A stretch of 64,000 bases of DNA from Streptomyces venezuelae (lineage in GTDB: Bacteria > Actinomycetota > Actinomycetes > Streptomycetales > Streptomycetaceae), in assembly GCF_008642335.1 (NCBI RefSeq), contig NZ_CP029191.1:7936001-8000000 (forward strand). Reading direction: 5' to 3'. Shown piece after piece: positions 1 through 64,000 of the stretch. The notes under the pieces are model-generated. The model did not search any database and had not been told where the DNA came from. It saw nothing but the letters and a program-made list of their open reading frames with translations. Positions within the stretch are counted from its first letter, which is position 1. Each line of letters begins with the position of its first letter. Both the position numbers and the translations under genes were made by a program.

Positions 1-1478
1 ACTACCGCGAGGACAAGTTCGCCGAGATCCGCGAGAAGTACGTCGCGTACCTCACCGAGCTCCTCACCCTCGGCAAGCACGCCGACCCGGCCGCGGCCGC
101 GCGGACCGTCCTCGAACTGGAGACGAGGCTCGCCGCGGGCCACTGGGAGCGCGCCGAGACCCGCGACGTCCTCAAGACGTACAACCTCACCACCGTCGAC
201 GAGCTCACCGCGCTGGCGCCGGAGTTCGACTGGCGCGGCTACGCCGCCGCGCTCGGCGGCTCGGACGCCACCATCGCGGAGACCTGCGTCCGCCAGCCGT
301 CCTACCTCACCCACCTCTCCGGGCTCCTCGCCGAGGTGCCGATCGAGCAGTGGCGTGACTGGCTGCTCACCCGCGTGCTGCGCGCCTGCTCGCCGTACCT
401 CACGGACGAGTTCGTGCGGAACAACTTCGAGTTCTACGGCCGCACCCTCAACGGCACCCCGGAGATGCGGGCCCGCTGGAAGCGCGCCGTCGCGTTCGTG
501 GAGGGCTCCATCGGCGAGGCCGTCGGCAAGCAGTACGTCGCGCGGCACTTCCCGCCGGCCTCCAAGGCCAAGATGGACGACCTCGTCGCCAACCTCCTGG
601 AGGCCTACCGCCAGTCGATCGCCCGCCTGGACTGGATGACCGACGAGACGAAGGAGCGCGCGTACGAGAAGCTCGCGACCTTCCGTCCCAAGATCGGCTA
701 CCCCGACACCTTCCGCGACTACTCCGCGCTCCAGGTCTCGCCCGACGACCTGCTCGGCAACGCGCAGGCCGCGGCCGCGTTCGAGTCCGACCGGGAGCTC
801 GCCAAGATCGGTTCGCCGGTCGACCGCGACGAGTGGTTCATGCTGCCGCAGACGGTCAACGCGTACTACAACCCGGGCACCAACGAGATCTGCTTCCCCG
901 CGGGCATCCTGCAGAAGCCGTTCTTCTCGCCCGACGCCGACCCGGCGGAGAACTACGGCGGCATCGGCGCGGTCATCGGCCACGAGATCGGCCACGGCTT
1001 CGACGACCAGGGCGCGCAGTACGACGGCGCGGGCAACCTCAACGACTGGTGGACCGCCGACGACAAGACGGCGTTCGAGGCGAAGTCGAAGGCGCTCGTC
1101 AAGCAGTACGACGCCTTCTCGCCCCGCAATCTCCCCGGCGAGTTCGTCAACGGCTCGCTCACCGTCGGCGAGAACATCGGCGACCTCGGCGGCCTGACCA
1201 TCGGGCACACCGCCTACCTGATCTCCCTCGACGGGGCGCCGGTGCCCGAGAGCGACGGCATGACCGGCTCGCAGCGGCTCTTCAAGAACTGGGCGTACTG
1301 CTGGCGGACCAAGCGCCGCAAGGAGCAGGAGCAGCAGTACCTCACGATCGACCCGCACTCGCCGCCGGAGTTCCGCGCCAACATCGTCCGCAACCTCGAC
1401 GAGTTCCACGAGGCGTTCGGCACGGTCGAGGGCGACGGACTGTGGCTGGACCCGTCGGAGCGCGTCCGGATCTGGTGA
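1..1478 (+). CDS. M13 family zinc metallopeptidase, 3' part
   Basis: C-terminal 491 residues of a neprilysin/PepO-like M13 endopeptidase; the gene begins before the window and the reading frame here starts at base 3. The zinc motif HEIGH lies at bases 981-995, preceded by the family's NAYYNP segment. The third zinc ligand is the Glu of GENIGDLGGL downstream. Other family landmarks are GGIGAVIGHE and a C-terminal RVRIW. M13 enzymes cut short peptides; bacterial members are usually about 650-700 residues, so roughly 190 residues are missing. The neighbouring hydrolase is convergent, with its stop 19 bp away. Family assignment is firm; substrate is unknown. Confidence 0.96.
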   Translation, partial: YREDKFAEIREKYVAYLTELLTLGKHADPAAAARTVLELETRLAAGHWERAETRDVLKTYNLTTVDELTALAPEFDWRGYAAALGGSDATIAETCVRQPSYLTHLSGLLAEVPIEQWRDWLLTRVLRACSPYLTDEFVRNNFEFYGRTLNGTPEMRARWKRAVAFVEGSIGEAVGKQYVARHFPPASKAKMDDLVANLLEAYRQSIARLDWMTDETKERAYEKLATFRPKIGYPDTFRDYSALQVSPDDLLGNAQAAAAFESDRELAKIGSPVDRDEWFMLPQTVNAYYNPGTNEICFPAGILQKPFFSPDADPAENYGGIGAVIGHEIGHGFDDQGAQYDGAGNLNDWWTADDKTAFEAKSKALVKQYDAFSPRNLPGEFVNGSLTVGENIGDLGGLTIGHTAYLISLDGAPVPESDGMTGSQRLFKNWAYCWRTKRRKEQEQQYLTIDPHSPPEFRANIVRNLDEFHEAFGTVEGDGLWLDPSERVRIW

Positions 1479-1496
1479 AACCGGGACCGAAGTCCC

Positions 1497-2354
1497 TCAG
1501 CCGATGAACGGCCCGGCCGCCGCCACGAACGCGGCCGGGTCGTCCAGCCACGGGAAGTGCGCGGCGCCGGGCTGCACCACCAGCTCGGCGCCCGGGAACA
1601 GCTTCGCGAGCTCGGCCATCGCGGGCGGCGGCGAGTTCAGGTCGGCCTCCCCGGCGAGCATGAGCACCGGGCACTCCAGCCGGGCGAGCGCGGCCCGCGT
1701 GCCCTCCGGGTCGTAGGCGCCCTCGGCACCGAACGCCGCGGCCGCCTCGTCGTTGCGCTGCCCGTCCTCGGCGGCCCGATGGGCCTGCGCCGCCTCGTCC
1801 CAGCGGCCGTAGGCGAACGGCGCGATCGCCTCGAAGGCCTCGGCCGTCGCCCGGCCGCCCACGATCTCCTCCAGCGCGGCGAACGCCGCCGGGAACCACG
1901 GCTCGTCCCGGCGCAGCAGCGCCGTCGCGCGCCGCACGGAGCCGTCGACCGCGATTCCGACGGCCAGCACGCTCGGCGTGATCAGCGCGAGCCTGCCGAC
2001 GCGCTCCGGGTGCCGGGCCGCGTAGAGCACGGCGAGATTCGTGCCCCCGGAGTGCGCGAGCAGATCCAGCGCCTCCATACCGAGGTGCACGCGCAACGCC
2101 TCCACGTCGGCCACGAGACGGTCGCAGCGGTACGAGGAGCGGTCCTCCGGCACGGCGGAGCGGCCCGTGCCGCGCAGATCCAGCAGGAGCAGCGGCCGCC
2201 GCGCGGCAAGACCTCCGAGGTCCCCGAGGTACGCGGAATCCTGCATGGGTCCGCCCGGCAGACAGACCACGGGGGTGCCCCCTCCGTCCCCGACGACGCG
2301 GTAGGCGAGCTCGGTTCCGTCGGGTGCGGCAAAGGTCGGCATGGCCGTGACCAT
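1497..2354 (-). CDS. alpha/beta hydrolase, proline iminopeptidase-like
   Basis: About 285 residues of an alpha/beta-hydrolase fold protein. Visible are an HGGP-like loop (LPGGPMQDSAYLG), the DLRGTGRS strand-turn typical of prolyl iminopeptidases, the nucleophile elbow AHSGGT (Ser), a probable acid in AGEADLNSPP and the catalytic His in GAAHFPWLDDP. The start is chosen at MVTAMPTFAAPDG; a second ATG at 2342 (MPTFAAPDG) is equally possible, and neither has a clear ribosome site. The frame stays open upstream for 350 codons, but that translation is Arg/Pro/Ala-rich, lies opposite the VOC gene, and is not coding. Substrate cannot be told from sequence. Confidence 0.9.
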   Translation of the reverse strand: MVTAMPTFAAPDGTELAYRVVGDGGGTPVVCLPGGPMQDSAYLGDLGGLAARRPLLLLDLRGTGRSAVPEDRSSYRCDRLVADVEALRVHLGMEALDLLAHSGGTNLAVLYAARHPERVGRLALITPSVLAVGIAVDGSVRRATALLRRDEPWFPAAFAALEEIVGGRATAEAFEAIAPFAYGRWDEAAQAHRAAEDGQRNDEAAAAFGAEGAYDPEGTRAALARLECPVLMLAGEADLNSPPPAMAELAKLFPGAELVVQPGAAHFPWLDDPAAFVAAAGPFIG

Positions 2355-2513
2355 GTCAGCAGCGCAGGCCCGGAGCAAATCGATTACCGGGTCTTTCGCG
2401 CCACTCGAGGCAGGGCCTAAGTCCCCGAGGTCTGTGCGGAAGGTCCCGGTACGCGGCCTTCCGTTTGCGGAACCACAGCCGGGACCGCAGATACCGGGTG
2501 AAAAGAGAGCGTT

Positions 2514-3470
2514 GTGCAAAGGGACATCGATATGGACAGAGGCCGCGAGCGGCAGGCCCGGGGCGAGGCGTCGGAGCCGGTCGTGAACGGCCGGGACAGG
2601 ACGGGCCGACGCGTGTGGATCGGCGACGGTTCGACGCGCAGGGCCGGCGGTACCCGCCTGATCCCGACCGGCGCCCGCAAGCCGGCGCTGTCCGGCGGAA
2701 GCCTGCCGCCGACCTTGGGGAAGGCCCGCGGCGCACCCTGTTGGCTGAGCCTCGCCTCGCGGGACATCCGGGCCGCCGAGGAGTTCTACAGCCGGGTGCT
2801 CGGCTGGTGCCACGTGCCGCTGCTCGGCTCGCCGCGCCGCCCGCGCTCCCTCGCCCTGCAGGCCGGCAAGCCGGTCGGCACCCTCAGTGAGACCGCGTCC
2901 GACCTGGGCATCTACGCGGGCTGGATGCCGTACTTCGCCGTCGAGGACGTCGACGTCACGGTGGCGCGGCTCCATGAGCGCGGCGCCACCGTCGCGGTCG
3001 GCCCGCTGGCGACCGGCGCCGGGCGTGTCGTGGTGGCCGCGGGTCCCGACGACGCCGTGTTCGGACTGCGCGAACAGGCCCCCGACGAGCGATGGACGGT
3101 GGGCGAGGGGCCCGTCGCCCGGCTCGAACTGCTCACGCGGGACATCTTCGCCGCCGCGCTCTTCTACGGCGGCGCGCTCAACTGGGCGGACTCCTCCTGT
3201 GACTGCTGCGAGGTGGAGTACGTCGACGGGCAGATCCTGGTCCGCGACGGGCTGCGCACCGTCGCGGCGCTGCGGGACGGCACACCGCCGGGCCTCGAGG
3301 GCCGCCACCGCTGGCACGCCTGCTTCCGCGTGGCCGACGTCGACTCGGCCGCGGCCGCCGCCGTGGGCTGGGGCGGCCGGGTGATCACCCCGCCCCAGGG
3401 GCCGCCGCACCGGCGCGAGGCCGTCCTCGCGGACCGCGAAGGCATCCCCTTCACGGTGGTGGCGAGCTGA
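2514..3470 (+). CDS. two-domain VOC (glyoxalase/bleomycin-resistance fold) protein
   Basis: 318 residues with two tandem VOC modules. The first begins near residue 80 (APCWLSLASRDIRAAEEFYSRVLGW) and the second near residue 205 (VARLELLTRDIFAAALFYGGALNW). The N-terminal 75 residues are basic and low in predicted structure. The GTG start at 2514 follows a weak purine stretch (aaaagagag); ATG 2532 is the alternative. Tandem VOC proteins of this size in actinobacteria resemble mycobacterial CFP30B and have no proven reaction. The SigF-like gene follows in the same direction 32 bp later. Confidence 0.88.
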   Translation: MQRDIDMDRGRERQARGEASEPVVNGRDRTGRRVWIGDGSTRRAGGTRLIPTGARKPALSGGSLPPTLGKARGAPCWLSLASRDIRAAEEFYSRVLGWCHVPLLGSPRRPRSLALQAGKPVGTLSETASDLGIYAGWMPYFAVEDVDVTVARLHERGATVAVGPLATGAGRVVVAAGPDDAVFGLREQAPDERWTVGEGPVARLELLTRDIFAAALFYGGALNWADSSCDCCEVEYVDGQILVRDGLRTVAALRDGTPPGLEGRHRWHACFRVADVDSAAAAAVGWGGRVITPPQGPPHRREAVLADREGIPFTVVAS

Positions 3471-3502
3471 GTCCGCGCACCGGGACGCCGGGCAGCCGAG
3501 TC

Positions 3503-4432
3503 ATGGAAGTCGAAAACGTGGAGAACCAGACGATGTTTCTTCGGCAGAAGGGTGTCGCAGATGCCATCGACGACGCCGTCGAGCCGATACGGCGGACGCG
3601 GGACGAGATCGTGGGGCTGCCCCGCGTCGTGGAAGCCGACCAGGTCGCACCGAAGGACGCCCGCGAGCTGTCGAAGCTCTTCTTCGACCGGCTCAAGACC
3701 CTGGAGGAGGGATCGTCCGACTACCTGTACGCGCGCAACACCCTGATCGAGATGAACCTCTCCCTGGTCCACTACGTGGCCGGCCGGTTCCGCAACCGCG
3801 GCAACGGTCAGCTGGAGGACATCGTCCAGGTCGGGACGGTCGGGCTGATCAAGGCGATCGACCGGTTCGACACGAGCCGCGGCTTCGAGTTCGTGTCGTT
3901 CGCCGTCCCCTGCATCCTCGGCGAGATCAAGCGCCACTTCCGTGACACCAGCTGGGCCGTCCACGTGCCCCGCAGGCTCAAGGAGCTCCGCACCGAACTG
4001 GTCAAATCCCGTGAGCAGCTGTTCGCCGCACTCGGCCGCGAGCCGACCGTCCGTGAACTCGCGGAGGATTTGTCCGTGACCGAGGAGCAGGTCCTCGAGG
4101 TGATCGTGGCCGCCAACGGCTACGCCGCCGGCTCCCTCGACTCCCAGCACGGCGGGAGCGAGGACGGCACCACCCACAAGAACAACCGCTCGCTCGCCGA
4201 CGTCATGGGGGAGCCGGACCCGGCCATGGAGGTCATCGAGAACATCCACGCCCTGGCCCCGCTCCTCGCGGAACTCGACGAACGGGAACGCCGCATCATC
4301 GAGATGCGCTTCGGCCAGGAGATGACGCAGGCGGAGATCGGCAGCGTCATGGGCATCTCGCAGATGCATGTGTCACGCCTGCTGGCGAAGACCCTGGCCC
4401 GGCTGCGGACGGGGATGCTCGCGCACGAGTAG
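3503..4432 (+). CDS. RNA polymerase sigma factor, SigB/SigF/SigG subfamily
   Basis: A 309-residue group-3 sigma factor. Region 2 contains NTLIEMNLSLVHYVAGRF and DIVQVGTVGLIKAIDRFD; region 3 has FRDTSWAVHVPRRLKELR; region 4 ends with the HTH MTQAEIGSVMGISQMHVSRLLAKTL. SWAVHVPRR is the hallmark of the stress/sporulation SigF-type factors, which anti-sigma kinases and STAS antagonists control. The start is uncertain: ATG 3503 has no ribosome site, whereas ATG 3533 (MFLRQKGV) has GGAG 9 bases upstream, giving 299 residues. No anti-sigma gene is adjacent, so its switch partner must lie elsewhere. Confidence 0.93.
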   Translation: MEVENVENQTMFLRQKGVADAIDDAVEPIRRTRDEIVGLPRVVEADQVAPKDARELSKLFFDRLKTLEEGSSDYLYARNTLIEMNLSLVHYVAGRFRNRGNGQLEDIVQVGTVGLIKAIDRFDTSRGFEFVSFAVPCILGEIKRHFRDTSWAVHVPRRLKELRTELVKSREQLFAALGREPTVRELAEDLSVTEEQVLEVIVAANGYAAGSLDSQHGGSEDGTTHKNNRSLADVMGEPDPAMEVIENIHALAPLLAELDERERRIIEMRFGQEMTQAEIGSVMGISQMHVSRLLAKTLARLRTGMLAHE

Positions 4433-4501
4433 GGCGGACGGCGCGTGCCGGGTGCGCCCGTCCCACAGGTGCGCCCGGCAGGTCCCCCGCCGACGGCAGC
4501 G

Positions 4502-4546
4502 GTTCACGGACAAGTCGTTCATGGGCAAGTCGTTCATGGGCAAGTC
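4502..4546. repeat. three tandem 15-bp GTTCA repeats upstream of metallophosphoesterase
   Basis: Three head-to-tail copies of GTTCA(C/T)GG(A/G)CAAGTC at 4502, 4517 and 4532; the last two copies are identical. They lie about 115 bp before the metallophosphoesterase start. GTTCA-type direct repeats recall Streptomyces PHO boxes, but those repeat every 11 bp rather than 15, so PhoP control is only a guess. Confidence 0.55.
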
Positions 4547-4552
4547 ACCGAA

Positions 4553-4578
4553 AGGTAACTGGTCTGGCCTCGTTACCT
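4553..4578. promoter_or_regulatory. inverted repeat AGGTAAC-N12-GTTACCT
   Basis: Perfect 7-bp arms separated by 12 bp, immediately after the 15-bp tandem repeats and 82 bp before the GTG start of the metallophosphoesterase gene. It could be an operator or a leader hairpin. The regulator is unknown. Confidence 0.45.
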
Positions 4579-4660
4579 CATCAAGGGCGCCTAGCGTCAC
4601 GGGAGTTCACGCCGGGCAGCACGCACCCCAGGCCCGGCCATAGGCAAGGACCCGGACCCC

Positions 4661-6265
4661 GTGAGACGTATCCCTTTCGTGATCGCCGTCGCGTCCCTGA
4701 CGCTGCTGCTCCCGACTGCTGCCCACGCCACCGCCCCGCCCTCCCCGCCCGCCCCGCCGTCCTTCGGCACGGCCGGCGGCCGCTACGAACGGCCCGTCAG
4801 CCTGGCCCTGCGAGCCGAGCGCGGCGCCACGATCCGCTACACCCTGGACGGCACGACGCCCACCCGCGCGGACCGCGTCCTCGTGCCGGGGCGGGCGCTG
4901 CGCCTCACCAAGGACACCAACGTCACCGCCGTCGCGTTCCGCGGTGGCCGGTCGAGCGTCCCGGTGTCGGCCGGCTATCTCGTCCGGGGGAAGGAGAAGC
5001 CCGTCGCACGTCTCGTCGTCATGTCCGACGTGCACATCGGGAGCCATGAGAAGAGCGACAAAAAATACGAGAGCTTCTTCGACACGATCGGGTCGGTCTT
5101 CCCCGAGCCGGACGCGATCCTCTCCAACGGCGACATGATCAACGACAACGGCGACGGCCGCGGCGGCGACCACCGCATCGTCTCCGAGATCTTCCGCGCC
5201 AACCTGGAGCGGAAGGGCATGGACGGCACGCAGGTGCTGCTCTCCCACGGCAACCACGACGCGAGCCTCGCCGACATGCGCGCCCACTACCCGCGCGCCT
5301 GGTTCCCCGACTCGGGCGGCGGCTACTACGAGTCGACCGTGCGCGGCCTGCACCTGTTCACCGTGAACACGGAGACGTACGACTCGGACCGCGCGCAGCG
5401 CGCCTGGCTCAAGAAGCGGCTCGCCGAGATCGCCGCGGACCCGGCGAACGTCCGCACCCCGGTCCTCGTGCAGGGCCACCGGCCCGCCCCCGGCACCGCG
5501 ATGGACGGCCAGCAGGCCTCGAACCCCCGGCTCACCGAGGATCTCGCCGCCCACCCGCAGGTCATCTACTTCTCCGGCCACTCGCACCTGAACATCAACG
5601 ACGAACGCTCCGTCCACCAGCGCGACTTCACCGCCGTCAACGACGGCTCGATGTCGTACGTCGAGATGGACCACGGCTACCAGGCGATCACGGAGAAGGG
5701 CCTCGCGGACCGCTTCGAGGCGCCGACCGCGCAGGCCCTCTTCGTGGAGGTGTACCGCGACCGCACGGAGATCGCCCGCGTCAACATGGCCGCCGACAAG
5801 CACGACATCTACACCGGCGGCAAGTGGTCGGCCGACTGGCAGCCCCCGTACGCCAGCGCCGGCACCCTCGCAGGGCCGGCCTGGACCGTACGCCTCAAGG
5901 GCAGCAGCCCGCAGCAGATCAAGGACGCCTTCACCTACACCGACGCCCGACGCAACACGACCGCGCCGAAGTTCACGGGCCGCCGCCCGCTCGCCCTCGT
6001 CGACGGCGGCCGGACCCTGCGCGTCCGGCAGGCCCGCGACGACCAGATGGTGCACCACTACCGCGTCGACATCGAGAACACGGCGACCGGCACGAAGCTG
6101 CTCTCGTCGAAGGTCCTCTCCGAGTACTACTTCATGCCGCGCCCCAACTCCCTGGACATCCCCCTGCCCGCCACGGAAAAGGGTGCGCGGTATGCGGCAC
6201 GGGTGCGGGCGGTCGACGCGCACGGCAACGCGTCACGGGAGACGACGCTCCGGTTCAGAGGCTGA
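4661..6265 (+). CDS. secreted calcineurin-like metallophosphoesterase with beta-sandwich N-domain
   Basis: 534 residues. A Sec signal peptide (MRRIPFVIAVASLTLLLPTA, cut near AHA) is followed by a chitobiase/HEX C-terminal-like beta-sandwich at about 30-105 (RYTLDGTTPT). The metallophosphatase core then shows DVHIGSH, LSNGDMINDNGD, LSHGNHDA, VQGHRP and FSGHSHLN. These are the five metal-binding blocks of the calcineurin fold. The C-terminal 130 residues form a further beta-rich domain. The GTG start has AAGGA about 10 bases upstream. The TGA stop lies inside the left flank duplication of the downstream MITE-like element. Probably an exported phosphodiesterase or phosphatase. Confidence 0.92.
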   Translation: MRRIPFVIAVASLTLLLPTAAHATAPPSPPAPPSFGTAGGRYERPVSLALRAERGATIRYTLDGTTPTRADRVLVPGRALRLTKDTNVTAVAFRGGRSSVPVSAGYLVRGKEKPVARLVVMSDVHIGSHEKSDKKYESFFDTIGSVFPEPDAILSNGDMINDNGDGRGGDHRIVSEIFRANLERKGMDGTQVLLSHGNHDASLADMRAHYPRAWFPDSGGGYYESTVRGLHLFTVNTETYDSDRAQRAWLKKRLAEIAADPANVRTPVLVQGHRPAPGTAMDGQQASNPRLTEDLAAHPQVIYFSGHSHLNINDERSVHQRDFTAVNDGSMSYVEMDHGYQAITEKGLADRFEAPTAQALFVEVYRDRTEIARVNMAADKHDIYTGGKWSADWQPPYASAGTLAGPAWTVRLKGSSPQQIKDAFTYTDARRNTTAPKFTGRRPLALVDGGRTLRVRQARDDQMVHHYRVDIENTATGTKLLSSKVLSEYYFMPRPNSLDIPLPATEKGARYAARVRAVDAHGNASRETTLRFRG

Positions 6266-6495
6266 GAGCCTGTGTCATAACCCCGGCCGGGTGGTCGCCG
6301 TCTGGCACGCACTCCCCCCAAGGCCTTAAAGGCCAGGGGGGACCCCCATGCCGCGTTGCCGAACCGCCCAGGTAGCTCCTCCCCCAGGCCTGAAGGGCCC
6401 GGGGGGACCCCCACCCAGGACGCTCCGGCGCCTTGCGATCGCACGCACCAGACGACGCCCACTGATCCGACCGGGGTTATGGCACAGGCTCTGAG
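6262..6495. mobile_element. MITE-like element with 20-bp TIRs and CTGAG flank duplication
   Basis: The left terminus AGCCTGTGTCATAACCCCGG (6267-6286) and right terminus 6471-6490 are inverted copies with one mismatch. Both are directly flanked by CTGAG (6262-6266 and 6491-6495), as expected for a target-site duplication. The 224-bp element has no transposase. Inside are two degenerate copies of a roughly 36-bp stem-loop unit ending GGGGGGACCCCCA (around 6312-6348 and 6378-6413). Both neighbouring genes end in it: the metallophosphoesterase TGA lies in the left CTGAG, and the FUSC gene takes its last four codons and TAA from the right TIR. It may also act as a bidirectional terminator. Confidence 0.7.
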
Positions 6496-8738
6496 TCCGG
6501 CGCCGCGAGGGGAACCCCGAGGGGGCGGGCGAGGCCGACGATGCCTTCGTCGAGCCGCTGCAGGTGCCGCAGCACGCGGAACGCCACCGAACCGGTCCGC
6601 AGCACCTCGTGGCGGCCGCTGTCGAGCATCGAGGCGATGCTCGACCCGGACTCGATGACGCCGTCGGGCTCCTCGTCGCGCACCTGAGCGGCGATCAGGT
6701 CGATGTTGTGCGTGATGCGGCGCCCGGCGAGCGCGAGGCGCGCGTCGGCCGCGACGCTCTTGCTGGAGGGCACCAGCTCGGCCGTCGCCGCCAGCGAACG
6801 GGCGTGATAGGCGCAGGTCTCCAGGAGCGCGACGATGTAGCGGGCCGTCTGCCTGCGGGCCCGCAGCGGAGCGATCGGGTGGGTCAGCGGCTTCGTGGAC
6901 CTGCGCAGGTCGTCCAGCGCGGTGTCCAGGTCCCGCGCCAGGTCCACGAGGTCGACGGCGGGCCCGCCACTGAGCTGCGACACGGCCGCCGACACGACGT
7001 CCCGCAGCCGCGCGAGGACATTGCCGAGCTCCTCGTCGGTGCGGTGCGACGTCCGCACCGGAAGGACCAGGACCGCCGCGATGATGCCGCAGGCCGCGCC
7101 GAGCGCCGTCTCCTCGATCCGCAGCACGAGGACGTCGAGGCTGTAGGTGTTGAGCAGGGTGTAGAGCAGGCCCAGCATCGCCGTGACGAAGAACGACATC
7201 ATCGCGTAGGAGAGCGGCGCGGTGAAGAACATGCCGAAGACGCAGAGCACCACAAGGGCGAACGCCGCCCACGTGTGGTTGCCGACGGCGCCGGCCAGCG
7301 CCACCCCGGCCACCACACCGAGCACCGTGCCGACCAGGCGCCGGTAGCCCTTGACCATGATCTCGCCCGTGGACGCCGTGTTGAGGAAGACGACCCAGCA
7401 CGTCAGCACCGCCCAGTACCACCGCTGCGTGGACAGGAACTCGCCGCCGACGATGGCGAGCGCGGACCCGACGGCGACCTGCACGGCCGCCCGGGTGGTG
7501 GGCCGCCGCAGCCCGGTCTGCTCCTCCTCCGCCTCCGCGGCCTCACCGGATATCGAGATCTCCTCGGCCTCGAACTCCTCGCGCGACCGCATGACTTCCG
7601 GGCTGTCGTACTCCTCGTCCGACGCCCCGTCGGTCGCAAGCCGAAGACCCAGGATGGCGCGCGCCGCCTCACCGACCGCACGGAAACAGTCCTGGATCGC
7701 CGGGGAACCCTGCGGCAGGCCCTGCTCCTCGCGGTAGCCGAGCAGCCTGTTGCGCACGTACGGCAGTGCCGTACCGCGGTCGTCGGGCACCAGCCGCACC
7801 ACGAGCAGGTGCAGGGCGCGCAGGTCCCTGCGCAGGGCGGTGCCCGCGTCGGGCCCGATGCGGCCGCGCCGCGTGCGGGGGACGGGGGCGCTCGGCAGGT
7901 GCAGGGTGAGCGTCTCCACGCGCTCCGCGCTGCGGGCGTTGAGGAGCAGCACGCCGAGACGCTCCGCGGCGATCTCCGCGTCGGCCACCCTGCGTTGCAG
8001 CAGCGCGGCCGCCGCCGCGTCGCGCGAGCCCTCCTCAAGGCGGCCCTGGATCATCAGCGCGGCCTCGTGCAGCCGTGCGGTGCTGCGCCGCAGGTCGTCC
8101 AGGACCTTCTCCGGGCCCTCGCCGGAGTCGGCGTCCGCGTCGAGGAGTTCGATCTGGTGGGCGATGAGCTGGGCGAGCCGCGCCCGGAACGCCTCGCGCA
8201 GCCGCGCCAGGGTGCGCTCCGGGGTCTCCGGCACCACGGCGAACCGCACCACCGCGCTGCACGCGAAGGCGATGGTCAGCGTCAGGTAGAGCGTGGGCAG
8301 CGCCGACGTCGACGCGTTGACGAAGAGCGAGACGAAGTAGACCTGGAAGCCGATGAGCCCGAGCGCGGTGCCGCGGTCGCCGAATCTGCGGCAGTAGACG
8401 GCCCCGAAGATCAGGACGATGAAGAACAGGTCCCCGGTCACCACGCGGGAGTTGAGCAGCGCCCCCAGCGATATGGCCGCGAGCGCGACCGGCAGTCCGA
8501 GCGCCAGGGTGATGGCCTGGCCCCGCACCTCCTTCTCCTGGATCGCGAACGTGGCGACCATCGCCGTCATCGCGCCCGCGACGAGGTGCGTCACCGACGT
8601 GCCGAGCGGCGCAAGCACGGCGAGCGCGAGGAGGATCGCCCCGACCGTCCGCAGTCCCGCCATGAGCCGCAGGAGCCCGGGGTCGGATGCCGAGTAGCGG
8701 TCCCAGATGCCCTTCGCCGTCCGTCGTACCACTGCCAT
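6477..8738 (-). CDS. FUSC family membrane protein, aromatic-acid-exporter-like
   Basis: 753 residues with two sets of membrane helices, near residues 25-175 (MAGLRTVGAILLALAVLAPLGT onward) and near 400-520 (AVQVAVGSALAIVGGEFLSTQRWYWAVLTCWVVFLNTAST). A long soluble region separates them and a soluble C-terminal region follows. This double half-transporter layout is typical of FUSC/YccS/AaeB proteins linked to efflux of aromatic acids and other organic anions. The start ATG at 8738 (MAVVRRTAKG) precedes the first helix; the frame is open further upstream, but that part is not coding. The C-terminal SEPVP is encoded by the MITE-like element, so the original C-terminus may have differed. Confidence 0.9.
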   Translation of the reverse strand: MAVVRRTAKGIWDRYSASDPGLLRLMAGLRTVGAILLALAVLAPLGTSVTHLVAGAMTAMVATFAIQEKEVRGQAITLALGLPVALAAISLGALLNSRVVTGDLFFIVLIFGAVYCRRFGDRGTALGLIGFQVYFVSLFVNASTSALPTLYLTLTIAFACSAVVRFAVVPETPERTLARLREAFRARLAQLIAHQIELLDADADSGEGPEKVLDDLRRSTARLHEAALMIQGRLEEGSRDAAAAALLQRRVADAEIAAERLGVLLLNARSAERVETLTLHLPSAPVPRTRRGRIGPDAGTALRRDLRALHLLVVRLVPDDRGTALPYVRNRLLGYREEQGLPQGSPAIQDCFRAVGEAARAILGLRLATDGASDEEYDSPEVMRSREEFEAEEISISGEAAEAEEEQTGLRRPTTRAAVQVAVGSALAIVGGEFLSTQRWYWAVLTCWVVFLNTASTGEIMVKGYRRLVGTVLGVVAGVALAGAVGNHTWAAFALVVLCVFGMFFTAPLSYAMMSFFVTAMLGLLYTLLNTYSLDVLVLRIEETALGAACGIIAAVLVLPVRTSHRTDEELGNVLARLRDVVSAAVSQLSGGPAVDLVDLARDLDTALDDLRRSTKPLTHPIAPLRARRQTARYIVALLETCAYHARSLAATAELVPSSKSVAADARLALAGRRITHNIDLIAAQVRDEEPDGVIESGSSIASMLDSGRHEVLRTGSVAFRVLRHLQRLDEGIVGLARPLGVPLAAPDSEPVP

Positions 8739-8895
8739 CGTGTCGCCCGTACTCCCCGTCGCTCGCTCGGTGCCTCCCGGTGATCCCCAGCATCGCACGA
8801 TGTCGTTTCGGGAGGTCAAGGGCGGTGGGGCGGGCTGGCGAAGGGTGTGCGCCGACAGTCGAGTAGGGTTTCGCTCCCACACTTGAGGAGGCACC

Positions 8896-8937
8896 GTGGC
8901 GCCGATGGACCGCATGTCGCACAGGACCCGGGCATGA
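8896..8937 (+). CDS. possible 13-codon upstream ORF coupled to peroxiredoxin
   Basis: A GTG start with a strong GAGGAGG site 4-5 bases upstream opens a short frame, MAPMDRMSHRTRA. Its TGA overlaps the ATG of the peroxiredoxin gene in an ATGA junction. The peroxiredoxin start has only AGGA as its own site, so this small ORF may deliver ribosomes to it. Whether the peptide itself matters is unknown. Confidence 0.35.
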   Translation: MAPMDRMSHRTRA

Positions 8938-9404
8938 CGGCGCGCGTGGCGGTGGGCGACACCGTCGAGGACTTTACGCTGCCGGACGAGACCGGCACCG
9001 AGCGGCGGCTCTCGGAACTCCTCCAGGACGGCCCGGTGGTGCTGTTCTTCTACCCGGCCGCCCTCACCCCCGGCTGTACGGCGGAGGCCTGTCACTTCCG
9101 TGACCTCGCCGCCGAATTCGGTGCCGCGGGGGCGCGGCCCGTGGGCATCAGCGGCGACCAGGTCGACCGGCAGCGCGAGTTCACGGAACGTCACACCTTG
9201 GGCTTCCCCCTGCTCGCGGACCCCGAGGGCGTGGTGCGCGGCCGGTTCGGCGTGACCCGCGGCTTCTCACTGGCGCCCACCAAACGGGTCACGTTCGTCA
9301 TCGGCAAGGACCGCACGGTCGCCGAGGTGGTCCGCAGCGAGTTCCGGATGAGCGCCCACGCAGACCGTGCACTGGCGGCGGTGCGGCGCCTGGCGGCCGG
9401 CTGA
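8934..9404 (+). CDS. thiol peroxidase of the AhpC/TSA family, BCP type
   Basis: 156 residues with a thioredoxin-fold peroxiredoxin. The motif FFYPAALTPGCTAEACHF carries the peroxidatic Cys48 and a resolving Cys53 five residues later, the atypical 2-Cys arrangement of bacterioferritin comigratory proteins. It should reduce H2O2 and organic peroxides using thioredoxin. The start MTARVAVGDTVEDF is chosen because the family begins just before VGDxxPDF and AGGA lies 8 bases upstream. The gene is divergent from the FUSC gene and ends at a hairpin. Confidence 0.94.
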   Translation: MTARVAVGDTVEDFTLPDETGTERRLSELLQDGPVVLFFYPAALTPGCTAEACHFRDLAAEFGAAGARPVGISGDQVDRQREFTERHTLGFPLLADPEGVVRGRFGVTRGFSLAPTKRVTFVIGKDRTVAEVVRSEFRMSAHADRALAAVRRLAAG

Positions 9405-9416
9405 CCACTGATCGCG

Positions 9417-9438
9417 CAGGTGAGCCGCGTCTCACCTG
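9417..9438. terminator. hairpin CAGGTGAG-N6-CTCACCTG
   Basis: Perfect 8-bp stem with a 6-base loop, 13 bp after the peroxiredoxin stop and before the PadR operator. There is no U-tract, which is usual in Streptomyces. A probable transcription terminator. Confidence 0.6.
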
Positions 9439-9453
9439 GCCTGCGCCGCTTGT

Positions 9454-9473
9454 CTATGCAACGAGTTGCATAG
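9454..9473. promoter_or_regulatory. PadR-type operator palindrome
   Basis: CTATGCAAC-GA-GTTGCATAG is a perfect 9-2-9 palindrome 12 bp before the padR ATG. ATGCAAC/GTTGCAT arms resemble known PadR-family sites. Its position overlapping the likely promoter suggests autorepression, with co-control of the acyl-CoA dehydrogenase gene downstream. Confidence 0.75.
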
Positions 9474-9485
9474 AAGGATTCGGGC

Positions 9486-10049
9486 ATGGCGCTCGAGCAC
9501 GCGATCCTCGTCTCCCTGCTGGAGAAGCCGGGCTCCGGATACGAACTCGCCCGGCGGTTCGACCGGTCCATCGGCTACTTCTGGGCAGCCACCCACCAGC
9601 AGATCTACCGCGTCCTCAAACGCATGGAGGGCGACGGCTGGATCGACGTCCGCGAGGTGGTCCAGCAGGACCGGCCGGACAAGAAGGAGTACTCCGTCGC
9701 CCCGGACGGCCGTGCCGCGCTCTCCCAGTGGCTGCACGAGCCGATCGAGCCCGAGAGCGTCCGGCACGAGCTCGCCGTGAAGATCCGCGGCGCGGCGTTC
9801 GACGATCCGGTCGCGCTGATCCATGAGGTGGAGCGGCACCGCCAGGCCCACGCCGACCGCCTCGCGCACTACCTCGCGGGCGAGCGGCGCGACTTCACGG
9901 GGCCCGACGCACCGGCCCGCGCGGCCCTCGACGCCGGACAAGAGCTCCAGCACGTCGTGCTGCGCGGCGGCATCGCGTACGAACGGATGACGCTGGCCTG
10001 GCTCGACGACGTGCTCGCCACCCTCCACCGCCTCAACCCCGAGCGCTGA
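9486..10049 (+). CDS. PadR family transcriptional regulator
   Basis: 187 residues. The N-terminal winged helix (ALEHAILVSLLEKPGSGYELARRFDRSIGYFWAATHQQIYRVLKRMEGDGWI) is the PadR domain. A helical C-terminal Vir_act_alpha_C-type dimerisation region follows from about residue 95. ATG 9486 has AAGGA 8 bases upstream. It lies 36 bp before the acyl-CoA dehydrogenase gene in the same direction, and a perfect palindrome sits just upstream, so it probably represses this two-gene operon until an effector, perhaps a phenolic or acyl compound, binds. Confidence 0.93.
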   Translation: MALEHAILVSLLEKPGSGYELARRFDRSIGYFWAATHQQIYRVLKRMEGDGWIDVREVVQQDRPDKKEYSVAPDGRAALSQWLHEPIEPESVRHELAVKIRGAAFDDPVALIHEVERHRQAHADRLAHYLAGERRDFTGPDAPARAALDAGQELQHVVLRGGIAYERMTLAWLDDVLATLHRLNPER

Positions 10050-10085
10050 GCGCGCTCCACGTACCTCCTGGAAAGGCGAACCGCC

Positions 10086-11810
10086 ATGGCCGACCCGCTG
10101 CTGTTCAACCCGAACACCTACGACCCGACCCACTTCGACCCCGAGACCCGCAGGCTGCTGCGCGCGACCGTCGACTGGTTCGAGGCGCGCGGCAAGCGCA
10201 AGTTGATCGAGGACTACCGCACCCGCGCCTGGCTCGCCGATTTCCTGGAGTTCTCCGCCAAGGAAGGGCTGTTCGCGACCTTCCTCACCCCGGCGTCCGC
10301 GGCGGGGGAGGAGCAGGGCGACAAGCGCTGGGACACCGCCCGCATCGCCGCCCTCAACGAGATCTTCGGCTTCTACGGCCTCGACTACTGGTACGCCTGG
10401 CAGGTCACGATCCTCGGCCTCGGCCCGGTCTGGCAGAGCGACAACGCCGCTGCCCGCACCCGCGCCGCCGAACTCCTCGACCAGGGAGAAGTGTTCGCCT
10501 TCGGCCTCTCCGAGAAGAGCCACGGCGCCGACATCTACTCCACCGACATGCTCCTGGAGCCGGACGGCGACGGCGGCTTCCGTGCCACCGGCTCCAAGTA
10601 CTACATCGGCAACGGCAACGCCGCAGGGCTCGTCTCCGTCTTCGGCCGCCGCACCGACGTCGAGGGCCCGGACGGCTACGTCTTCTTCGCCGCCGACAGC
10701 CGCCACGACGCGTACCACCTGGTCAAGAACGTCGTCGACTCGTCGAAGTACGTGAGCGAGTTCCGCCTGGAGAACTACCCGGTCGGCCCCGACGACGTGC
10801 TGCACACCGGCCGCGCCGCCTTCGACGCCGCCCTCAACACCGTCAACGTCGGCAAGTTCAACCTCTGCACCGCCTCGATCGGCATCTGCGAGCACGCGAT
10901 GTACGAGGCGGTCACCCACGCCCACAACCGCATCCTCTACGGGCGCCCCGTCACCGCCTTCCCGCACGTGCGCCGCGAGCTGACCGACGCCTACGTCCGC
11001 CTCGTCGGGATGAAGCTCTTCAGCGACCGCGCCGTCGACTACTTCCGCTCGGCCGGCCCCGACGACCGCCGCTACCTCCTCTTCAACCCCATGACGAAGA
11101 TGAAGGTGACCACGGAGGGCGAGAAGGTCATCGACCTCATGTGGGACGTCATCGCGGCCAAGGGCTTCGAGAAGGACAACTACTTCGCGCAGGCGGCCGT
11201 CGAGATCCGCGGCCTGCCCAAGCTGGAGGGCACGGTCCACGTCAACCTCGCGCTGATCCTCAAGTTCATGGGCAACCACCTCCTGAACCCCGCCGAGTAC
11301 GCGCCCGTGCCGACCCGTCTCGACGCGGCCGACGACGACTTCCTCTTCCGGCAGGGCCCGGCCCGCGGCCTCGGCGCGATCCGCTTCCACGACTGGCGCA
11401 CCGCCTTCGACGCGTACGCCGAGCTGCCCAACGTCGCCCGCTTCCGCGAGCAGGCCGACGCCCTCCGCACGTTCGTCACCACCGCCGCCCCCGACGAGCG
11501 GCAGAGCCGCGACCTCGACCTGCTCCTCGCCGTCGGCCAGCTCTTCGCGCTGGTCGTGCACGGCCAGCTGATCCTGGAGCAGGCGCGCCTGACCGGCCTG
11601 GACGAGGACGTGCTCGACGAGCTCTTCGCCGTCCTCGTACGCGACTTCTCCGCGCACGCCGTCGAGCTGCACGGCAAGGACTCCGCCACCGAGGACCAGC
11701 AGACGTGGGCGCTCGGCGCGGTCCGCCGTCCGGTCGTCGACGACGCCCGTTCGGCGCGTGTCTGGGAGCGCGTCGAGGCGCTGGCGGGGACGTACGAGAT
11801 GGCGCCGTAG
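10086..11810 (+). CDS. acyl-CoA dehydrogenase family flavoprotein
   Basis: 574 residues. The middle domain has FAFGLSEKSHGADIYSTDM and FRATGSKYYIGNGNAAG, the beta-domain strands that contact FAD. The C-terminal helical domain carries ICEHAMYEAVTHAHNRILYGRPVTAFPHVRRELTDAYVRLVGMKLF and an EKVIDLMWDVIAAKGFEKDNYFAQ segment. At 574 residues it is longer than the usual 380-residue enzymes and belongs to a large acyl-CoA-dehydrogenase-like subgroup. GGAAAGG lies about 10 bases before the ATG. Probably co-transcribed with padR. Substrate unknown. Confidence 0.9.
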   Translation: MADPLLFNPNTYDPTHFDPETRRLLRATVDWFEARGKRKLIEDYRTRAWLADFLEFSAKEGLFATFLTPASAAGEEQGDKRWDTARIAALNEIFGFYGLDYWYAWQVTILGLGPVWQSDNAAARTRAAELLDQGEVFAFGLSEKSHGADIYSTDMLLEPDGDGGFRATGSKYYIGNGNAAGLVSVFGRRTDVEGPDGYVFFAADSRHDAYHLVKNVVDSSKYVSEFRLENYPVGPDDVLHTGRAAFDAALNTVNVGKFNLCTASIGICEHAMYEAVTHAHNRILYGRPVTAFPHVRRELTDAYVRLVGMKLFSDRAVDYFRSAGPDDRRYLLFNPMTKMKVTTEGEKVIDLMWDVIAAKGFEKDNYFAQAAVEIRGLPKLEGTVHVNLALILKFMGNHLLNPAEYAPVPTRLDAADDDFLFRQGPARGLGAIRFHDWRTAFDAYAELPNVARFREQADALRTFVTTAAPDERQSRDLDLLLAVGQLFALVVHGQLILEQARLTGLDEDVLDELFAVLVRDFSAHAVELHGKDSATEDQQTWALGAVRRPVVDDARSARVWERVEALAGTYEMAP

Positions 11811-11820
11811 CGGGCGGCGG

Positions 11821-12717
11821 TCACGGGGTGAGGCCGCGCATGCCCTTGTAGGGGACGGGCCGGCCGGTCAGCGCGTCGAGCACGACGCGGTCGCCGACCG
11901 GCCGTTCCAGTTCCACGGTCACCCGCTGCATCTGCGCCTGACTGGTGCAGAGACTGCCGTCGTCGTTCCGGTTCCTGACGGAGGGGAGCAGCACGACGCT
12001 CCCGTCGGTTTCGAGCGGCTTCACGATCGCTCCGTCGTCGCAGGCGCCGTGGAGGGCGATCACGGTCACCGCCCGTCCGTCCGGGGCTGTCCCCACGAGC
12101 CGGTCGAGCGGGAGGCCGGGGAGCTCGCGCGCCCAGCCGATCGGCGGGCGGGGGGACTTCGACGGGAGGACCGCGGCCTGCTTCAGGGGCGCGGTGTACC
12201 CGTCCAGGGTGTACAGCCAGGCCGGGACCGTCGCCGGTCCGCGGCTGGTGGCCACGCGCATCTCACCCCGCGCCACCCCGGTGACCGTGAGGTGTGGCTC
12301 TCCCGCACGCGCGGCCCGGTGGACCGCGAGGGTTCTGTACGACTCGTCCGCCCCCACGAGCGGCCGCGCGAGCACCGGCTCGCCGGGCCACCTCACCCAG
12401 CCGCCCCTGGGCCCGGGATCCGGCAACTTGCCCCGCAGGACGAAGCGCCCGTCCTCGAAGGCCCGCTCGTCGGCCCGACCGTGCAACCCGCCCCGCGGCG
12501 GCTGGACCGTCTCCCCGGCGGGGTGATACCCGGTGCGCCAGGCGGTGGCCGCCGCGGAACCGTCCCAGGCCTTCGCGACCGTCCGGGCACGGTCCGCGAG
12601 GGCGGCGCCGTCCACACCGTCGCCGAGAGCCTCCTCGCTGCCGCACCCGGGGGCTGTCACCAGGACCGCGCCGGACACGGCGACCGCGGCGAGTACGCGG
12701 AACGGACGGGCGAGCAT
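11821..12717 (-). CDS. putative lipoprotein, unknown function
   Basis: 298 residues. The N-terminus MLARPFRVLAAVAVSGAVLVTAPGCGSEE has a short positive region, a hydrophobic stretch and a Cys in a slightly non-canonical lipobox (T-A-P-G-C). The rest is a soluble domain without a motif I recognise. The ATG at 12717 is chosen because GGAGG lies 4 bases upstream and it starts the signal peptide; a longer in-frame start at 12783 would bury the signal sequence. Divergent from the SDR gene, and its stop is 11 bp from the convergent dehydrogenase stop. Confidence 0.8.
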   Translation of the reverse strand: MLARPFRVLAAVAVSGAVLVTAPGCGSEEALGDGVDGAALADRARTVAKAWDGSAAATAWRTGYHPAGETVQPPRGGLHGRADERAFEDGRFVLRGKLPDPGPRGGWVRWPGEPVLARPLVGADESYRTLAVHRAARAGEPHLTVTGVARGEMRVATSRGPATVPAWLYTLDGYTAPLKQAAVLPSKSPRPPIGWARELPGLPLDRLVGTAPDGRAVTVIALHGACDDGAIVKPLETDGSVVLLPSVRNRNDDGSLCTSQAQMQRVTVELERPVGDRVVLDALTGRPVPYKGMRGLTP

Positions 12718-12805
12718 GTGACCTCCTGAGGGGAGCCCTGACGTGGCCGTTCCTGTGACGCGGCGGGCACGGGAAACGTTCACCGTGTCGGAGGGATGTC
12801 GGTGA

Positions 12806-12827
12806 GGTGTCGGTGACCACTGACACC
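12806..12827. promoter_or_regulatory. operator-like palindrome before SDR gene
   Basis: A hyphenated dyad GGTGTC-N-GTG-NN-CAC-N-GACACC, 42 bp before the SDR start in the divergent intergenic region. The symmetry suits a dimeric repressor. No regulator gene is adjacent. Confidence 0.4.
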
Positions 12828-12868
12828 GTGGACCTCACCGTTCCGCGCCACCGAGGGAGCCCACCGCC

Positions 12869-13828
12869 ATGTCGCCCACGTCCTCCAGCACGCCCCCGCC
12901 CCCGCCCTGGAACGTCCAGAGCCTGCCGCGCGCCGACGGCAGCGTCTTCCTGATCACCGGCGGCAACGCCGGCATCGGGTACTTCGTCGCGGAGCAGCTG
13001 GCGTCGACCGGTGCGACCGTCGTGCTCGGCAGCCGCAGCCCGGCCAAGGCCGGGGCCGCACTGGAGTCGATCCGCGCGCGGGTCCCCGGCGCACGGGTCC
13101 GAGCCGTACGCCTCGACCTCGCCGACCTCGCGTCGCTGCCGTCGGCCGTGGAGTCCCTGTCGGTGGACCGCCTCGACGCGGTGGTGCACAACGCGGGCGT
13201 CGCGCTCGACGATCCGCCGCGCCAGGAGACCGGCGACGGCCACGAGCTCATGTTCGGCACGAATCACCTCGGGCACTTCGCGTTGACCCGGTGGCTGATG
13301 CCGCTCCTGTCGGCGGCACCTGCGGCCCGCGTCGTGACCATGGGGAGCTTCGCGGCGAAGTCCGAGCGGCTCGACCTCGACGACCTGCAGTCCCACAAGG
13401 ACTACCGCGCCAAGCGCACGTACGGCCGCTCCAAGCTGGCCCAGATGTACTTCGGCATCGAGCTCGACCGCCGGCTGCGCGTCACCGGCAGCCCTGTCAC
13501 GAGCGTGGTCGCCCACCCCGGCGGCGCCCTCGACTCCCTCACCCCGTCACGGCCGCCGGTCCACACGCGCACGACCGGTGCGCGGCTCGGCGCGGCCCCC
13601 GCGGCCCTCCTCGTCCAGGGCAAGGACGCCGGGGCGTGGCCCGCGGTCCGCGCCGTGCTCGACCCGGCCGTGCGGGGCGGCGAGTTGTGGGGCCCGCGCG
13701 TCTTCGGCCTGCGCGGGGAGCCGCGACGCGAAGCGGTGTGGGATCACCTCACCGATCCCTCATCGGCGGCGCGGCTGTGGGACGCGAGCTGCGAACTGAC
13801 CCGCGTCTCCTGGGAATGGCCGAGGTAA
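12869..13828 (+). CDS. short-chain dehydrogenase/reductase, retinol-dehydrogenase-like
   Basis: 319 residues. The Rossmann motif TGGNAGIGY lies near residue 30, followed by NAGV in the fourth strand and the catalytic Ser and YGRSK (Tyr-x-x-x-Lys). It is about 60 residues longer than classical SDRs and has the FGTNHLGHFALT block seen in WW-oxidoreductase/retinol-dehydrogenase-like members. ATG 12869 follows GGGAG. It should reduce a ketone or oxidise an alcohol with NAD(P)H; the substrate is not evident. Confidence 0.92.
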   Translation: MSPTSSSTPPPPPWNVQSLPRADGSVFLITGGNAGIGYFVAEQLASTGATVVLGSRSPAKAGAALESIRARVPGARVRAVRLDLADLASLPSAVESLSVDRLDAVVHNAGVALDDPPRQETGDGHELMFGTNHLGHFALTRWLMPLLSAAPAARVVTMGSFAAKSERLDLDDLQSHKDYRAKRTYGRSKLAQMYFGIELDRRLRVTGSPVTSVVAHPGGALDSLTPSRPPVHTRTTGARLGAAPAALLVQGKDAGAWPAVRAVLDPAVRGGELWGPRVFGLRGEPRREAVWDHLTDPSSAARLWDASCELTRVSWEWPR

Positions 13829-13849
13829 CGGGCAGGTCGAACGGTCAGG

Positions 13850-15379
13850 TCAGAGGAAGCTGACGTTCTGGGCGAGGGAGAGCCGGCTCGAATAGTTGAT
13901 CGTGTTCGTGGCCGACCGCATGTACGCGCGCCACGCGTCGGAGCCCGACTCACGGCCGCCGCCCGTCTCCTTCTCGCCCCCGAACGCGCCGCCGATCTCC
14001 GCCCCGGACGTCCCGATGTTCACGTTGGCGATGCCGCAGTCGGAGCCCTCGGCGGACAGGAAACGCTCCGCCTCCTGCTGGTCGCACGTGAAGATGCTCG
14101 ACGAGAGGCCCTGGGGCACGTCGTTGTGGAGGGCGATGGCCTCGTCGAAGGTGTCGTACGTCATGACGTAGAGAAGCGGCGCGAACGTCTCCTCGCGGAC
14201 CACGTCCGTCTGCCGCCCGACGCGCACCACCGCCGGTTCCACGTACGCGGCGTGCGGCGCCGACGGCGCCGCGCAACGGGCACCTCCCGCCAGCACCTCG
14301 CCGCCCTCGCCCCGCACCCGGTCCAGCGCGCTCCGCATCTCCGCGAGCGCCCGTGCGGAGATCAGCGGGCCGACCAGTGTCGCCCGGTCGAAGGGGTCGC
14401 CGATGGGCAGCTTCCGGTAGGCGGAGGTGAGGCGGCCCACGAGCGTCTCCGCGATGTCGTGGTGCACGATGAGGCGCCGCAGCGTCGTGCAGCGCTGCCC
14501 CGCGGTGCCGACCGCCGCGAACACGATGCCCTGCACGGCGAGGTCCAGGTCGGCGGAGGGGGCGACGACCGCCGCGTTGTTGCCGCCGAGTTCGAGCAGG
14601 GAGCGGCCGAAGCGGGCGGCGACGCGCGGGCCGACCTCGCGGCCCATGCGGGTCGACCCGGTGGCGCTGACCAGCGCGACCCGCGGATCGTCCACGAGCC
14701 GCTCACCGACGGCCCGGTCGCCGAGCAGGAGCCGGTGCACGTCACGGGGTGCGCCCACGTCGGCGGCGGCTCGGGCCAGGAGCCGGTCGCAGGCCAGGGA
14801 GATCAGCGGGGTCAGTTCGGAGGGCTTCCACACCACGGTGTCGCCGCAGGCCAGGGCGACGGCGGTGTTCCACGACCACACCGCGGCCGGGAAGTTGAAC
14901 GCGGAGATGACGCCGACGACACCGAGCGGATGCCAGGTCTCCGCCAGGCGGTGCCCCGGACGCTCGGAGGCGATGGTGCGCCCGTAGAGCTGCCGGGACA
15001 GGCCGACGGCGAAGTCGCAGATGTCGATCATCTCCTGCACCTCGCCGAGCGCCTCGGAGCGGATCTTGCCCGCCTCGATGGTGATCAGGTCCGCGAGGTC
15101 GTCCTTGTGGTCGCGCAGCAGGTCACCGAGGCGCCGGACCAGGTCGCCGCGGCGCGGGGCCGGAGTGGTCCGCCAGTCGAGGAAGGCGGCACGGGCCGCC
15201 GCGAGCGCCTCCTCGGTCCCCGCGGGACCGGTCGCGGCCAGGCCGAAGAGGTCCTCGCCGGTGATGGGGGTACGGGCCCGCAGACCGTTGCCCTCGGGGA
15301 CGGTGACGCCGACGCGGTCGAGCGCGGTACGGGCGCGGGCGCGCAGCTCGTCGGTGGCGGGCAGGGCGATGCCGGTCAT
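13850..15379 (-). CDS. amaB: aminoadipate-semialdehyde/P6C dehydrogenase, ALDH7 type
   Basis: 509 residues of an aldehyde dehydrogenase. The cofactor region has NFPAAVWSWNTAVALACGDTVVWKPSE, the general base is in LLELGGNNAAVV, and the nucleophile Cys is in GTAGQRCTTLRR. The GQRCTT context and NIGTSGAEIGGAFGGEKETGGGRESGSD mark the ALDH7/antiquitin class, which oxidises 2-aminoadipate 6-semialdehyde (from piperideine-6-carboxylate) to 2-aminoadipate. ATG overlaps the TGA of hglS by 4 bp, so the two are translationally coupled. Together with hglS and the upstream amine oxidase it supports an L-pipecolate/lysine catabolic route. The symbol follows Pseudomonas usage. Confidence 0.88.
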   Translation of the reverse strand: MTGIALPATDELRARARTALDRVGVTVPEGNGLRARTPITGEDLFGLAATGPAGTEEALAAARAAFLDWRTTPAPRRGDLVRRLGDLLRDHKDDLADLITIEAGKIRSEALGEVQEMIDICDFAVGLSRQLYGRTIASERPGHRLAETWHPLGVVGVISAFNFPAAVWSWNTAVALACGDTVVWKPSELTPLISLACDRLLARAAADVGAPRDVHRLLLGDRAVGERLVDDPRVALVSATGSTRMGREVGPRVAARFGRSLLELGGNNAAVVAPSADLDLAVQGIVFAAVGTAGQRCTTLRRLIVHHDIAETLVGRLTSAYRKLPIGDPFDRATLVGPLISARALAEMRSALDRVRGEGGEVLAGGARCAAPSAPHAAYVEPAVVRVGRQTDVVREETFAPLLYVMTYDTFDEAIALHNDVPQGLSSSIFTCDQQEAERFLSAEGSDCGIANVNIGTSGAEIGGAFGGEKETGGGRESGSDAWRAYMRSATNTINYSSRLSLAQNVSFL

Positions 15380-16791
15380 GACGCTCCCTGGGGACGTGGT
15401 GCGCGGGTGGGACGCAGTGCGCGGGGGAGGAGGGCGAGGGAGCGGTCCCGCTGCCGCTCGTACAGCGCGAAGGGGTCGAGGACCTCGCGGCCCATGGCCT
15501 CGGAGAGCGTGTCGACGCCGTACGCACTGCCCTCCTCCCTGTCACTGTTCCTGGAACCCGTGTCGCTGAGGTTGGACTGGAAGATGCCGGCGGCCGACCG
15601 GGGCAGGAAGTCCTCGTACACGATCGGTTCGGCCCGCAGCCAGCCTCCGTCCAGGAGCCCGCCGAGGTCGGCGGGCGGGCGCCCGCCGACCTCGGGCCGG
15701 TCGGGGACGGCGTGGTACGTGAAGAACCCGAGGCCCCGCGCGGCGAGTTCGTGTTCGGTGGCAGGCAGGTGCTCGGCCCACACGGCGCGGGCCACGGCGT
15801 TCCGCTCGGCGGTCGGGCGGGACGCGGCCCGTTCGTCGACGAGGCCGAGCAGCCGGTCGTAGAGGACGCGGCCCTCGCGGGTCAGGGCGATGCCCCGCGC
15901 CTCGACCTCGCCGAACCGCACCCGCAGATGGCCGCGCCGCACGCTGCCGTCCGCCGCCCGCATCGCGCGCGGCTCGGCGAGCGCGCGGAACGAGGTCTGG
16001 CGCAGCAGCACGTCAGGCCCCGCCCAGCAGGGCGGCCCCTGAATGGTGTCGATCATCTCGATGCCGCGTTCGGTCATGCGCCGGTAGAGCTCGTCGATGT
16101 CCAGGACGCGCGGGGTGAGGTGGTTGATGTGGGTGCTGCGGACGCCGCCGATGTCCGCGGCGACGGCGGAGACGCGCTCCAACGACGCGTACCACTCCTC
16201 GTCGATGGGCTCGGCCGACAACTCGAAGGCACCAACGGCGAGTTCGAGGAACCGCTCGGCGTCCGCCTCGGACAGTTCCCGCTCCGCCTCCGCCCGGTCG
16301 GCCAGCGCGAGCAGCTCCGGCGGGAACAGCTCGCGGCCCGCGAGGAACGTGTCGAGGCGGGAACGCAGGCCGTCGTCGAAGAAGCGGGCGTCGGCCACGG
16401 TGAGCAGGGACGTGAAGACCCGGAACGGGTTGCGGGCCAGCTCCTCCTCGGCCACCGGCCGGAACGCCGTCGACACGATGGGGAGGGCACTGGCCGGGGT
16501 GTCGCGCAGGTCGTAGAAGCCGACCGGGTGCATGCCCAGAGCGCCGAACACGCGGGCGACCTGGTGCAGTTCCCGCGGAGTGCCGACGCGGATGGCGCCG
16601 TGCCGTTCGGCGGTGACGCGGCCGATGGAGCCGAGGCGCTCGGCTTCGGTGCCGCGTTTGCGCAGCACGTCCTCGTTGACCTCACGGGAGACGTCCACCA
16701 GCTTCGTGTACGCGGGGACCTCACGCCCGTACATCCGCGAGAGCCGTTCGGCGAACCCGGCGCGCAGCCGCCACTGCTTGATCATCGACAT
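15376..16791 (-). CDS. hglS: 2-oxoadipate dioxygenase/decarboxylase, HglS/YdcJ (DUF1338) family
   Basis: 471 residues matching the DUF1338 family: AERHGAIRVGTPRELHQVARVFGALGMHPVGFYDL, THINHLTPRVLDID and IEMIDTIQGPPCW are typical blocks. HglS is a non-haem iron enzyme that converts 2-oxoadipate to D-2-hydroxyglutarate in bacterial lysine breakdown. Metal ligands are expected in the His of RHGAIRVG, the His of THINHLTPR, and a later Glu. AAAGGA sits 4 bases before the ATG. The stop overlaps the downstream amaB start. Sitting next to amaB and an AmaA-like oxidase mirrors the P. putida lysine region and supports the call. Confidence 0.88.
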   Translation of the reverse strand: MSMIKQWRLRAGFAERLSRMYGREVPAYTKLVDVSREVNEDVLRKRGTEAERLGSIGRVTAERHGAIRVGTPRELHQVARVFGALGMHPVGFYDLRDTPASALPIVSTAFRPVAEEELARNPFRVFTSLLTVADARFFDDGLRSRLDTFLAGRELFPPELLALADRAEAERELSEADAERFLELAVGAFELSAEPIDEEWYASLERVSAVAADIGGVRSTHINHLTPRVLDIDELYRRMTERGIEMIDTIQGPPCWAGPDVLLRQTSFRALAEPRAMRAADGSVRRGHLRVRFGEVEARGIALTREGRVLYDRLLGLVDERAASRPTAERNAVARAVWAEHLPATEHELAARGLGFFTYHAVPDRPEVGGRPPADLGGLLDGGWLRAEPIVYEDFLPRSAAGIFQSNLSDTGSRNSDREEGSAYGVDTLSEAMGREVLDPFALYERQRDRSLALLPRALRPTRAPRPQGAS

Positions 16792-16834
16792 GTCGTCCTT
16801 TCGCCGTCCTCGCCGCTTTCGGGGTTCCTCGGCC

Positions 16835-18040
16835 TCACACCACGTGGGCTTCCGGGCGGCCCCTCGCGGACCCCGTGCGGAAGCGGTGCACGCCGAGCGG
16901 CTCGACGTCGACGCACGGCCGCCGCCCCAGGTACAGGTCGCGGACGATCTCGCCCACCGCGGGGGCCTGGAGGAAGCCGTGGCCGGAGAAGCCGGTGGCG
17001 TAGAGGAAGTTGCCGGGTGCGTCGGAGCGGCCGATCAGCGCGTTGTGGTCGGGCGTGACCTCGTACAGGCCCGCCCAGCCACCCGCCGTCTCCATCTCCG
17101 CGAGAGCGGGCGCCCGTTGCCGCACCGCGGCACGGAACAGCTCCAGCCAGCCGGGCGTCCACGTGGTGTCGAAGCCCTCCGGCTGGCCGGGGTCGGCGAG
17201 ACCCCACAGCAACCCGTCGTCACTGTTGTGGAAGTACGCCGACGACGCGAAGTCGATCGTGAACGGGATGCGCGGCGCGGCGGGCACCAGCGGCACCGTG
17301 AAGGCGAGCTGGCGGCGGAGCGGCCGGACCGGCAGCTCGACGCCCGCCATGGCGCCGATCCGCGCCGACCACGCCCCGGCGGCACAGACGACCGCCGAGC
17401 AGGAGACCGGCCCGCGGTCGGTGTGGACGACCGTGACGCGGTCACCGGTCACGTCCATGCCGGTGACCGCGGTGCCGGTGGCGAACACGGCGCCGGCCCG
17501 CGCCGCGGCACGCGCGTACCCGCGCACGACGAGCGCGGGGCGTGCGTGCCCGTCCTCGGGCGAGTACGCGGCCGCCGTCAGACCGTCGGTGATCAGATAG
17601 GGGCAGAGCGCTCGCGCCTCCGAAGGACCGAGCAGGCGGCTGGGCACGCCGAGGGCGTTCTGGGTCCGCACCCCGGCCTCGAAGTCGGCCACCTGGGCCT
17701 GGTCGGTGAGCAGGAAGAGGTAGCCGACGGTGTCGAGGCCGACGTCCGCGCCGGGCCGGTGCGGAAAGTCCCGGAAGGCGCGCAGACTGCGCAGGCCGAG
17801 CTCGATGTTGAGCGGATCGGAGAACTGCGCCCGCACCCCGCCGATCGGCTTCCCCGAGCTCCCGCCGCCGAGTTCGCCGCGCTCGACGACGAGGATGTCG
17901 CGTACGCCCGCCTCGGCGAGGTGGAACGCGATGCTCGTACCCATCACCCCGCCCCCGATGATCACGACGTCGGTGGTGGAGGGGACGGCGCGGCGGACGG
18001 ACGCGGAGGCGGACACGGACGCGGGCGGTGAGGAGGCCAA
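16835..18040 (-). CDS. FAD-dependent amine oxidase, candidate L-pipecolate oxidase (AmaA/SoxB-like)
   Basis: About 401 residues of the DAO/sarcosine-oxidase family. The dinucleotide motif VIIGGGVMGTSIAFHLAEAG is near the N-terminus; ERGELGGGSSGKPIGGVRAQFSDPLN and the C-terminal GLYEVTPDHNALIGRSDAPGNFLYATGFSGHGFLQAPAVGEIV complete the FAD site. The start is probably TTG at 18040, with GGAAAGGAG 7 bases upstream; ATG 18121 would add 27 unlikely residues. It is first in an operon with hglS (43 bp gap) and amaB. A pipecolate oxidase would make the piperideine-6-carboxylate that AmaB needs, but another secondary amine is possible. Confidence 0.85.
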   Translation of the reverse strand: MASSPPASVSASASVRRAVPSTTDVVIIGGGVMGTSIAFHLAEAGVRDILVVERGELGGGSSGKPIGGVRAQFSDPLNIELGLRSLRAFRDFPHRPGADVGLDTVGYLFLLTDQAQVADFEAGVRTQNALGVPSRLLGPSEARALCPYLITDGLTAAAYSPEDGHARPALVVRGYARAAARAGAVFATGTAVTGMDVTGDRVTVVHTDRGPVSCSAVVCAAGAWSARIGAMAGVELPVRPLRRQLAFTVPLVPAAPRIPFTIDFASSAYFHNSDDGLLWGLADPGQPEGFDTTWTPGWLELFRAAVRQRAPALAEMETAGGWAGLYEVTPDHNALIGRSDAPGNFLYATGFSGHGFLQAPAVGEIVRDLYLGRRPCVDVEPLGVHRFRTGSARGRPEAHVV

Positions 18041-18081
18041 GAGGCCGCTCCTTTCCAGGCTGCGGCCTGGACTGTCGCTCA

Positions 18082-18101
18082 ACAGCACTGGACAGCACAC
18101 T
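18082..18101. repeat. 10-bp direct repeat in amaA promoter region
   Basis: ACAGCAC occurs twice, 10 bp apart (18082 and 18092), about 40 bp upstream of the TTG start of the pipecolate-oxidase-like gene and one helical turn apart. Could be a regulator site. This 142-bp gap holds nothing else I can name. Confidence 0.3.
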
Positions 18102-18182
18102 GCTCGCCCATGGTGCAGCACGCCGCGCGACGGCGTCCATGAGGCGTATCCGCGCCGCCCCCGCCCGGATCACGACGCCCCC

Positions 18183-19079
18183 TCAGTCCGCCAGCGCGCG
18201 CCGCAGCACCTCCCCGAGCCGGGCGATCTGCCGCTGGGACACGTCGGCGGACAGGATGGCCTGTGAGCCGTGGAAGGTGCCCGGCCACTGGTGCAGCTCG
18301 ACCGACACCCCGGCCTGCAACAGCCGCACCGCGTAGGCGATGTCCTCGTCCCGGTTCGGATCGAACTCCGCCGTGGCGACGTACGCGGGCGGCAGGCCCG
18401 ACAGGTCGGTGGCCCGGGACGGGGCCGCGTACTGCGTGGCGGGCCGGGACCCGAGGTAGTGCCGCCACGAAGCGGCCACGTTGGCGCGGGTGGCCCACGG
18501 CGTATCGGTGAAGTTCCGTGCGGACCACGTCTCCATGCGGTCGTCGAGGGACGCCTCGTTGAGCAGCTGGAAACAGATCGGCGGCCCGTCGTGGTCGCGG
18601 GCCCACAACGCCACCGCCGCCGCGAGGTTGCCGCCGGAACTGTGGCCGCCGACGGCGATCCGCGCCGGGTCGACACCGAGTTCGGCGGCGTGCTCCGCCG
18701 TCCACTCCAGGGCGGCGTACGCGTCCTCCAGGGCGGCCGGAAACCGGTGCTCCGGGGCCAGCCGGTATCCCACCGAGACCACCACGGCCCCCGCCGCGGC
18801 CGCGACCCGTCCGGCCCACGGATGCTCGGTGTCCAGACTGCCCATGATCCGCGCACCCCCGTGCATCCACACGACGGCGCCCCGCGCCCCCTGCGGCCGG
18901 TAGATCCGCACCGGCACCTCCGGATCGGCGGGCACCCTGCGGTCCTCGATCTCCATGCCCGTCGTGTCCGGCCCCGGCTTCGACGCGGCGTACGCGGAGT
19001 ACCGCTCGCGCGCGGCGGCCGGGTCGTCGAGGTCCTGGCGCGGAAGCAGCGGGACGAACGCTTCGAGTTCGGGATCCAT
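18183..19079 (-). CDS. alpha/beta hydrolase, hormone-sensitive-lipase-type esterase
   Basis: 298 residues. The oxyanion motif appears as VVWMHGGARIMG (HGGA rather than the usual HGGG). The nucleophile elbow is GGHSSGGNLAAA, the acid is in TAEFDPNRDE and the His in WPGTFHGSQAI. This is the HSL (family IV) esterase layout. The start at MDPELEAFVPLL is chosen because it begins the family's N-terminal helix; an in-frame GTG/ATG further up overlaps the divergent promoter. Likely a carboxylesterase on small acyl esters. Confidence 0.9.
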   Translation of the reverse strand: MDPELEAFVPLLPRQDLDDPAAARERYSAYAASKPGPDTTGMEIEDRRVPADPEVPVRIYRPQGARGAVVWMHGGARIMGSLDTEHPWAGRVAAAAGAVVVSVGYRLAPEHRFPAALEDAYAALEWTAEHAAELGVDPARIAVGGHSSGGNLAAAVALWARDHDGPPICFQLLNEASLDDRMETWSARNFTDTPWATRANVAASWRHYLGSRPATQYAAPSRATDLSGLPPAYVATAEFDPNRDEDIAYAVRLLQAGVSVELHQWPGTFHGSQAILSADVSQRQIARLGEVLRRALAD

Positions 19080-19198
19080 GGCGGCGATCCTCACAGCAGC
19101 GGCCCGTGCTGTCACCCGCCGACTGTCGGGCACCCGTGCCCGATCACGCGCCGATCGGCGCTCCCCGCGCCGACGCCGACGGACCTATCCTCCTCTGC

Positions 19199-20233
19199 AT
19201 GGAAGCACTGGCCGTCCGGCTGTCGGGACTCGATCCGCACGTCGAGGGCGCGATCCGCGTCGTCACGTTCTACGACACGCTGATGCGCCGCCGCGTCGAC
19301 CTCGCCGCGCTCGCCAGGGCCTCGGCGGGCCTGGCCGAGTGCGTGGTCGGGGTGCGGCTCGGCGGCACCGGGCGCGCGATCCGCCTCTCGCCCGAGGGAA
19401 TGGACGCGTCCGGCCCGCAGGCGCCGGCCTCCAGCACCGCGCCCGTCACCCTCGACGACGAGGAGATCGGCACGGTGTGGCTGGAGCGCCCCGGGCCGCC
19501 GAACCCGCTGGACGAGGTGCTCCTGGACCGGCTCGCCATCGCCGCCGCGGCGGCCGTCGAGCGGTACGGCCCGGCCCGCACCACCATGGCCGACCCCGCC
19601 CTGGTCGAACTCGCCATCAGCGCGGACAGCGAGGAGGCCGCACGGGCGCGTGCCCTGCGGCTCCTCGGCTTCGCCGCCGACCTGCCGGTCCGCGTCGTCG
19701 CCGTACGCGCGCGGCTGCCGCTCGACCGGATCGGCGGCCTGATCTGCCCGGCCCGCCCGGTGAAGGCGGCGCCGCTCGCCGGCGTGGGCGTGCTTTTGGC
19801 CACCACCGTCGACCGGAGCGCGTTCCCTGCGGGCGTACGCGCGGGGATCGGTGCCGCGGGAAGCCCCGACCGGTCGTGGCGTGAGGCGCGTACGGCCCTG
19901 CGCTTCGCCACCGCCGGCCGCCCGGTCGTGCCGTACGACGAACTCGGGGCGCTGGCCCTGCTCGCGCAGGTTCCGCAGGACGCCGTACGGGACAACCCCG
20001 ACGTCGCCGCCGTCGCGGCCCTCGCCGACGATCCGGAAGGACTGGAGACCCTGGACGCCTACTGCTCCACCGGCTCTCTGCGCCGGGCCGCGGACCTCCT
20101 TCACCTGCACCACAGCAGCGTCGCCCGGCGGATCGAACACCTCGGGAAGGGCATGGACATCGACCTGACCGGGCCCTCCGGGCTGATCAGGGCGAGGCTC
20201 GCGCTCACCGCGTGGCGGCTGCTCGACGACTGA
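19199..20233 (+). CDS. PucR-like helix-turn-helix regulator
   Basis: 344 residues. The C-terminal HTH (ETLDAYCSTGSLRRAADLLHLHHSSVARRIEHLGKGM) matches the PucR/CdaR C-terminal DNA-binding domain; the N-terminal part is an Ala/Leu/Arg-rich sensor region. The ATG at 19199 is preceded by TATCCT 8 bases away and no ribosome site, so the message may be leaderless. Divergent from the esterase gene, which it may control. It overlaps the convergent CPBP gene by 29 bp at the 3' end. Confidence 0.78.
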   Translation: MEALAVRLSGLDPHVEGAIRVVTFYDTLMRRRVDLAALARASAGLAECVVGVRLGGTGRAIRLSPEGMDASGPQAPASSTAPVTLDDEEIGTVWLERPGPPNPLDEVLLDRLAIAAAAAVERYGPARTTMADPALVELAISADSEEAARARALRLLGFAADLPVRVVAVRARLPLDRIGGLICPARPVKAAPLAGVGVLLATTVDRSAFPAGVRAGIGAAGSPDRSWREARTALRFATAGRPVVPYDELGALALLAQVPQDAVRDNPDVAAVAALADDPEGLETLDAYCSTGSLRRAADLLHLHHSSVARRIEHLGKGMDIDLTGPSGLIRARLALTAWRLLDD

Positions 20234-21179
20234 ACGACCCGTCGGCCGCCGTGGACGGCGCTCCCGCCCTCGGCCCGGAGGCACCGCCTCCGCGCCGCCC
20301 CTCCACCCGCCGCCACACCGCGAACCCGGCCATGGCGACCAGCAGATACACCGGTACGAGGAGTTCCACGTCCGGGGACGACAGATGCACGGACCAGCCC
20401 GCGTCGCGCTCGTCCCCCTCGAACACGACCCGGTTGACGGTCAGGAAGGCCAGATGCGCCCCGATGCCCGCGCACAGCGGGGCGCGCCGCACCGCGGTGC
20501 GGGCCGTCACGAGCATCAGGCCGAAGAAGGTCAGCAGGATCAGGTAGTCGACCGGGTCCTGCCCGCCCGGCGCGAGACCGACGGGCCCGGCGTCACCACC
20601 GACCAGGGGTGCGACCCCGGCCTCCACCACGGTCGACAGGCCGGGCACCACCAGGAACACGGCCGTCGTGCCGAGCGCGGACACGAATCCGCCGAACCGG
20701 CCGCGCAGCGCGGTCCACGTCTGCCCGCGCAGCGTCGTCTCCTCGGGCAGCGCCTCCAGGAGCAGGGCGACCACACCGTTCGTCACCAGGAACCCGGCCA
20801 GCTCGGGCACGTCAGGGCGCGACCAGCTCAGCAGCCCGGCGGCCGTCGCCGCCCCCAGCACGAGCGCCGCGGCGCCGACCGTGACCCCGGCGCCGACGCA
20901 CAGGGCCCGCAGATTCCCGCCCGGGCCACCGAAGCCGATGTCCCGCAGGGACCCGCCGCGGCGGCGTAGCGCGAGCACGACGAGCGGCACCGCCACCGCG
21001 CTGACCAGCACGGCGGGAACGATCCGCGCCGCGAAACCGGTGAGGCCGAGCCCGTCGGCGAGCACCGGCCCCACCGCCGTGCCCGCGCCGAGCGCCACGC
21101 CCATGATGAGGCCGCCGCCGAGTGCCCGTCCCAGAACCACTGTCACCACTCCTCGATGCCGGTCGCCGCCGCTCGTCAT
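20205..21179 (-). CDS. CPBP (CAAX-like) intramembrane metalloprotease
   Basis: About 324 residues with seven or so hydrophobic helices. The signature LPEETTLRGQTW contains the EExxxR glutamates. A later helix has GIGAHLAFLTVNRVV with the expected His. Members are Abi/Rce1-type membrane proteases, often used in bacteriocin self-immunity or prenyl-protein processing. ATG 21179 (MTSGGDRHRG) is the favoured start, but no clear ribosome site is visible and a later GTG near VVTVVLG is possible. Confidence 0.75.
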   Translation of the reverse strand: MTSGGDRHRGVVTVVLGRALGGGLIMGVALGAGTAVGPVLADGLGLTGFAARIVPAVLVSAVAVPLVVLALRRRGGSLRDIGFGGPGGNLRALCVGAGVTVGAAALVLGAATAAGLLSWSRPDVPELAGFLVTNGVVALLLEALPEETTLRGQTWTALRGRFGGFVSALGTTAVFLVVPGLSTVVEAGVAPLVGGDAGPVGLAPGGQDPVDYLILLTFFGLMLVTARTAVRRAPLCAGIGAHLAFLTVNRVVFEGDERDAGWSVHLSSPDVELLVPVYLLVAMAGFAVWRRVEGRRGGGASGPRAGAPSTAADGSFSRRAAATR

Positions 21180-21311
21180 CGCTCGCGGCGAGGGGTACTC
21201 ACCATCGTGGGCGCCAAAACGATCACGGGAGTCCTGACGGTGGAGGAGATCGCCGTACATCTTTCGATGCAGATGTAGAGGCAGCCGCAGGTCACACCGG
21301 GGAATGGCCGG

Positions 21312-22706
21312 TCACATCGGGGGAGTGGCGGGCGCGGGGCCCAGCGTGGTGGTGCCCGGCGCGGCCCGGTGGCCGAGGCCCGTGCGGTACGCGTCCATCG
21401 CGGCCTCCACACGTCCCGTGCGCCGCAGCAGATCGCCCAGGAGTCGGCAGAGGTCGGCCAGATCGCCCACCGCGCTGGAGCGTTCGAGCAGCGACAGCGC
21501 GGCGCAGTAGTGCTCCTCGGCACGCTCGGCGTCGCCCCGCTCCTCGGCGATGAGCCCGAGCAGCCGGTGCGCGCCGCCCGCGTGCACGGCGCCGCGGCCG
21601 GCCCCTAGCGGCCCGGCGCCGCCCTCGTCCTCGTCGCCCGCGGTGAGCAGCGGCCGCAGCAGCGCCTCGGCCTCGTCGGTCTTGCCGCGCCGCCGCAGCA
21701 CGTCCGCGAGTTCGACCTCGACCTGCTCGGTGAAGAGCGCGGCGCGCTTGGAGGCGAGGATGTCGCGGGCCGTGCGCAGCTCGCTCTCGGCGTGTTCCAG
21801 GTCGCCGTCCTGGGCGTGGACGTAGCCGCGCATCCAGTGGCAGTGGGCGAGTTCGGTACGGATGTGCAGCTGGCGGTAGAGCTCCTGGGCCTTGGCGAGC
21901 GACGCGTCCGCCTCGGCGATGCGCCCCTCCGCGATGAGCGTGCGGGCCACCCCGCGGTGCATCCCCGCCACGAGCGCGGGGTCGCCGACGCGCGGGGCGA
22001 GCGCGAGGGCCAGCTCGGCGGCGTGGGCGGCCCGCGCGTGCGCGCCCATGTCCATGTAGGGCGCGATGGACGCCGTGTAGAGGAGCAGCAGGGCCTCGGG
22101 GTCGTGGAGCCCGGCCGCGTCGAGTTCGTCGAGGGTGCTCTCCAGGAGGTAGCAGGCGTACCGCAGTTCACCGCTGAGGAGGTGGGCGGTGGCGCGGCCC
22201 CGTACGGCGGGGACGCGGCGCGGCAGCGGCTGGTCGGCAAGGAGCCGTTCGGCGGCGGCGAACCGGTCGCGGGCGCCGGTGAGTTCGCCCGACTCCAGGA
22301 GGCAGTCGCCGAGGCCGAGGAGCGCGTCGGCCTGCTCCTCGGCGAGGCTGTGCGTGACGGCTTCCTCGTGGACGGCGCGGAAGAGCTCGGCCGCGTCCTC
22401 GGGCGCGCCGGTGGCCAGCGCGCGGCGGGCGTCGGTGAGGCGTAGGCGCAACTCGGCGGCGAGGTGGGCGGGTCGGCCGGTGGCCAGCTCTTCGTAGCTG
22501 ACGCCGAGGCGCTCGGCGAGGTGGCGCAGCGCGGCCTCGGAGGGGCGCACCTTGCCGGACTCCAGTGTGGAGACGTACGCGGCGGTATAGGCGGGCTCGG
22601 CCAACTGGCGTTGTGTGAGGCCGCGTTCGCCGCGCAGGCGCAGGACGCGCCGCCCGATCTCGGCCGGGTCGTCGGGCGGCAGGCCCTCGGAACTCCTGTG
22701 CGTCAC
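21312..22706 (-). CDS. XRE-type regulator with tetratricopeptide repeats
   Basis: 464 residues. The N-terminal XRE HTH (IGRRVLRLRGERGLTQRQLAEPAYTAAYVSTLESGKVRPSEAALRHLAERLGV) is followed by an all-helical TPR-like array to the C-terminus (for example ARDRFAAAERLLADQPLP, AEEHYCAALSLLERSS). Such proteins resemble peptide-sensing or XRE/TPR regulators of secondary metabolism and development. It starts at GTG 22706 and is divergent from the M64 peptidase gene, sharing a 129-bp AT-enriched intergenic region; control of that gene is plausible. Confidence 0.9.
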   Translation of the reverse strand: MTHRSSEGLPPDDPAEIGRRVLRLRGERGLTQRQLAEPAYTAAYVSTLESGKVRPSEAALRHLAERLGVSYEELATGRPAHLAAELRLRLTDARRALATGAPEDAAELFRAVHEEAVTHSLAEEQADALLGLGDCLLESGELTGARDRFAAAERLLADQPLPRRVPAVRGRATAHLLSGELRYACYLLESTLDELDAAGLHDPEALLLLYTASIAPYMDMGAHARAAHAAELALALAPRVGDPALVAGMHRGVARTLIAEGRIAEADASLAKAQELYRQLHIRTELAHCHWMRGYVHAQDGDLEHAESELRTARDILASKRAALFTEQVEVELADVLRRRGKTDEAEALLRPLLTAGDEDEGGAGPLGAGRGAVHAGGAHRLLGLIAEERGDAERAEEHYCAALSLLERSSAVGDLADLCRLLGDLLRRTGRVEAAMDAYRTGLGHRAAPGTTTLGPAPATPPM

Positions 22707-22835
22707 GTGAACTCACCCTTCCCACCCGCAAATTGCAGCTCACCCATTGCCTCGGACCCCGGGAGCCTCTACGTTGAGCCGCGCCTTAACTCTGTTTAAC
22801 CCGCCATTTATATCGCGGACTTGGGAAGGACACCC

Positions 22836-24179
22836 ATGCCCCCCACGCATCGAATATTCATCCGTGCCAGACGCACGCCCCTGCGTGTGGCGCTCGCCAC
22901 GGGCATCGCCCTCGCCGCGGCGGTCACGGCCACCGGGCCCGTCGGCACGGCAGCAGCCGCGAACCCGGCCCCGGAGCCGGCCGCCGCCGCACAGCCCCAG
23001 CGCGTCGAGTACTTCACCGGACCCGGCGCCCACCCGCGCCACACCGACGTCCCCGCCTCCCCGGCGCTCTCGTCGGCCGAACGCAAGAAGATCAAGGGCG
23101 ACGGCGACGTCGTCCCGATCGTGTCGGCGGGACCGACCGGCACCAAGCTCGACGTCGTCTTCATCGGCGACGGCTACACCGCCTCCCAGCAGGAGGACTT
23201 CCACGCCGACGTGCGCGCCAAGTGGGCCAAGGTCTCGGCCGTCGAGCCGTACGCGTCGTACAAGAGCCTCTTCAACGTCTGGGCGGTCGACGCGGTCTCC
23301 CGCCAGTCCGGCGTCTCCAACGACCCGACGAACGGCACCGTGAAGGACACCGCGCTCGGCTCGGCCTTCTTCTGCGACGGCATCGAGCGGCTGCTGTGCG
23401 TGGACACCAACAAGGTCGAGACATACGCGAAGAAGGCCGCCGACCCCGACCTCGTCATCGTCCTCGCCAACTCCACCAAGTACGGCGGCGCGGGCTACAA
23501 CGACATCACCTCGCCGTCCGGCTACGACGGCATCGCCACCGCCTCCTCGGACAACGCCCAGTCCGACCAGGTCGTCGTCCACGAGACCGGCCACTCGCTG
23601 GGCAAGCTGGCGGACGAGTACTGGTACGAGGAGTACGGCACGTACACCGGCGCCGAGCCCTGGGAGAGCAACACCAGCAAGCTGACGGCCGCGCAGCTCA
23701 CCGCCCAGAAGAAGAAGTGGTACCGCTGGATCGGCCGGACCTCACCGGACGGCGGCACCGTGGGCGCGTACGAGGGCGGCGGCTACTACCCGCGCGGCCT
23801 CTACCGCCCCACCAAGGACTCGATCATGCGCACGCTCGGCCGCGAGTTCAACCTCCCCGGCCGCGAGGCCATGATCGCGGGCTTCCACCGCCACGCGTCG
23901 GTCGTCACCGCACAGACGCCCACGGACCGCGCGGTACGCCGTGACGACAAGGTCCGCGTGCACGTCGCGGACGGCATCCGGGTGCGCTGGAGCGTCGACG
24001 GCCGCGAGGTCCGCCGCGCCCGGGGCGACCTCGTGGTGACGTCCCGCTCCCTCGGCGTCCCGGCCGACGGCCGCACCCACGAGCTGACGGTCCGCGCCAC
24101 AGACCCGACGGACGCGGTCCGCGCCCCGGACCTGAAGTCCCTGCTGACGGACTCGCTCACCTGGCGGGTCGGCCGCTGA
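22836..24179 (+). CDS. secreted M64-family zinc metallopeptidase
   Basis: 447 residues. A signal peptide (basic start, then VALATGIALAAAVTATGPVGTAAAA) precedes the M64 catalytic domain. The zinc motif VVVHETGHSLGKLADEYWYEEYG gives His249, Glu250 and His253, with Asp260-Glu261 in the DE pair characteristic of M64 (the Clostridium ramosum IgA peptidase family). A beta-rich C-terminal region (RVRWSVDGREV) follows. ATG has GGAAGGA 5 bases upstream; a TTG at 22821 is less likely. An extracellular endopeptidase; substrate unknown. Confidence 0.93.
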   Translation: MPPTHRIFIRARRTPLRVALATGIALAAAVTATGPVGTAAAANPAPEPAAAAQPQRVEYFTGPGAHPRHTDVPASPALSSAERKKIKGDGDVVPIVSAGPTGTKLDVVFIGDGYTASQQEDFHADVRAKWAKVSAVEPYASYKSLFNVWAVDAVSRQSGVSNDPTNGTVKDTALGSAFFCDGIERLLCVDTNKVETYAKKAADPDLVIVLANSTKYGGAGYNDITSPSGYDGIATASSDNAQSDQVVVHETGHSLGKLADEYWYEEYGTYTGAEPWESNTSKLTAAQLTAQKKKWYRWIGRTSPDGGTVGAYEGGGYYPRGLYRPTKDSIMRTLGREFNLPGREAMIAGFHRHASVVTAQTPTDRAVRRDDKVRVHVADGIRVRWSVDGREVRRARGDLVVTSRSLGVPADGRTHELTVRATDPTDAVRAPDLKSLLTDSLTWRVGR

Positions 24180-24200
24180 CCCGCACGGGCCCGGACACGG

Positions 24201-24220
24201 GGTGGCGCGGCAGCGCCACC
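24201..24220. terminator. bidirectional hairpin GGTGGCGC-GGCA-GCGCCACC
   Basis: Perfect 8-bp stem with a tetraloop in the 41-bp gap between the convergent M64 and APH-like genes. A probable shared terminator. Confidence 0.75.
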
Positions 24221-24958
24221 TCACATTCGGGCCCTCAGCACGTCGATCTCACACCCCGGCGCCCTCGGGTCGAAGCCGTGCTCCACCAGCCAGCGAATGG
24301 CCAGCAGGCTCCGCAGGGACCACCAGGCGCGGATCACGTCGACGTCGACGTCCGCGCCGTAGCCGGCGAGCACGTCGTCGAGACGGTCCTCGTGGCCCAG
24401 CGTCAGGGTGGCCAGGTCGAAGTGGGCGTCGCCGGGGGCCGCCTCCGACCAGTCGATGATGCCCGTGACCTGGTCCCCGTCGACGAAGACGTGGGCGATC
24501 TGCAGGTCGCCGTGTGTGAAGACCGGCGTCCACGGCCGCAGGGCGGCCTCGGCGATCCCGCGGTTGCGGGTGACGAGGTCGGCGGGCAGGACGTCGTTCG
24601 CCACGAGCCACGCGCACTCGGCGTCGAGCTCCGCGGCCAGCTCCGCCGGGCCGCGGCTGGTCCGGGGCGGCAGCGGCGCGTCGTGCAGCTTGCGGACGGC
24701 GGCGCCCGCCGCGGCCCATGCCGCGGGCGACGCGGTCGACGGTTCGCCGAGGCGGCCGAGCGCCGTCCCCGGGACCGCGGCGATCGCGAGCACGGACGGC
24801 TTGTGCCACAGGACCTCGGGGGTCGGGACCGGCACCAGTGACATCACCTCGGCCTCGGCTTCGAGACGCCCCGGATCCGCGTCCACCTTCAGGAACATGT
24901 CGCCGACCCGCAGGGTGGTGCGCTCGGAATGTGCGACGACTACCTCGACATCGTTCAT
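24221..24958 (-). CDS. aminoglycoside-phosphotransferase-family kinase
   Basis: 245 residues. The catalytic loop is VFTHGDLQIAHVFV and the metal-binding Asp is in GIIDWSEAAPGD. In canonical APH kinases the loop is HGDxxxxN; here the Asn position is His, so metal geometry or activity may differ. The short N-lobe (TTLRVGDMFLKVDAD) keeps the ATP-contact Lys. ATG 24958 opens the frame. The family phosphorylates aminoglycosides, macrolides, choline or homoserine; the substrate is not predictable. Confidence 0.85.
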   Translation of the reverse strand: MNDVEVVVAHSERTTLRVGDMFLKVDADPGRLEAEAEVMSLVPVPTPEVLWHKPSVLAIAAVPGTALGRLGEPSTASPAAWAAAGAAVRKLHDAPLPPRTSRGPAELAAELDAECAWLVANDVLPADLVTRNRGIAEAALRPWTPVFTHGDLQIAHVFVDGDQVTGIIDWSEAAPGDAHFDLATLTLGHEDRLDDVLAGYGADVDVDVIRAWWSLRSLLAIRWLVEHGFDPRAPGCEIDVLRARM

Positions 24959-25051
24959 GGCGGCCAGTATTCAGGCCGTACCACGCGGTGCGGGGCCCGG
25001 TCTCCTCCGCCTTCGAGGGGCCGAGGACGGATAACCATCACATACTGCTGT

Positions 25052-25061
25052 GAAACGTTTC
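25052..25061. promoter_or_regulatory. palindrome GAAACGTTTC before GCS2 gene
   Basis: A perfect 10-bp palindrome just downstream of a CATACT -10-like hexamer (25041) and 68 bp before the ligase ATG. It resembles LacI-family half-sites (AACGTT core) and the sites near the LacI gene 3 kb away, but the link is speculative. Confidence 0.35.
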
Positions 25062-25129
25062 CAAACGGTGGGTTGTCCTCGTCGGGGGCGGGGAGCTGTC
25101 GTGCCGGTGCGTCGGACTAGGAGCGGACC

Positions 25130-26608
25130 ATGGGTCGCGAACTGCGGCAGACCGTGTTCACGGACGAGGATCACCAGCTCTTCCGTACGAGGCTGAAACA
25201 GTCCCTCGGCGTCCTCCACGACACGGTGGCCCGGCCCTCCTTCGGCCTCGCGCAGCCGATGCTCGGCGCCGAGCTGGAGATGTTCCTGGCCGACCCGGAC
25301 GACGGCCTCCCCGTCGCACGCAACGAGGAGGTCCGCCTCGCCGCGGCCGACCCGCGGCTCGTCCTCGAGGTCAACCGGTACAACCTGGAGGCGAACCTCA
25401 CCCCCGTCCCCCTGCGCGGCGCACCCTTCACCGCCCTGCACCAGGAGACACGCGACCTGCTCGGCGCGGTCGCGAAGGCCGCCCTGCCGCACGGCGCGGT
25501 GCCGTACTGCTCCGGCACCCTGCCGACCCTGCGTCCCGGTGACCTCACCCGCCACAACGTCTCCGCGAAGCGCCGCTACGGACTCCTCGACGACGCCCTC
25601 GGCCGCACCCCGCGCGACCTGAGTGTCCACGTCCACGGAGAGCCGAGCTGCCGCATGCGCTCCGACTCCGTGTGCGCGCAGGGCGCCGCCAGCTCCTGGC
25701 AGATCCACCTGACGGTCCCCGCGGCGGATTTCGCCCGCTTCTACAACGCGGCGCAGCTCGTCATCGCCCCCGTGCTCGCGGTCTGCGCCAACTCTCCCGT
25801 GCTGCTCGGCCGTCTGCTGTGGGACGAGAGCCGCATTCCGTGGTACGAGCAGGCGTTCGGCACGCCCCGCTCACCCGCGACCGACTCGTTCGAACGTACG
25901 GGCTTCGGCGACGGATGGGTGCGCGACGGGGTCGGCGAGCTCATGGAGGCCGCCTGCAGGCACCGCCCGCTCATGCCGATGTGCGCCGACACACCGCCCA
26001 CGGAGGACACGGACCACGGGGGACCCGCCGAGCTGGAGGAGCTGCGGCTGCACGTGGGCACCGTCTGGTGGTGGAACCGTCCCGTGTACGACCCCGTCGG
26101 CGACGGGCATCTGCGGATCGAGATGCGCGCGCTGCCCTCCGGCCCCACCCCCGCCGACATGGCCGCCAACACCGCCCTGCTGACCGGGCTCGTCCTCGAC
26201 CACGCGACCGGTCACGAGCCGGTGGCTCCCGCGCTGCCCTTCGCACAGGCCCGCGCCAACTTCTACGCCGCCGCCCGCCAGGGACTGGACGCCACCCTGT
26301 GGTGGCCGCGGACGAGTGGTGCGCCGGTGCGACGGAACGCGCACGAACTGGTCCGGTCCCTCCTGGGGCGTGCGGCCCGCGGTCTGGCCGGGGCCGGCGT
26401 GACGGACGCCGAGGTCCAGCGGTGGCTGGGTGTCATGGAGGCCCGCGTCGCCTCTGGCTGTTCTCCCGCGCGCTGGCACCGGAAGGCCCGCCGAGCGGGC
26501 GCCTGCGACCGGGACATCTTCCGCCACTCCCTGGAACTGGCGTCGGAGGACGTCCCGGTGCACGCGTGGCCGGTGCCGGGGTGGCGAGGCCGGGGACCGT
26601 GGGCGTGA
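25130..26608 (+). CDS. GCS2-type carboxylate-amine ligase (glutamate-cysteine-ligase-like)
   Basis: 492 residues. The N-terminal block LGAELEMFLADPDDG is the metal/ATP-binding strand of the GCS2 family. EVNRYNLEANLTP, SWQIHLTVPAADFARFYNAAQLVIAPVLAVCANSP and GHLRIEMRALPSGPTPADMAANTALL match successive conserved blocks. The enzyme should join an amine to a gamma-carboxylate using ATP; true glutathione synthesis is unusual in Streptomyces, so another amine acceptor is likely. AGGAG lies 6 bases before the ATG. Its last codons overlap the antisense dioxygenase remnant, so the C-terminal tail may be recently altered. Confidence 0.88.
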   Translation: MGRELRQTVFTDEDHQLFRTRLKQSLGVLHDTVARPSFGLAQPMLGAELEMFLADPDDGLPVARNEEVRLAAADPRLVLEVNRYNLEANLTPVPLRGAPFTALHQETRDLLGAVAKAALPHGAVPYCSGTLPTLRPGDLTRHNVSAKRRYGLLDDALGRTPRDLSVHVHGEPSCRMRSDSVCAQGAASSWQIHLTVPAADFARFYNAAQLVIAPVLAVCANSPVLLGRLLWDESRIPWYEQAFGTPRSPATDSFERTGFGDGWVRDGVGELMEAACRHRPLMPMCADTPPTEDTDHGGPAELEELRLHVGTVWWWNRPVYDPVGDGHLRIEMRALPSGPTPADMAANTALLTGLVLDHATGHEPVAPALPFAQARANFYAAARQGLDATLWWPRTSGAPVRRNAHELVRSLLGRAARGLAGAGVTDAEVQRWLGVMEARVASGCSPARWHRKARRAGACDRDIFRHSLELASEDVPVHAWPVPGWRGRGPWA

Positions 26609-26801
26609 TGGGGGAGACGTAGTGCATGACCTGCGGATCGACGAAGAGCAGCACCTCGCCCGGAGCCATGGTGTGCTCCAGCAGGATGTCCCCGTCCGCC
26701 TCTTTGCCCCGGAGCGGCGAGATGCTTCCGCTGACGTTTTCGGAGGCGATGGTGGCACCCCGGCCGGTACGGTCCCGACGGCAGGTGGGGGGCCACATCC
26801 G
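26515..26801 (-). pseudogene. decayed 2OG-Fe dioxygenase (PF10014-like) fragment
   Basis: On the minus strand one frame reads ENVSGSISPLRGKEADGDI followed by EVLLFVDPQVMHYVSPITP, the C-terminal core of 2OG-Fe dioxygenases of the isoleucine-dioxygenase type (expected NVSGG, DDxxVMHGVSPI). The next expected block, HRDVL, continues in a different frame at about 26547-26564, so there is a frameshift. The N-terminal HxD region cannot be found. The 3' part overlaps the end of the GCS2 gene in antisense. A broken remnant rather than a working gene. Confidence 0.6.
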
Positions 26802-26874
26802 GAGAGGTGATCAGGGCGGCGGCGTAGGCGCGGGCCGCCCCGGACAGCGGGGGACTTCCCAAACGCGGCGGGCC

Positions 26875-27942
26875 TTACTCGACGAGCAGATGAGCAGCGC
26901 CCCCGAGCGCCGGAACCGTGCCGCCCGCCGTGCGTGCCGCCCCCGCCACGCTCGACTCGCGCACCACCAGCTCGGGTGCCAGTCGTATCGCCTGGCGTGG
27001 GCTGTCCGCCTCGCCCCCCGCGAGACGGCGGCCGAGCAGGCGTGCCGCCTCCGCCGCCAACTCGGCGACCGGCTGGCGGACCGTCGTGATGCCCGGCGCC
27101 GAGAGCGCCGCCATCGGGATGTCGTCGAAGCCGGTCACGGCGACCTCGCCGGGTACGTCGGCGCCCAGCTGCTGCAGGCGCTGCAGCGCGCCGATGGCGA
27201 TCAGGTCGTTGGCGCAGACGAGGGCGTCGGGCCGGGCGGGCCACACCTCGTCGACCGCGGCCCTGCCCCACTCCACGGAGAAGTCGCCGAGGGCCACCCG
27301 GTCCGGCGCCCCGGGATCGAGGGCCGCCGCACCCGCCGCATAGGCGGCCCGGCGCTCCGCGGCGGCCGACGCCGTGCCCGTCGCGCCGAGGAAGCAGACG
27401 CGGCGGCGGCCCGTCGCGGCCAGATGGTCGAGGACCAGCGCCATGCCCGCGGTGTTGTCCACCGCGACGGAGTCGGCGACGGCGGGTCCGCAGCCCCGGT
27501 CCATCAGGACGAGCGGCACCCGGGCCGCCGCCGCGGCCACCGCGTCCCTGCTGCGCTCCTCGTGCGCCGGGATCACCAGGAGCGCGTCGACCTGCCGGCC
27601 GAGCAGGTCGGCGATGTACTCCGCCTCCGCCGCCGGGTCGTCGTCGCAGTCGGCGAGGAGCACGGCACGGCCCCCGGCGTGCAGGGCGTGCGTCAACTCC
27701 CGTACCAGCGTCGGGTAGAAGGGGTTCGTGATCTGCGGCAGGACGAGCCCGACCGTGCCCGTGGAGCGACTGCGCAGGGCGCGCGCCGCGTGGTTCGGCC
27801 GGTAGCCGAGCGCCTCGGCGGCCTCGCGGACCCGGCGCGCGGTCTCGGCGCCCACGGGGCGCGTGCCCGCCAGGACCCGGGAGACCGTGGCGACGGAGCA
27901 GCCGGAGGCCCGGGCCACGTCTCTCAGCGTTACGTCGGCCAC
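26875..27942 (-). CDS. LacI family transcriptional regulator
   Basis: 355 residues. The HTH VTLRDVARASGCSVATVSRVLAG and hinge YRPNHAARALRSRSTGTVGLVLPQITNPFYPTL are typical, followed by a periplasmic-binding-like sensor (ALVCANDLIAIGAL, EVAVTGFDDIPMAALSAPGITTVRQP). Start ATG 27942. It is divergent from the nucleoside hydrolase/MFS operon, and two palindromes with AACGTT/CGTTT character lie between them. It probably represses the nucleoside operon and itself, with a nucleoside or ribose-type effector. Confidence 0.93.
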   Translation of the reverse strand: MADVTLRDVARASGCSVATVSRVLAGTRPVGAETARRVREAAEALGYRPNHAARALRSRSTGTVGLVLPQITNPFYPTLVRELTHALHAGGRAVLLADCDDDPAAEAEYIADLLGRQVDALLVIPAHEERSRDAVAAAAARVPLVLMDRGCGPAVADSVAVDNTAGMALVLDHLAATGRRRVCFLGATGTASAAAERRAAYAAGAAALDPGAPDRVALGDFSVEWGRAAVDEVWPARPDALVCANDLIAIGALQRLQQLGADVPGEVAVTGFDDIPMAALSAPGITTVRQPVAELAAEAARLLGRRLAGGEADSPRQAIRLAPELVVRESSVAGAARTAGGTVPALGGAAHLLVE

Positions 27943-27962
27943 GCCGCGCCCACCCTTCGATG

Positions 27963-27976
27963 CGTTTCGGCAAACG
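27963..27976. promoter_or_regulatory. LacI-type operator, lacI-proximal
   Basis: CGTTT-CGGC-AAACG, a 5-4-5 palindrome 21 bp upstream of the lacI start. Suits autoregulation. Confidence 0.5.
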
Positions 27977-28104
27977 TTATCAGCGGCCCACCACCGTCAC
28001 CAGGCCCGATATCCCGGGCGTATCCTCCCTGTTGGCCCCATTCTGCAGGTGTCGGCGCGCTCCGGACCCGTGTCCGTTCCGGGCGAGTTTGCCAGGGTGT
28101 GTCG

Positions 28105-28117
28105 TTGACCATTGACA
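28105..28117 (+). promoter_or_regulatory. candidate -35 elements of nucleoside hydrolase promoter
   Basis: TTGACC (28105) and TTGACA (28112) lie about 110 bp before the nucleoside hydrolase ATG; TTGACA is a consensus -35. Its -10 is unclear (CACAGT at 17 bp spacing is weak). The LacI-like palindrome at 28144 would lie over the start point. Confidence 0.35.
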
Positions 28118-28143
28118 TAATTCGCGCCGGTGCACACAGTCTT

Positions 28144-28159
28144 GGGAGAACGTTTTCCC
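28144..28159. promoter_or_regulatory. LacI-type operator for nucleoside operon
   Basis: GGGAGAACGTTTTCCC is a 16-bp palindrome with one mismatched pair and the central CG typical of LacI-family operators, 62 bp before the nucleoside hydrolase start. Confidence 0.6.
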
Positions 28160-28221
28160 GAGCGTCGCCGCACGCGCATCACACGCGCAGCGCCCGCTCA
28201 GCCGAACAAAGAGGTTCCGCG

Positions 28222-29169
28222 ATGCCCCGAAAGATCATCCTGGACTGCGACCCCGGACACGACGACGCGATCGCCATGCTCCTGGCGCACGGAAACCCGG
28301 ATGTCGACCTGGTAGCCGTCACCACCGTGGTGGGCAACCAGACCCTGGAGAAGGTCACCCGCAACGCCCTTTCGGTGGCCCGCATCGCGAACATCACCGG
28401 CGTCCCCTTCGCCGCGGGCTGCCCCCGCCCCCTCGTGCGCGACGTGGAGACCGCCCCCGACATCCACGGCGAGAGCGGCATCGACGGCCCGGTCATGCCC
28501 GAGCCGACGCTGGCCCTCGACGAGCGCCACGCCGTCGACCTCATCATCGACACGGTCATGGCCCACGAGCCCGGCGAGATCACCCTCGTCCCGACCGCCG
28601 GCCTCACCAACATCGCCCTGGCCGCCCGCAAGGAGCCCCGCATCGTCGAGCGCGTCCGCGAGGTCGTTCTCATGGGCGGCGGCTACCACACGGGCAACTG
28701 GAGCCCCGTCGCCGAGTTCAACATCAAGATCGACCCCGAGGCCGCGCACATCGTCTTCAACGAGAGCTGGCCCGTCACCATGGTCGGCCTCGACCTGACC
28801 CACCAGGCCCTCGCCACCCCCGAGGTCATCGAGCGCATCGGCAAGGTCGGCACCAAGCCCGCCCTCTTCGTCAACGAGCTCCTCGACTTCTTCGGCGCCA
28901 TGTACCTGGAGGCCCAGGGCTTCGACGCCCCGCCCGTCCACGACCCGTGCGCCGTCGCCTACGTCATCGACCCGAGTGTCATGACCGTGCGTAAGGCTCC
29001 CGTCGACATCGAGCTCACCGGAACCCTCACCCTCGGCATGACCGTGACGGACTTCCGCGCCCCCGCCCCGGACGACTGCACCACCCAGGTCGCCGTCGAC
29101 CTGGACCACACGCGCTTCTGGGACCTGATCGTCGACGCCCTCGAGCGGATCGGTGACGTCAGCGCATGA
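28222..29169 (+). CDS. inosine-uridine-type nucleoside hydrolase
   Basis: 315 residues. The N-terminal DCDPGHDDA is the calcium-binding aspartate cluster of IU-nucleoside hydrolases. VTTVVGNQTLEKVTRNAL, LMGGGYHTGNWSPVAEFNIKIDPEAA (with the family's NxxxDPEAA) and a C-terminal VHDPCAVAYVID complete the fold. It should split ribonucleosides into base and ribose. ATG 28222 has AAAGAGG 9 bases upstream; the frame is open far upstream, but that is antisense to lacI. Its TGA overlaps the MFS ATG, so the pair is coupled. Confidence 0.95.
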   Translation: MPRKIILDCDPGHDDAIAMLLAHGNPDVDLVAVTTVVGNQTLEKVTRNALSVARIANITGVPFAAGCPRPLVRDVETAPDIHGESGIDGPVMPEPTLALDERHAVDLIIDTVMAHEPGEITLVPTAGLTNIALAARKEPRIVERVREVVLMGGGYHTGNWSPVAEFNIKIDPEAAHIVFNESWPVTMVGLDLTHQALATPEVIERIGKVGTKPALFVNELLDFFGAMYLEAQGFDAPPVHDPCAVAYVIDPSVMTVRKAPVDIELTGTLTLGMTVTDFRAPAPDDCTTQVAVDLDHTRFWDLIVDALERIGDVSA

Positions 29170-30623
29170 ACGCCCTCACCGAACCCGCCGCCGCCCCGGG
29201 CGGCGCCCGCGGCTCCCGTCCCGTGCGCATCGGCGTCCTGGTCACCGCGCTCCTCGCGGCCTGCTTCGCCTTCCAGCTCAACGCGAGCATGCTCAGCCCC
29301 GCCCTGAAGAACATCGAGGACTCCCTCGGCGCGACCTCCGCCGAGGTGGGCCTCACCCAGACCGCGTTCTTCACGTCGGCCGCGCTCTTCTCGCTCTTCC
29401 TGCCACGCCTCGGCGACCTCGTCGGACGGCGCAAGGTGCTCGCGGGCATGCTCGCGCTCATGGTCGTCGGTTGCGTCGTCGCCGCCCTCGCCGAGAGCGT
29501 GCCGATGCTCTTCGCGGGCCGCGTCATCCAGGGCGTCTCGGGACCCACCGTGCCGCTCTGCCTCATCATGCTGCGCAACGAGGTCCACGAGCCGAAGAAG
29601 TACGGCACGCTCCTCGGCGTCATCACCGCCGTCAATGGCGGCATCGCGGGCGTCGACTCCCTGGCGGGCGGCTACCTCGCCGACCACCACGGCTTCCAGT
29701 CCGTCTTCTGGGCCATGGCCGGCGTCGCCGCGATCGCCACGCTCCTCGTCGCCACGCTCACCCCCGAGTCGAAGGCCGCCGCGTCCGCCGACAACGCCGA
29801 CAGCCGCATGGACTGGCCCGGAGTCACCGCCCTGGTCGTGTCGGTCGGCGCGGCCCTGATCGCCCTCAACGAGGCGGGCAAGCTCGGCGACGCGAACTGG
29901 CCGCTGGTGGTGGGCCTCCTCGTCGTCGCCGCCCTCGCCTTCGCCCTGTTCTGGCGCATCGAGGACCGCAGCAGCCACCCCCTGGTCGCCACCCGCCATC
30001 TGCGGCAGCGCTCCACCTGGGCCCTGCTGCTGACCACCGTCCTCACCATGACCGGCGTGTTCGCCGTGATGAACGGCATGATCCCCGCCTTCGCGCAGGA
30101 CGCGCAGGCCGGGTTCGGCATGAGCGCCGAGCAGTCCGCCTGGTGGACCCTGACGCCGTACGCCCTCGCGGGCCTCGCCATGGGCCCCCTCGCCGGACGC
30201 CTCGCGGCCACGTACGGCTACGGGCGCATCCTGCGCCTCGGGCTCATCGGCTCCGCCGTGACGGTCGCCCTGATGCTGTTCACGCTGCACGCCGACTCGC
30301 GGCTGCTGCTGCTCGCCGCGTCGATCCTGATCGGCGTCACCTACGCGGGCGTGGGCAACATCGTCCTCAACGGGCTCGGCATCGTGCTCTCCCCGAAGGA
30401 GAACCCGGGCTTCCTGCCCGGCCTGAACGCGGGCGCCTTCAACCTCGGCGCGGGCCTCAGCTTCGCCGTCCTGTACGCCGTGCAGACCGCCGCGGAACCG
30501 GCCGACAAGACGTCACCCGCCGGCTACACGGCAGGCATGATCGCCGGTGTCGCCCTCATCGCGGCGGCCTTCGCGACGTCCTTCCTCATCCCCAAGCCGG
30601 TGGCGGCGGAAGCCACGGAGTGA
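29166..30623 (+). CDS. MFS transporter, probable nucleoside permease
   Basis: 485 residues with about 14 hydrophobic segments. The MFS motif A is GDLVGRRKVLAG in the loop between helices 2 and 3, and a motif-C-like helix follows (GRVIQGVSGPTVPLCLIM). The ATGA overlap with the nucleoside hydrolase gene and the shared LacI-type operator suggest uptake of nucleosides; the DHA2-like 14-helix layout also permits export. No other motif sets the substrate. Confidence 0.9.
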   Translation: MNALTEPAAAPGGARGSRPVRIGVLVTALLAACFAFQLNASMLSPALKNIEDSLGATSAEVGLTQTAFFTSAALFSLFLPRLGDLVGRRKVLAGMLALMVVGCVVAALAESVPMLFAGRVIQGVSGPTVPLCLIMLRNEVHEPKKYGTLLGVITAVNGGIAGVDSLAGGYLADHHGFQSVFWAMAGVAAIATLLVATLTPESKAAASADNADSRMDWPGVTALVVSVGAALIALNEAGKLGDANWPLVVGLLVVAALAFALFWRIEDRSSHPLVATRHLRQRSTWALLLTTVLTMTGVFAVMNGMIPAFAQDAQAGFGMSAEQSAWWTLTPYALAGLAMGPLAGRLAATYGYGRILRLGLIGSAVTVALMLFTLHADSRLLLLAASILIGVTYAGVGNIVLNGLGIVLSPKENPGFLPGLNAGAFNLGAGLSFAVLYAVQTAAEPADKTSPAGYTAGMIAGVALIAAAFATSFLIPKPVAAEATE

Positions 30624-30694
30624 GCGGGCGGCCGGGCTTCATTCGCAGGGGCTTCATTGGTATGGACATGCTCAACTCGTCGCACTAGCCTCGG

Positions 30695-30710
30695 ACTTGG
30701 TCTAGACCGC
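30695..30710. promoter_or_regulatory. DasR-like (dre) site upstream of LPMO gene
   Basis: ACTTGGTCTAGACCGC contains the perfect palindrome GGTCTAGACC and matches the dre consensus (A/C)TGGTCTAGACCA at its core. DasR, the GntR-type N-acetylglucosamine regulator, controls chitinases and chitin LPMOs in streptomycetes. It lies about 50 bp before the LPMO ATG. Confidence 0.75.
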
Positions 30711-30758
30711 GTCGGACGTGTGACCCAACCGCATCCTCTCGGACCTCGGGAGCACATC

Positions 30759-31349
30759 ATGCGCAAGAAGCTCACCTCGTTACTCCTGGGCCTCGGCCTC
30801 GCGGGATCGGCCATGCTGGCCACCAGCGGCAGCGCCCAGGCCCACGGCTACACCGATTCGCCCGTCAGCCGCCAGCAGCTGTGCGGCAACGGCACCGTCC
30901 GCAACTGCGGGCAGATCCAGTGGGAGCCGCCGAGCGTGGAGGGCCCCAAGGGGTTCCCCGCGCGTGGGCCCGCCGACGGCCACATCTGCTCGGGCGGCAT
31001 CGGGCGCTTCTCCGAACTGGACGACCCGCGAGGCGGCAAGTGGCCCACCACCAAACTGACGGCGGGCCAGAACCACACCTTCGTCTGGCGCATCACCGCC
31101 CGCCACGCCACGACCGACTTCCGCTACTACATCACCAAGGACGGCTGGGACCCGAACAAGCCGCTGACCAGGGCCGATCTGGACCCGCAGCCGTTCCTCT
31201 CGGTGCCCTTCGGCGGCCGTCAGCCCGGCTCCACGGTCACCCACAGCGGCCTCCTGCCCCAGAAGTCCGGCCAGCACATCATCCTCGGCGTGTGGACCAT
31301 CGCGGACACCGGCAACGCCTTCTACGCCTGCTCCGACGTCCGCTTCTGA
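30759..31349 (+). CDS. AA10 lytic polysaccharide monooxygenase (chitin-binding type)
   Basis: 196 residues. Signal peptide cleavage after SAQA leaves His29 as the new N-terminus (HGYTDSPVSRQQLC), the first ligand of the copper histidine brace; the second is His116 in ITARHATTDF. Four Cys in the N-terminal half and the WKTTDFRYYITKDGWDP-like segment fit single-domain AA10 enzymes that oxidise chitin (some act on cellulose). ATG 30759 has GGGAG 7 bases upstream. A dre-like site upstream supports a chitin/GlcNAc role. Confidence 0.95.
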   Translation: MRKKLTSLLLGLGLAGSAMLATSGSAQAHGYTDSPVSRQQLCGNGTVRNCGQIQWEPPSVEGPKGFPARGPADGHICSGGIGRFSELDDPRGGKWPTTKLTAGQNHTFVWRITARHATTDFRYYITKDGWDPNKPLTRADLDPQPFLSVPFGGRQPGSTVTHSGLLPQKSGQHIILGVWTIADTGNAFYACSDVRF

Positions 31350-31372
31350 CGTTCGCGGACAGGCTCTCGAGC

Positions 31373-32299
31373 TCAGCGGCGCACGCGCGGCAGTCCGGTG
31401 ACGGCCATGACCAGTGAGTACAGCGAGCTGGTCGCCGTGATGAAGAGCCGGTTGTTCTTCGGGCCGCCGAACGTGATGTTGGAGACCGGCTCCGGCACCC
31501 TCAGTCGCCCGATGAGGGTGCCGTCGGGGTCGTAGCAGTGCACCCCTCCCTCGATGGCGGCCGCCCACAAGCGGCCGCCGTCGTCGAAGCGGATGTTGTC
31601 GAACCGGCTGACGTCGTCCTTCGCCTCGGCGAACACCTTCCCGTCGGAGAGCGTGCCGTTCTCGCGCACGTCGAAGACCCGGATGCAGCCGCCGCGCGTG
31701 TCGGACACGTACAACTGCCGCTCGTCGGGCGAGAAGACGAGCCCGTTCGGCGCTCCGAAACCGTCCGCGACCAGGCGCACCTCACCCGTCGACGGGTCGA
31801 TCCGGTACACGTTGAGGCCGTCGATCTCGGGCTCGGCGCGGTGTCCCTCGTAGTCGCTGGTGATCCCGAAGTCCGGGTCCGAGAACCACACCGATCCATC
31901 CGAGCGGACGACCGCGTCGTTGGGGCTGTTCAGCCGCTTCCCCTCGTACCGCTCGGCGAGCACCGTGATCCGGCCGTCCGGTTCCGTGCGCGTGACCCGC
32001 CGGTTGCCCTGCTCGCAGCTGATGAGGCGGCCCTCCCGGTCGAGGGTGTTGCCGTTGACGTGCCCGGCGGGGGAGCGGAAGACGGAGACCGCGCCCGTCG
32101 ACTCGTCCCACCGCAGCAGCCGGTCGTTCGGGATGTCGCTCCAGACGAGCTGGCGCCAGGCGGGGAGGTAGAGCGGTCCCTCGGCCCACCGGCAGCCCCC
32201 GTACAGCTGCTCCAGCCGGTCGTCGCCGTTCGCGCACCGTCCGGTGCGGAATCGCTCGTCCAGGATCTCGTACAGGGAAGTGCTGTCATTGCCGGACAT
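31373..32299 (-). CDS. SMP-30/gluconolactonase/LRE family beta-propeller
   Basis: 308 residues. The six-bladed propeller motifs are EGPLYLPAWRQLVWSDIPNDRLLRWDE, NGNTLDREGRLISCEQGNRRVTR, LNSPNDAVVRSDGSVWFSDPDFGI and APNGLVFSPDERQLYVSDT. Metal ligands are expected at the Glu of WAEGP, the Asn of SPND and the Asp of SPDE. Members are mostly lactonases of sugar acids. Start ATG 32299, divergent from the Lrp regulator with 76 bp between, so that regulator is a candidate controller. Confidence 0.92.
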   Translation of the reverse strand: MSGNDSTSLYEILDERFRTGRCANGDDRLEQLYGGCRWAEGPLYLPAWRQLVWSDIPNDRLLRWDESTGAVSVFRSPAGHVNGNTLDREGRLISCEQGNRRVTRTEPDGRITVLAERYEGKRLNSPNDAVVRSDGSVWFSDPDFGITSDYEGHRAEPEIDGLNVYRIDPSTGEVRLVADGFGAPNGLVFSPDERQLYVSDTRGGCIRVFDVRENGTLSDGKVFAEAKDDVSRFDNIRFDDGGRLWAAAIEGGVHCYDPDGTLIGRLRVPEPVSNITFGGPKNNRLFITATSSLYSLVMAVTGLPRVRR

Positions 32300-32322
32300 G
32301 GATACCCCTTCACGGACCGAAG

Positions 32323-32337
32323 CCGAATGATGTTCGG
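32323..32337. promoter_or_regulatory. palindrome CCGAA-TGATG-TTCGG
   Basis: 5-5-5 dyad in the 76-bp gap between the divergent SMP-30 and Lrp genes, upstream of a TATGGT -10-like hexamer. A candidate Lrp or other operator. Confidence 0.4.
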
Positions 32338-32375
32338 TTGATCGCGACTATGCCAGAACGCTGTATGGTTGCGCC

Positions 32376-32828
32376 ATGGTGACCGTGGATGACATCGACC
32401 GTCGGCTGATCGCCCTCCTCCAGGAGGACGCGACGATCTCGTACGCCGCGCTCGGCAAGGGAGCCGGTCTCTCCGCGGGCGCCGCCCACGAACGGGTGCG
32501 CAAGCTCCGCGAGCGCGGAGTCATCCGGCGCACGACCGTCGAGGTGGACCCGGCGGCGCTCGACCGCGGAGTGCTGGCCTTCGTGATGGTCGACTCGACG
32601 GCGTGGATGGGGGAGTCCGCCGACGCGTTCGCGGCCATCGCCGAGATACAGGAGGCCCACGTCATCGCGGGCAGCGCGTCGGTTCTGGTGAAGGTCCGCA
32701 CGTCGACGACCGAACAACTCCAGGACGTGCTGCGTCGCCTCTACGCGATCGACGGCGTCAGCGGTACGCAGGCCACGGTCTCCCTCGAGACGTTCTTCGA
32801 ACGCCCCGTCTCTCCGCTCACCGGCTGA
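32376..32828 (+). CDS. Lrp/AsnC family transcriptional regulator
   Basis: 150 residues. The N-terminal HTH is DIDRRLIALLQEDATISYAALGKGAGLSAGAAHERVRKLRERGVI; the C-terminal alpha-beta RAM domain (LAFVMVDS ... VIAGSASVLVKVRTSTTEQLQDVL) binds amino acids or related effectors. ATG 32376 lacks a clear ribosome site and follows a TATGGT -10-like element by 6 bases, so translation may be leaderless. Divergent from the SMP-30 gene. Confidence 0.92.
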   Translation: MVTVDDIDRRLIALLQEDATISYAALGKGAGLSAGAAHERVRKLRERGVIRRTTVEVDPAALDRGVLAFVMVDSTAWMGESADAFAAIAEIQEAHVIAGSASVLVKVRTSTTEQLQDVLRRLYAIDGVSGTQATVSLETFFERPVSPLTG

Positions 32829-32945
32829 GCGGGTTGCCAGAAAGGTGGCCCGTGCGGGATCGTTGCCGCAAGACAACATTTTCCCTATGAGTTGGTGAGG
32901 TGAGGGACTCGCCCAGCGGGTCCTCCATATTTGGTCTCCCCCCAC

Positions 32946-34586
32946 ATGCAGACCGCCGCACGCACGGGGCCGGACTTCCCGTGGAGCGGAGCCCCCTACC
33001 CGGTCCTGGTCGTCGACGCGGCCGGGTTCCTCGAGCAGTGCAACGCCGCCGCACAGGTACTCCTGCCCGCCGCCCGCCCCGGGGCGCGCCTCGACGCCGT
33101 GGTCCCGCCCTGGCTGGCCGCCGCCCACGCAGCGACACACCTGCCCGGACCACGCGTCGTACAGGAATCGGACGCCCCACTCTCCGGAGCGATCGAAGGG
33201 CGCCGTTTCGAAGCACACCCGAGTGTGCGGGACGACGGCACCATCGCCTGGTGGCTCGTGGACCAGACGGACCATCAGCTCGCCCGAGAAGCACTCCAGA
33301 TGGAGAGAGAGCGGACCGCCTTCCTGGCGAAGGCGTCCAGCACCCTGCTCTCCTCCCTCAACCTCGGGCGCTGCATGGACGTCACCGCCCAGATGGCCGC
33401 CGAGAACCTCGCCGACGCGGCGCTCGCCATCGCACCGGCACGCGGCCACCGCCTGCCCGTGGTCACCTGCCTGCGCGGCGGCACCCCCACCACGTCGGAA
33501 CAGACGGTCGACCCCGACGAGGTCCCCGGCCTCGGCGAGGCCCTGCGCGGCTTCCCTCCCGTCCCCTCCCGCTGGATCGACCCGTCGGCGGCACCGGAGT
33601 GGATGATCCCCGAAGGCTTCGGCCCCATCGGAGCCATAGTGATCACCCCGCTGCCCGGCCACGGCGTCCCGGCCGGTGCGCTCGTCCTGCTGCGCAAGGA
33701 GGGCAGCGTCGGCTTCACCGAGAAGGAAGAGGTCTTCGCCCGCCTCTTCGCCGCACGGTCCGGCGCCGCCATGTCGGCCGCCCGGCTCTACGCCGAACAG
33801 ACCGCCATCACCGAAGTGCTGATGCGGGAGCTGCTGCCCCCGACCCTGCAGCACATCAGCGGAGTGGACTTCGCGGGGCGCTACCGTCCCTCCGCCGACC
33901 ACGAGCGGATCGGCGGGGACTTCTACGACGTACACCCCGCCGCCGTCGAGGGCGAGCCCTCACTCGTGACGCTGGGCGACGTCTGCGGAAAGGGCCTGGA
34001 GGCGGCCGTCCTCACCGGCAAGATCCGCAACACCCTGCACGCGTTGCTGCCGATGGCCGACGACCACCAGCGGATGCTCACCCTGCTCAACACCGCGTTG
34101 CTCAACTCCCACCACACCCGCTTCGCGACACTCGTCCTCGCCTCCGCCGTCCGCAGGGACGACGAAGTGCACCTGCGGCTGACCAGCGCCGGCCATCCGC
34201 CCCCGCTGATCGTCCGCGCCGACGGCACGGTCGAGGAAGCCGACACCCGCGGCACCCTGGTCGGGGCCATGCCGAACGTCCCCGCCCGCACCACCGCGGT
34301 CACCCTCGCCCCGGGCGAGACCTGCCTCCTGTACACCGACGGGATCACCGAGGCCCAGGGCGGCCCCATGGGCGACGCGCAGTTCGGCGAAGCACGCCTC
34401 AGGCGCGCCCTGGCCGGCTGCGCCGGGATGCCGTCGGAGGGCATCGTGGAACATGTCCAGATGCTCGCCTCCCAGTGGCTCGGCAACCGACGCCACGACG
34501 ACATGGCCGTCGTCGCCATCTCGGCGCCCCGCACGCACCATCTGAGTGCGGTGAACGGCCGCACTCGGGGCAGGTACACGGCATGA
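32946..34586 (+). CDS. SpoIIE/RsbU-type PP2C phosphatase with PAS-like and GAF domains
   Basis: 546 residues. A PAS-like N-domain (YPVLVVDAAGFLEQCNAAA) leads to a helical linker and a GAF-like domain at about 125-290. The PP2C/SpoIIE phosphatase then starts at MRELLPPTLQHISGVDFAGRYRPS, with metal aspartates in RIGGDFYDV and LGDVCGKGLEAA and a C-terminal HDDMAVVAI. These phosphatases dephosphorylate STAS antagonists to release sigma factors. ATG 32946 has no ribosome site (TTG 32931 is possible). Its TGA overlaps the B12-binding gene, making a coupled operon with a STAS gene. Confidence 0.92.
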   Translation: MQTAARTGPDFPWSGAPYPVLVVDAAGFLEQCNAAAQVLLPAARPGARLDAVVPPWLAAAHAATHLPGPRVVQESDAPLSGAIEGRRFEAHPSVRDDGTIAWWLVDQTDHQLAREALQMERERTAFLAKASSTLLSSLNLGRCMDVTAQMAAENLADAALAIAPARGHRLPVVTCLRGGTPTTSEQTVDPDEVPGLGEALRGFPPVPSRWIDPSAAPEWMIPEGFGPIGAIVITPLPGHGVPAGALVLLRKEGSVGFTEKEEVFARLFAARSGAAMSAARLYAEQTAITEVLMRELLPPTLQHISGVDFAGRYRPSADHERIGGDFYDVHPAAVEGEPSLVTLGDVCGKGLEAAVLTGKIRNTLHALLPMADDHQRMLTLLNTALLNSHHTRFATLVLASAVRRDDEVHLRLTSAGHPPPLIVRADGTVEEADTRGTLVGAMPNVPARTTAVTLAPGETCLLYTDGITEAQGGPMGDAQFGEARLRRALAGCAGMPSEGIVEHVQMLASQWLGNRRHDDMAVVAISAPRTHHLSAVNGRTRGRYTA

Positions 34587-35677
34587 GCACCAGCACCCCG
34601 TCCCGCCCCCGGACCGCCGCACCGCCCTCGGCGCTCGCCGACCAACTGTGGGAAGCCGTGTCGGTCGGCGACGAGTACACAGCCACCGAAGTCCTCCTGG
34701 GCGCCCTGGACGACGGCGCCGACCCCGAGTCCGTTCTCGTCGACGTGATCGCCGCCGTGCAGAGCAGAGTCGGCGAGGAATGGGCCGCGAACCGCCTCAG
34801 CATCGCCCAGGAACACGCCGCCACCTCCATCAACGAACGCGCCGTGGCCGCCGTGGCCCTGCACCCCGCCGCCCGAAGAACCCCCGACCGGGGCCGCATC
34901 ACGGTGGCGTGCGTCGACGGCGAATGGCACGCCCTGCCCGCCCGGCTCCTCGCCGAGGTGCTCAAACTGCGCGGCTGGCGCGTCGACTACCTGGGCGCAC
35001 AGGTTCCCGTCCCGCACCTCATCTCCCACCTGCACACCACGCAGGCCGACGCGGTCGCGCTGTCCGGCTCGATCGCCACCAGGCTCCCCACCGCGCACGC
35101 GGCGATCACCGCATGCCAGGCCGTCGGCGTCCCCGTCCTGGTCGGCGGCGCCGCGTTCGGACCGGGCGGCCGCTACGCACGCCTGCTCGGAGCCGACGCG
35201 TGGGCACCCGACGCCCCGGCCGCCGCCGACCGCCTCGCCGAGGGCCACCTGCCGCGCCCGCAGGCCGACCACCAGCAGCTGGACGACCTCCCGCACCTGG
35301 CCGACCAGGAATACACGATGGTCACCCGCAGCGGCGACGCACTGGTGCGCACCGTCTTCCGCGCCCTGGAGGACGCGTTCCCCGCCATGCGCGGCTACGA
35401 CGAAGCGCAGCGCGAACGCACGGCGGAGGACCTCGCGCACATCGTCGAGTTCCTCGCCACCGCCCTCTATCTCGGGGACGAGGACCTCTTCGGCTGGTTC
35501 ATCTCCTGGACCGCCCGGATCCTGGAGGCCCGAGGAGTGCCCGTGCGCTCCCTCCCCCCGGCGCTCGACCTCTTCCTGCACGAGCTGAAAGACTTCCCCC
35601 GGGCGTCCCGCATCCTGCGACGCGGACTCGAAGCCCTCACCACCGATCACCCCACCGTGCCTGGAACGCCCGTATGA
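34583..35677 (+). CDS. B12-binding sensor protein with CarH-like adenosylcobalamin motif
   Basis: 364 residues. A four-helix B12 cap precedes a Rossmann-like B12 domain (RITVACVDGEWHALPARLLAEVL, VDYLGAQVPVPHLISHL, ADAVALSGSI, VPVLVGGAAF). Trp67, Glu77 and His78 have the exact W-x9-E-H spacing that in CarH photoreceptors caps the adenosyl group and supplies the second axial His. His116 in DGEWH is the probable lower ligand. There is no DNA-binding domain; residues 240-345 form an all-helical output region. ATGA overlaps join it to the phosphatase and STAS genes. It is inferred to be a light or cobalamin sensor for a partner switch. Confidence 0.85.
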   Translation: MSTSTPSRPRTAAPPSALADQLWEAVSVGDEYTATEVLLGALDDGADPESVLVDVIAAVQSRVGEEWAANRLSIAQEHAATSINERAVAAVALHPAARRTPDRGRITVACVDGEWHALPARLLAEVLKLRGWRVDYLGAQVPVPHLISHLHTTQADAVALSGSIATRLPTAHAAITACQAVGVPVLVGGAAFGPGGRYARLLGADAWAPDAPAAADRLAEGHLPRPQADHQQLDDLPHLADQEYTMVTRSGDALVRTVFRALEDAFPAMRGYDEAQRERTAEDLAHIVEFLATALYLGDEDLFGWFISWTARILEARGVPVRSLPPALDLFLHELKDFPRASRILRRGLEALTTDHPTVPGTPV

Positions 35678-36042
35678 CCACACTGCCCCCCGCACTCCGC
35701 CTGGCCACCGCGGGCACCGCGGACACCGTCCACATAGAGATCACCGGCGATCTCGACTACGACAACGCCGAGTACCTCCTGGCCGAGGTCACCGAACAGC
35801 TCGGCGCCCGGCCCGGCCTCCGGGACCTGCACCTGCACTGCGCGGGCGTCGCCAACGTCGACTCCATGGGCCTGTCGATCCTGCTGATGATCGGCCGCCG
35901 CACGGCGGAGACCGGCACACGTCTGCACCTGGACGACCGGCCCCCGAACCTGGAGCGTCTCCTCGACCTCACCGGCACGCTCGAATACTTCACGGGAGCG
36001 GCAGCCCCCGACGCGGACCCCGCCCCCGACGGCGCCCTCTGA
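35674..36042 (+). CDS. STAS-domain anti-sigma factor antagonist
   Basis: 122 residues. STAS fold: VHIEITGDLDYDNAEYLLAEV, then LHLHCAGVANVDSMGLSILLMIGR, where Ser64 of VDSMG is the expected phospho-site. Antagonists of this type bind an anti-sigma kinase when dephosphorylated. It overlaps the B12-sensor stop (ATGA), so the SpoIIE-type phosphatase encoded two genes upstream is its natural partner. No kinase is in the operon. Confidence 0.92.
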   Translation: MTTLPPALRLATAGTADTVHIEITGDLDYDNAEYLLAEVTEQLGARPGLRDLHLHCAGVANVDSMGLSILLMIGRRTAETGTRLHLDDRPPNLERLLDLTGTLEYFTGAAAPDADPAPDGAL

Positions 36043-36051
36043 GGGACCGGC

Positions 36052-36816
36052 TCAGATACTGCCCCCGCCGTCGACGGACAGCACGCTCCCCGTGACGAAA
36101 TCGGCGTCGGGGCCTGCCAGGAAGGCGACCGCGGCCGCTATGTCCTCGGGCGTGCCGATCCGGCCCAGCGGCCGGTCGGCGGCCTCGGCGAGGAAGTCCG
36201 CGTCCGACTGACCCAGTTGACGTGCCTCGCGGGCCAGCATCGGCGTGCGCGTGTCGCCCGGGGCGACGCAGTTGACCCGGATGCCCGCGGGGCTGTGGTC
36301 CAGTGCCATCGCCTGCGTCAGCATCACCACACCGGCCTTCGCCGTGCAGTACGCGGCCGCCTTCTCCCCGGCGCGCAGCCCCCACCCCGAGGCCACGGTG
36401 ACGATGCTGCCGCGCCCCGCCCGCTCCATCAGCGGCAGCACCGCACGGCATACGAGGAACACCGAGTCCACGTTGTCCGCGAACGACCCGTGCCAGTCCG
36501 CCAGGGACAGGTCCCGCACCGTCCCGCGCCGGATGCTCCCCGCCACACAGCACACGTCGGTGATGTCGCCGAGCCGGCCCACGACCTCCTTCACGAGGGC
36601 CGGCACCTCCTCCTCGTCGGAGACGTCGCACAGGAACGCCTCGGCGTGCCCGCCGCCGGCGCGGATGTCCCGGGCCACGGTCTCCGCGGCGTCGTCCCGG
36701 TCGACGACCGCGACGGCCGCGCCCTCGTCGGCGAGCCGACGCGCCACGGCGCCGCCGATGCCGCCGCCCCCTCCGGTGACCAGCGCCACCCGGGTGCCGG
36801 ACCGCCCCGCCCTCAT
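36052..36816 (-). CDS. SDR family oxidoreductase, FabG-like
   Basis: 254 residues of a classical SDR. TGGGGGIGGAVARRLADEG is the cofactor motif; AYCTAKAGV gives the catalytic Tyr/Lys, preceded by a Ser in VTVASGWG; the C-terminus DFVTGSVLSVDGGGSI is typical. It should oxidise or reduce a hydroxyl/keto group with NAD(P). Last gene of a four-gene minus-strand operon: its ATG overlaps the carbamoyltransferase stop. It probably acts on the hydroxyl made by the dioxygenase at the head of the operon, but that is inference. Confidence 0.92.
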   Translation of the reverse strand: MRAGRSGTRVALVTGGGGGIGGAVARRLADEGAAVAVVDRDDAAETVARDIRAGGGHAEAFLCDVSDEEEVPALVKEVVGRLGDITDVCCVAGSIRRGTVRDLSLADWHGSFADNVDSVFLVCRAVLPLMERAGRGSIVTVASGWGLRAGEKAAAYCTAKAGVVMLTQAMALDHSPAGIRVNCVAPGDTRTPMLAREARQLGQSDADFLAEAADRPLGRIGTPEDIAAAVAFLAGPDADFVTGSVLSVDGGGSI

Positions 36817-37799
36817 CGTCCGCCTCCGCCGAGCGTTCCGTCGAACAACTGGGTGAGCAGGGCCTTCTGGGTGTGCAGGCGGTTCTCCGCCTGCTGGAAG
36901 ATCCGTGACCGTGGTCCGTCCTTGACGTCGGCGTCGACCTCCTCGCCCCGGTTGGTGGGCATGCAGTCGAGGAACACCGCGTCGTCGCCCGCCAGCCGCA
37001 TCAGCGGTTCGGTGATCCGCCACCGGTCCGCGAGCCGCGTCCGCGCCTGGATCTCCTCCTGGCCGACGAGGGTGGGGGACTTCCAGCTGAGGGTGTACAC
37101 GGCGGCGCACCCGCGGACGGCGTCCTCCAGGTCCTCGGTGAGGTCGACGCTCGCGCCGGTACGTGCGGCGATGTCCCGGGCGGCGCGGGTCACGCGCTCC
37201 TCGGGGGCGAAGCCGGGGGGGTGGGCGACGGTGACGCGGTGGCCGAGGAGGGCCGCGGCCATCATGGAGGAGTGCAGGACGCCGGGGGTCTTCTGCCGCG
37301 GGGAGTAGGACCACGCGTACACGATCCGTCGGGACGGAACCTCCGCGCCGTACAGTTCGCGCAACGTCATGAGGTCGGCGAGGACCTGACAGGGGTGCTC
37401 CTCGTCGTCCAGCGCGTTGATGACGGGGATCGTGGCCCGCTCGGCCATCGCGCGCAGCCTGCGGTGCCCGGCGCCGTAGTCGTTCATGTCGTACCAGCGC
37501 ACCACGAGGGCGTCGAGGTAGCGGTTGAGTACGCCGATGGTGTCCTCGATCGACTCCCGGTTGGCGAGCCGCAGCTCCTCCACGCCGTACGGATGGCTGA
37601 CGGCGCCGAGTTGGGTGGCGGCGACCTGGAAGGAGACCCGGGTCCTGGTGGACGGCACGTTGAAGAGCAGACCTATGCAGCGGCCCGCCAGGTGGGCGTG
37701 TGAGTCGTCGCCGCGTTTCATCGCGTCGGCGAGGTCGAGCAGGGAGCACATTTCCTTGGCCGAGAGGTCCTGTATCCGCAGGATGTGTCGCACGGTCAC
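36813..37799 (-). CDS. aspartate/ornithine carbamoyltransferase-family enzyme, unusual acceptor site
   Basis: 328 residues. Carbamoyl-phosphate motifs are intact: STRTR at 50-54 and HPCQ at 135-138. The acceptor side is atypical: FLDCMPTNRGEEV (Cys279) stands where ornithine enzymes have FLHCLP, and VYTLSWKSP occupies the place of the ornithine-binding SMG loop. So the acceptor is probably not plain ornithine. Start GTG 37799 overlaps the permease stop (GTGA). A housekeeping argF is unlikely in this context; coupling to a BesD-like dioxygenase points to a modified amino acid as substrate. Confidence 0.87.
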   Translation of the reverse strand: MTVRHILRIQDLSAKEMCSLLDLADAMKRGDDSHAHLAGRCIGLLFNVPSTRTRVSFQVAATQLGAVSHPYGVEELRLANRESIEDTIGVLNRYLDALVVRWYDMNDYGAGHRRLRAMAERATIPVINALDDEEHPCQVLADLMTLRELYGAEVPSRRIVYAWSYSPRQKTPGVLHSSMMAAALLGHRVTVAHPPGFAPEERVTRAARDIAARTGASVDLTEDLEDAVRGCAAVYTLSWKSPTLVGQEEIQARTRLADRWRITEPLMRLAGDDAVFLDCMPTNRGEEVDADVKDGPRSRIFQQAENRLHTQKALLTQLFDGTLGGGGR

Positions 37800-39124
37800 G
37801 TGAGTACTCCTGTGTCGGTGGACGGGGGGACGCGCTTGCGCAGCCGGCGCTCGGCGATGACGGAGAGGAGCAGCATCGCCAGCGCGATGACGACGCTGAC
37901 GCCGAAGAACGGCAGCATCGCGACGGTCGTCGCGATGAGCAGCAGGTTCAGCCGGGCGGCGCCGCCCCGGGGGAGGAGGCGGGCGGCGGCGAGGAAGGCC
38001 ATGAGGAAGACGAGCAGATAGGTGGCCGACGACGCCTTGATCAGCGTCGTCTCGCTGGAGTCGGTGGCCAGGAGCAGCAGCACCGACACGGCGTACCCGG
38101 GCAGGAGCGCGAGGACGGCGCGCGCCGGGACCCTGCCCCGCCGGGAGAGCAGGCTGAGCCGGGCCGGCAGGATGCCGTCCCGGGCGAGGGCGAAGACGAC
38201 GCGGGAGGTGCCCAGGCACCAGGCGTTGGTGGTGAGCAGCAGCAGGACGCCCGCGACGAGATACCCGGTGCTCTCGAGTCCGGAGCCCGTGGCCACCTGC
38301 AGGAGCCGTACGAACGCCGTCAGGTCGGACTGGCCCGCGGATGCCTCGGGCAGGGCCACGGAGACGGTGAACGCCATGGCGAAATACAGGAGTCCCACGC
38401 AACTGACGGCGTAGAGAATTCCTTTGGGAAAGGTGCGTTCGGGATCCCGCACCTCCTCGGCGACCGGGGCCGCGTTCTCCCAGCCGATGAATCCGAAGAA
38501 GCAGATGAGCACCGTGCTGCCGAGGGAACCCCAGCCGTGCGGGGCGAACGGGGTGAGGCGTTCGTAGTCCCCTTGGGGCAGGGCAAGGCAGATGACGACG
38601 GCGAGCAGCAGCACCACGGAACCCAGCACCACCATCTGGGCGCGGGTACTCACCCTGATTCCCCACAGGTTGAGCGCGACGCAGCACACGATGACGGCGG
38701 CGCCCGCGAGGAGCGACGCCCGGTTGGAGGCCGCGGGGTCGACCGCCGCGAGCAGATAGCGGCCGGCCGCGAGCCCGAGGACGGGATTGCCCGCGAGCAG
38801 CGTGAGGAGCAGGAAGACGGCGGCGATCCTGCCCGCACGGGCACCGAACGCCGCTTCCACGAACCGCGCGACGCCCTTGCTCGTGGGATGCCCCACCGAC
38901 AGCTTCGCGAAGACGAGCGCGAAAGGGTAGCTGTAGAGGATCAGCACCCCCCACGCGACGAGGGACAGCGGTCCTGCCTCCGCCCACGCGAGGGCGGGGA
39001 TCAGCAGGACGCCCGCGCCCATCACGGACGTGACGTAGTGCGCGACGAGCCCTGAGGTGCCCAACTGACGGACCAGTCGAGGGGGCCCGGGCGTCGCCGC
39101 CGTGGCCCCCTCCACCGGTGTCAT
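37796..39124 (-). CDS. APC superfamily amino-acid permease
   Basis: 442 residues with about 12 hydrophobic helices. The N-terminal consensus GTSGLVAHYVTSVMGAGVLLIPALAWAEAGP corresponds to the substrate-binding first helix of APC transporters; FGFIGWENAAPVAEEVRDPERTFPKGI is the conserved helix-6 region. ATG overlaps the dioxygenase stop and the TGA overlaps the carbamoyltransferase start. It probably imports the substrate or exports the product of this small pathway. Confidence 0.92.
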   Translation of the reverse strand: MTPVEGATAATPGPPRLVRQLGTSGLVAHYVTSVMGAGVLLIPALAWAEAGPLSLVAWGVLILYSYPFALVFAKLSVGHPTSKGVARFVEAAFGARAGRIAAVFLLLTLLAGNPVLGLAAGRYLLAAVDPAASNRASLLAGAAVIVCCVALNLWGIRVSTRAQMVVLGSVVLLLAVVICLALPQGDYERLTPFAPHGWGSLGSTVLICFFGFIGWENAAPVAEEVRDPERTFPKGILYAVSCVGLLYFAMAFTVSVALPEASAGQSDLTAFVRLLQVATGSGLESTGYLVAGVLLLLTTNAWCLGTSRVVFALARDGILPARLSLLSRRGRVPARAVLALLPGYAVSVLLLLATDSSETTLIKASSATYLLVFLMAFLAAARLLPRGGAARLNLLLIATTVAMLPFFGVSVVIALAMLLLSVIAERRLRKRVPPSTDTGVLT

Positions 39125-39927
39125 ACGGTCTGCTCCGCCTGATCTGTGTGGTCCATCCGCTCAGTCTGGTCCTCGCGGGAGCCGTTCCAGAGCCCGTCCA
39201 TGGTCTCGTGGCTGATCGGCTTGTGCAGGTCGGCGCGGGACGCGTACCCCATGTTGATGATGAGGCGCCGCCCGCCGGTGAGCGGGTAGACGCGGTGCAG
39301 GGTGGTGTCGGTCCGCATCAAGTAGAGGTCGCCCGGCCGCAGTTCGAAGGAGTGGATGGGCTGCGAGATGAACTGGCGGTGCAGCTGCGGATCCTGCTTG
39401 TTCCAGTACGTGCGCGGCACGCACTGCACGAACCCGCCGTGCTCGGCGGGCGGACAGGCGACCACCCATACGAGCGCGAAGCTGTAGTCGTCCCAGTGCC
39501 ACCCGTGCGTGTCACCGGACTGCTCCAGCTCGGTGATCACGTACCGCTCCGGCTCGTAGGGGCAGGTGAGCACCGGCTCACCGGCCACCCTCGCCAGGGC
39601 GTCGAGCAGTTCGGTGGACGCGTACACCCGCGGGATCACGGTCCCGTGTTCGCTGATTTCCTGATGACGCACATTGCGCATCAGCCGTGGCGTGCCACCG
39701 GTTTCCTTGAAGCTCATTCCGCGCCGCACGCCGTGTTCGGCGACGAGCTCCTCTATTTCGTCCGCGACCGCCGACTTGACACGGTCGGGCACCAAGAAGG
39801 GTAATTTCGTGAATCCGTTCTGGAGAAAGGCGCGGCGCGCGCCTTCCAGCTGATGCTCCTCGACATTGGTGACGAGGTGTTCCGAGAGGGACTGAACGAG
39901 GCCCCCGATCCGCTCGCCCGGTCGCAT
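39121..39927 (-). CDS. BesD/HalD-like Fe(II)/2OG dioxygenase with hydroxylase-type HxD triad
   Basis: 268 residues. DTHGWHWDDYSFALVWVVACPP supplies His144 and Asp146; HRVYPLTGGRRLIINMGYAS supplies His211 and the 2-oxoglutarate-binding Arg. The sequence resembles the BesD/HalD amino-acid halogenase family, whose halogenases have Gly instead of the Asp. Here the Asp is present, so hydroxylation is expected. Start ATG 39927 has GGGGAG 6 bases upstream. It heads a four-gene coupled operon with a permease, carbamoyltransferase and SDR. Related enzymes act on free lysine or ornithine; the substrate here is inferred only. Confidence 0.85.
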   Translation of the reverse strand: MRPGERIGGLVQSLSEHLVTNVEEHQLEGARRAFLQNGFTKLPFLVPDRVKSAVADEIEELVAEHGVRRGMSFKETGGTPRLMRNVRHQEISEHGTVIPRVYASTELLDALARVAGEPVLTCPYEPERYVITELEQSGDTHGWHWDDYSFALVWVVACPPAEHGGFVQCVPRTYWNKQDPQLHRQFISQPIHSFELRPGDLYLMRTDTTLHRVYPLTGGRRLIINMGYASRADLHKPISHETMDGLWNGSREDQTERMDHTDQAEQTV

Positions 39928-40093
39928 GACCAGCTCCCCACGTGGTCGGCAGGAGGTTTTTCGAAGACCGTACCCGCTCGACCTGTGGACCTGAGAAAAA
40001 GCGATGCGTTCAAGCCAGAGTGCATGATTTGCATTGCGGCTTTCCGCATACATTCACGACGGCGACCGCATTTTGACGCGGCGATTCCTTTTG

Positions 40094-40360
40094 TCACCCT
40101 GCCGGGGCGACCCGAACCGAAAGGCCGTAATCCAGTTCGGCCCCGTCGACGAGGACCGCTTCGACGGCCCGGGTCTCCGGGTCGATGTCGGCCTCCATGC
40201 CGTCGCCCACGTACCGCGGATAGCCGGAGGCGCCGGTCTTGCCGGTGGCCACCACGAGCGCCGAACGCAGCGCCCCGGCGGTGCCGCCCTCCGCCGTTCC
40301 GTCGCCCTCGGTGAACTCGGGCACCAGCAGCAGCTCGTAACTCTGCGGATCAGTGTTCAT
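40094..40360 (-). CDS. small conserved protein, unknown function
   Basis: 88 residues: MNTDPQSYELLLVPEFTEGD at the start, then an acidic beta-rich chain ending GAELDYGLSVRVAPAG. I do not recognise a family. ATG 40360 is preceded by TAGCGT 8-9 bases upstream and no ribosome site. It lies between lysG and the dioxygenase operon, on the same strand as both, 166 bp before the dioxygenase start. Confidence 0.65.
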   Translation of the reverse strand: MNTDPQSYELLLVPEFTEGDGTAEGGTAGALRSALVVATGKTGASGYPRYVGDGMEADIDPETRAVEAVLVDGAELDYGLSVRVAPAG

Positions 40361-40413
40361 GCCAGTGACGCTAGACAGGACTCGTCGGCGCCGCACGTTC
40401 TGTTCGCCCCATG

Positions 40414-41331
40414 TCACTGGTCGAGCGCCGTGGCGGCCGCGGCCACCACCGCGTCGGCCATCGCGGCCAGCGCGGGGGAGTCCAGCTTCCACTGCTGCCA
40501 GAACAGCGGTACGTCCATCACCCGCTCGGGATCGAGCAGGACCAGCGTGCCCGCGCTCAGCAGCGGCTCGGCCTGCGCCTGCGGCACCACGCCCCAGCCG
40601 AGGCCCGCCTCGATGGCCTCGACGAAACCGCGCGACGAGGGGACGTAGTGCCGCAGCCGGCTCGCGCCGCGCCCGCCCGTCACCTTGCGCGCGAAGTCGT
40701 CCTGCAGACAGTCGCGGCGGTCGAAGAAGACGACGGGAGCGTCCGCGAGGACGTCCCCGAGCGGTACGCGCGGCCAGTCGCCGAGCCGCCGCGCCACGAA
40801 CTCGGGCGAGGCCACCGGCAGATACCGCATCCGGCCGAGCCGCCGCACCGTACAGCCCGCCACCGCGTCCGGCGACGACGTGACCGCCGCCATCACCGAG
40901 CCCTCGCGCAGCAGCGACGTGGTGTGGTCCTCGTCCTCGCGGCGCAGCTCGAGACAGATCCGCAGCTCGTCCGGGATGCGGGCGAGCGCGGACAGGAACC
41001 AGGTGGCGAGCGAGTCGGCGTTCACCGCGACCGGCAGCACGGCGGCCTCACCTGTGTCGCTGATGCCGAGCTCGGCACGCGCGTCGCGCTCCAGACGGGC
41101 CAGCTGCCGCGCGAACCGCACCACGACCTGACCCGACTCGGTGGGCCGCACCGGCTTCGTCCGCATCAGCAGGACCCGGCCCGTCCGGCGCTCCAGCGCC
41201 TTCACGCGCTGACTGACCGCCGGGGGTGTGACGTGCAACGCGGCCGCCGCGGCGTCGAAGGTGCCCTCGTCGACGACGGCGAGCAGCGTCCGTACGTGTT
41301 CCAGCGGCAGCTCGGACAGCAATGGCTTCAC
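40414..41331 (-). CDS. lysG: LysR family regulator of amino-acid export (LysG/ArgP type)
   Basis: 305 residues. HTH: LPLEHVRTLLAVVDEGTFDAAAAALHVTPPAVSQRVKALERRTGRVLL, where TPPAVSQRVKALE is the ArgP/LysG-type recognition helix. The C-terminal substrate-binding domain is complete. Divergent from lysE with 37 bp between, the standard lysG-lysE arrangement; LysG activates lysE when lysine, arginine or histidine is in excess. Confidence 0.93.
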   Translation of the reverse strand: MKPLLSELPLEHVRTLLAVVDEGTFDAAAAALHVTPPAVSQRVKALERRTGRVLLMRTKPVRPTESGQVVVRFARQLARLERDARAELGISDTGEAAVLPVAVNADSLATWFLSALARIPDELRICLELRREDEDHTTSLLREGSVMAAVTSSPDAVAGCTVRRLGRMRYLPVASPEFVARRLGDWPRVPLGDVLADAPVVFFDRRDCLQDDFARKVTGGRGASRLRHYVPSSRGFVEAIEAGLGWGVVPQAQAEPLLSAGTLVLLDPERVMDVPLFWQQWKLDSPALAAMADAVVAAAATALDQ

Positions 41332-41368
41332 AGTTGCTTAAGCTACATCAGAATCTTTATCTGTACTT
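41332..41368. promoter_or_regulatory. lysG-lysE divergent control region
   Basis: A 37-bp, unusually AT-rich gap. It holds the palindrome GCTTAAGC (41337) and a TATCTG -10-like hexamer directed at lysE a few bases before its ATG. Compact spacing fits LysR-type activation. Confidence 0.5.
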
Positions 41369-42013
41369 ATGCCATCGAAGATCCTTAACGTCGAAGCCAT
41401 GGGAACAGCACTGACCGCCGCCGCTGCCGGATTCGGCACCGGACTCTCGCTCATCGTCGCCATCGGCTCACAGAACGCCTTCGTCCTGCGCCAGGGCATC
41501 CGACGGCAGTCGGTGCTCAGCGTCGTCGCCATCTGCGCGCTCTCCGACATGGTGCTCATCGCGGCGGGCGTGGCCGGAGTCGGCACGGTGGTCACGGCCT
41601 GGCCCCCCGCGCTGACCCTCGTCGGCCTCATAGGCGGAGGCTTCCTCCTCTCGTACGCGGTGCTCGCCGCACGCCGCGCCCTGCGCCCCACCGCCATGAC
41701 GGCGACGGGCGCGACGGCCGGGTCACGGCGCGGCGCCCTGCTCGCCTGCCTGGCCATGACCTGGCTCAACCCGCACGTCTACCTCGACACCGTCCTCCTC
41801 CTCGGCTCCGTCGCCGCCGGTCACGACGCGCTGCGCTGGGCCTTCGGGGCGGGCGCGATGCTCGGCAGCGTCTGCTGGTTCGCCGCGCTCGGCTACGGCG
41901 CGCGGCTGCTCAGCGGCTTCTTCGCGCGACCCGCCTCCTGGCGCGCACTGGACTTCCTGATCGCGGCGACGATGACGGTCATGGGCCTGACGCTGATCAT
42001 CGGCGCGCTCTGA
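41369..42013 (+). CDS. lysE: LysE/ArgO family basic amino-acid exporter
   Basis: 214 residues with five or six hydrophobic helices. GFGTGLSLIVAIGSQNAFVLRQGIRR is the LysE/ArgO signature, and LACLAMTWLNPHVYLDTVLLLGS contains the conserved NPHxYLD. It exports lysine or arginine. ATG 41369 fits a leaderless message; ATG 41399 (MGTALTAAAAG) matches the usual family N-terminus and may be the true start. Paired with lysG. Confidence 0.94.
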   Translation: MPSKILNVEAMGTALTAAAAGFGTGLSLIVAIGSQNAFVLRQGIRRQSVLSVVAICALSDMVLIAAGVAGVGTVVTAWPPALTLVGLIGGGFLLSYAVLAARRALRPTAMTATGATAGSRRGALLACLAMTWLNPHVYLDTVLLLGSVAAGHDALRWAFGAGAMLGSVCWFAALGYGARLLSGFFARPASWRALDFLIAATMTVMGLTLIIGAL

Positions 42014-42031
42014 GCCTCCGTCGACGCACCA

Positions 42032-43282
42032 TTACTCGGCGCCCCACAGCTCGGTGCGGTGCGCCCCGACGAGTGCGTCGATCCGGGCCAGGGCATCGGC
42101 GGCCGGCATCGGGTCGACACGCCGCCCGTCGCGCAGCCGCAGCGCGACCGAACCGTCCGCGTCCTCCCTGGCGCCGACGACGGCCTGGTAGGGCACGAGA
42201 CGGGCGGCACGGACGCGCGCGCCCAGACTGCCGAGTTCGGGCCCGGCGAGCTCGGCCCGCAGACCGAGCTCCCCACACCTCCGCAGCAGACCCTCCGCGC
42301 CCGGCAGCTGGGCGTCAGACACCGGCAGGACGACCAGCTGGACGGGCGCGAGCCAGGCGGGGAACGCCCCACCGTGCTCTTCGACGAGGTGCGCGACCGC
42401 TCGCTCCACGCTGCCGATGATGCTGCGGTGGACCATCACGGGGCGGTGCCTGGCGCCGTCCGCGCCGATGTAGCGCAGATCGAACCGCTCGGGCTGATGG
42501 AAATCGACCTGGACGGTGGAGAGGGTGGACTCGCGGCCGGCCGCGTCCACGACCTGCACGTCGATCTTCGGGCCGTAGAACGCGGCCTCGCCCTCGACGG
42601 CCTCATGGGGCAGCCCGGAGGCGTCCAGCACCTCGGTGAGCAGCGCGGTGGACCGCCGCCACTTCTCGGGATCGGCCACATACTTGCCGCCGGAACCCGG
42701 CAGGGAGAGCCGGAAACGGGCGGCCCGGATGCCGAGCGCCTCGTACGCCCGCCGGATCATCTCCAACGCGGCCCGCGCCTCGTCGGCGACCTGGTCCAGG
42801 GTGCAGAAGACGTGCGCGTCGTTGAGGTGGATGGCGCGGACGCGGTTCAACCCGCCCAGTACCCCGGAGAGTTCGGCGCGGTACATGCCGCCGGTCTCGG
42901 CCATGCGCAGGGGCAGCTCGCGGTAGCTGCGGGAGCGGGAGCGGTACATCACCGCATGGTGCGGGCACAGGCTCGGCCGCAGCACGACCTGCTCGCCGCC
43001 CAGCTCCATGGGCGGGAACATGTCGTCGCTGTAGTGCGACCAGTGCCCCGAGATCTCGTACAACTCCCGCTTGCCGAGCACGGGCGAGTACACGTGCCGG
43101 TAACCCGCCCGCCGCTCGGCGTCACGGATGTACTCCTCCAGGGCGTGCCGTACGGCGGCCCCGTCCGGCAGCCAGTACGGCAGTCCCGCGCCGATCAGCG
43201 GATCGGTCCCGAACAGGCCGAGTTCACGGCCGAGCCTGCGGTGGTCGTGGGCGGGGACGGGGTGACAGGTCGCCTTGTTCAT
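42032..43282 (-). CDS. short threonyl-tRNA synthetase lacking TGS and editing domains
   Basis: 416 residues. The class II core is present: GAGLPYWLPDGAAVRHALEEYI (motif 1), LRPSLCPHHAVMYRSRSRSYRELPLRMAE (motif 2 with the zinc Cys), RVRAIHLNDAHVFC, and HRSIIGSVERAVAHLVEEHGGAFPAWLAPVQL (motif 3 region). A C-terminal anticodon-binding domain follows. Standard bacterial ThrRS is about 640-660 residues; the N-terminal TGS and editing domains, about 240 residues, are absent. Probably a second ThrRS, for resistance or special conditions. ATG has AGGAGA 10 bases upstream. A Thr leader peptide and hairpin lie just upstream. Confidence 0.92.
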   Translation of the reverse strand: MNKATCHPVPAHDHRRLGRELGLFGTDPLIGAGLPYWLPDGAAVRHALEEYIRDAERRAGYRHVYSPVLGKRELYEISGHWSHYSDDMFPPMELGGEQVVLRPSLCPHHAVMYRSRSRSYRELPLRMAETGGMYRAELSGVLGGLNRVRAIHLNDAHVFCTLDQVADEARAALEMIRRAYEALGIRAARFRLSLPGSGGKYVADPEKWRRSTALLTEVLDASGLPHEAVEGEAAFYGPKIDVQVVDAAGRESTLSTVQVDFHQPERFDLRYIGADGARHRPVMVHRSIIGSVERAVAHLVEEHGGAFPAWLAPVQLVVLPVSDAQLPGAEGLLRRCGELGLRAELAGPELGSLGARVRAARLVPYQAVVGAREDADGSVALRLRDGRRVDPMPAADALARIDALVGAHRTELWGAE

Positions 43283-43324
43283 GGGGTCGGGTCTCCTCGC
43301 GGACGTGAGGCGAGTGACCACAAG

Positions 43325-43358
43325 CCGGAGCCCCGGGGCACTCGCCCCGGGGCTTCGG
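43325..43358 (-). terminator. attenuator hairpin before thrS-like gene
   Basis: A 15-bp stem (arms 43325-43339 and 43344-43358, one G-U pair) with the tetraloop GAGU on the transcribed strand. It starts 13 bases after the stop of the Thr-rich leader peptide and ends 42 bases before the synthetase ATG. Extremely GC-rich and with no U-tract, as for many actinobacterial terminators. Leader bases GUCCCGG can pair with CCGGGGC in the stem, allowing an alternative structure. Confidence 0.7.
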
Positions 43359-43371
43359 ACTGAGACATCGG

Positions 43372-43425
43372 TCAGCGCGCCGGGACACTCTCCGGCGTCG
43401 TCGTCATCGCAGCGCGCTTGTTCAT
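43372..43425 (-). CDS. threonine-rich leader peptide (attenuator ORF)
   Basis: A 17-codon ORF reading MNKRAAMTTTPESVPAR, with three consecutive ACG threonine codons at positions 8-10, 90 bp upstream of the threonyl-tRNA synthetase gene. No ribosome site is evident, so the transcript may begin at or near the ATG. Ribosome stalling at the Thr run when charged tRNA-Thr is scarce would alter folding of the downstream 15-bp hairpin. Classic leader-peptide attenuation logic; inferred, not shown. Confidence 0.7.
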   Translation of the reverse strand: MNKRAAMTTTPESVPAR

Positions 43426-43645
43426 GTCGGGGACCGTAACAGGCGAGATCCCGTCATGGCACGGATTTTTTCCCGCACCCTGGCCTCACCGGTCCCGGTG
43501 GCCCCTCGCGTGTGAAGGTGGTCACAAGCAGCCGTCTCATGATCGGGGTCGGGTCCCATCGGCGTACCGAGTTCGCGTAAGGTCGCGGATCGGCCGCCCA
43601 CGGCGGACCAGTCCGACACCGTCACCGAACAAGGAGCCGCAGGTC

Positions 43646-43810
43646 ATGCCGGCCAATGACGCCACCCAGGCGCCGATCTACCACACGCTCGTCCAGGAAC
43701 ACGGCGACGTCGTCGCCACGGCCCGCAAGGCCGCGGAGGAGACCCAGCAGACGGCCGAGGACCTGCTGGACTTCAGCACGCCCGCCCGTGCCGGTACGCC
43801 CGCGTCCTGA
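43646..43810 (+). CDS. small conserved actinobacterial protein
   Basis: 54 residues, MPANDATQAPIYHTLVQEHGDVVATARKAAEETQQTAEDLLDFSTPARAGTPAS, predicted mostly helical. The start is supported by AAGGAG 9 bases before the ATG; a longer frame from 43418 lies opposite the attenuator region and is not coding. Function unknown. Confidence 0.75.
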   Translation: MPANDATQAPIYHTLVQEHGDVVATARKAAEETQQTAEDLLDFSTPARAGTPAS

Positions 43811-43950
43811 GGCGCGGGCCCTCGGCACGGGCGCGCCGGGGGCGCGGCACGGACGCGTGGGGGCGGGGACGGGCACTCGGGGGCCCGCCCGCTGCCGGAC
43901 GCTCCGGCCGCCGTTCGCGTCGGCGCCGCCCGATCGGACAAGATGGCGCG

Positions 43951-44238
43951 ATGGACTACGAGTTCTGGAAAGAGATCCACGAACGCGGCGGCATCCCCGC
44001 GGTCAAGACCGCGCTGGAGGAGCTTCCCGCCGACCTCCCGCCGCAGGACGCGGACGCCGCGACCGAGCTGGCCCTGAAGGTCATCGAGGACGACATCGCC
44101 CGCATCAACGCACGAGCGGACCGCGCGGAAGAACGCGCCCGCGCGCTCGCCGAGCAGGCCCGAAAAGTGAACGAACAGCTCACCGAGCACGCTGCCGGCG
44201 CTGAGCAGGAGACGCCGCCCGGGAGACTCGCGAACTGA
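43951..44238 (+). CDS. small helical protein, unknown function
   Basis: 95 residues, MDYEFWKEIHERGGIPAVKTAL at the start, then a long heptad-like helix (DIARINARADRAEERARALAEQARKVNEQLTEHA) likely to form a coiled coil. Acidic overall. No family recognised. ATG follows a short TGGCGCG stretch without a clear ribosome site. It is convergent with the SARP regulator, whose stop is 47 bp away. Confidence 0.72.
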   Translation: MDYEFWKEIHERGGIPAVKTALEELPADLPPQDADAATELALKVIEDDIARINARADRAEERARALAEQARKVNEQLTEHAAGAEQETPPGRLAN

Positions 44239-44285
44239 GACGCATGCAGGGCCCTGTTCCGTCGCGCGGCTGTGCGCGCCGTCCC

Positions 44286-47174
44286 TCACGTACGGGCCAT
44301 CAGCCGCACCATCGCCGTGTCGTACCGTGCCTGCAGGCCCGTGTCCGCCGATACGCGCAGCAGCGCACCGAGTGCGCGGACCGCGCCGTCGTCGTAGCCG
44401 GATGATTCAGCCTCGCGGGCCGCGCTCTCCAGCCGGCGGATGCCCTCGGCCTCGTCGCCCATGCCGAGCAGCGCCTCACCGATGACGATGCGCAACAGCA
44501 CCCGGGCCGCCGCCGACGCCTCCGAAGGGGCGTCGAGGTCGAGTGCGGCGACCGCCGTTTCGAAGGCCGGCTGCCACTCCCGTGCGTCGAGGCGGTGCCG
44601 GGCGAGGTGGTACAGCGCGAGGCGTTCCGTGTTGCGGTCGCCGACGCTGTGCGCGAGCTCCGCGGCCAGCGCGCAGCCCTCGGCGGCCTCCTCGGGGCTG
44701 CCGAGCTCGGACTGCGCCAGCGACAGATTGATCAGCGCCGTCGCCTCGCCCCGCCGGTCGCCCGCCCGCGCGGCGAGCACGGGCGCCGCCTCCAGATGTG
44801 CCAGCGCCTCGGACGTACGGCCCTCCTCCGTCAGGACCCACCCGAGCAGCGCACGCACCCGCGACTCGGCCCGCGCGTCCCCGTCGCCCTGCGCCGCCTC
44901 AAGTGCCGTACGCAGCAGGGGAGTCCAGTCGTCCCGCACCCGCCACACGATCTGCGGCCACAGCGCGAGGACGAGCCGCCACGTCCTGCCGTGCAGCCCC
45001 GCGGCATGCGCGGCGGCGGCCGCCAGCGCCAGGTCGTCGCGCTCGGCCTCGTACCAGGCCATCGCCTGCTCACGGTCGGCGAACTCCCTCGTGGCCTGCG
45101 GCGGACGGAAGTCCGTGGGCAGCGTGAAGCACGACTCGTCGCCCGGCTCGGCCGCGTCGGCGGCGGCGAGCGCCGTCGCCACGCTGTGGTCGAGGCCGCG
45201 CACCAGCGCGTCGGGCCCGGCCTCCAGACCGCGCGCGTACAGCCGTACGAGATCGTGCAGCGTCCAGCGGTCCGGCGCGGTCCGGATCACGAGGTGCGCC
45301 GCGGTGAGCTTGTCCAGCGCGGCGGCCGCCGTGTCCGGGTCCGTCCCCGCGAGGGCCGCGGCCGCGTAACGGTCGACGTGCGTGCCCGGATGCTGCCCGA
45401 GGTGCGCGAAGTGGTGCGCGGCGTCGTCCGGCAGCCGCCGCACCGTCAGCCGCAACGCGGCGCGGACCCCCGTGTCCTCCACGTCCAGGAGGCTCAACCG
45501 GCGCGACTCGTCGGACAGTTCGGCGCTCATCGAGCTCAACGGCCAGTCCGGCTGGTCCGCGAGCCTGGCGGCCGCGACCCGCAGCGCGAGCGGCAGCCCG
45601 CCGCACAGCTCCGCGAGGCGCCGCGCGGCCACCTCTTCGGCGAGCACCCGCTCCTGGCCGAGCACCGCGGCGAGCAGCGCCGTGCTGTCCTCCGGTTCGA
45701 GTACGTCCAGCGGGACGGGCCTGGCCGCGTCGGAGGCGATGAGCCCGCGCAGCCGGTACCGGCTCGTCACCACGGTGACACACTCCGCGCCGCCCGGCAG
45801 CAACTCCCTGACCTGCTCGGACGCCCGCGCGTTGTCGAGCACGACGAGGAGCCTGCGGTCGGCGCACAACGAACGGAACAGCGCGGAGGCGCCGCCCGCC
45901 GACTCCGGTATGCGGCGCGGCGCGACGCCCAGCGCGAGCAGGAACTCCCGCAGCACTTCGAGCAGGGCCGGCTCACCCGTGTCGCTGAAGCCGCGCAGGT
46001 CGGCGTAGAGCAGCCCGCCGGGGAACTGTTCGCGGTTGCGGTGCGCCCAGTGCGCCACGAGCGCCGTCTTGCCGACGCCCGCGGGCCCGGTGACCAGACA
46101 GACGGGCGCTTCACCGGCGGCGGCCCGGGACAGGGCGGTGAGCTCGTCGGTACGCCCGTGGAAGCCGCGGGGCATGCGGGGGAGGAGGTCGACCGTGGGG
46201 GTCGGTGACGGTGCCGGTGGGGCGGGAGGTGCGGGGGACGTGACGGCCGTCGGCGGCAGGGTCGCAGCTGAGGATGATGCTGAGGTGGAGATCGAGGTCG
46301 AGGTCGAGGCCGGCGCTGAGGTCGAGGCCGAGGGTGCGACTGTGACGGACGGCGAGGCCGAGGCGGGAGCCGACGTCGACCGGGGAGCCGGGGCGGCGGG
46401 CGAGGCTGCCCGTCGCGCCGCACCACCCGCCTCGTCCTCCCCGCGCAGCACATCCGTGTACGCGTCGGCCAGCTCCCTGCCGGGGTCGACCCCCAGCTCG
46501 TCGGCGAGCAGCCGCCGCGTGCGGTGGAACCAGTCGAGGGCCTCCGAGCGGCGCCCCGCCCGCTGCAGCTCCCGCACGAGCGCCGCGGCCAGCGACTCGC
46601 GCAGCGGGTGAACGCTCGCCTCGGCCCGCAGGACCGCGGCGGCACGCGCGTGCTCCCCCATCCACGAATAGGCCGTCGCCAGTGATTCCACGGAGGCGAG
46701 CCGGAGCTCCTCCAGCGCCTGCGCGGCGGCCTGCAGCGGCTGACTCGGGTACGCGCCGGTCAGCGCGGGCCCCTGCCAGAGAGACAGCGCCTCCTGGTAC
46801 ATCGCCACCGCGTCGGCGGGCGCCCGCTGATCGCGGGCCAGCGTCACCAGTTCCTCGAAGCGGTGGGCGTCGAGCAGGGACTCCGGCATCCGAAGCACGT
46901 ACGCCGTGCCCTGGGTGAGCAGTTCGACGCCGAACATGTCGGCGTCCGCGCTGTTGAGCAGGACCCGCAGCCGCGACACATGGCCCTGGATGACACCGCG
47001 TGCCCGCGCGGGCGGCTCGTGGTCCCACAGCGCGGCCGTGAGCTGGTCGACCGGCACCGGGTGGTTCGGTCTGAGCAGCAGCGCGGCGAGCAGGCTGCGC
47101 CGTTTTGCGGGGCCGAGGGGCAGCACGCCGACCTCAGTGGCGACGGAAACCGCTCCGAGCAGCCGAAACTCCAC
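44286..47174 (-). CDS. SARP family regulator with NB-ARC and TPR domains (AfsR-like)
   Basis: 962 residues. An OmpR-like winged helix (about 1-95: VEFRLLGAVSVATEVG, RGVIQGHVSRLRVLL) and a BTAD helical domain (about 95-245) form the SARP unit. A Pro/Ser/Thr/Ala linker of roughly 90 residues follows. The STAND ATPase has a P-loop VTGPAGVGKTALVAHW near residue 370 and RRLLVVLDNARASEQVRELLPG downstream. TPRs fill the C-terminus. The start GTG 47174 has AGAGGAG 8 bases upstream; 46 extra codons upstream are not coding. AfsR-type proteins activate secondary metabolism. No biosynthetic cluster is adjacent. Confidence 0.93.
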   Translation of the reverse strand: MEFRLLGAVSVATEVGVLPLGPAKRRSLLAALLLRPNHPVPVDQLTAALWDHEPPARARGVIQGHVSRLRVLLNSADADMFGVELLTQGTAYVLRMPESLLDAHRFEELVTLARDQRAPADAVAMYQEALSLWQGPALTGAYPSQPLQAAAQALEELRLASVESLATAYSWMGEHARAAAVLRAEASVHPLRESLAAALVRELQRAGRRSEALDWFHRTRRLLADELGVDPGRELADAYTDVLRGEDEAGGAARRAASPAAPAPRSTSAPASASPSVTVAPSASTSAPASTSTSISTSASSSAATLPPTAVTSPAPPAPPAPSPTPTVDLLPRMPRGFHGRTDELTALSRAAAGEAPVCLVTGPAGVGKTALVAHWAHRNREQFPGGLLYADLRGFSDTGEPALLEVLREFLLALGVAPRRIPESAGGASALFRSLCADRRLLVVLDNARASEQVRELLPGGAECVTVVTSRYRLRGLIASDAARPVPLDVLEPEDSTALLAAVLGQERVLAEEVAARRLAELCGGLPLALRVAAARLADQPDWPLSSMSAELSDESRRLSLLDVEDTGVRAALRLTVRRLPDDAAHHFAHLGQHPGTHVDRYAAAALAGTDPDTAAAALDKLTAAHLVIRTAPDRWTLHDLVRLYARGLEAGPDALVRGLDHSVATALAAADAAEPGDESCFTLPTDFRPPQATREFADREQAMAWYEAERDDLALAAAAAHAAGLHGRTWRLVLALWPQIVWRVRDDWTPLLRTALEAAQGDGDARAESRVRALLGWVLTEEGRTSEALAHLEAAPVLAARAGDRRGEATALINLSLAQSELGSPEEAAEGCALAAELAHSVGDRNTERLALYHLARHRLDAREWQPAFETAVAALDLDAPSEASAAARVLLRIVIGEALLGMGDEAEGIRRLESAAREAESSGYDDGAVRALGALLRVSADTGLQARYDTAMVRLMART

Positions 47175-47310
47175 TGATGAAACTCCTCTTGCGGGCACCT
47201 TGATGGCACCTTGCGGGCAAAGATCCGGATGAGCGAAAAGAGTACGTTCTGGGTGCGACCCCCGAGCGACGGGGGAGCGCGATACGACCAGGGAGAGAGG
47301 GCGAACGGGC

Positions 47311-47764
47311 ATGGGGGTTGCCTGGGAGTGGGACGAGACTCTCTTCGAGGGCGCGGCGGCCCACTACGCGCGGGGGCGTCTTCCGTACGCACCGGAGCTG
47401 TTCCACGAGGTCGTGGGTGTGGACCCGGACAGCGGGATGATCGCCGAGGCGGAGCGGGCGACCGCCGGGCGGGGCCCTGGCGCACGTCTCGGACCTGGAA
47501 CCGGAGGCGGCGGACGAGACGGGAGACGAAGCCGGGGACGAGGCCGGGGACGAGGCCGGGAGGACCGGCGGAGACCTGCCGCATCCGGCACCGCCCCGGG
47601 CGGCCGTCGACGACCTCATCAGGACGTACCTGGGACCGGTGCGCCGAGCGGGCCGCGGCACCTCGTCGTCCCGGGCGGGCAGGCGTCCGCCTCGGCCGGT
47701 TTTCCGAACGCGGCCCGAGCACCGAAGTGTTCGTCCGGCGAAATCCGGCGGACGACGCGTGCTG
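47311..47764 (+). pseudogene. class I SAM-methyltransferase pseudogene with internal deletion
   Basis: The frame opens MGVAWEWDETLFEGAAAHYARGRLPYAPELFHEVVGVDPDSGMIAEAERATAGRG. The first 30 residues are the usual N-terminus of a SAM methyltransferase and HEVVGVDPDSGMIAEA is its second strand, but the LLDLGCGTG block that should lie between is missing, joined at a repeated LF. After AERATAGRG the sequence shifts frame: ALAHVSDLEPEA and HPAPPRAAVDDLIRTYLGPVRRAGRG appear in another frame. So it has one deletion and at least one frameshift. Upstream of this, 47175-47310 holds the SARP promoter region only. Confidence 0.65.
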
Positions 47765-47868
47765 AACGTGCCCTGCCTGTCTGTCTGCCTGCTGACGTGC
47801 TGACCTCGTCGCATGCGTAATCCGCGTGCCATGTGCGAATAACGCGCACGCTTGGATAGGCTGCGGCC

Positions 47869-48174
47869 ATGGGGATGTCTTCCGGCGAGCGACTGCGGGC
47901 GGCCGTGGCCGCGCTGATGCGGCTCACCGGCGACACGCAGGCGAGCCTCGCCGCCGTGCTCGGCGTCGACCAGACGCAGGTGTCGCGCCGTCAGTCCGGC
48001 ACCGCCGCCTGGAGCCTGGACGACTGCGACGCGATCGCCGCGCACTACGGCATCGACGTACTCGACCTCCTTGCCGGTCCCACGCGCGCGTGCGACGCAC
48101 TCCCCGCCGACCACCGCCGTACCGTGCCGAGTCGCCGCGCCGCGGCGGATGAGCCGAAGGGGGCCACGCGGTGA
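47869..48174 (+). CDS. small XRE/Cro-type helix-turn-helix protein
   Basis: 101 residues. HTH at about 8-65: ERLRAAVAALMRLTGDTQASLAAVLGVDQTQVSRRQSGTAAWSLDDCDAIAAHYGIDVLDLLAGP; the C-terminus is a short basic tail. ATG 47869 is preceded by a TAGGCT-like hexamer and no ribosome site. Its TGA overlaps the GTG of the next gene (GTGA), so the two HTH proteins are made together. Probably DNA-binding; a regulator or initiator accessory. Confidence 0.88.
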   Translation: MGMSSGERLRAAVAALMRLTGDTQASLAAVLGVDQTQVSRRQSGTAAWSLDDCDAIAAHYGIDVLDLLAGPTRACDALPADHRRTVPSRRAAADEPKGATR

Positions 48175-49679
48175 GCGACTTCGACGCGATCGACGCGCTC
48201 CTCGCCGCGTCCGGGCCCGAGGCGGAGCTGCCCCCCGCCGAGGAGCGCCGAGCCCTGCGCGACGCCCTCAACCTGTCCCAGGCGCAGGTGGCACGCGCCA
48301 TCGGCGTCAGTCCGACCACGGTCGGCGGCTGGGAGTCGGGACGGGAGCCGGCGGGGGCGGTACGCGAGAAGTACGCGTACTTCTTGGAGTCGGCCCGCAC
48401 GAGGCTCACCCCGCAGCCGCAGCCGCAGCCGCAGCCGCAGCCGCAGCCCGAACCTGAAACGCCCATCGAGCCCGAGCCCGAGCCCGAGCCGAAGGCTGCC
48501 CCCGGCCCCGATCCCGAGCCCGCACCCGTGACCGAGCCATGCGTGCTGTGCGGGCAGCCCGCGACCGACCGGATCGAAGGCTTCACGCAGCACTTGGACC
48601 CCGCCGAGTGCGGCGTCACGGCCGCGAGCCCGGCACCCGTGGCCACACCGACGCCACCCCCCGCGCCCACACCCGCCCCAGCACCCACCCCCGTAAAACT
48701 CGCCCCCAAAGGCCGTCGCGCCACGACCGCCCCGGCCGGAGCCTCGAACACGCCCGACGCCATCGGCCGCGCCGTGCAGGACGCGCTCGCCGCGCACGAG
48801 GGCGACGTGGAAGCCGCCACCGCGGCCCTCGTGAAGCGGGCCATCCCCGATGCGATGGCCCTGCTGGACGAGACCCGCAAGGGCGGCCGCTACGACATCG
48901 TGGCGCACCCCTGGATCCCCGACATCCTCCGCAAGCAGACCTCGCGCGGCCCGGACCAGATCTGGGAGGCCCGCCCCAAGTGGACCCGCCCGGAACTCCC
49001 CCCGGGCGCACACGAGGTGACGGCTCTCGACATCAACGGCGCCTATCTTTCCGCGCTCAAGACGCACCTGCCGATCGGCCAGCTGGAGCACTCCACCGGT
49101 TTCGGCCACGACCGGCGCCGCGCCGGCGTCCACCTCGTCACCCCGCCCGCCTGGGAACACGAAGGCGTACTGCCGAACCCGATCGGCAACCGCGACGAGC
49201 CGGGCCCGCTCTGGATCACCGAGCCCACGCTGCGACTGCTCCTGCGCCTGTCGTCGCCGAAGTACGGACTGTGCGACCCGCCGACGATCCACGAGTCGTA
49301 CACCTCGGGCGCGACCGAAGGCCTCCTGGAGAAGTTCCGCATCGCCCTCAAGGACGCCCGCGACCGGGCGATCGGCGAGGACGACGAGGTGACGCTGGAG
49401 TACGTGAAGGCGATGTACTCCAAGTTCGTCGCCACGATGGGGGAGTCGAACTACAACCGCGAGTTGTACCGCCCGGACTGGATGCACCTGATCCGTTCGC
49501 AGGCGTTCTCCAACCTCTGGATGAAGGCCTACAAGGCGTACGACGAGGGCCTCACCGTCGTACGCGCGATGGGCACCGACGAGCTCCACGTGATCGGCGA
49601 CTGGCAGAGCATCTTCCCCGAAGGACGCTCGGTCGCCGAGGTGAAGGTCAAGGACCGGTACACCGTCGGCCACGACTGA
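48171..49679 (+). CDS. HTH/zinc-finger protein with family-B polymerase palm-like domain
   Basis: 502 residues. XRE HTH at about 25-72 (LNLSQAQVARAIGVSPTTVGGWESGREP); a PQ/PE-repeat linker at 81-120; a CxxC...HxxxxxC zinc-finger-like unit (Cys124, Cys127, His141, Cys147); a Pro-rich linker; then a 300-residue domain. That domain has LDINGAYLSAL (Asp287; cf. motif A DxxSLYPS), YVKAMYSKFVATMG (Lys413; cf. motif B KxxxNxxYG) and VVRAMGTDELHVI (Asp470; cf. motif C DTD). One motif C Asp is replaced by Gly. The N-terminus recalls telomere-associated Tap proteins. GTG start, AAGGGGG upstream. Polymerase relationship is inference. Confidence 0.72.
   Translation: MSDFDAIDALLAASGPEAELPPAEERRALRDALNLSQAQVARAIGVSPTTVGGWESGREPAGAVREKYAYFLESARTRLTPQPQPQPQPQPQPEPETPIEPEPEPEPKAAPGPDPEPAPVTEPCVLCGQPATDRIEGFTQHLDPAECGVTAASPAPVATPTPPPAPTPAPAPTPVKLAPKGRRATTAPAGASNTPDAIGRAVQDALAAHEGDVEAATAALVKRAIPDAMALLDETRKGGRYDIVAHPWIPDILRKQTSRGPDQIWEARPKWTRPELPPGAHEVTALDINGAYLSALKTHLPIGQLEHSTGFGHDRRRAGVHLVTPPAWEHEGVLPNPIGNRDEPGPLWITEPTLRLLLRLSSPKYGLCDPPTIHESYTSGATEGLLEKFRIALKDARDRAIGEDDEVTLEYVKAMYSKFVATMGESNYNRELYRPDWMHLIRSQAFSNLWMKAYKAYDEGLTVVRAMGTDELHVIGDWQSIFPEGRSVAEVKVKDRYTVGHD
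48411..48446 (+). repeat. six CCGCAG hexanucleotide repeats encoding poly(Pro-Gln)
   Basis: Exact tandem CCGCAG units inside the HTH/palm-like gene, giving (PQ)6 in the linker after the HTH. Slippage-prone; copy number probably differs between strains. A PE-rich run follows. Confidence 0.9.
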
Positions 49680-49745
49680 CGTCCTTCAGCCACCTGCCGC
49701 CGCACGGAGCGGAAGCTCAACCCGCGGCCCCCTCGCGAGGGTCTT

Positions 49746-49777
49746 GTGTCTGGGGGGACAGAACCCCCGTCGGACAC
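49746..49777 (+). promoter_or_regulatory. stem-loop in leader of serine hydrolase gene
   Basis: GTGTC (49746-49750) pairs with GACAC at 49773, with an inner GGGG/CCCC stem, 16 bases before the ATG and next to its ribosome site. A small palindrome CCCTCGCGAGGG lies just upstream at 49730. It could be a leader hairpin or the terminator of the preceding gene. Confidence 0.4.
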
Positions 49778-49793
49778 CTGTGAGGAGAGTGGC

Positions 49794-50981
49794 ATGGCGT
49801 TACGCAAGCGCACGAAGACCGGCGTGGTGGGCGTCGTCGCGGCAGCGGTCGCGGCGACCGCGTTCGTGGCCCCGGCCCGAGCCGAGTCGGACCGGGCCCC
49901 GGCGGAGCAGTACGAGCGGACCTCCGCGGACAAGCACCACCGGGCCACCCAGCGCGCCATGGAAGCGGCCGTGCGCGCCGGCACCCCCGGTATCGCGGCA
50001 CAGGCACGCGACGCGCGCGGCGTGTGGTCGTCGGCGGCCGGCGTCGGTGACCTCGAATCGGGTGCGCCGCGCGGCAAGCACGACCGGTTCCGCGTCGGCA
50101 GCATCACCAAGTCGTTCGTGGCGACCGTGCTGCTCCAGATGGAGGCGGAGGGCAAGCTCGACCTCGACGACACCGTCGACCGCCACCTCCCCGGTCTGGT
50201 GCGGGGCAACGGGAACGACGGCCGCAGAATCACCGTGAGACAGCTCCTCAACCACACCAGCGGGCTGTTCGACTACCTCGCCGACGAGGAGTACAGCAAG
50301 ACGTATCTGGAGGGCGACGGCTACCTCACGCACCGGTACGACACCCTGCCGCCCGAGAAGCACGTGGCCGTGGCGCTCTCCCACAAGCCGTTGTTCAGGC
50401 CAGGTGCCAAGCACTCGTACTCCAACACCAACTACATCCTGGCCGGGCTGATCATCGAGAAGACCGGAGGCCGGACGTACGAGGCGGAGGTCCGCGACCG
50501 GATCATCAAACCCCTGAAACTCAAGACCACCACCAACCCCGGCAACGGAATCCACCTGCCCGCGCCCAGCAGCCGCGGCTACGCGAAACTCTTCCCGTCC
50601 GACCCCGACCGGATCGACGACATCACCGAGATGAACGGCTCGCAGGGCTGGGCCGACGGCGACATCGTCTCCACCACCGGCGATCTCAACCGCTTCTACA
50701 ACGCGCTGCTGCGAGGCAGACTCCTGCCGCCGAAGCAGCTCAAGGAGATGAAGACCACCGTCGCCGTGCCCGACGCACCGGACATGGGCTACGGCCTCGG
50801 CCTCTCACGCATCAAGACCAGCTGCGGCACCACGCTCTGGGGCCACAGCGGCGGCATGGTCGGCTGGCTCTCCATGGCCTACAGCACGGAGGACGGCCGG
50901 CACCAACTGTCGTACAGCTACAACGCGGACTGGGACGGCCAGTCCATGGGCGCGATCCTCGACGCGGAGTACTGCGAGTGA
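49794..50981 (+). CDS. secreted serine beta-lactamase-like hydrolase (D-Ala-D-Ala carboxypeptidase type)
   Basis: 395 residues. Signal peptide MALRKRTKTG followed by VVGVVAAAVAATAFVAPARA. The class C/DD-peptidase triad is visible: Ser103-x-x-Lys106 in VGSITKSF, YSN in KHSYSNTNY, and HSG in LWGHSGGMVGW. The length and motifs match R61-like DD-carboxypeptidases and related esterases. ATG 49794 has GGAGAG 7 bases upstream; an earlier in-frame ATG (49746) would bury the signal sequence. A strong terminator follows. Confidence 0.93.
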   Translation: MALRKRTKTGVVGVVAAAVAATAFVAPARAESDRAPAEQYERTSADKHHRATQRAMEAAVRAGTPGIAAQARDARGVWSSAAGVGDLESGAPRGKHDRFRVGSITKSFVATVLLQMEAEGKLDLDDTVDRHLPGLVRGNGNDGRRITVRQLLNHTSGLFDYLADEEYSKTYLEGDGYLTHRYDTLPPEKHVAVALSHKPLFRPGAKHSYSNTNYILAGLIIEKTGGRTYEAEVRDRIIKPLKLKTTTNPGNGIHLPAPSSRGYAKLFPSDPDRIDDITEMNGSQGWADGDIVSTTGDLNRFYNALLRGRLLPPKQLKEMKTTVAVPDAPDMGYGLGLSRIKTSCGTTLWGHSGGMVGWLSMAYSTEDGRHQLSYSYNADWDGQSMGAILDAEYCE

Positions 50982-50985
50982 CGCG

Positions 50986-51024
50986 GCGCCGACCGCGCCG
51001 CCTCGGTGCGCTCGCGGTCGGCGC
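50986..51024 (+). terminator. 12-bp GC hairpin terminator
   Basis: Arms GCGCCGACCGCG (50986) and CGCGGTCGGCGC (51013) pair perfectly, with a 15-base loop, 4 bases after the serine hydrolase stop, followed by TCTT. Confidence 0.8.
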
Positions 51025-51109
51025 TCTTGACACATGCGTACGCTTTCGCGACCTTTGAGCCTCGCAGGGCGGGGGAGCGGTCAGCTCGCGGAAGGGCGGT
51101 CGGCCTGAG

Positions 51110-52201
51110 ATGGACATCACGATCCACCGGCTCGACGGGCTGAGCGCCCCGCTGCGCGCGGCCTGGCACCGGGCGATGGACGAGTCGCCCCAGTTCGCCA
51201 ACCCCTTCCTGGCACCGGAGTTCGCGATGGGTGTCGCCCGGCACCGGGACGGGACCCACGTGGCGGTGTTGCGCGAGAAGGGGGACGCCGTCGGTTTCCT
51301 GCCCTTCGAGCGCAACGCCTTCGGCGTGGGCCGGGCCATCGGGCTCGGCCTCTCCGACTGCCAGGCCCTCGTGCACCGGCCCGGAGTCACCTGGAACAGC
51401 CACCAGCTGCTGCGTGCCTGCGGGCTCTCCGTCTTCGAGTTCGACCACCTCGTCGAGGAGCAGAAACCGTTCGGCGCGTACGTCACCGGCACCTTCGCCT
51501 CCCCGGTGCTCGACCTGAAGGTCGGCGAGGAGGAGAACTACGCCGAGTGGCTGCGCGGCGCCTACCCGGGCCTTGCCAAGACGACGCTGAAGAAGGAGCG
51601 CCGCCTCGGCCGCGACGTGGGGGAGGTGCGGTTCGTCCACGACGAGCGCGACCCCGAGCTCCTGCGCACCCTCATGCGCTGGAAGTCCGCCCAGTACCGC
51701 AGGACGGGCCGCATGGACCGCTTCGCGCGGCCCTGGATAGTCGACCTGGTGCACGACCTCTTCCAGGTCCGCGAGGACCACTTCAGCGGCATGCTCTCCG
51801 TGGTGTACGCGGGTGACCGGCCGGTGGCCGCACACTTCGGGCCGACGTCGCGCACCGTGGCCGCCGCCTGGTTCACCGCGTACGACCCCGGGCTCGGCTA
51901 CTACTCGCCGGGCCTCATCATGCACCTGCGGATGGCGGAGGCGGCGGGCCGTGACGGCGTACGGATCATGGACATGGGCCGGGGCGACAAGGAGTACAAG
52001 GACTGGCTCAAGACGCGTGAACTGCGCGTCGGCGAAGGGTTCGCGACCCGCCCGCACCCGGTGTCGGCGGCGCACCGGCTGTGGCGCAGACCGGTGCGGG
52101 GCCTGCGCAACACGGTCCTCGCCCACCCCCGGCTCAGGGAGCCGGCCGACCGGCTCCTGAAGACCGTCGGCACGCTGCGCACCTCGCGACGGAAGAGGTG
52201 A
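51110..52201 (+). CDS. GNAT-fold BioF2/CelD-like acyltransferase
   Basis: 363 residues. It resembles the Acetyltransf_6 (CelD/BcsL, FemAB-like) family: NPFLAPEFAMGVARHR near the start, WLRGAYPGLAKTTLKKERRL in the middle, and the C-terminal GNAT core with YYSPGLIMHLRMAEAAGRDGVRIMDMGRGDKEYKDWLKTRE. Such proteins acylate amino sugars or envelope polysaccharides. It is followed 2 bp later by a DegT-type aminotransferase gene, which supports a role on an amino sugar. Start ATG 51110. Confidence 0.88.
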   Translation: MDITIHRLDGLSAPLRAAWHRAMDESPQFANPFLAPEFAMGVARHRDGTHVAVLREKGDAVGFLPFERNAFGVGRAIGLGLSDCQALVHRPGVTWNSHQLLRACGLSVFEFDHLVEEQKPFGAYVTGTFASPVLDLKVGEEENYAEWLRGAYPGLAKTTLKKERRLGRDVGEVRFVHDERDPELLRTLMRWKSAQYRRTGRMDRFARPWIVDLVHDLFQVREDHFSGMLSVVYAGDRPVAAHFGPTSRTVAAAWFTAYDPGLGYYSPGLIMHLRMAEAAGRDGVRIMDMGRGDKEYKDWLKTRELRVGEGFATRPHPVSAAHRLWRRPVRGLRNTVLAHPRLREPADRLLKTVGTLRTSRRKR

Positions 52202-52203
52202 GA

Positions 52204-53433
52204 ATGCCGTACGGAACGGGGCTCGCCACGACGATGGCGAGGCGGCTCGGACGCCCCTGCGTCTACACACCCTCGGCGCGGCTCGCGCTCTATCTGGCGC
52301 TGCGGCACTGGTGCAGACCCGGCGCGCGCGTCCTGATGTCGCCGGTCAACGACGACGTGATCCTCTTCGTGGTCCTCGCGGCGGGACTGCGCCCGGTGCA
52401 GGCCCCGGTCTCCGTCTGGGACGGCAACATCGACCCGGCCGCCGTGCCGGAGCGGACCTGGCGGAACGTGGACGCCGTCCTCACCACGAACCTGTACGGA
52501 ATCCCCGACCGTGTCGACGAACTCCGCCGCCGCTGCGACCAGTTGGGCATACCGCTCTTCGAGGATGCCGCCCACGCGATCGGGACGCGGGTGGCCGGGC
52601 AGCCGATCGGGACGTTCGGGACGGCGGCGGCGTTCAGCCTCTCCAAACACGTGGCGGCGATGGCGGGCGGCTTCCTCGCCGTCGAGGACGAGAGGACCTG
52701 CCGCGACCTGGCACGGCTGCGCGACGAACTCCTGCTGCCGCGCAGCCTCCGCGCGGACCTGGCCACCACCCTGCGCCCCCTGGCCCGTTCGGCCGTGCGG
52801 GGTCTGCACCTCGTGCACCCCGTCTGGCGCACCCTGCAGCGCCTGGGGATGCTGGAGCGCGACACGTTCCGGATGGACCTCCAGGCGCCCCGGCTCACGC
52901 GCTGTGCGTCCGAGGAGCCGAGCCTCGCCGCGTACGACCCGTGGGTCCGCGTCGACCTGCACGGCTACCGTTCCCGCCACGGAGCGCTGGTCCGCGGCCA
53001 GTTGAAGCTGCGCACCGCACGGCTCGACGCCGACCTCGCCCGGCGCAGGGCGGGCTCGTCCCTCCTGTCGGGCACCGACTGGGCGACCCGGGCGCTCCGG
53101 GCCCGGCCCGGGGACGGCGGCCCGCCCCCGCTCTTCCGCGTACCGCTCCTGGTCCAGGACCGCGACCAGCTGGTGGACCGGCTGGTACGGCACGGCGTGG
53201 TCGCCGGCTACATCTACGATCCGCCGCTCGACGACTACGCGGGCGCCGAGTTCGTGGAGCCGTCCCCCGACCCGTCGGCCGCCCGCTGGTTCGCCGCGCA
53301 CACGCTGCCGGCCGACCCGCTCCTGGCCCGGAAGATCACCAAGGCGCTGACGAAGGAACGGGCGGCACCGGCGCATCCGCCCCTGGGGTCCCGCGATGAT
53401 CTGGCGCTTCCCGTGGGACCTACCGGCGGGTAA
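52204..53433 (+). CDS. DegT/DnrJ/EryC1/StrS family aminotransferase
   Basis: 409 residues. PLP-enzyme features: DAVLTTNLYGIPDRVDELRRRCDQLGIPLFEDAAHAIGT (the EDAAHAxGT aspartate loop) and AAFSLSKHVAAMAGGFLAV, where the Lys is the likely Schiff-base residue. The C-terminal part is less conserved than in sugar aminotransferases. ATG 52204 has GAGGTGAG 4 bases upstream and lies 2 bp after the acyltransferase stop. The pair probably makes an N-acylated amino sugar or related unit for the envelope. Confidence 0.88.
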   Translation: MPYGTGLATTMARRLGRPCVYTPSARLALYLALRHWCRPGARVLMSPVNDDVILFVVLAAGLRPVQAPVSVWDGNIDPAAVPERTWRNVDAVLTTNLYGIPDRVDELRRRCDQLGIPLFEDAAHAIGTRVAGQPIGTFGTAAAFSLSKHVAAMAGGFLAVEDERTCRDLARLRDELLLPRSLRADLATTLRPLARSAVRGLHLVHPVWRTLQRLGMLERDTFRMDLQAPRLTRCASEEPSLAAYDPWVRVDLHGYRSRHGALVRGQLKLRTARLDADLARRRAGSSLLSGTDWATRALRARPGDGGPPPLFRVPLLVQDRDQLVDRLVRHGVVAGYIYDPPLDDYAGAEFVEPSPDPSAARWFAAHTLPADPLLARKITKALTKERAAPAHPPLGSRDDLALPVGPTGG

Positions 53434-53463
53434 GGTCATGGGCCGAGGAACGGAGCATTCCCC

Positions 53464-54021
53464 ATGGCCCGCACGTTCACCGTGTCCCGCAGCATCCTGG
53501 TCCATGCAGCCCCTTCGGAGGTGTACGCGCAGGTCAGCAGGGTTGCCCAAATGGGCCGCTGGAGCCCGGAGAACCTCGGCGCGACCGTGCCGGGTCCGGA
53601 CGAACCGGCCGCGACGGGCCTGGTCTTCGTCGGACACAACAAGCGCGGAGCGTTCCGCTGGACCACCCGCTGCACGGTGACCGCCGCGGACCCGGGCAGC
53701 CGCTTCGCCTTCCGCGTCCACGCGATCGGCCTGAAGCGCCCCCGGCTGAGCGCCCCCATCGCCACGTGGGAGTACCGCTTCGAGGAAGTGGAACCGTCGG
53801 CGGGGACCGGCGCGAAGGACGCGGAGGCGGTGACCCGCGTGACCGAGACCTGGACGGACGACCGCCGCTCGTGGCCGGACGCCGTCGCCAACACCTTCGA
53901 CCGCATCGCGACGCGAGGCCAGACCTTCGCGGTGTTCCAGACGGGCAACATCGACCGGACCCTGCGCAACCTGAAGAGGGAACTGGAGGCGGGGGGAGTC
54001 CCCGCCGGCGACAGCCCCTGA
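53464..54021 (+). CDS. SRPBCC superfamily protein
   Basis: 185 residues with the START-like pattern: FTVSRSILVHAAPSEVYAQVSRVAQMGRWSPEN at the start, GLVFVGHNKRGAFRWTTRCTVTAADPGSRFAFRV in the sheet, and a C-terminal helix IDRTLRNLKRELEAG. These proteins bind small hydrophobic ligands, and some act as cyclases. GGAG lies 8 bases before the ATG. 30 bp downstream of the aminotransferase gene, possibly co-transcribed. Function not predictable. Confidence 0.87.
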   Translation: MARTFTVSRSILVHAAPSEVYAQVSRVAQMGRWSPENLGATVPGPDEPAATGLVFVGHNKRGAFRWTTRCTVTAADPGSRFAFRVHAIGLKRPRLSAPIATWEYRFEEVEPSAGTGAKDAEAVTRVTETWTDDRRSWPDAVANTFDRIATRGQTFAVFQTGNIDRTLRNLKRELEAGGVPAGDSP

Positions 54022-54064
54022 CCTGGGGCCGACCTCCGCGTGCGCCGGGACGGTGTCGCGCGTC

Positions 54065-54129
54065 CGACGGGTGGGGCGGCCTCACCTGGCGGGAGGGGCG
54101 CGCCAGGGAGCGTGCGGCCCCACCCGTCG
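54065..54129 (+). terminator. inverted repeat with 13-bp arms in a 326-bp noncoding gap
   Basis: CGACGGGTGGGGC (54065) and GCCCCACCCGTCG (54117) are perfect inverted copies 39 bp apart, 43 bp after the SRPBCC stop. Possibly a terminator with a long internal stem-loop. The rest of the gap 54022-54347 is GC-rich with no convincing ORF; the tetR operator/promoter lies at its end. Confidence 0.5.
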
Positions 54130-54324
54130 GGGCGGCTCCCGGTGGCGGGCAGGTGGCCGGGTTCTCCCGCGTCGGCTGCCCTGCCGGTTGGTGAGCACAC
54201 CGGGACCTGTGGTGGTGATGGGGGCCTGTGGTGCCGGGGGCGGAAAGCCGTCATCGGCCGGGACCAGAAAGACCGGTCTGTCTCGTGCGTCTCTGCCTCG
54301 ACCATGGCAGCGGGCCGCGCCCGT

Positions 54325-54343
54325 GTCCAGGACTATTCTGGAC
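54325..54343. promoter_or_regulatory. TetR operator overlapping the -10
   Basis: GTCCAG-N7-CTGGAC, a perfect 6-7-6 dyad. A TATTCT -10-like hexamer (54334-54339) sits within it and the tetR ATG is 5 bp downstream, so the regulator likely represses itself from this site. Confidence 0.75.
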
Positions 54344-54347
54344 GGTG

Positions 54348-54932
54348 ATGGACAGTCGACCGCCGTCCGGTACGGATCAGTTGGCGCCTCGTGAGCGGAT
54401 ACTGAGAACCGCGTACGAGCTCTTCTCGCGACGCGGCATCCGCGATGTCGGCATCGAGGAAGTCATCGCGCGTTCGGGAGTCGCCAAGGCGACCCTCTAC
54501 CGGCACTTTCCCTCGAAGGACCAGCTCGTCCTTGCGTTCCTGGCCCGCAGGGAGCGGCAGTGGACCCTGGGGCGGGTCGTCGCGGGCGCCCGGAACCGCG
54601 GCAGAACCCCGGAGGGCAGGCTGCTGGCCATCTTCGACGTCTTCGACGAGTGGTTCCACGGAGACGACTTCGACGCCTGTACGTTCATCAACGTACTGCT
54701 GGAAATGGGCTGGAAGCATCCGCTGGGGCGGGCGAGCATCGAGTACCTGGAGAACATCCGGTCCCTCGTGCGCGGCATGGCCGAAGAGGCGGGGCTGCGC
54801 GACTCCGACGGGTTCGCCCGGTCCTGGCACATCCTGATGAAGGGGTCGATCATCTCGGCGGCGGAGGGCGACCGCGACGCGGCCCTGAGGGCCAAGGAGA
54901 TGGCACGCATGCTGATCGCCCGCCACCGCTGA
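54348..54932 (+). CDS. TetR family transcriptional regulator
   Basis: 194 residues. HTH: ERILRTAYELFSRRGIRDVGIEEVIARSGVAKATLYRHFPSKDQLVLAFLARRE; the C-terminal domain is all-helical with WHILMKGSIISAAEGDRDAALRAKEMARMLI. ATG 54348 is about 9 bases from the -10-like TATTCT, so the mRNA is probably leaderless. It controls itself through the palindrome upstream; other targets are not adjacent in the same direction. Confidence 0.92.
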   Translation: MDSRPPSGTDQLAPRERILRTAYELFSRRGIRDVGIEEVIARSGVAKATLYRHFPSKDQLVLAFLARRERQWTLGRVVAGARNRGRTPEGRLLAIFDVFDEWFHGDDFDACTFINVLLEMGWKHPLGRASIEYLENIRSLVRGMAEEAGLRDSDGFARSWHILMKGSIISAAEGDRDAALRAKEMARMLIARHR

Positions 54933-54972
54933 CGGTCGGCTGCCGTTCCGCGGAGCTCGGTCCCGTGGTCGC

Positions 54973-55419
54973 TCAGCCGCGGGGCCAAGGACGGCCGTCG
55001 AGCCGTTCGATGTCGCGGTTGAGGCGGGCGAGGCAGTCCGCGAGCTGTGCCGCCTCCTCGGGGGACCAGTCGGCCAGGACCTTGCCGAGGCCCGTGACGT
55101 TCTCGGTCCTGTCGTCGTCCAGGCGGCGCTCGCCCTCCGCGGTGATGGCGAACTTGCGGGCGATGCCGCCGTCGGGGTTGGGGATGCGTTCGACGACGCC
55201 GGCGCGCAGCATCGCGGCGGTCTGCCGGTTCAGCGTGGAGGTGTCGAGGCCGAACGCGTCCCTCAACTGGCCGATGGACATGGGGCCTTCGACGCGGATC
55301 CGGCTGAGGAGAATGTAGGCGCTGCGGTCGAGCCGCCCGCCGCCCCTCGACGTGAGCAGACTCATGTGGCGGCCGAGGAGCATCGTTTCGAACTCGATCT
55401 GGTCCAGCGGCTTGTCCAT
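54973..55419 (-). CDS. MarR family transcriptional regulator
   Basis: 148 residues. Winged helix: RSAYILLSRIRVEGPMSIGQLRDAFGLDTSTLNRQTAAMLRAGVVERIPNPDGGIARKFAITAEGERRL. ATG 55419 (MDKPLDQIEF) is chosen at the start of the family's first helix. The frame is open another 53 codons upstream with a strange Met/Cys/His-rich translation (MCAMHAMCSMHTI) produced by the 9-bp repeat array; I treat that as noncoding. Divergent from an MFS drug-type transporter, the normal MarR target. Confidence 0.92.
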   Translation of the reverse strand: MDKPLDQIEFETMLLGRHMSLLTSRGGGRLDRSAYILLSRIRVEGPMSIGQLRDAFGLDTSTLNRQTAAMLRAGVVERIPNPDGGIARKFAITAEGERRLDDDRTENVTGLGKVLADWSPEEAAQLADCLARLNRDIERLDGRPWPRG

Positions 55420-55446
55420 GCGCCCAGATATATCACGGATTGTATG

Positions 55447-55518
55447 CATGCTGCACATGGCGTGCATGGCACACATGGTATGCATCATGCATATCTCGTG
55501 TACGGTGCACATCGTCCC
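55447..55518. repeat. 9-bp-periodic CATG repeat array between marR and MFS genes
   Basis: Eight consecutive 9-bp units starting CAT or TA: CATGCTGCA, CATGGCGTG, CATGGCACA, CATGGTATG, CATCATGCA, then TATCTCGTG, TACGGTGCA, CATCGTCCC. CATG begins at 55447, 55456, 55465 and 55474, then CATC at 55483. Many units end TG or CA, giving overlapping dyads such as ATGCAT-C-ATGCAT. Probably a multi-site MarR operator. Confidence 0.65.
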
Positions 55519-55565
55519 CGTGGTGTCGCGCCACGGCATCAGATGGCAACTACAGGGAGTACCCC

Positions 55566-57035
55566 GTGGACAGTGCACAACCAGCGGCCCGGCCGGGCGC
55601 GGTGATCGGCATCCTCGCCTTCGCGGGCATCGTGGCCGCGATCACGCAGACCTTGGTCGTCCCGCTGATCGCGGAACTCCCCGACCTGCTCGACACCTCC
55701 GCCTCCAACGCCTCGTGGGTCATCACCGCGACCCTGCTCGCCGCCGCCGTGGCGACCCCCGTCGCGGGCCGCCTCGGCGACATGTTCGGCAAGCGCCGCA
55801 TGCTGCTCGCCTCCCTCATACCGCTGGTCGCGGGCTCCGTCGTATGCGCCCTGTCCTCGTCCGTCGTGCCGATGATCGCCGGTCGCGGGCTGCAGGGCAT
55901 GGGCATGGGCGTCGTACCGCTCGGCATCAGCCTGCTGCGCGATGTCGTGCCCGCGGAGCGCCTCGGCTCGGCCATCGCCATCATGAGCGCGTCCATGGGC
56001 GTGGGCGGCGCGCTCGGCCTCCCGCTCGCCGCCGCGATCGCCGAGAACGCCAGCTGGCGCGTACTGTTCTGGGTCGTCGCGGGCCTGGCCCTCGCCGTCG
56101 GCGCCCTGATCCTGGTCCTCGCGCCGGCCGAACGGCAGAACACCGCCCGCGGCGGATTCGACGGGCTGGGCGCCGTCGGCCTCGGAGCCGGACTCGTCTG
56201 CCTGCTGCTCGGCGTCTCCAAGGGCGCCGACTGGGGCTGGGGGAGCGCCACCACGCTCGGCCTCTTCGCCGGCGCCGTCGTCACCCTGCTCGCGTGGGCC
56301 TGGTGGGAACTGCGCCTGACCGACCCGCTGGTCGACCTGCGGGTGACCGCCCGCCCCCAGGTCCTGCTGACGAACGCGGCCTCGGTCCTGGTCGGATTCT
56401 CCATGTACGCCCAGTCGCTGGTCGTACCGCAGCTGCTCCAGCTCCCCGAAGCCACCGGCTACGGCCTGGGGCAGTCGATGGTCGCCATGGGTCTGTGGAT
56501 GGCCCCGGCCGGACTCATGATGATGGCCATGTCGCCGCTGGGCGCCAAGCTCTCCGCCGTCCGCGGCCCCAAGGTCACCCTGTCCGTGGGCAGTCTCGTC
56601 ATCGCCGCGGGCTACGGTCTCGGGCTGCCCCTGATCAGTTCCGGTTCCACCTGGAGCCTGCTGATCGTGACCATCGTCTGCAACACGGGCGTCGGCTTCG
56701 CCTACGGCGCGATGCCCGCCCTCATCATGGGCGCCGTACCCCCGTCGGAGACCGCGTCGGCCAACAGCTTCAACACCCTGATGCGCTCGATCGGCAGCTC
56801 CGTCTCCGCGGCCGTCATCGGTGTCGTACTCGCCCAGCTCACCACGGACTTCGGGGGCTACGCCCTGCCCTCCGAGAACGGCTTCCGCGTCGCCATGGCG
56901 ATCGGCTGCGGCGTGGCCCTGACGGCCGCCGCCGTCGCCGCGCTCATCCCCGTACGCCCCACGGCCGACCGCATCGAACCCGCCACGGTCCCCGCGCCCG
57001 CCACCGCCTCCGGGGCGCCGGAGCCGAAGGCCTGA
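55566..57035 (+). CDS. MFS multidrug exporter, DHA2-like
   Basis: 489 residues with about 14 hydrophobic helices. Motif A is GRLGDMFGKRRML; motif C is in the fifth helix (MGVGGALGLPLAAAIAE). IAGRGLQGMGMGVVPLGISLLRD and an extended middle loop suit the 14-helix drug:H+ antiporters. Start GTG 55566 has AGGGAG 7 bases upstream; the 42 codons upstream of it come from the repeat array and are not coding. Probably MarR-repressed. Confidence 0.92.
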   Translation: MDSAQPAARPGAVIGILAFAGIVAAITQTLVVPLIAELPDLLDTSASNASWVITATLLAAAVATPVAGRLGDMFGKRRMLLASLIPLVAGSVVCALSSSVVPMIAGRGLQGMGMGVVPLGISLLRDVVPAERLGSAIAIMSASMGVGGALGLPLAAAIAENASWRVLFWVVAGLALAVGALILVLAPAERQNTARGGFDGLGAVGLGAGLVCLLLGVSKGADWGWGSATTLGLFAGAVVTLLAWAWWELRLTDPLVDLRVTARPQVLLTNAASVLVGFSMYAQSLVVPQLLQLPEATGYGLGQSMVAMGLWMAPAGLMMMAMSPLGAKLSAVRGPKVTLSVGSLVIAAGYGLGLPLISSGSTWSLLIVTIVCNTGVGFAYGAMPALIMGAVPPSETASANSFNTLMRSIGSSVSAAVIGVVLAQLTTDFGGYALPSENGFRVAMAIGCGVALTAAAVAALIPVRPTADRIEPATVPAPATASGAPEPKA

Positions 57036-57042
57036 AGCGGCA

Positions 57043-57081
57043 CGCCGGAGCGGCGGGCGCGGCGGCCCGTCCGCTCCGGCG
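57043..57081 (+). terminator. hairpin terminator after MFS gene
   Basis: Arms CGCCGGAGCGG (57043) and CCGCTCCGGCG (57071) pair perfectly, 7 bp after the MFS stop. Confidence 0.75.
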
Positions 57082-57153
57082 GCGCGGGGGCTTTCGGCCA
57101 GAGGGCGCGAAGCGTGGTGGTGCGCGCTCGGACGCGGGGGTAGGCCTTCGATC

Positions 57154-58215
57154 ATGTTATTGAACGGACCCTCCACTTCCGTCTCCGCATCCGCATCCGC
57201 CTCCGCCGCCGGCGGGCGCGCCCCGGCCGTCGCGATGCTCCGCCTCCTCGCCGGATTCCAGGTCTCCCAGGCCCTGTACGTCATCGCCCGCGCGGGCGTG
57301 GCCGACCAGCTGGCCGCAGGGCCGCGGCCGGTCGCCGAAGCGGCCGCGGCCGCCGGTGTCCGCACCGACCTGCTGCGCCGGCTGATCCGCACCCTCGCCG
57401 CCGAGCAGGTCTTCGTGTTCGACGCGGACCAGGACACCGTCGGCCTCGGCCCGCTCGGGCACACGCTGTGCAGCGGCACCGACGACTCCCTGCGCGACGT
57501 GGCCCTCATGTGGATGGACACCCACTACGCACCCTTCGCCCGCCTCTGGTCCACGCTGCACGACGGAGTGCCCGCCGCCGAACGGGAGTGGGGCAAGCCG
57601 CTCTTCGACTGGATCGCGGAGGAACCGGACCGGGTCGACGGCTTCAACGCCGCCATGGGCAACTTGCTCGCCCTCCGGCAGGACGCCCTGGACAGCCTGG
57701 ACCTGAGGAAGGTCCACCACCTGGTCGACATCGGCGGCGCCGACGGCACGGCGCTCGCCGCGCTCGCCCGGCGGCACGAGTGGCTCTGGGGCACCGTCTT
57801 CGACCTGCCGCACGTCGTGGCGGGCGCCGAGCCCGTGCTGCGCGCGGCCGGCGTGGCCGACCGGGTCGGCACCTGGGGCGGCGACTTCTTCGAGAGCGTG
57901 CCGCCCGGCGCGGACGCCTACCTGGCCTGCTTCATCCTCCACGACTGGAACGACGACCAGTGCGCCCGCATTCTGGACCGCGTACGCCGGGCCGCGGGAT
58001 CCAGGGCCCGTCTCTTCCTCGTGGAGACCGTCCTCGACGAGGGCGCCGCCCCCGAGGTCGCGACGCTGCTCGACCTCACGATGATGGGCATGCTGAACGG
58101 CCGCGAACGCAGCCGCGCGGACTGGCGGTCCCTGCTGTCGGGCGCGGGGTTCCGCCTCGACCGTGTCGTGGAGACGAACGGCCCGATGTGCGTGATCGAG
58201 GCGACGAGCCTGTAG
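57154..58215 (+). CDS. class I O-methyltransferase, acetylserotonin-OMT-like, with TTA codon 2
   Basis: 353 residues. An N-terminal winged-helix dimerisation domain (AMLRLLAGFQVSQALYVIARAGVADQLAAGPRPVAEAAAAAGVRTDLLRRLIRTLA) precedes the SAM domain. That has VDIGGADGTALAALARR (glycine loop) and FILHDWNDDQCARILDRVRRA with the catalytic-type His. The family O-methylates aromatic polyketides and phenols. Codon 2 is TTA, the rare Leu codon read by bldA tRNA, if ATG 57154 is the start; TTG 57160 would avoid it but lies farther from the AGG site. Confidence 0.9.
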   Translation: MLLNGPSTSVSASASASAAGGRAPAVAMLRLLAGFQVSQALYVIARAGVADQLAAGPRPVAEAAAAAGVRTDLLRRLIRTLAAEQVFVFDADQDTVGLGPLGHTLCSGTDDSLRDVALMWMDTHYAPFARLWSTLHDGVPAAEREWGKPLFDWIAEEPDRVDGFNAAMGNLLALRQDALDSLDLRKVHHLVDIGGADGTALAALARRHEWLWGTVFDLPHVVAGAEPVLRAAGVADRVGTWGGDFFESVPPGADAYLACFILHDWNDDQCARILDRVRRAAGSRARLFLVETVLDEGAAPEVATLLDLTMMGMLNGRERSRADWRSLLSGAGFRLDRVVETNGPMCVIEATSL

Positions 58216-58234
58216 CGGCACCGTTCCGGTGCCG
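58216..58234 (+). terminator. hairpin CGGCACCG-TTC-CGGTGCCG
   Basis: Perfect 8-bp stem starting at the base after the methyltransferase stop, with a 3-base loop. A terminator, or a structure shared with the arsR promoter. Confidence 0.7.
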
Positions 58235-58262
58235 TCCGCGCGTACGGCCCTAGGATGGGGCC

Positions 58263-58622
58263 ATGCCGGAGCGCACGGAAACCTCACCTGCACACCATGG
58301 GCACCAACGGAGTCCGGGCAGGGAGCAGTTGGAGACCGCCACGACCGTCTTCGCGCTGCTCGCCGACCCCACCCGGCTGCACCTGCTGTGGCTGCTGGCC
58401 GGGGGAGAGGCGGACGTGACCGAGCTGGCCTCCGAGAGCGAGGCGGCGCGGCCCGCCGTCAGCCAGCACCTGGCCAAGCTGCGGCTCGCGGGGCTGGTCC
58501 AGGCCCGCAAGGACGGGCGCCGGATGGTGTACTCGCTGCGCGACGGCCATCTGCGACGGCTGGTCACCGAGGCGCTCAGCCACGCCGACCACCAGGTCAC
58601 CGGAGCGCCCTGGCACGCGTGA
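58263..58622 (+). CDS. ArsR/SmtB family metalloregulator
   Basis: 119 residues. HTH: VFALLADPTRLHLLWLLAGGEADVTELASESEAARPAVSQHLAKLRLAGLVQARKDGRRMVYSLRDGHLRRLV. There is no ELCVC arsenic site; instead the C-terminal helix has HADHQVTGAPWH and the N-terminus HHGHQ, like the alpha-5 His sites of zinc/nickel/cobalt sensors (CzrA, NmtR). It precedes a His-tailed MFS exporter, with a 13-2-13 palindrome between the two genes. Confidence 0.9.
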   Translation: MPERTETSPAHHGHQRSPGREQLETATTVFALLADPTRLHLLWLLAGGEADVTELASESEAARPAVSQHLAKLRLAGLVQARKDGRRMVYSLRDGHLRRLVTEALSHADHQVTGAPWHA

Positions 58623-58634
58623 TGTCTTTCCCGC

Positions 58635-58662
58635 CGACGTGTGCGCATCTGCGCACACGTCG
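58635..58662. promoter_or_regulatory. ArsR-type 13-2-13 operator
   Basis: Arms CGACGTGTGCGCA and TGCGCACACGTCG flank TC, perfectly symmetric over 28 bp. ArsR/SmtB proteins bind 12-2-12 dyads. It lies 12 bp after the arsR stop and 45 bp before the exporter ATG, with a TACCGT -10-like element just downstream, so the exporter is probably repressed here. Confidence 0.8.
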
Positions 58663-58706
58663 TCTACCGTGAAGGTGTCCGGGCCGTCGACCCAGGGGGC
58701 ACCGTC

Positions 58707-60062
58707 ATGCGCTCAGTGCTGCGGAACCGCACCTATCGCCGCCTGTTCACCGCCCAAGTCGTCGCCCTCACGGGCACGGGACTCGCCACCGTGGCCCTGA
58801 GCCTCCTGGCGTACGACCTCGCCGGAGCGGACGCCTCCGCCGTCCTCGGCACCGCACTGGCGATCAAAATGGTGGCCTACGTGGGCCTCGCCCCGTTGAT
58901 CGGCGCCTTCGCCGACCGTGTGCCCCGCCGCGCCCTGCTGGTGTCGATGGACGGGATCCGCGCCGGCACCGCGCTCGTCCTGCCGTTCGTGAACCAGGTC
59001 TGGCAGGTGTACGTCCTCATCCTCCTGCTCCAGGCCGCGTCGGCCGCCTTCACCCCCACCTTCCAGGCGACCATCCCCGACGTCCTGCCCGCCGAGCGCG
59101 ACTACCTGCGCGCCCTGTCGCTCTCCCGGCTCGCGTACGAACTCGAGAGCCTGCTCAGCCCGGTCCTGGCCGCCGCCCTGCTCGCAACGGTCACGTACAG
59201 CTGGCTGTTCGCCGGTACGGCCCTCGGCTTCCTCGCGTCGGCGGCCCTGGTCGTGTCGGTCGCACTGCCCGCGCCGCGCCCGGTCGAGCGCGCCGGCGGC
59301 GTCCCTGCACGGGCGACGTTCGGCGTTCGGCTCCACTGGGCCACGCCCCGGCTGCGCGCCCTGCTCGCGCTGGACCTCGTCGCCGCGGCCGCGGGAGCCA
59401 TGGTCATCGTCAACACGGTGGTGCTCGTCAGGGAGCACCTGCGGCTCGGAGCGGGCCACGTGTCGCTGGCCCTCGGCGCGTTCGGGGCCGGTTCGATGGT
59501 GGCGGCCCTGCTCATGCCGCGCGCACTGGAACGCTTCGGGGACCGCCGCGTCATGCTGCCCGCCGGGTTCCTCCTGGGCGCCGTCCTGACCTCGCTCACC
59601 CTCGGCCTCGCGCACGGCAGTCGGTCCTGGGGCGGGCTGCTGGCCGCGTGGGCGCTCCTCGGCGCGGGCTCGTCCATGGCCCTGACCCCGGCGGGCGGGT
59701 TGATCCGCCGCTCGGCCGCGCCCGCGGATCTGCCGGCCGCGTTCGCCGCCCAGTTCGCGCTCAGCCATGGCTGCTGGCTGCTCACGTACCCGCTCGCGGG
59801 GTGGCTGGCCGCCGTCGCGGGGATGACCGCGGCGGCGGCGACGCTCACCGGCCTGGCGCTCGTCGCGGCGACCGCCGCCGCGCTGCTCTGGCCGACCCAC
59901 GACCCGACCCGGCTGACTCACCACCACACCGCCCTGCCCGCCGACGACCCGCACCTCGCCGACGCGCACGCGGGCCCCCACGGCTGGCGGCACGCGCACG
60001 ACTACGTCATCGACGTCCGCCACCCGAAGTGGCCGACCCCGACCCACGCCGGTCCGTACTAG
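58707..60062 (+). CDS. MFS exporter with His-rich C-terminal tail, probable metal efflux
   Basis: 451 residues. MFS helices begin YRRLFTAQVVALTGTGLATVALSLLAYDLAG; motif A is FADRVPRRALLVS. The C-terminal 45 residues are cytosolic and His-rich (LTHHHTALPADDPHLADAHA, then GPHGWRHAHDY), a likely metal-binding tail as in NreB-type nickel exporters. ATG 58707 has AGGGGG about 8 bases upstream. Operon or divergon logic with the ArsR gene supports Ni/Co/Zn efflux. Its TAG stop lies in the left CTAG of the downstream element. Confidence 0.88.
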   Translation: MRSVLRNRTYRRLFTAQVVALTGTGLATVALSLLAYDLAGADASAVLGTALAIKMVAYVGLAPLIGAFADRVPRRALLVSMDGIRAGTALVLPFVNQVWQVYVLILLLQAASAAFTPTFQATIPDVLPAERDYLRALSLSRLAYELESLLSPVLAAALLATVTYSWLFAGTALGFLASAALVVSVALPAPRPVERAGGVPARATFGVRLHWATPRLRALLALDLVAAAAGAMVIVNTVVLVREHLRLGAGHVSLALGAFGAGSMVAALLMPRALERFGDRRVMLPAGFLLGAVLTSLTLGLAHGSRSWGGLLAAWALLGAGSSMALTPAGGLIRRSAAPADLPAAFAAQFALSHGCWLLTYPLAGWLAAVAGMTAAAATLTGLALVAATAAALLWPTHDPTRLTHHHTALPADDPHLADAHAGPHGWRHAHDYVIDVRHPKWPTPTHAGPY

Positions 60063-60145
60063 CGCCTGTGTCGGAAGTCCCGTCTGCCGGGCGTCACCGG
60101 GCCCGCCCTCCGGGCGGACGACGGGACTTCCGACACAGGCCCTAG
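60059..60145. mobile_element. 79-bp MITE-like inverted repeat with CTAG flanks
   Basis: Perfect 21-bp inverted termini start GCCTGTGTCGGAAGTCCCG (60064-60084 and 60120-60140). CTAG lies outside each end (60059-60062, 60142-60145), separated by one C. The first 9 bases, GCCTGTGTC, match the 6.3-kb element. The convergent neighbours take their TAG stops from the two CTAG copies. No coding capacity. May act as a bidirectional terminator; a simple terminator hairpin is the alternative. Confidence 0.6.
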
Positions 60146-62142
60146 CGCCCCACCTCGGACAGTCCCTCGCCGTCCGCGAGCCGTGCCCGTACGGTCACGC
60201 GGGCGTCCTCGGGAGCCCGGACGGCCAGGGTGCGGCCGCGCCGTTCCGTGTCGACGTCCCCGGTGACCGTGATCCGGGTGACGTCGCGGCTTCCGGCGGC
60301 GAGGAGATACCGGTGGCCTGAGCCGGCCGCCGTCCACCGCGTACTCGCCACGACATGCTGTCCGAAACGGCTGCAGGCGGCCGTCGAACGGGCCCGCCCC
60401 ACGACCTTCGCCGGGGCCGTCGCGGACTCGGCGGACGTACGGAACTGGAGCAGGACGCTTCCCGGCCCGCGCCAGGTCGAGGCGCGCGTGCACGACCACA
60501 CGGCCCGGCCGCCGCCCTCCGGCAGCTTCTGATCGGCGAAGTCCCACTGGTTGACGGCCCGCACGCCGCTCCCGCGCAGTTCGGAGAGGCGGCAGGCGCC
60601 GCGCGCCCAGCTCTGCAGCGCCGTGCCGCTGGTGGCCTCGCGCGGCTGGCGGGCCGGCGCGCCGGTGCCGGGCAGCGGCGTGTAGCTGAGGTGGGCGGGG
60701 GCGAGGTCGCCGAGGTCGGTGACGAGGAAGGCGTGCTTCTCCACGATGCGGGCGGACGAACGCAGTTGGAGCACGGGCAGGCTGTCGCAGGGGGCCGCGG
60801 CCGATGGTGCGTCGACGGCCGCGGTGAGGCCCTGGCCGGTCACGTCGAGAGGCCGACCGGGGGAGTTGGGGCGCAGCAGGTCGCGCGTTCGGGCCTCCGC
60901 GATCCACGGAGCGGTGAGGTAACGGATCTTGCCGTCCTTGCGGCTGACGGCGAGCGCCGCCGCCGTGGTCACGTCGGAGTCGTCGGCGCGCGAGAAGTCG
61001 AGGGACGCGGGCTCGGTCGGGGACGCCGGTTCCACGTAGCGCACGACACGCCTGCCGTCGTGGAACAGGACGACCGCCTCGCCGCCCACGACGTCGGCGT
61101 ACAGCAACTGGGTCGACCTGGGCGGGGGTTCGGTGGTCGTCGCTCGGGCGGCGCCGACGCGGGTGCCGGGTGGCGGGTCGGTCCAGGCGGCGAGGGCGCG
61201 GGTGAGCAGCTCGCGGTCGTCGGCGCGGGAGCCGCGGGCGGGCCAGGCGCTGAAGTCCACCCGGGAGGTGTCGGCCCACACACCGGGAGGAGTGCGGAGC
61301 AGCGCGTCGGCACTGATCGCGGGGCGCCCACCGGTCTGCCGTGCCGGCTTGTCGCCCGGGACCGGGACGGGCCCGATCGTCAGGAGCGCCGCGCAACTGA
61401 TCGCGGTGATGCCCGCCGCGCACCAGACGAGCCGGAAGCGGCGTCGGCGGCGGAGCAGGTCGGTGGGGCGGGTCTGCACCGAACAGGCGTCGAACTCCTG
61501 CGAGCGCAGCAGCTTGCCCGCCGCCTCGCCGACGGTCTCCTCGACGCGGCGTGCGGCGCGCAGCGCGGCCTCCGGGTCGGGCACGTCGGCGGCGGTGAGC
61601 AGGTCCACGACCTCAGGGTGGGGCAGGCGGTCCAGCCTGCACAGCACGAACGCGGCGCGGGCGGGCGCGGGAAGCTCGGAGAGGACCTGCGCGAGTGCGA
61701 TCTCCTCCGTGCCGCCCGCGCGCGGGAACAGCCGCAGCCCCCACACGACGGGGAGCGCCGGACGCAGTTGGCGGGGCGGCGGCAGCCGGTCCGGCCACCC
61801 GCGGGGCCGCCGCTCGTGGGCCAGCGCGGCGCACAGCACGCGCGCGGTCATGTATGCCGTCCCCGTCCTGGCGGGCTCGGCCTCCCGCGGCCCGCCCCCG
61901 TCCGCACTCCCGGTACGCGGCAACGGAACCCGTGCCGTCGCATGCCGCACCCGAAAGCCCGGCAGGGCGCGCTGTACCAGAGAATGCGCGGCAAGAACAC
62001 GCCGGTGCCGGCTGAGTCTGCCGGGCAGGGTGAGGTACGCGAGGCGTACGAGCCGGGTGTACTGGTCGACGATGACGGCCTCGGCATGGTCGAGGGCCAC
62101 GGGCTCGAACGCCTTGGCCCGGCGCCGCTGCGATGTGCTCAT
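60142..62142 (-). CDS. sigma-70-like N-domain fused to membrane anchor and extracytoplasmic domain
   Basis: 666 residues. The first 220 look like a degenerate ECF sigma: AEAVIVDQYTRLVRLAYLTLPGRLSRHRRVLAAHSLVQRAL (region 2-like) and LAQVLSELPAPARAAFVLCRLDRLPHPEVVDLLTAADVPDPEAALRAARRV (region 4-like). A single membrane helix at about 235-255 (FRLVWCAAGITAISCAALLTIGPV) follows an Arg-rich stop. Residues 260-666 are a beta-rich, presumably external domain with several Cys. Not a standard sigma or anti-sigma. Start ATG 62142. Confidence 0.75.
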   Translation of the reverse strand: MSTSQRRRAKAFEPVALDHAEAVIVDQYTRLVRLAYLTLPGRLSRHRRVLAAHSLVQRALPGFRVRHATARVPLPRTGSADGGGPREAEPARTGTAYMTARVLCAALAHERRPRGWPDRLPPPRQLRPALPVVWGLRLFPRAGGTEEIALAQVLSELPAPARAAFVLCRLDRLPHPEVVDLLTAADVPDPEAALRAARRVEETVGEAAGKLLRSQEFDACSVQTRPTDLLRRRRRFRLVWCAAGITAISCAALLTIGPVPVPGDKPARQTGGRPAISADALLRTPPGVWADTSRVDFSAWPARGSRADDRELLTRALAAWTDPPPGTRVGAARATTTEPPPRSTQLLYADVVGGEAVVLFHDGRRVVRYVEPASPTEPASLDFSRADDSDVTTAAALAVSRKDGKIRYLTAPWIAEARTRDLLRPNSPGRPLDVTGQGLTAAVDAPSAAAPCDSLPVLQLRSSARIVEKHAFLVTDLGDLAPAHLSYTPLPGTGAPARQPREATSGTALQSWARGACRLSELRGSGVRAVNQWDFADQKLPEGGGRAVWSCTRASTWRGPGSVLLQFRTSAESATAPAKVVGRARSTAACSRFGQHVVASTRWTAAGSGHRYLLAAGSRDVTRITVTGDVDTERRGRTLAVRAPEDARVTVRARLADGEGLSEVGR

Positions 62143-62414
62143 CGATCGAGTGACCTTCCGAAGGCTGACGGTGTTACGTCCTGACCTCCGTCAAACGAGT
62201 GAATCGTGCGATGGTCACAGCCGGCCCTTGAGCAGGGAAGACATGCGCTGTTGCCGTTCGGTGACACCGGGGACACAGCTGTGACGTGGTGGAGGGCAAC
62301 GGCTTCGGGGGGTCGCGGGTCGTATGGAGCGTGGGATCAAGGGAGCGGTTTCTGATGACGCGCACGGGGTCCCGGACCAGCAGTACGCCGAACCACATCC
62401 GATGGGGGAACACG

Positions 62415-63026
62415 ATGGAGATGAACAAGCGCGTGAACAAGGGACTGCTCGCCGTGGGAGCCGCGCTGGCCGCCGCCGGCGTCGCCGCGAGCACCGTGCC
62501 GGCCGCCGCGGCCGGCACCCCCCGCTTCCTGTCGCCGAGCGAACTGCCGCCGCACGCCTCGTCCTCCTGGACGGCCGGGCCGGTCACGGCGGGTCAGCCC
62601 GACCCGCTGCCGATGTGCGTCGGCGAGGCCCTGCCGTCGATCTCGGTGCACCGCAGCTACCACACCGACCTCGACACGACCGCTCTCCAGGTGACCGTCG
62701 TCGAGCGCAGCGAGCAGCGCGCCAAGGACTTCGCCGCCCTGCTGAGGAAGAACCTCGACGGGTGCGCGGAGTCGGTGATGAAGCAGTACCCGGACGTCAC
62801 CGCGGAGCAGAAGTACTACGGAAAGGTGGACGTCGAAGAAGGCGCCCACGTCTACGGCGTCCACACCACCGCCACGTGGGGCGCCTCCGACATCAACATG
62901 TTCTCGGTGGGCCGCGACGGCAACACGGTGACGCTCGTGAGGTGGGGGCAGATGGGCGACTTCGCGAACGCTCAGGCGGCCGACTTCAAGAAGACGACCG
63001 CCACCGCCGTGAACAAGCTCTACTGA
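62415..63026 (+). CDS. secreted protein, unknown function
   Basis: 203 residues. Signal peptide MEMNKRVNKGLLAVGAALAA with cleavage near AAAAG. The mature domain has two Cys (LPMCVGEALPS and LDGCAESVMKQYP) that could form a disulfide, and alternating strands (ALQVTVVERSEQRAKDFAALLRKN), recalling the PknH-type sensor domains of actinobacteria. ATG 62415 has GGGGGA 6 bases upstream. Divergent from the sigma-like fusion gene. The 272-bp gap between them (62143-62414) shows no other gene. Confidence 0.78.
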   Translation: MEMNKRVNKGLLAVGAALAAAGVAASTVPAAAAGTPRFLSPSELPPHASSSWTAGPVTAGQPDPLPMCVGEALPSISVHRSYHTDLDTTALQVTVVERSEQRAKDFAALLRKNLDGCAESVMKQYPDVTAEQKYYGKVDVEEGAHVYGVHTTATWGASDINMFSVGRDGNTVTLVRWGQMGDFANAQAADFKKTTATAVNKLY

Positions 63027-63128
63027 TCCGACCTCGGCTTTCCCGCCGCGGGGTGGGAGAATCGGCCGACCGGGGAGAAGCCGGGGGCCGGAGTGGCGCC
63101 CGGCACCCCGTGGTGGGGAGGAACGACG

Positions 63129-63539
63129 GTGGTGGAGTGGCGGTACATCGCCAAGGGCGCAAGAGCCGTCCCTGAACCCATGGCGACGCCGTTCGTCTGG
63201 ACGACGGCCTGTTCGGGCTCCCTCGTGCTGGTCATCGCGTTCGACCTGCTCGGCGCGCTCGACCGCACGGGCCTCGCGCTCGCGGCGCTCTCCGTACTGG
63301 CAGCACTCGTCGGCACGCTCGGCCGGTTCGTCGCGGCGCCCGGCACCGCCCTGCTCTGCTGGGCCCTGCTGAACGTCTTCGCCGCCCACCCCACCGGGGA
63401 ACTCTCCTGGGCAGGGCACCGGGACCCCGGCTGGGTGGCGTGCCTGCTGGCCGCCGCCCTCGTCGGAACGGCGGTGGCCCGGGTGCGGTACGCCCGGGCC
63501 GCGTACCGCCGCATCACCCCGTTCGACGGCGCCGCCTGA
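63129..63539 (+). CDS. small four-helix membrane protein
   Basis: 136 residues. After a cytosolic start (VVEWRYIAKGARAVPEP) four hydrophobic segments are visible: WTTACSGSLVLVIAFDLLGAL, LALAALSVLAALVGTLGRFV, ALLCWALLNVFAA and VACLLAAALVGTAVARV. Start GTG 63129 (a second GTG follows) has GGGAGG 8 bases upstream; an ATG at 63093 in frame is less likely. No known family. Confidence 0.72.
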   Translation: MVEWRYIAKGARAVPEPMATPFVWTTACSGSLVLVIAFDLLGALDRTGLALAALSVLAALVGTLGRFVAAPGTALLCWALLNVFAAHPTGELSWAGHRDPGWVACLLAAALVGTAVARVRYARAAYRRITPFDGAA

Positions 63540-63616
63540 CCACGCGTACATCCCTCTCGTACACCCCTCTCGTACGTCCTCGTCCGCCACCGGACCGGGT
63601 CTCGCGCACCCGTCTT

Positions 63617-64000
<384 letters not shown>

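Follow-up and report, generated by a model that had tools for sequence, protein, structure and literature searches.

A photocobilin encoded between SpoIIE-type phosphatase and STAS genes in Streptomyces venezuelae, a candidate light input to a partner switch

What might a putative B12 photoreceptor control when its gene is wedged between those of a phosphatase and an anti-sigma-factor antagonist? The question is raised by the window analysed here, a 64-kb stretch of the Streptomyces venezuelae genome, in which three co-directional forward-strand genes overlap by ATGA. As the preliminary description had it, and as direct reading of the sequence and Pfam searches bear out, the first gene encodes a PAS-GAF-SpoIIE (PP2C) phosphatase (32931..34586), the second, a B12 protein of 364 amino acids (34583..35677), the ATG of which at 34583 overlaps the SpoIIE stop TGA at 34584-34586, and the third, a STAS anti-sigma-factor antagonist (35674..36042) with its ATG at 35674 overlapping the preceding stop at 35675-35677.

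The sensor and its two partners

On sequence grounds, the B12 protein is a photocobilin: a B12-binding module is fused to a photoglobin domain, the combination that defines this family. Saccharothrix SasPcob (PDB 8j2w/8j2x) aligns to residues 19-353 (E ~8e-81), and the predicted fold matches the two structures with TM-scores of 0.82-0.83 (query length) and 0.89-0.91 (target length) at 44-45% identity. The B12 part (34634..35215) consists of a four-helix cap (residues 18-90; B12-binding_2, PF02607, E 9.3e-15) and a B12 domain (residues 105-211; B12-binding, PF02310, E 3e-16). Trp67, Glu77 and His78, previously singled out for their CarH-like W-x9-E-H spacing, and the probable lower-ligand His116 are found at these positions and align with SasPcob Trp61, Glu71, His72 and His108; far from being lost in orthologues, each is kept in 80/80 relatives, as are the residues that lie near the adenosyl group in SasPcob, in a sample that is tilted to close relatives because it comprises the best 80 of the 350 found. 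The signature of light-responsive B12 proteins given in PMC11796333, GxxW, EH, GxxH and GxxxP, appears here as G64xxW67, E77H78, G113xxH116 and G138xxxP142; across 29 aligned sequences, G64, W67, E77, H78, G113, H116 and G138 are invariant, and P142 is nearly so.

With respect to the remainder of the protein, the earlier account was right that a DNA-binding domain is missing (Pfam detects B12 domains only, the first helix begins at residue 15, and no MerR N-terminal domain was found) but overlooked the globin-like, C-terminal bilin domain (residues ~242-354; 35306..35644). This domain bears Asp283 and Trp309, which, together with His145 of the B12 part, correspond to the SasPcob biliverdin residues Asp270, Trp296 and His137, each again present in 80/80 relatives; given this conservation, sensitivity to both green and red light is predicted. 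The CXQD motif that precedes the bilin Asp in photoglobins, according to PMC10151467, is absent from the window protein, which reads T280-A-E-D283. The absence is compatible with a photocobilin because SasPcob has T-L-D-D at this position and photocobilins lack the Cys, as stated in the main text of Zhang et al. 2024 (PMC10979010). One heme oxygenase gene (PF01126, E 4.3e-64) could supply the biliverdin. Altogether, the solved photocobilin homologues and the ligand residues support the original notion of a candidate B12 photoreceptor.

The phosphatase had been described as PAS-GAF-SpoIIE with a start at ATG 32946. The gene and its SpoIIE domain stand (PF07228, E 2.4e-41), whereas PAS and GAF yield no Pfam match at E up to 1 and are recognizable, rather, in the predicted secondary structure, which we read as PAS, GAF, long helix and PP2C, in that order. 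The start is probably TTG 32931, given that an in-frame start codon occupies alignment column 41 in 40/47 leaders and column 42 in the other 7. The best PDB match is 3ke6, the RsbU and RsbW domains of Rv1364c. After residue 300, 24 Asp/Gly/His columns are each conserved in 75 or more of the 77 sequences, including Asp325, Asp345, Asp465, Asp518 and Asp519, columns of the type that we take to be metal ligands of SpoIIE phosphatases. The STAS protein (STAS_2, PF13466, E 1.1e-12, with PF01740 also matched) carries Ser64 within a DSxG motif, presumably, by analogy, the phospho-acceptor, which 65 of the 71 relatives share; of the other six, three have a gap and three a different residue there.

A conserved leader hairpin

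Comparison of the upstream regions of the operon brought to light several elements on the forward strand. Promoter-like boxes, TTGCCA (32834-32839) and GGGATC (32856-32861) with a 16-nt spacing, were identified by eye, and similar ones occur in many of the 24 upstream regions compared in the same manner. They are directly followed by an operator-like imperfect palindrome, GTTGCC-N4-GACAAC (32862..32877); 17/79 relatives contain GTTG-N6-10-CAAC within 150 nt upstream, and in other loci that were compared, the motif finishes in CAAT or CAAG. A SigB-type promoter pattern was found in 2/80 upstream regions on the forward and 4/80 on the reverse strand, against a mean of 0.6 in shuffled sequences, which lends no support to such a promoter.

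The leader alignment further contains GAGGTGA (32897..32903), which we consider Shine-Dalgarno-like through its assumed complementarity to 16S rRNA; six of its seven columns (columns 7-13) are identical in 47/47 leaders. Between this element and the phosphatase start codon lies a conserved, covarying RNA hairpin of 9 pairs (32904..32924), in which 99.3% of 414 alignment cells are paired and the pair of columns 17-31 is A-U in 20 leaders, G-C in 20 and G-U in 6. The covariation score, 0.306 versus a shuffle mean of 0.238, was reached by 0/500 shuffles; a bulged 10-pair variant fits slightly less well (97.4%). Although the hairpin covaries, the fold energy of the 131-nt leader is no better than that of shuffles (z -0.18). 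The hairpin pattern has one match in the genome of the window strain at up to 3 mismatches, Rfam offers no counterpart at E values up to 1, and a model of it, run against 57 sources, matched well only in the window and in three other loci (L024, L157 and L158), the next match being at E 0.19.

Kinase, sigma-factor and carotenoid neighbours

In relatives, the photocobilin gene recurs with that of the phosphatase and, less constantly, with that of the STAS protein. Among the best 80 of the 350 relatives, SpoIIE adjoins the photocobilin gene in 79 loci and STAS in 71, so the operon conservation that had been proposed as a check is evident. In a class-wide sample, a photocobilin gene was detected at E up to 1e-30 in 45/296 genomes, and in the 29 best-scoring loci, the window's own excluded, SpoIIE is present in 29/29 and STAS in 15/29 of the short flanks. 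STAS was not found beside the operon in nine of the 80 loci, nor in three loci adjacent to carotenoid (crt) genes, L066, L081 and L082. A more sensitive STAS search over the nine loci and over six crt-linked regions again revealed no copy next to the operon, with matches elsewhere in L035 and L072.

The search for a linked anti-sigma kinase, which the preliminary description had also called for, gave a mixed answer: no HATPase kinase-like match exists within the 64-kb window, but a kinase-like gene lies on the same strand within 500 nt of the operon in 16/80 loci. Within 5 kb, the 80 loci hold 40 such genes against 7.6 expected, a comparison in which a custom profile, partly seeded from two of these loci, is set against a density derived from Pfam matches. 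A SigB-type gene is located within ~4 kb of the operon in 5/80 loci (L017, L038, L055, L074 and L083), and in at least two relatives (L074 and L161), kinase-like and SigB-type genes occur together with all three of phosphatase, photocobilin and STAS. These neighbours, along with the SpoIIE domain and the STAS phospho-serine motif, favour the partner-switch reading.

In the window, no sigma or crt gene was found adjoining the operon. A candidate target is a SigB/SigF/SigG-type sigma factor (3503..4432, forward strand; TIGR02980, 283 bits versus a cut-off of 234), which lies 28 kb off and has no demonstrable link to the operon. It is 61% identical to the sigma factor beside the L017 operon and is placed near those of L074 and L168 at an open fork of the sigma tree. 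Because of this placement, and because the operon-linked sigma factors form no single clade, no target sigma can be named.

Carotenoid genes present another facet of the context. Of the 126 Streptomyces genomes that carry a photocobilin gene, at least 11 have it within 15 kb of a lycopene cyclase gene (query PF05834, E 8.6e-96), where random placement predicts 0.35, and the cyclase itself is present in 99/126 genomes with a photocobilin versus 96/266 without. The linkage is a minority condition that entails six changes on the photocobilin tree. Pfam and NCBIfam back the labels of lycopene cyclase, crtI and polyprenyl synthetase; crtU, crtT, crtB and crtV are provisional labels, no family of such name appearing in the scans. 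Of the two MerR-B12 regulators that the window strain encodes, one sits next to the crt cluster, so that crt might be under light control in this strain independently of the photocobilin operon. The idea that photocobilins replace LitR in crt clusters is unsupported (litR-like genes in 2/11 photocobilin-near versus 4/29 control crt regions), and the density of the SigB-type promoter pattern in 16 crt-linked regions, 0.85 per 10 kb, barely exceeds that in 29 controls (0.79). In Streptomyces griseus, the SigB-like factor CrtS is a carotenoid activator. The kinase, sigma and carotenoid neighbours in some relatives hint at what such sensors may regulate.

A light-gated switch, its rivals and its known kin

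Taken together, these findings make it probable, in our estimation, that the standalone photocobilin gates a SpoIIE/STAS partner switch, with the signal passing from light via SpoIIE and STAS to a sigma-B-type factor; we infer the light response, the contact with SpoIIE, the direction of the switch and the sigma target. In the dark, the photocobilin would be a dimer holding adenosylcobalamin and biliverdin. Green light absorbed by B12, or red light via biliverdin, would break the Co-C bond, and the dimer would then dissociate as in SasPcob. The altered photocobilin would change the activity of the co-encoded phosphatase, perhaps via its PAS-GAF part; the phosphatase would strip phosphate from STAS Ser64, and dephosphorylated STAS would bind an anti-sigma kinase, releasing a sigma-B-type factor whose targets in some relatives might include carotenoid genes. 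According to the main text of Zhang et al. 2024 (PMC10979010), which covers the chromophores and photochemistry of SasPcob and AbPcob and the light-driven monomerisation of SasPcob, isolated photocobilin domains affect how active a separate diguanylate cyclase domain is. In the same text, the sign of the SasPcob effect is reversed without biliverdin, and full-length AbDPcob stays dimeric in light, so that neither the direction nor the mechanism of the switch can be read from the literature. More tentatively, and with some doubt on our part, the photocobilin, SpoIIE and STAS could give actinomycetes, alongside LitR-LitS, a second B12-based means of inducing carotenoids by green or red light, freeing a CrtS-like sigma-B-type factor that switches on crt, while the RNA hairpin would bring the distant Shine-Dalgarno to the phosphatase start and set the expression of the switch.

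The photocobilin could, conceivably, act not on the phosphatase but on the STAS protein or a STAS-kinase complex, as a split RsbR in which a globin-type sensor is separate from its STAS domain. The STAS gene directly follows with an ATGA overlap and adjoins in most of the 80 loci, and the RsbR globin domain serves as the outgroup for photoglobins in PMC10151467; SpoIIE, however, is the steadier partner in both samples (79 versus 71, 29 versus 15), and STAS was not found beside the operon in the three crt-adjacent loci, which leaves this scenario rather unlikely. Quite improbable, in our view, is a sensor of the supply or redox state of adenosylcobalamin or biliverdin (cofactor or haem-breakdown status) that is not a light sensor: whereas the motifs speak for the binding of cofactors and do not by themselves show a biological response to light, and adenosylcobalamin binding alone reduces AbDPcob cyclase activity (main text of Zhang et al. 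2024, PMC10979010), the adenosyl-surrounding residues are universally kept in the 80 relatives, and photocobilin and lycopene cyclase co-occur, in some genomes, side by side. Finally, the fact that the protein also resembles, if more weakly, the corrinoid proteins of methionine synthase and methyltransferases might suggest a corrinoid carrier or another B12 enzyme caught in a signalling operon by chance, a reading that deserves next to no credence, with scores far under the sequence and fold match to photocobilins and a photoglobin domain at the C-terminus.

The claim that no system of this architecture had been described does not hold: photocobilins are known, and the main text of Zhang et al. 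2024 (PMC10979010) already proposed, from network analysis, potential interaction of SasPcob with STAS, SpoIIE and PP2C-like phosphatases in Saccharothrix, the same kinds of partners as in the window operon. Both this family of sensors and its probable connection with the phosphatase and STAS have, therefore, been published before; the kinase, sigma and crt neighbours and the conservation counts are added here. That main text, in which the function of standalone photocobilins is called less clear, does not discuss these neighbours ('kinase' does not occur, 'carotenoid' occurs once, about CarH, and 'sigma' twice), and no photocobilin-crt tie appears in the examined passages of published photocobilin and photoglobin papers. 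The function of standalone photocobilins gains a concrete readout, pigment or sigma-dependent transcription, from the phosphatase, STAS, kinase-like and sigma genes that recur beside them and from the copies that adjoin crt genes. If the proposed switch is real, soil bacteria would use B12 and bilin to place a sigma-B-type partner switch under the control of light, and the cassette could be turned into an optogenetic module that responds to red and green in Streptomyces.

The closest known relative, SasPcob of Saccharothrix syringae, shares the B12 ligand, adenosyl-pocket and biliverdin residues with the window protein at an identity of 44-45%. AbDPcob (8j2y) employs the same sensor module to govern an enzyme, but there, the output, a diguanylate cyclase, is fused, whereas here it resides on separate proteins; AbPcob has His at the biliverdin Asp position, where the window photocobilin retains Asp. 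The MerR-type B12 photoreceptors CarH and LitR have in common with it the B12 domains, the W-x9-EH spacing and the lower-ligand His, but the window photocobilin lacks their DNA-binding domain, gains a bilin domain and scores 56 bits against the NCBI CarH model, with its cut-off of 400. On the output side, the phosphatase fold resembles that of Rv1364c from Mycobacterium tuberculosis, and the phosphatase-STAS-HATPase-sigma logic is that of the RsbU/RsbP-RsbV-RsbW-sigma-B switches; compared with all of these, the input in the window is a separate photocobilin, and the operon contains no kinase or sigma factor.

The photocobilin operon and its partner proteins

The photocobilin operon is real and well conserved. 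Direct reading of the sequence confirms the three genes of the preliminary description, all on the forward strand, namely, a SpoIIE phosphatase (32931..34586, probable TTG start; alternative ATG at 32946), a 364 aa photocobilin (34583..35677), and a STAS protein (35674..36042), with an ATGA overlap at both junctions, and Pfam returns the same identities: SpoIIE, two B12-binding domains, and STAS. The operon lies ~76 kb from the end of the single 8.05 Mb contig of its genome. A SpoIIE gene lies next to the photocobilin gene, no more than 400 nt away and on the same strand, in 79 of 80 related loci, the exception being locus L038, and a STAS gene does so in 71. In a class-wide sample, photocobilins occur in 45 of 296 genomes; among its 29 top-scoring loci, taken with short flanks and without the window's own, SpoIIE is present in all 29 and STAS in 15. 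Nine further stretches, distant or odd cases of which two repeat loci counted before, include five with SpoIIE and four without a SpoIIE match (L148, L153, L154, and L155, where the photocobilin lies at the contig end, so that the upstream gene is out of view). By these SpoIIE counts, in the related loci, the class-wide sample, and the further stretches, the phosphatase is the most constant partner of the photocobilin. In L134 and L135, from another family, a tandem pair of photocobilin genes follows a single SpoIIE gene. In L148 (1760-7189), the photocobilin match is at the end of an 1810-residue open frame, possibly a fusion.

The predicted structure of the phosphatase, as we read it, would run from a PAS-like fold through a GAF-like fold and a long helix to the PP2C domain; among solved structures, 3ke6 (RsbU and RsbW domains of Rv1364c) matches it best. 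At 24 Asp/Gly/His columns of the PP2C part, the residue is conserved in at least 75 of 77 sequences. Ser64 of the STAS protein, in DSxG, is kept in 65 of 71 (three gaps, three other residues). PMC11418112 supports the phosphatase-STAS step in general.

A leader hairpin and a palindrome upstream of the phosphatase gene

A 29-nt element lies upstream of SpoIIE in 46 of the 79 loci with an adjoining SpoIIE gene, to which a covariance model adds L024. With up to 3 mismatches allowed, the window's genome has a single match to the element; with up to 2, a set of 392 genomes gives 35 matches, in 32 of the genomes, and the reversed control pattern gives none. Of the 35 matches, 33 are placed ~1.7 kb 5' of a photocobilin, which makes the element near-specific for photocobilin operons; the other two (G464 contig C5, G363 contig C40) are on contigs without a listed photocobilin. 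Only about one in four of the 126 genomes with a photocobilin shows the element.

In the window, 32897-32933 holds a conserved, covarying RNA hairpin that has GAGGTGA, resembling a Shine-Dalgarno, on its 5' side and the TTG start codon of the phosphatase on its 3' side. In 47 aligned sequences, 99.3% of the cells of the 9-pair hairpin are paired, with A-U/G-C exchange; in paired cells and in covariation, none of 500 shuffles and no slid version comes up to it. Further pair types are no more numerous than in the shuffles, and a version with 10 pairs and a bulge has a slightly lower score. The many G-U pairs speak for RNA rather than a DNA operator. An in-frame TTG, GTG, or ATG follows 3' of the hairpin at column 41 in 40 of the 47 sequences and at column 42 in the other 7. 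Given the position of the hairpin between GAGGTGA and the start, we infer as its function that, once folded, it would place the Shine-Dalgarno near the start codon.

When upstream regions were compared, a palindrome, GTTGCC-N4-GGCAAC, was found to precede the hairpin, at the presumed promoter (window 32862-32877, an imperfect copy, GTTGCC-N4-GACAAC). In 31 of the 80 related loci, the operon is closely followed by a MarR gene (for example, L017:11438-12055); the window operon has none there. The palindrome could be a candidate site of the downstream-encoded MarR protein.

Kinase, sigma, and carotenoid neighborhoods

The proposal that a light-sensitive B12 protein feeds a phosphatase controlling a STAS protein and so a sigma factor stands, strengthened by the relatives. 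A linked anti-sigma-kinase-like gene, as sought on this account, is found beside the operons of some relatives but not beside that of the window, where there is no sigma gene either; a HATPase_c_2 search of the genome gave 80 matches, none inside the window. Across the 80 related loci (L070 and L071 have identical photocobilins), 40 HATPase matches fall within 5 kb versus 7.6 expected from own-genome density, a comparison with Pfam density that is only rough because the detector was our own profile, built from 26 own-genome sequences and two from L017 and L066. HATPase genes are within 1.5 kb in 31 loci, within 5 kb in 37, and within 500 nt on the same strand in 16, of which 11 are in Amycolatopsis and Pseudonocardia.

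SigB-type genes lie within ~4 kb of the operon in L017, L038, L055, L074, and L083, the last with HATPase and SigB-type genes both around the operon; a weak sigma match in L018 falls in another sigma clade and was not counted. In L074 (S. diastatochromogenes), the order is SpoIIE, photocobilin, STAS, HATPase, sigma, all on one strand; in L161, the order is HATPase, sigma, SpoIIE, photocobilin, STAS, then carotenoid (crt) genes. Pfam confirms the sigma, HATPase, second SpoIIE, and MarR genes of L017, the sigma gene of L038, and the HATPase gene of L066. Eleven related sigma matches occur in the genome of the window; one of them, a SigB/SigF/SigG-family gene, falls inside the window (3503-4432), 28 kb away from the operon. 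The sigma tree assigns no target to the window operon.

A crt cluster starts within ~2 kb of the operon in 5 of the 80 related loci (L017, L066, L080, L081, L082). The best-matching named relatives place the window in the genus Streptomyces. Among 392 genomes of this genus, photocobilin is present in 126 (E up to 1e-80), lycopene cyclase (Pfam PF05834 query, E 8.6e-96) in 195, and both in 99 (odds ratio 6.5, Fisher P 2e-15, uncorrected for kinship). Comparison of both lists by eye places the two genes less than 15 kb apart (1.2 to 13 kb) in at least 11 genomes (G359, G543, G419, G420, G321, G572, G506, G398, G354, G310, G613), a minimum because cyclase places are partly listed; random placement of the 99 pairs predicts about 0.35. 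Mapped onto the photocobilin tree, linkage to crt requires six changes, a count rather than a test because the tree rows were chosen for crt linkage. L017 and L157 have photocobilins near that of the window, and their gene order is SpoIIE, photocobilin, STAS, MarR, then crtY, with a SigB-type gene in between in L017. CrtS of S. griseus is a SigB-like carotenoid activator. For Mycobacterium smegmatis, PMC5401885 describes an action on carotenoids by a sigma factor called SigF.

Beside the genome's own crt cluster are a MerR-B12 (LitR-like) gene (L147:14629-15687; G000:C1 ~900628-901686), which is a separate B12 regulator within this genome, and a divergent ECF-type sigma gene. A second MerR-B12 regulator (L115:3810-4760) has an opposite-strand frame with sigma-70 regions 2 and 4.

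The photocobilin among known systems

The B12 reading of the preliminary description holds for the B12 domains but missed the C-terminal photoglobin domain (residues ~242 to 354). In a PDB sequence search, residues 19-353 match SasPcob of Saccharothrix syringae (8j2w, 8j2x) at E about 8e-81; the protein also matches AbPcob (8j2y) at 2e-39, with CarH structures far weaker (about 1e-8 to 1e-9). The predicted fold (mean pLDDT 88.5) superposes on SasPcob with a TM score of 0.82-0.83 when normalized to query length and 0.89-0.91 when normalized to target length.

Trp67-x9-Glu77-His78 and His116 are exactly in place, and the protein matches the light-responsive B12 signature given in PMC11796333. 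Loss of these residues in close orthologs was considered and not found: all four, as well as Asp283, Trp309, and His145, the counterparts of the biliverdin contacts Asp270, Trp296, and His137 described for SasPcob (Zhang et al. 2024, PMC10979010), are each conserved in all 80 relatives compared, a constancy that holds for close relatives only because these are the best 80 of 350 found (His116 and Trp309 were covered by two of six search patterns). The genome has one photocobilin, two other weak matches covering residues 59-192 only, and a single heme oxygenase gene, which could supply biliverdin. Identical-score matches to the B12 query and PF02607 at G000:C1:134562-135092 and 1408207-1408737 may represent a methionine synthase gene that has been duplicated.

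Both the sensor and the partners proposed for it have been published, and the claim of an undescribed architecture therefore fails: Zhang et al. (2024), in the portion consulted, describe photocobilins, name STAS, SpoIIE, and PP2C-like phosphatases as potential partners of SasPcob, and suggest a role in stress. There, isolated photocobilin domains alter the activity of a separate diguanylate cyclase domain, the sign of the SasPcob effect being reversed without biliverdin, and Streptomyces sp. M41, the strain name borne by the source of L055, was chosen for network analysis. We found no report of kinase-like, sigma, or carotenoid neighborhoods of photocobilins in the literature searched, and no match for the leader hairpin in Rfam. 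The CXQD motif given for photoglobins (PMC10151467) is absent from the window protein, which, like SasPcob, has no Cys at that position. AbPcob, a poor biliverdin binder, has His at the bilin Asp position, whereas the window protein has Asp283.
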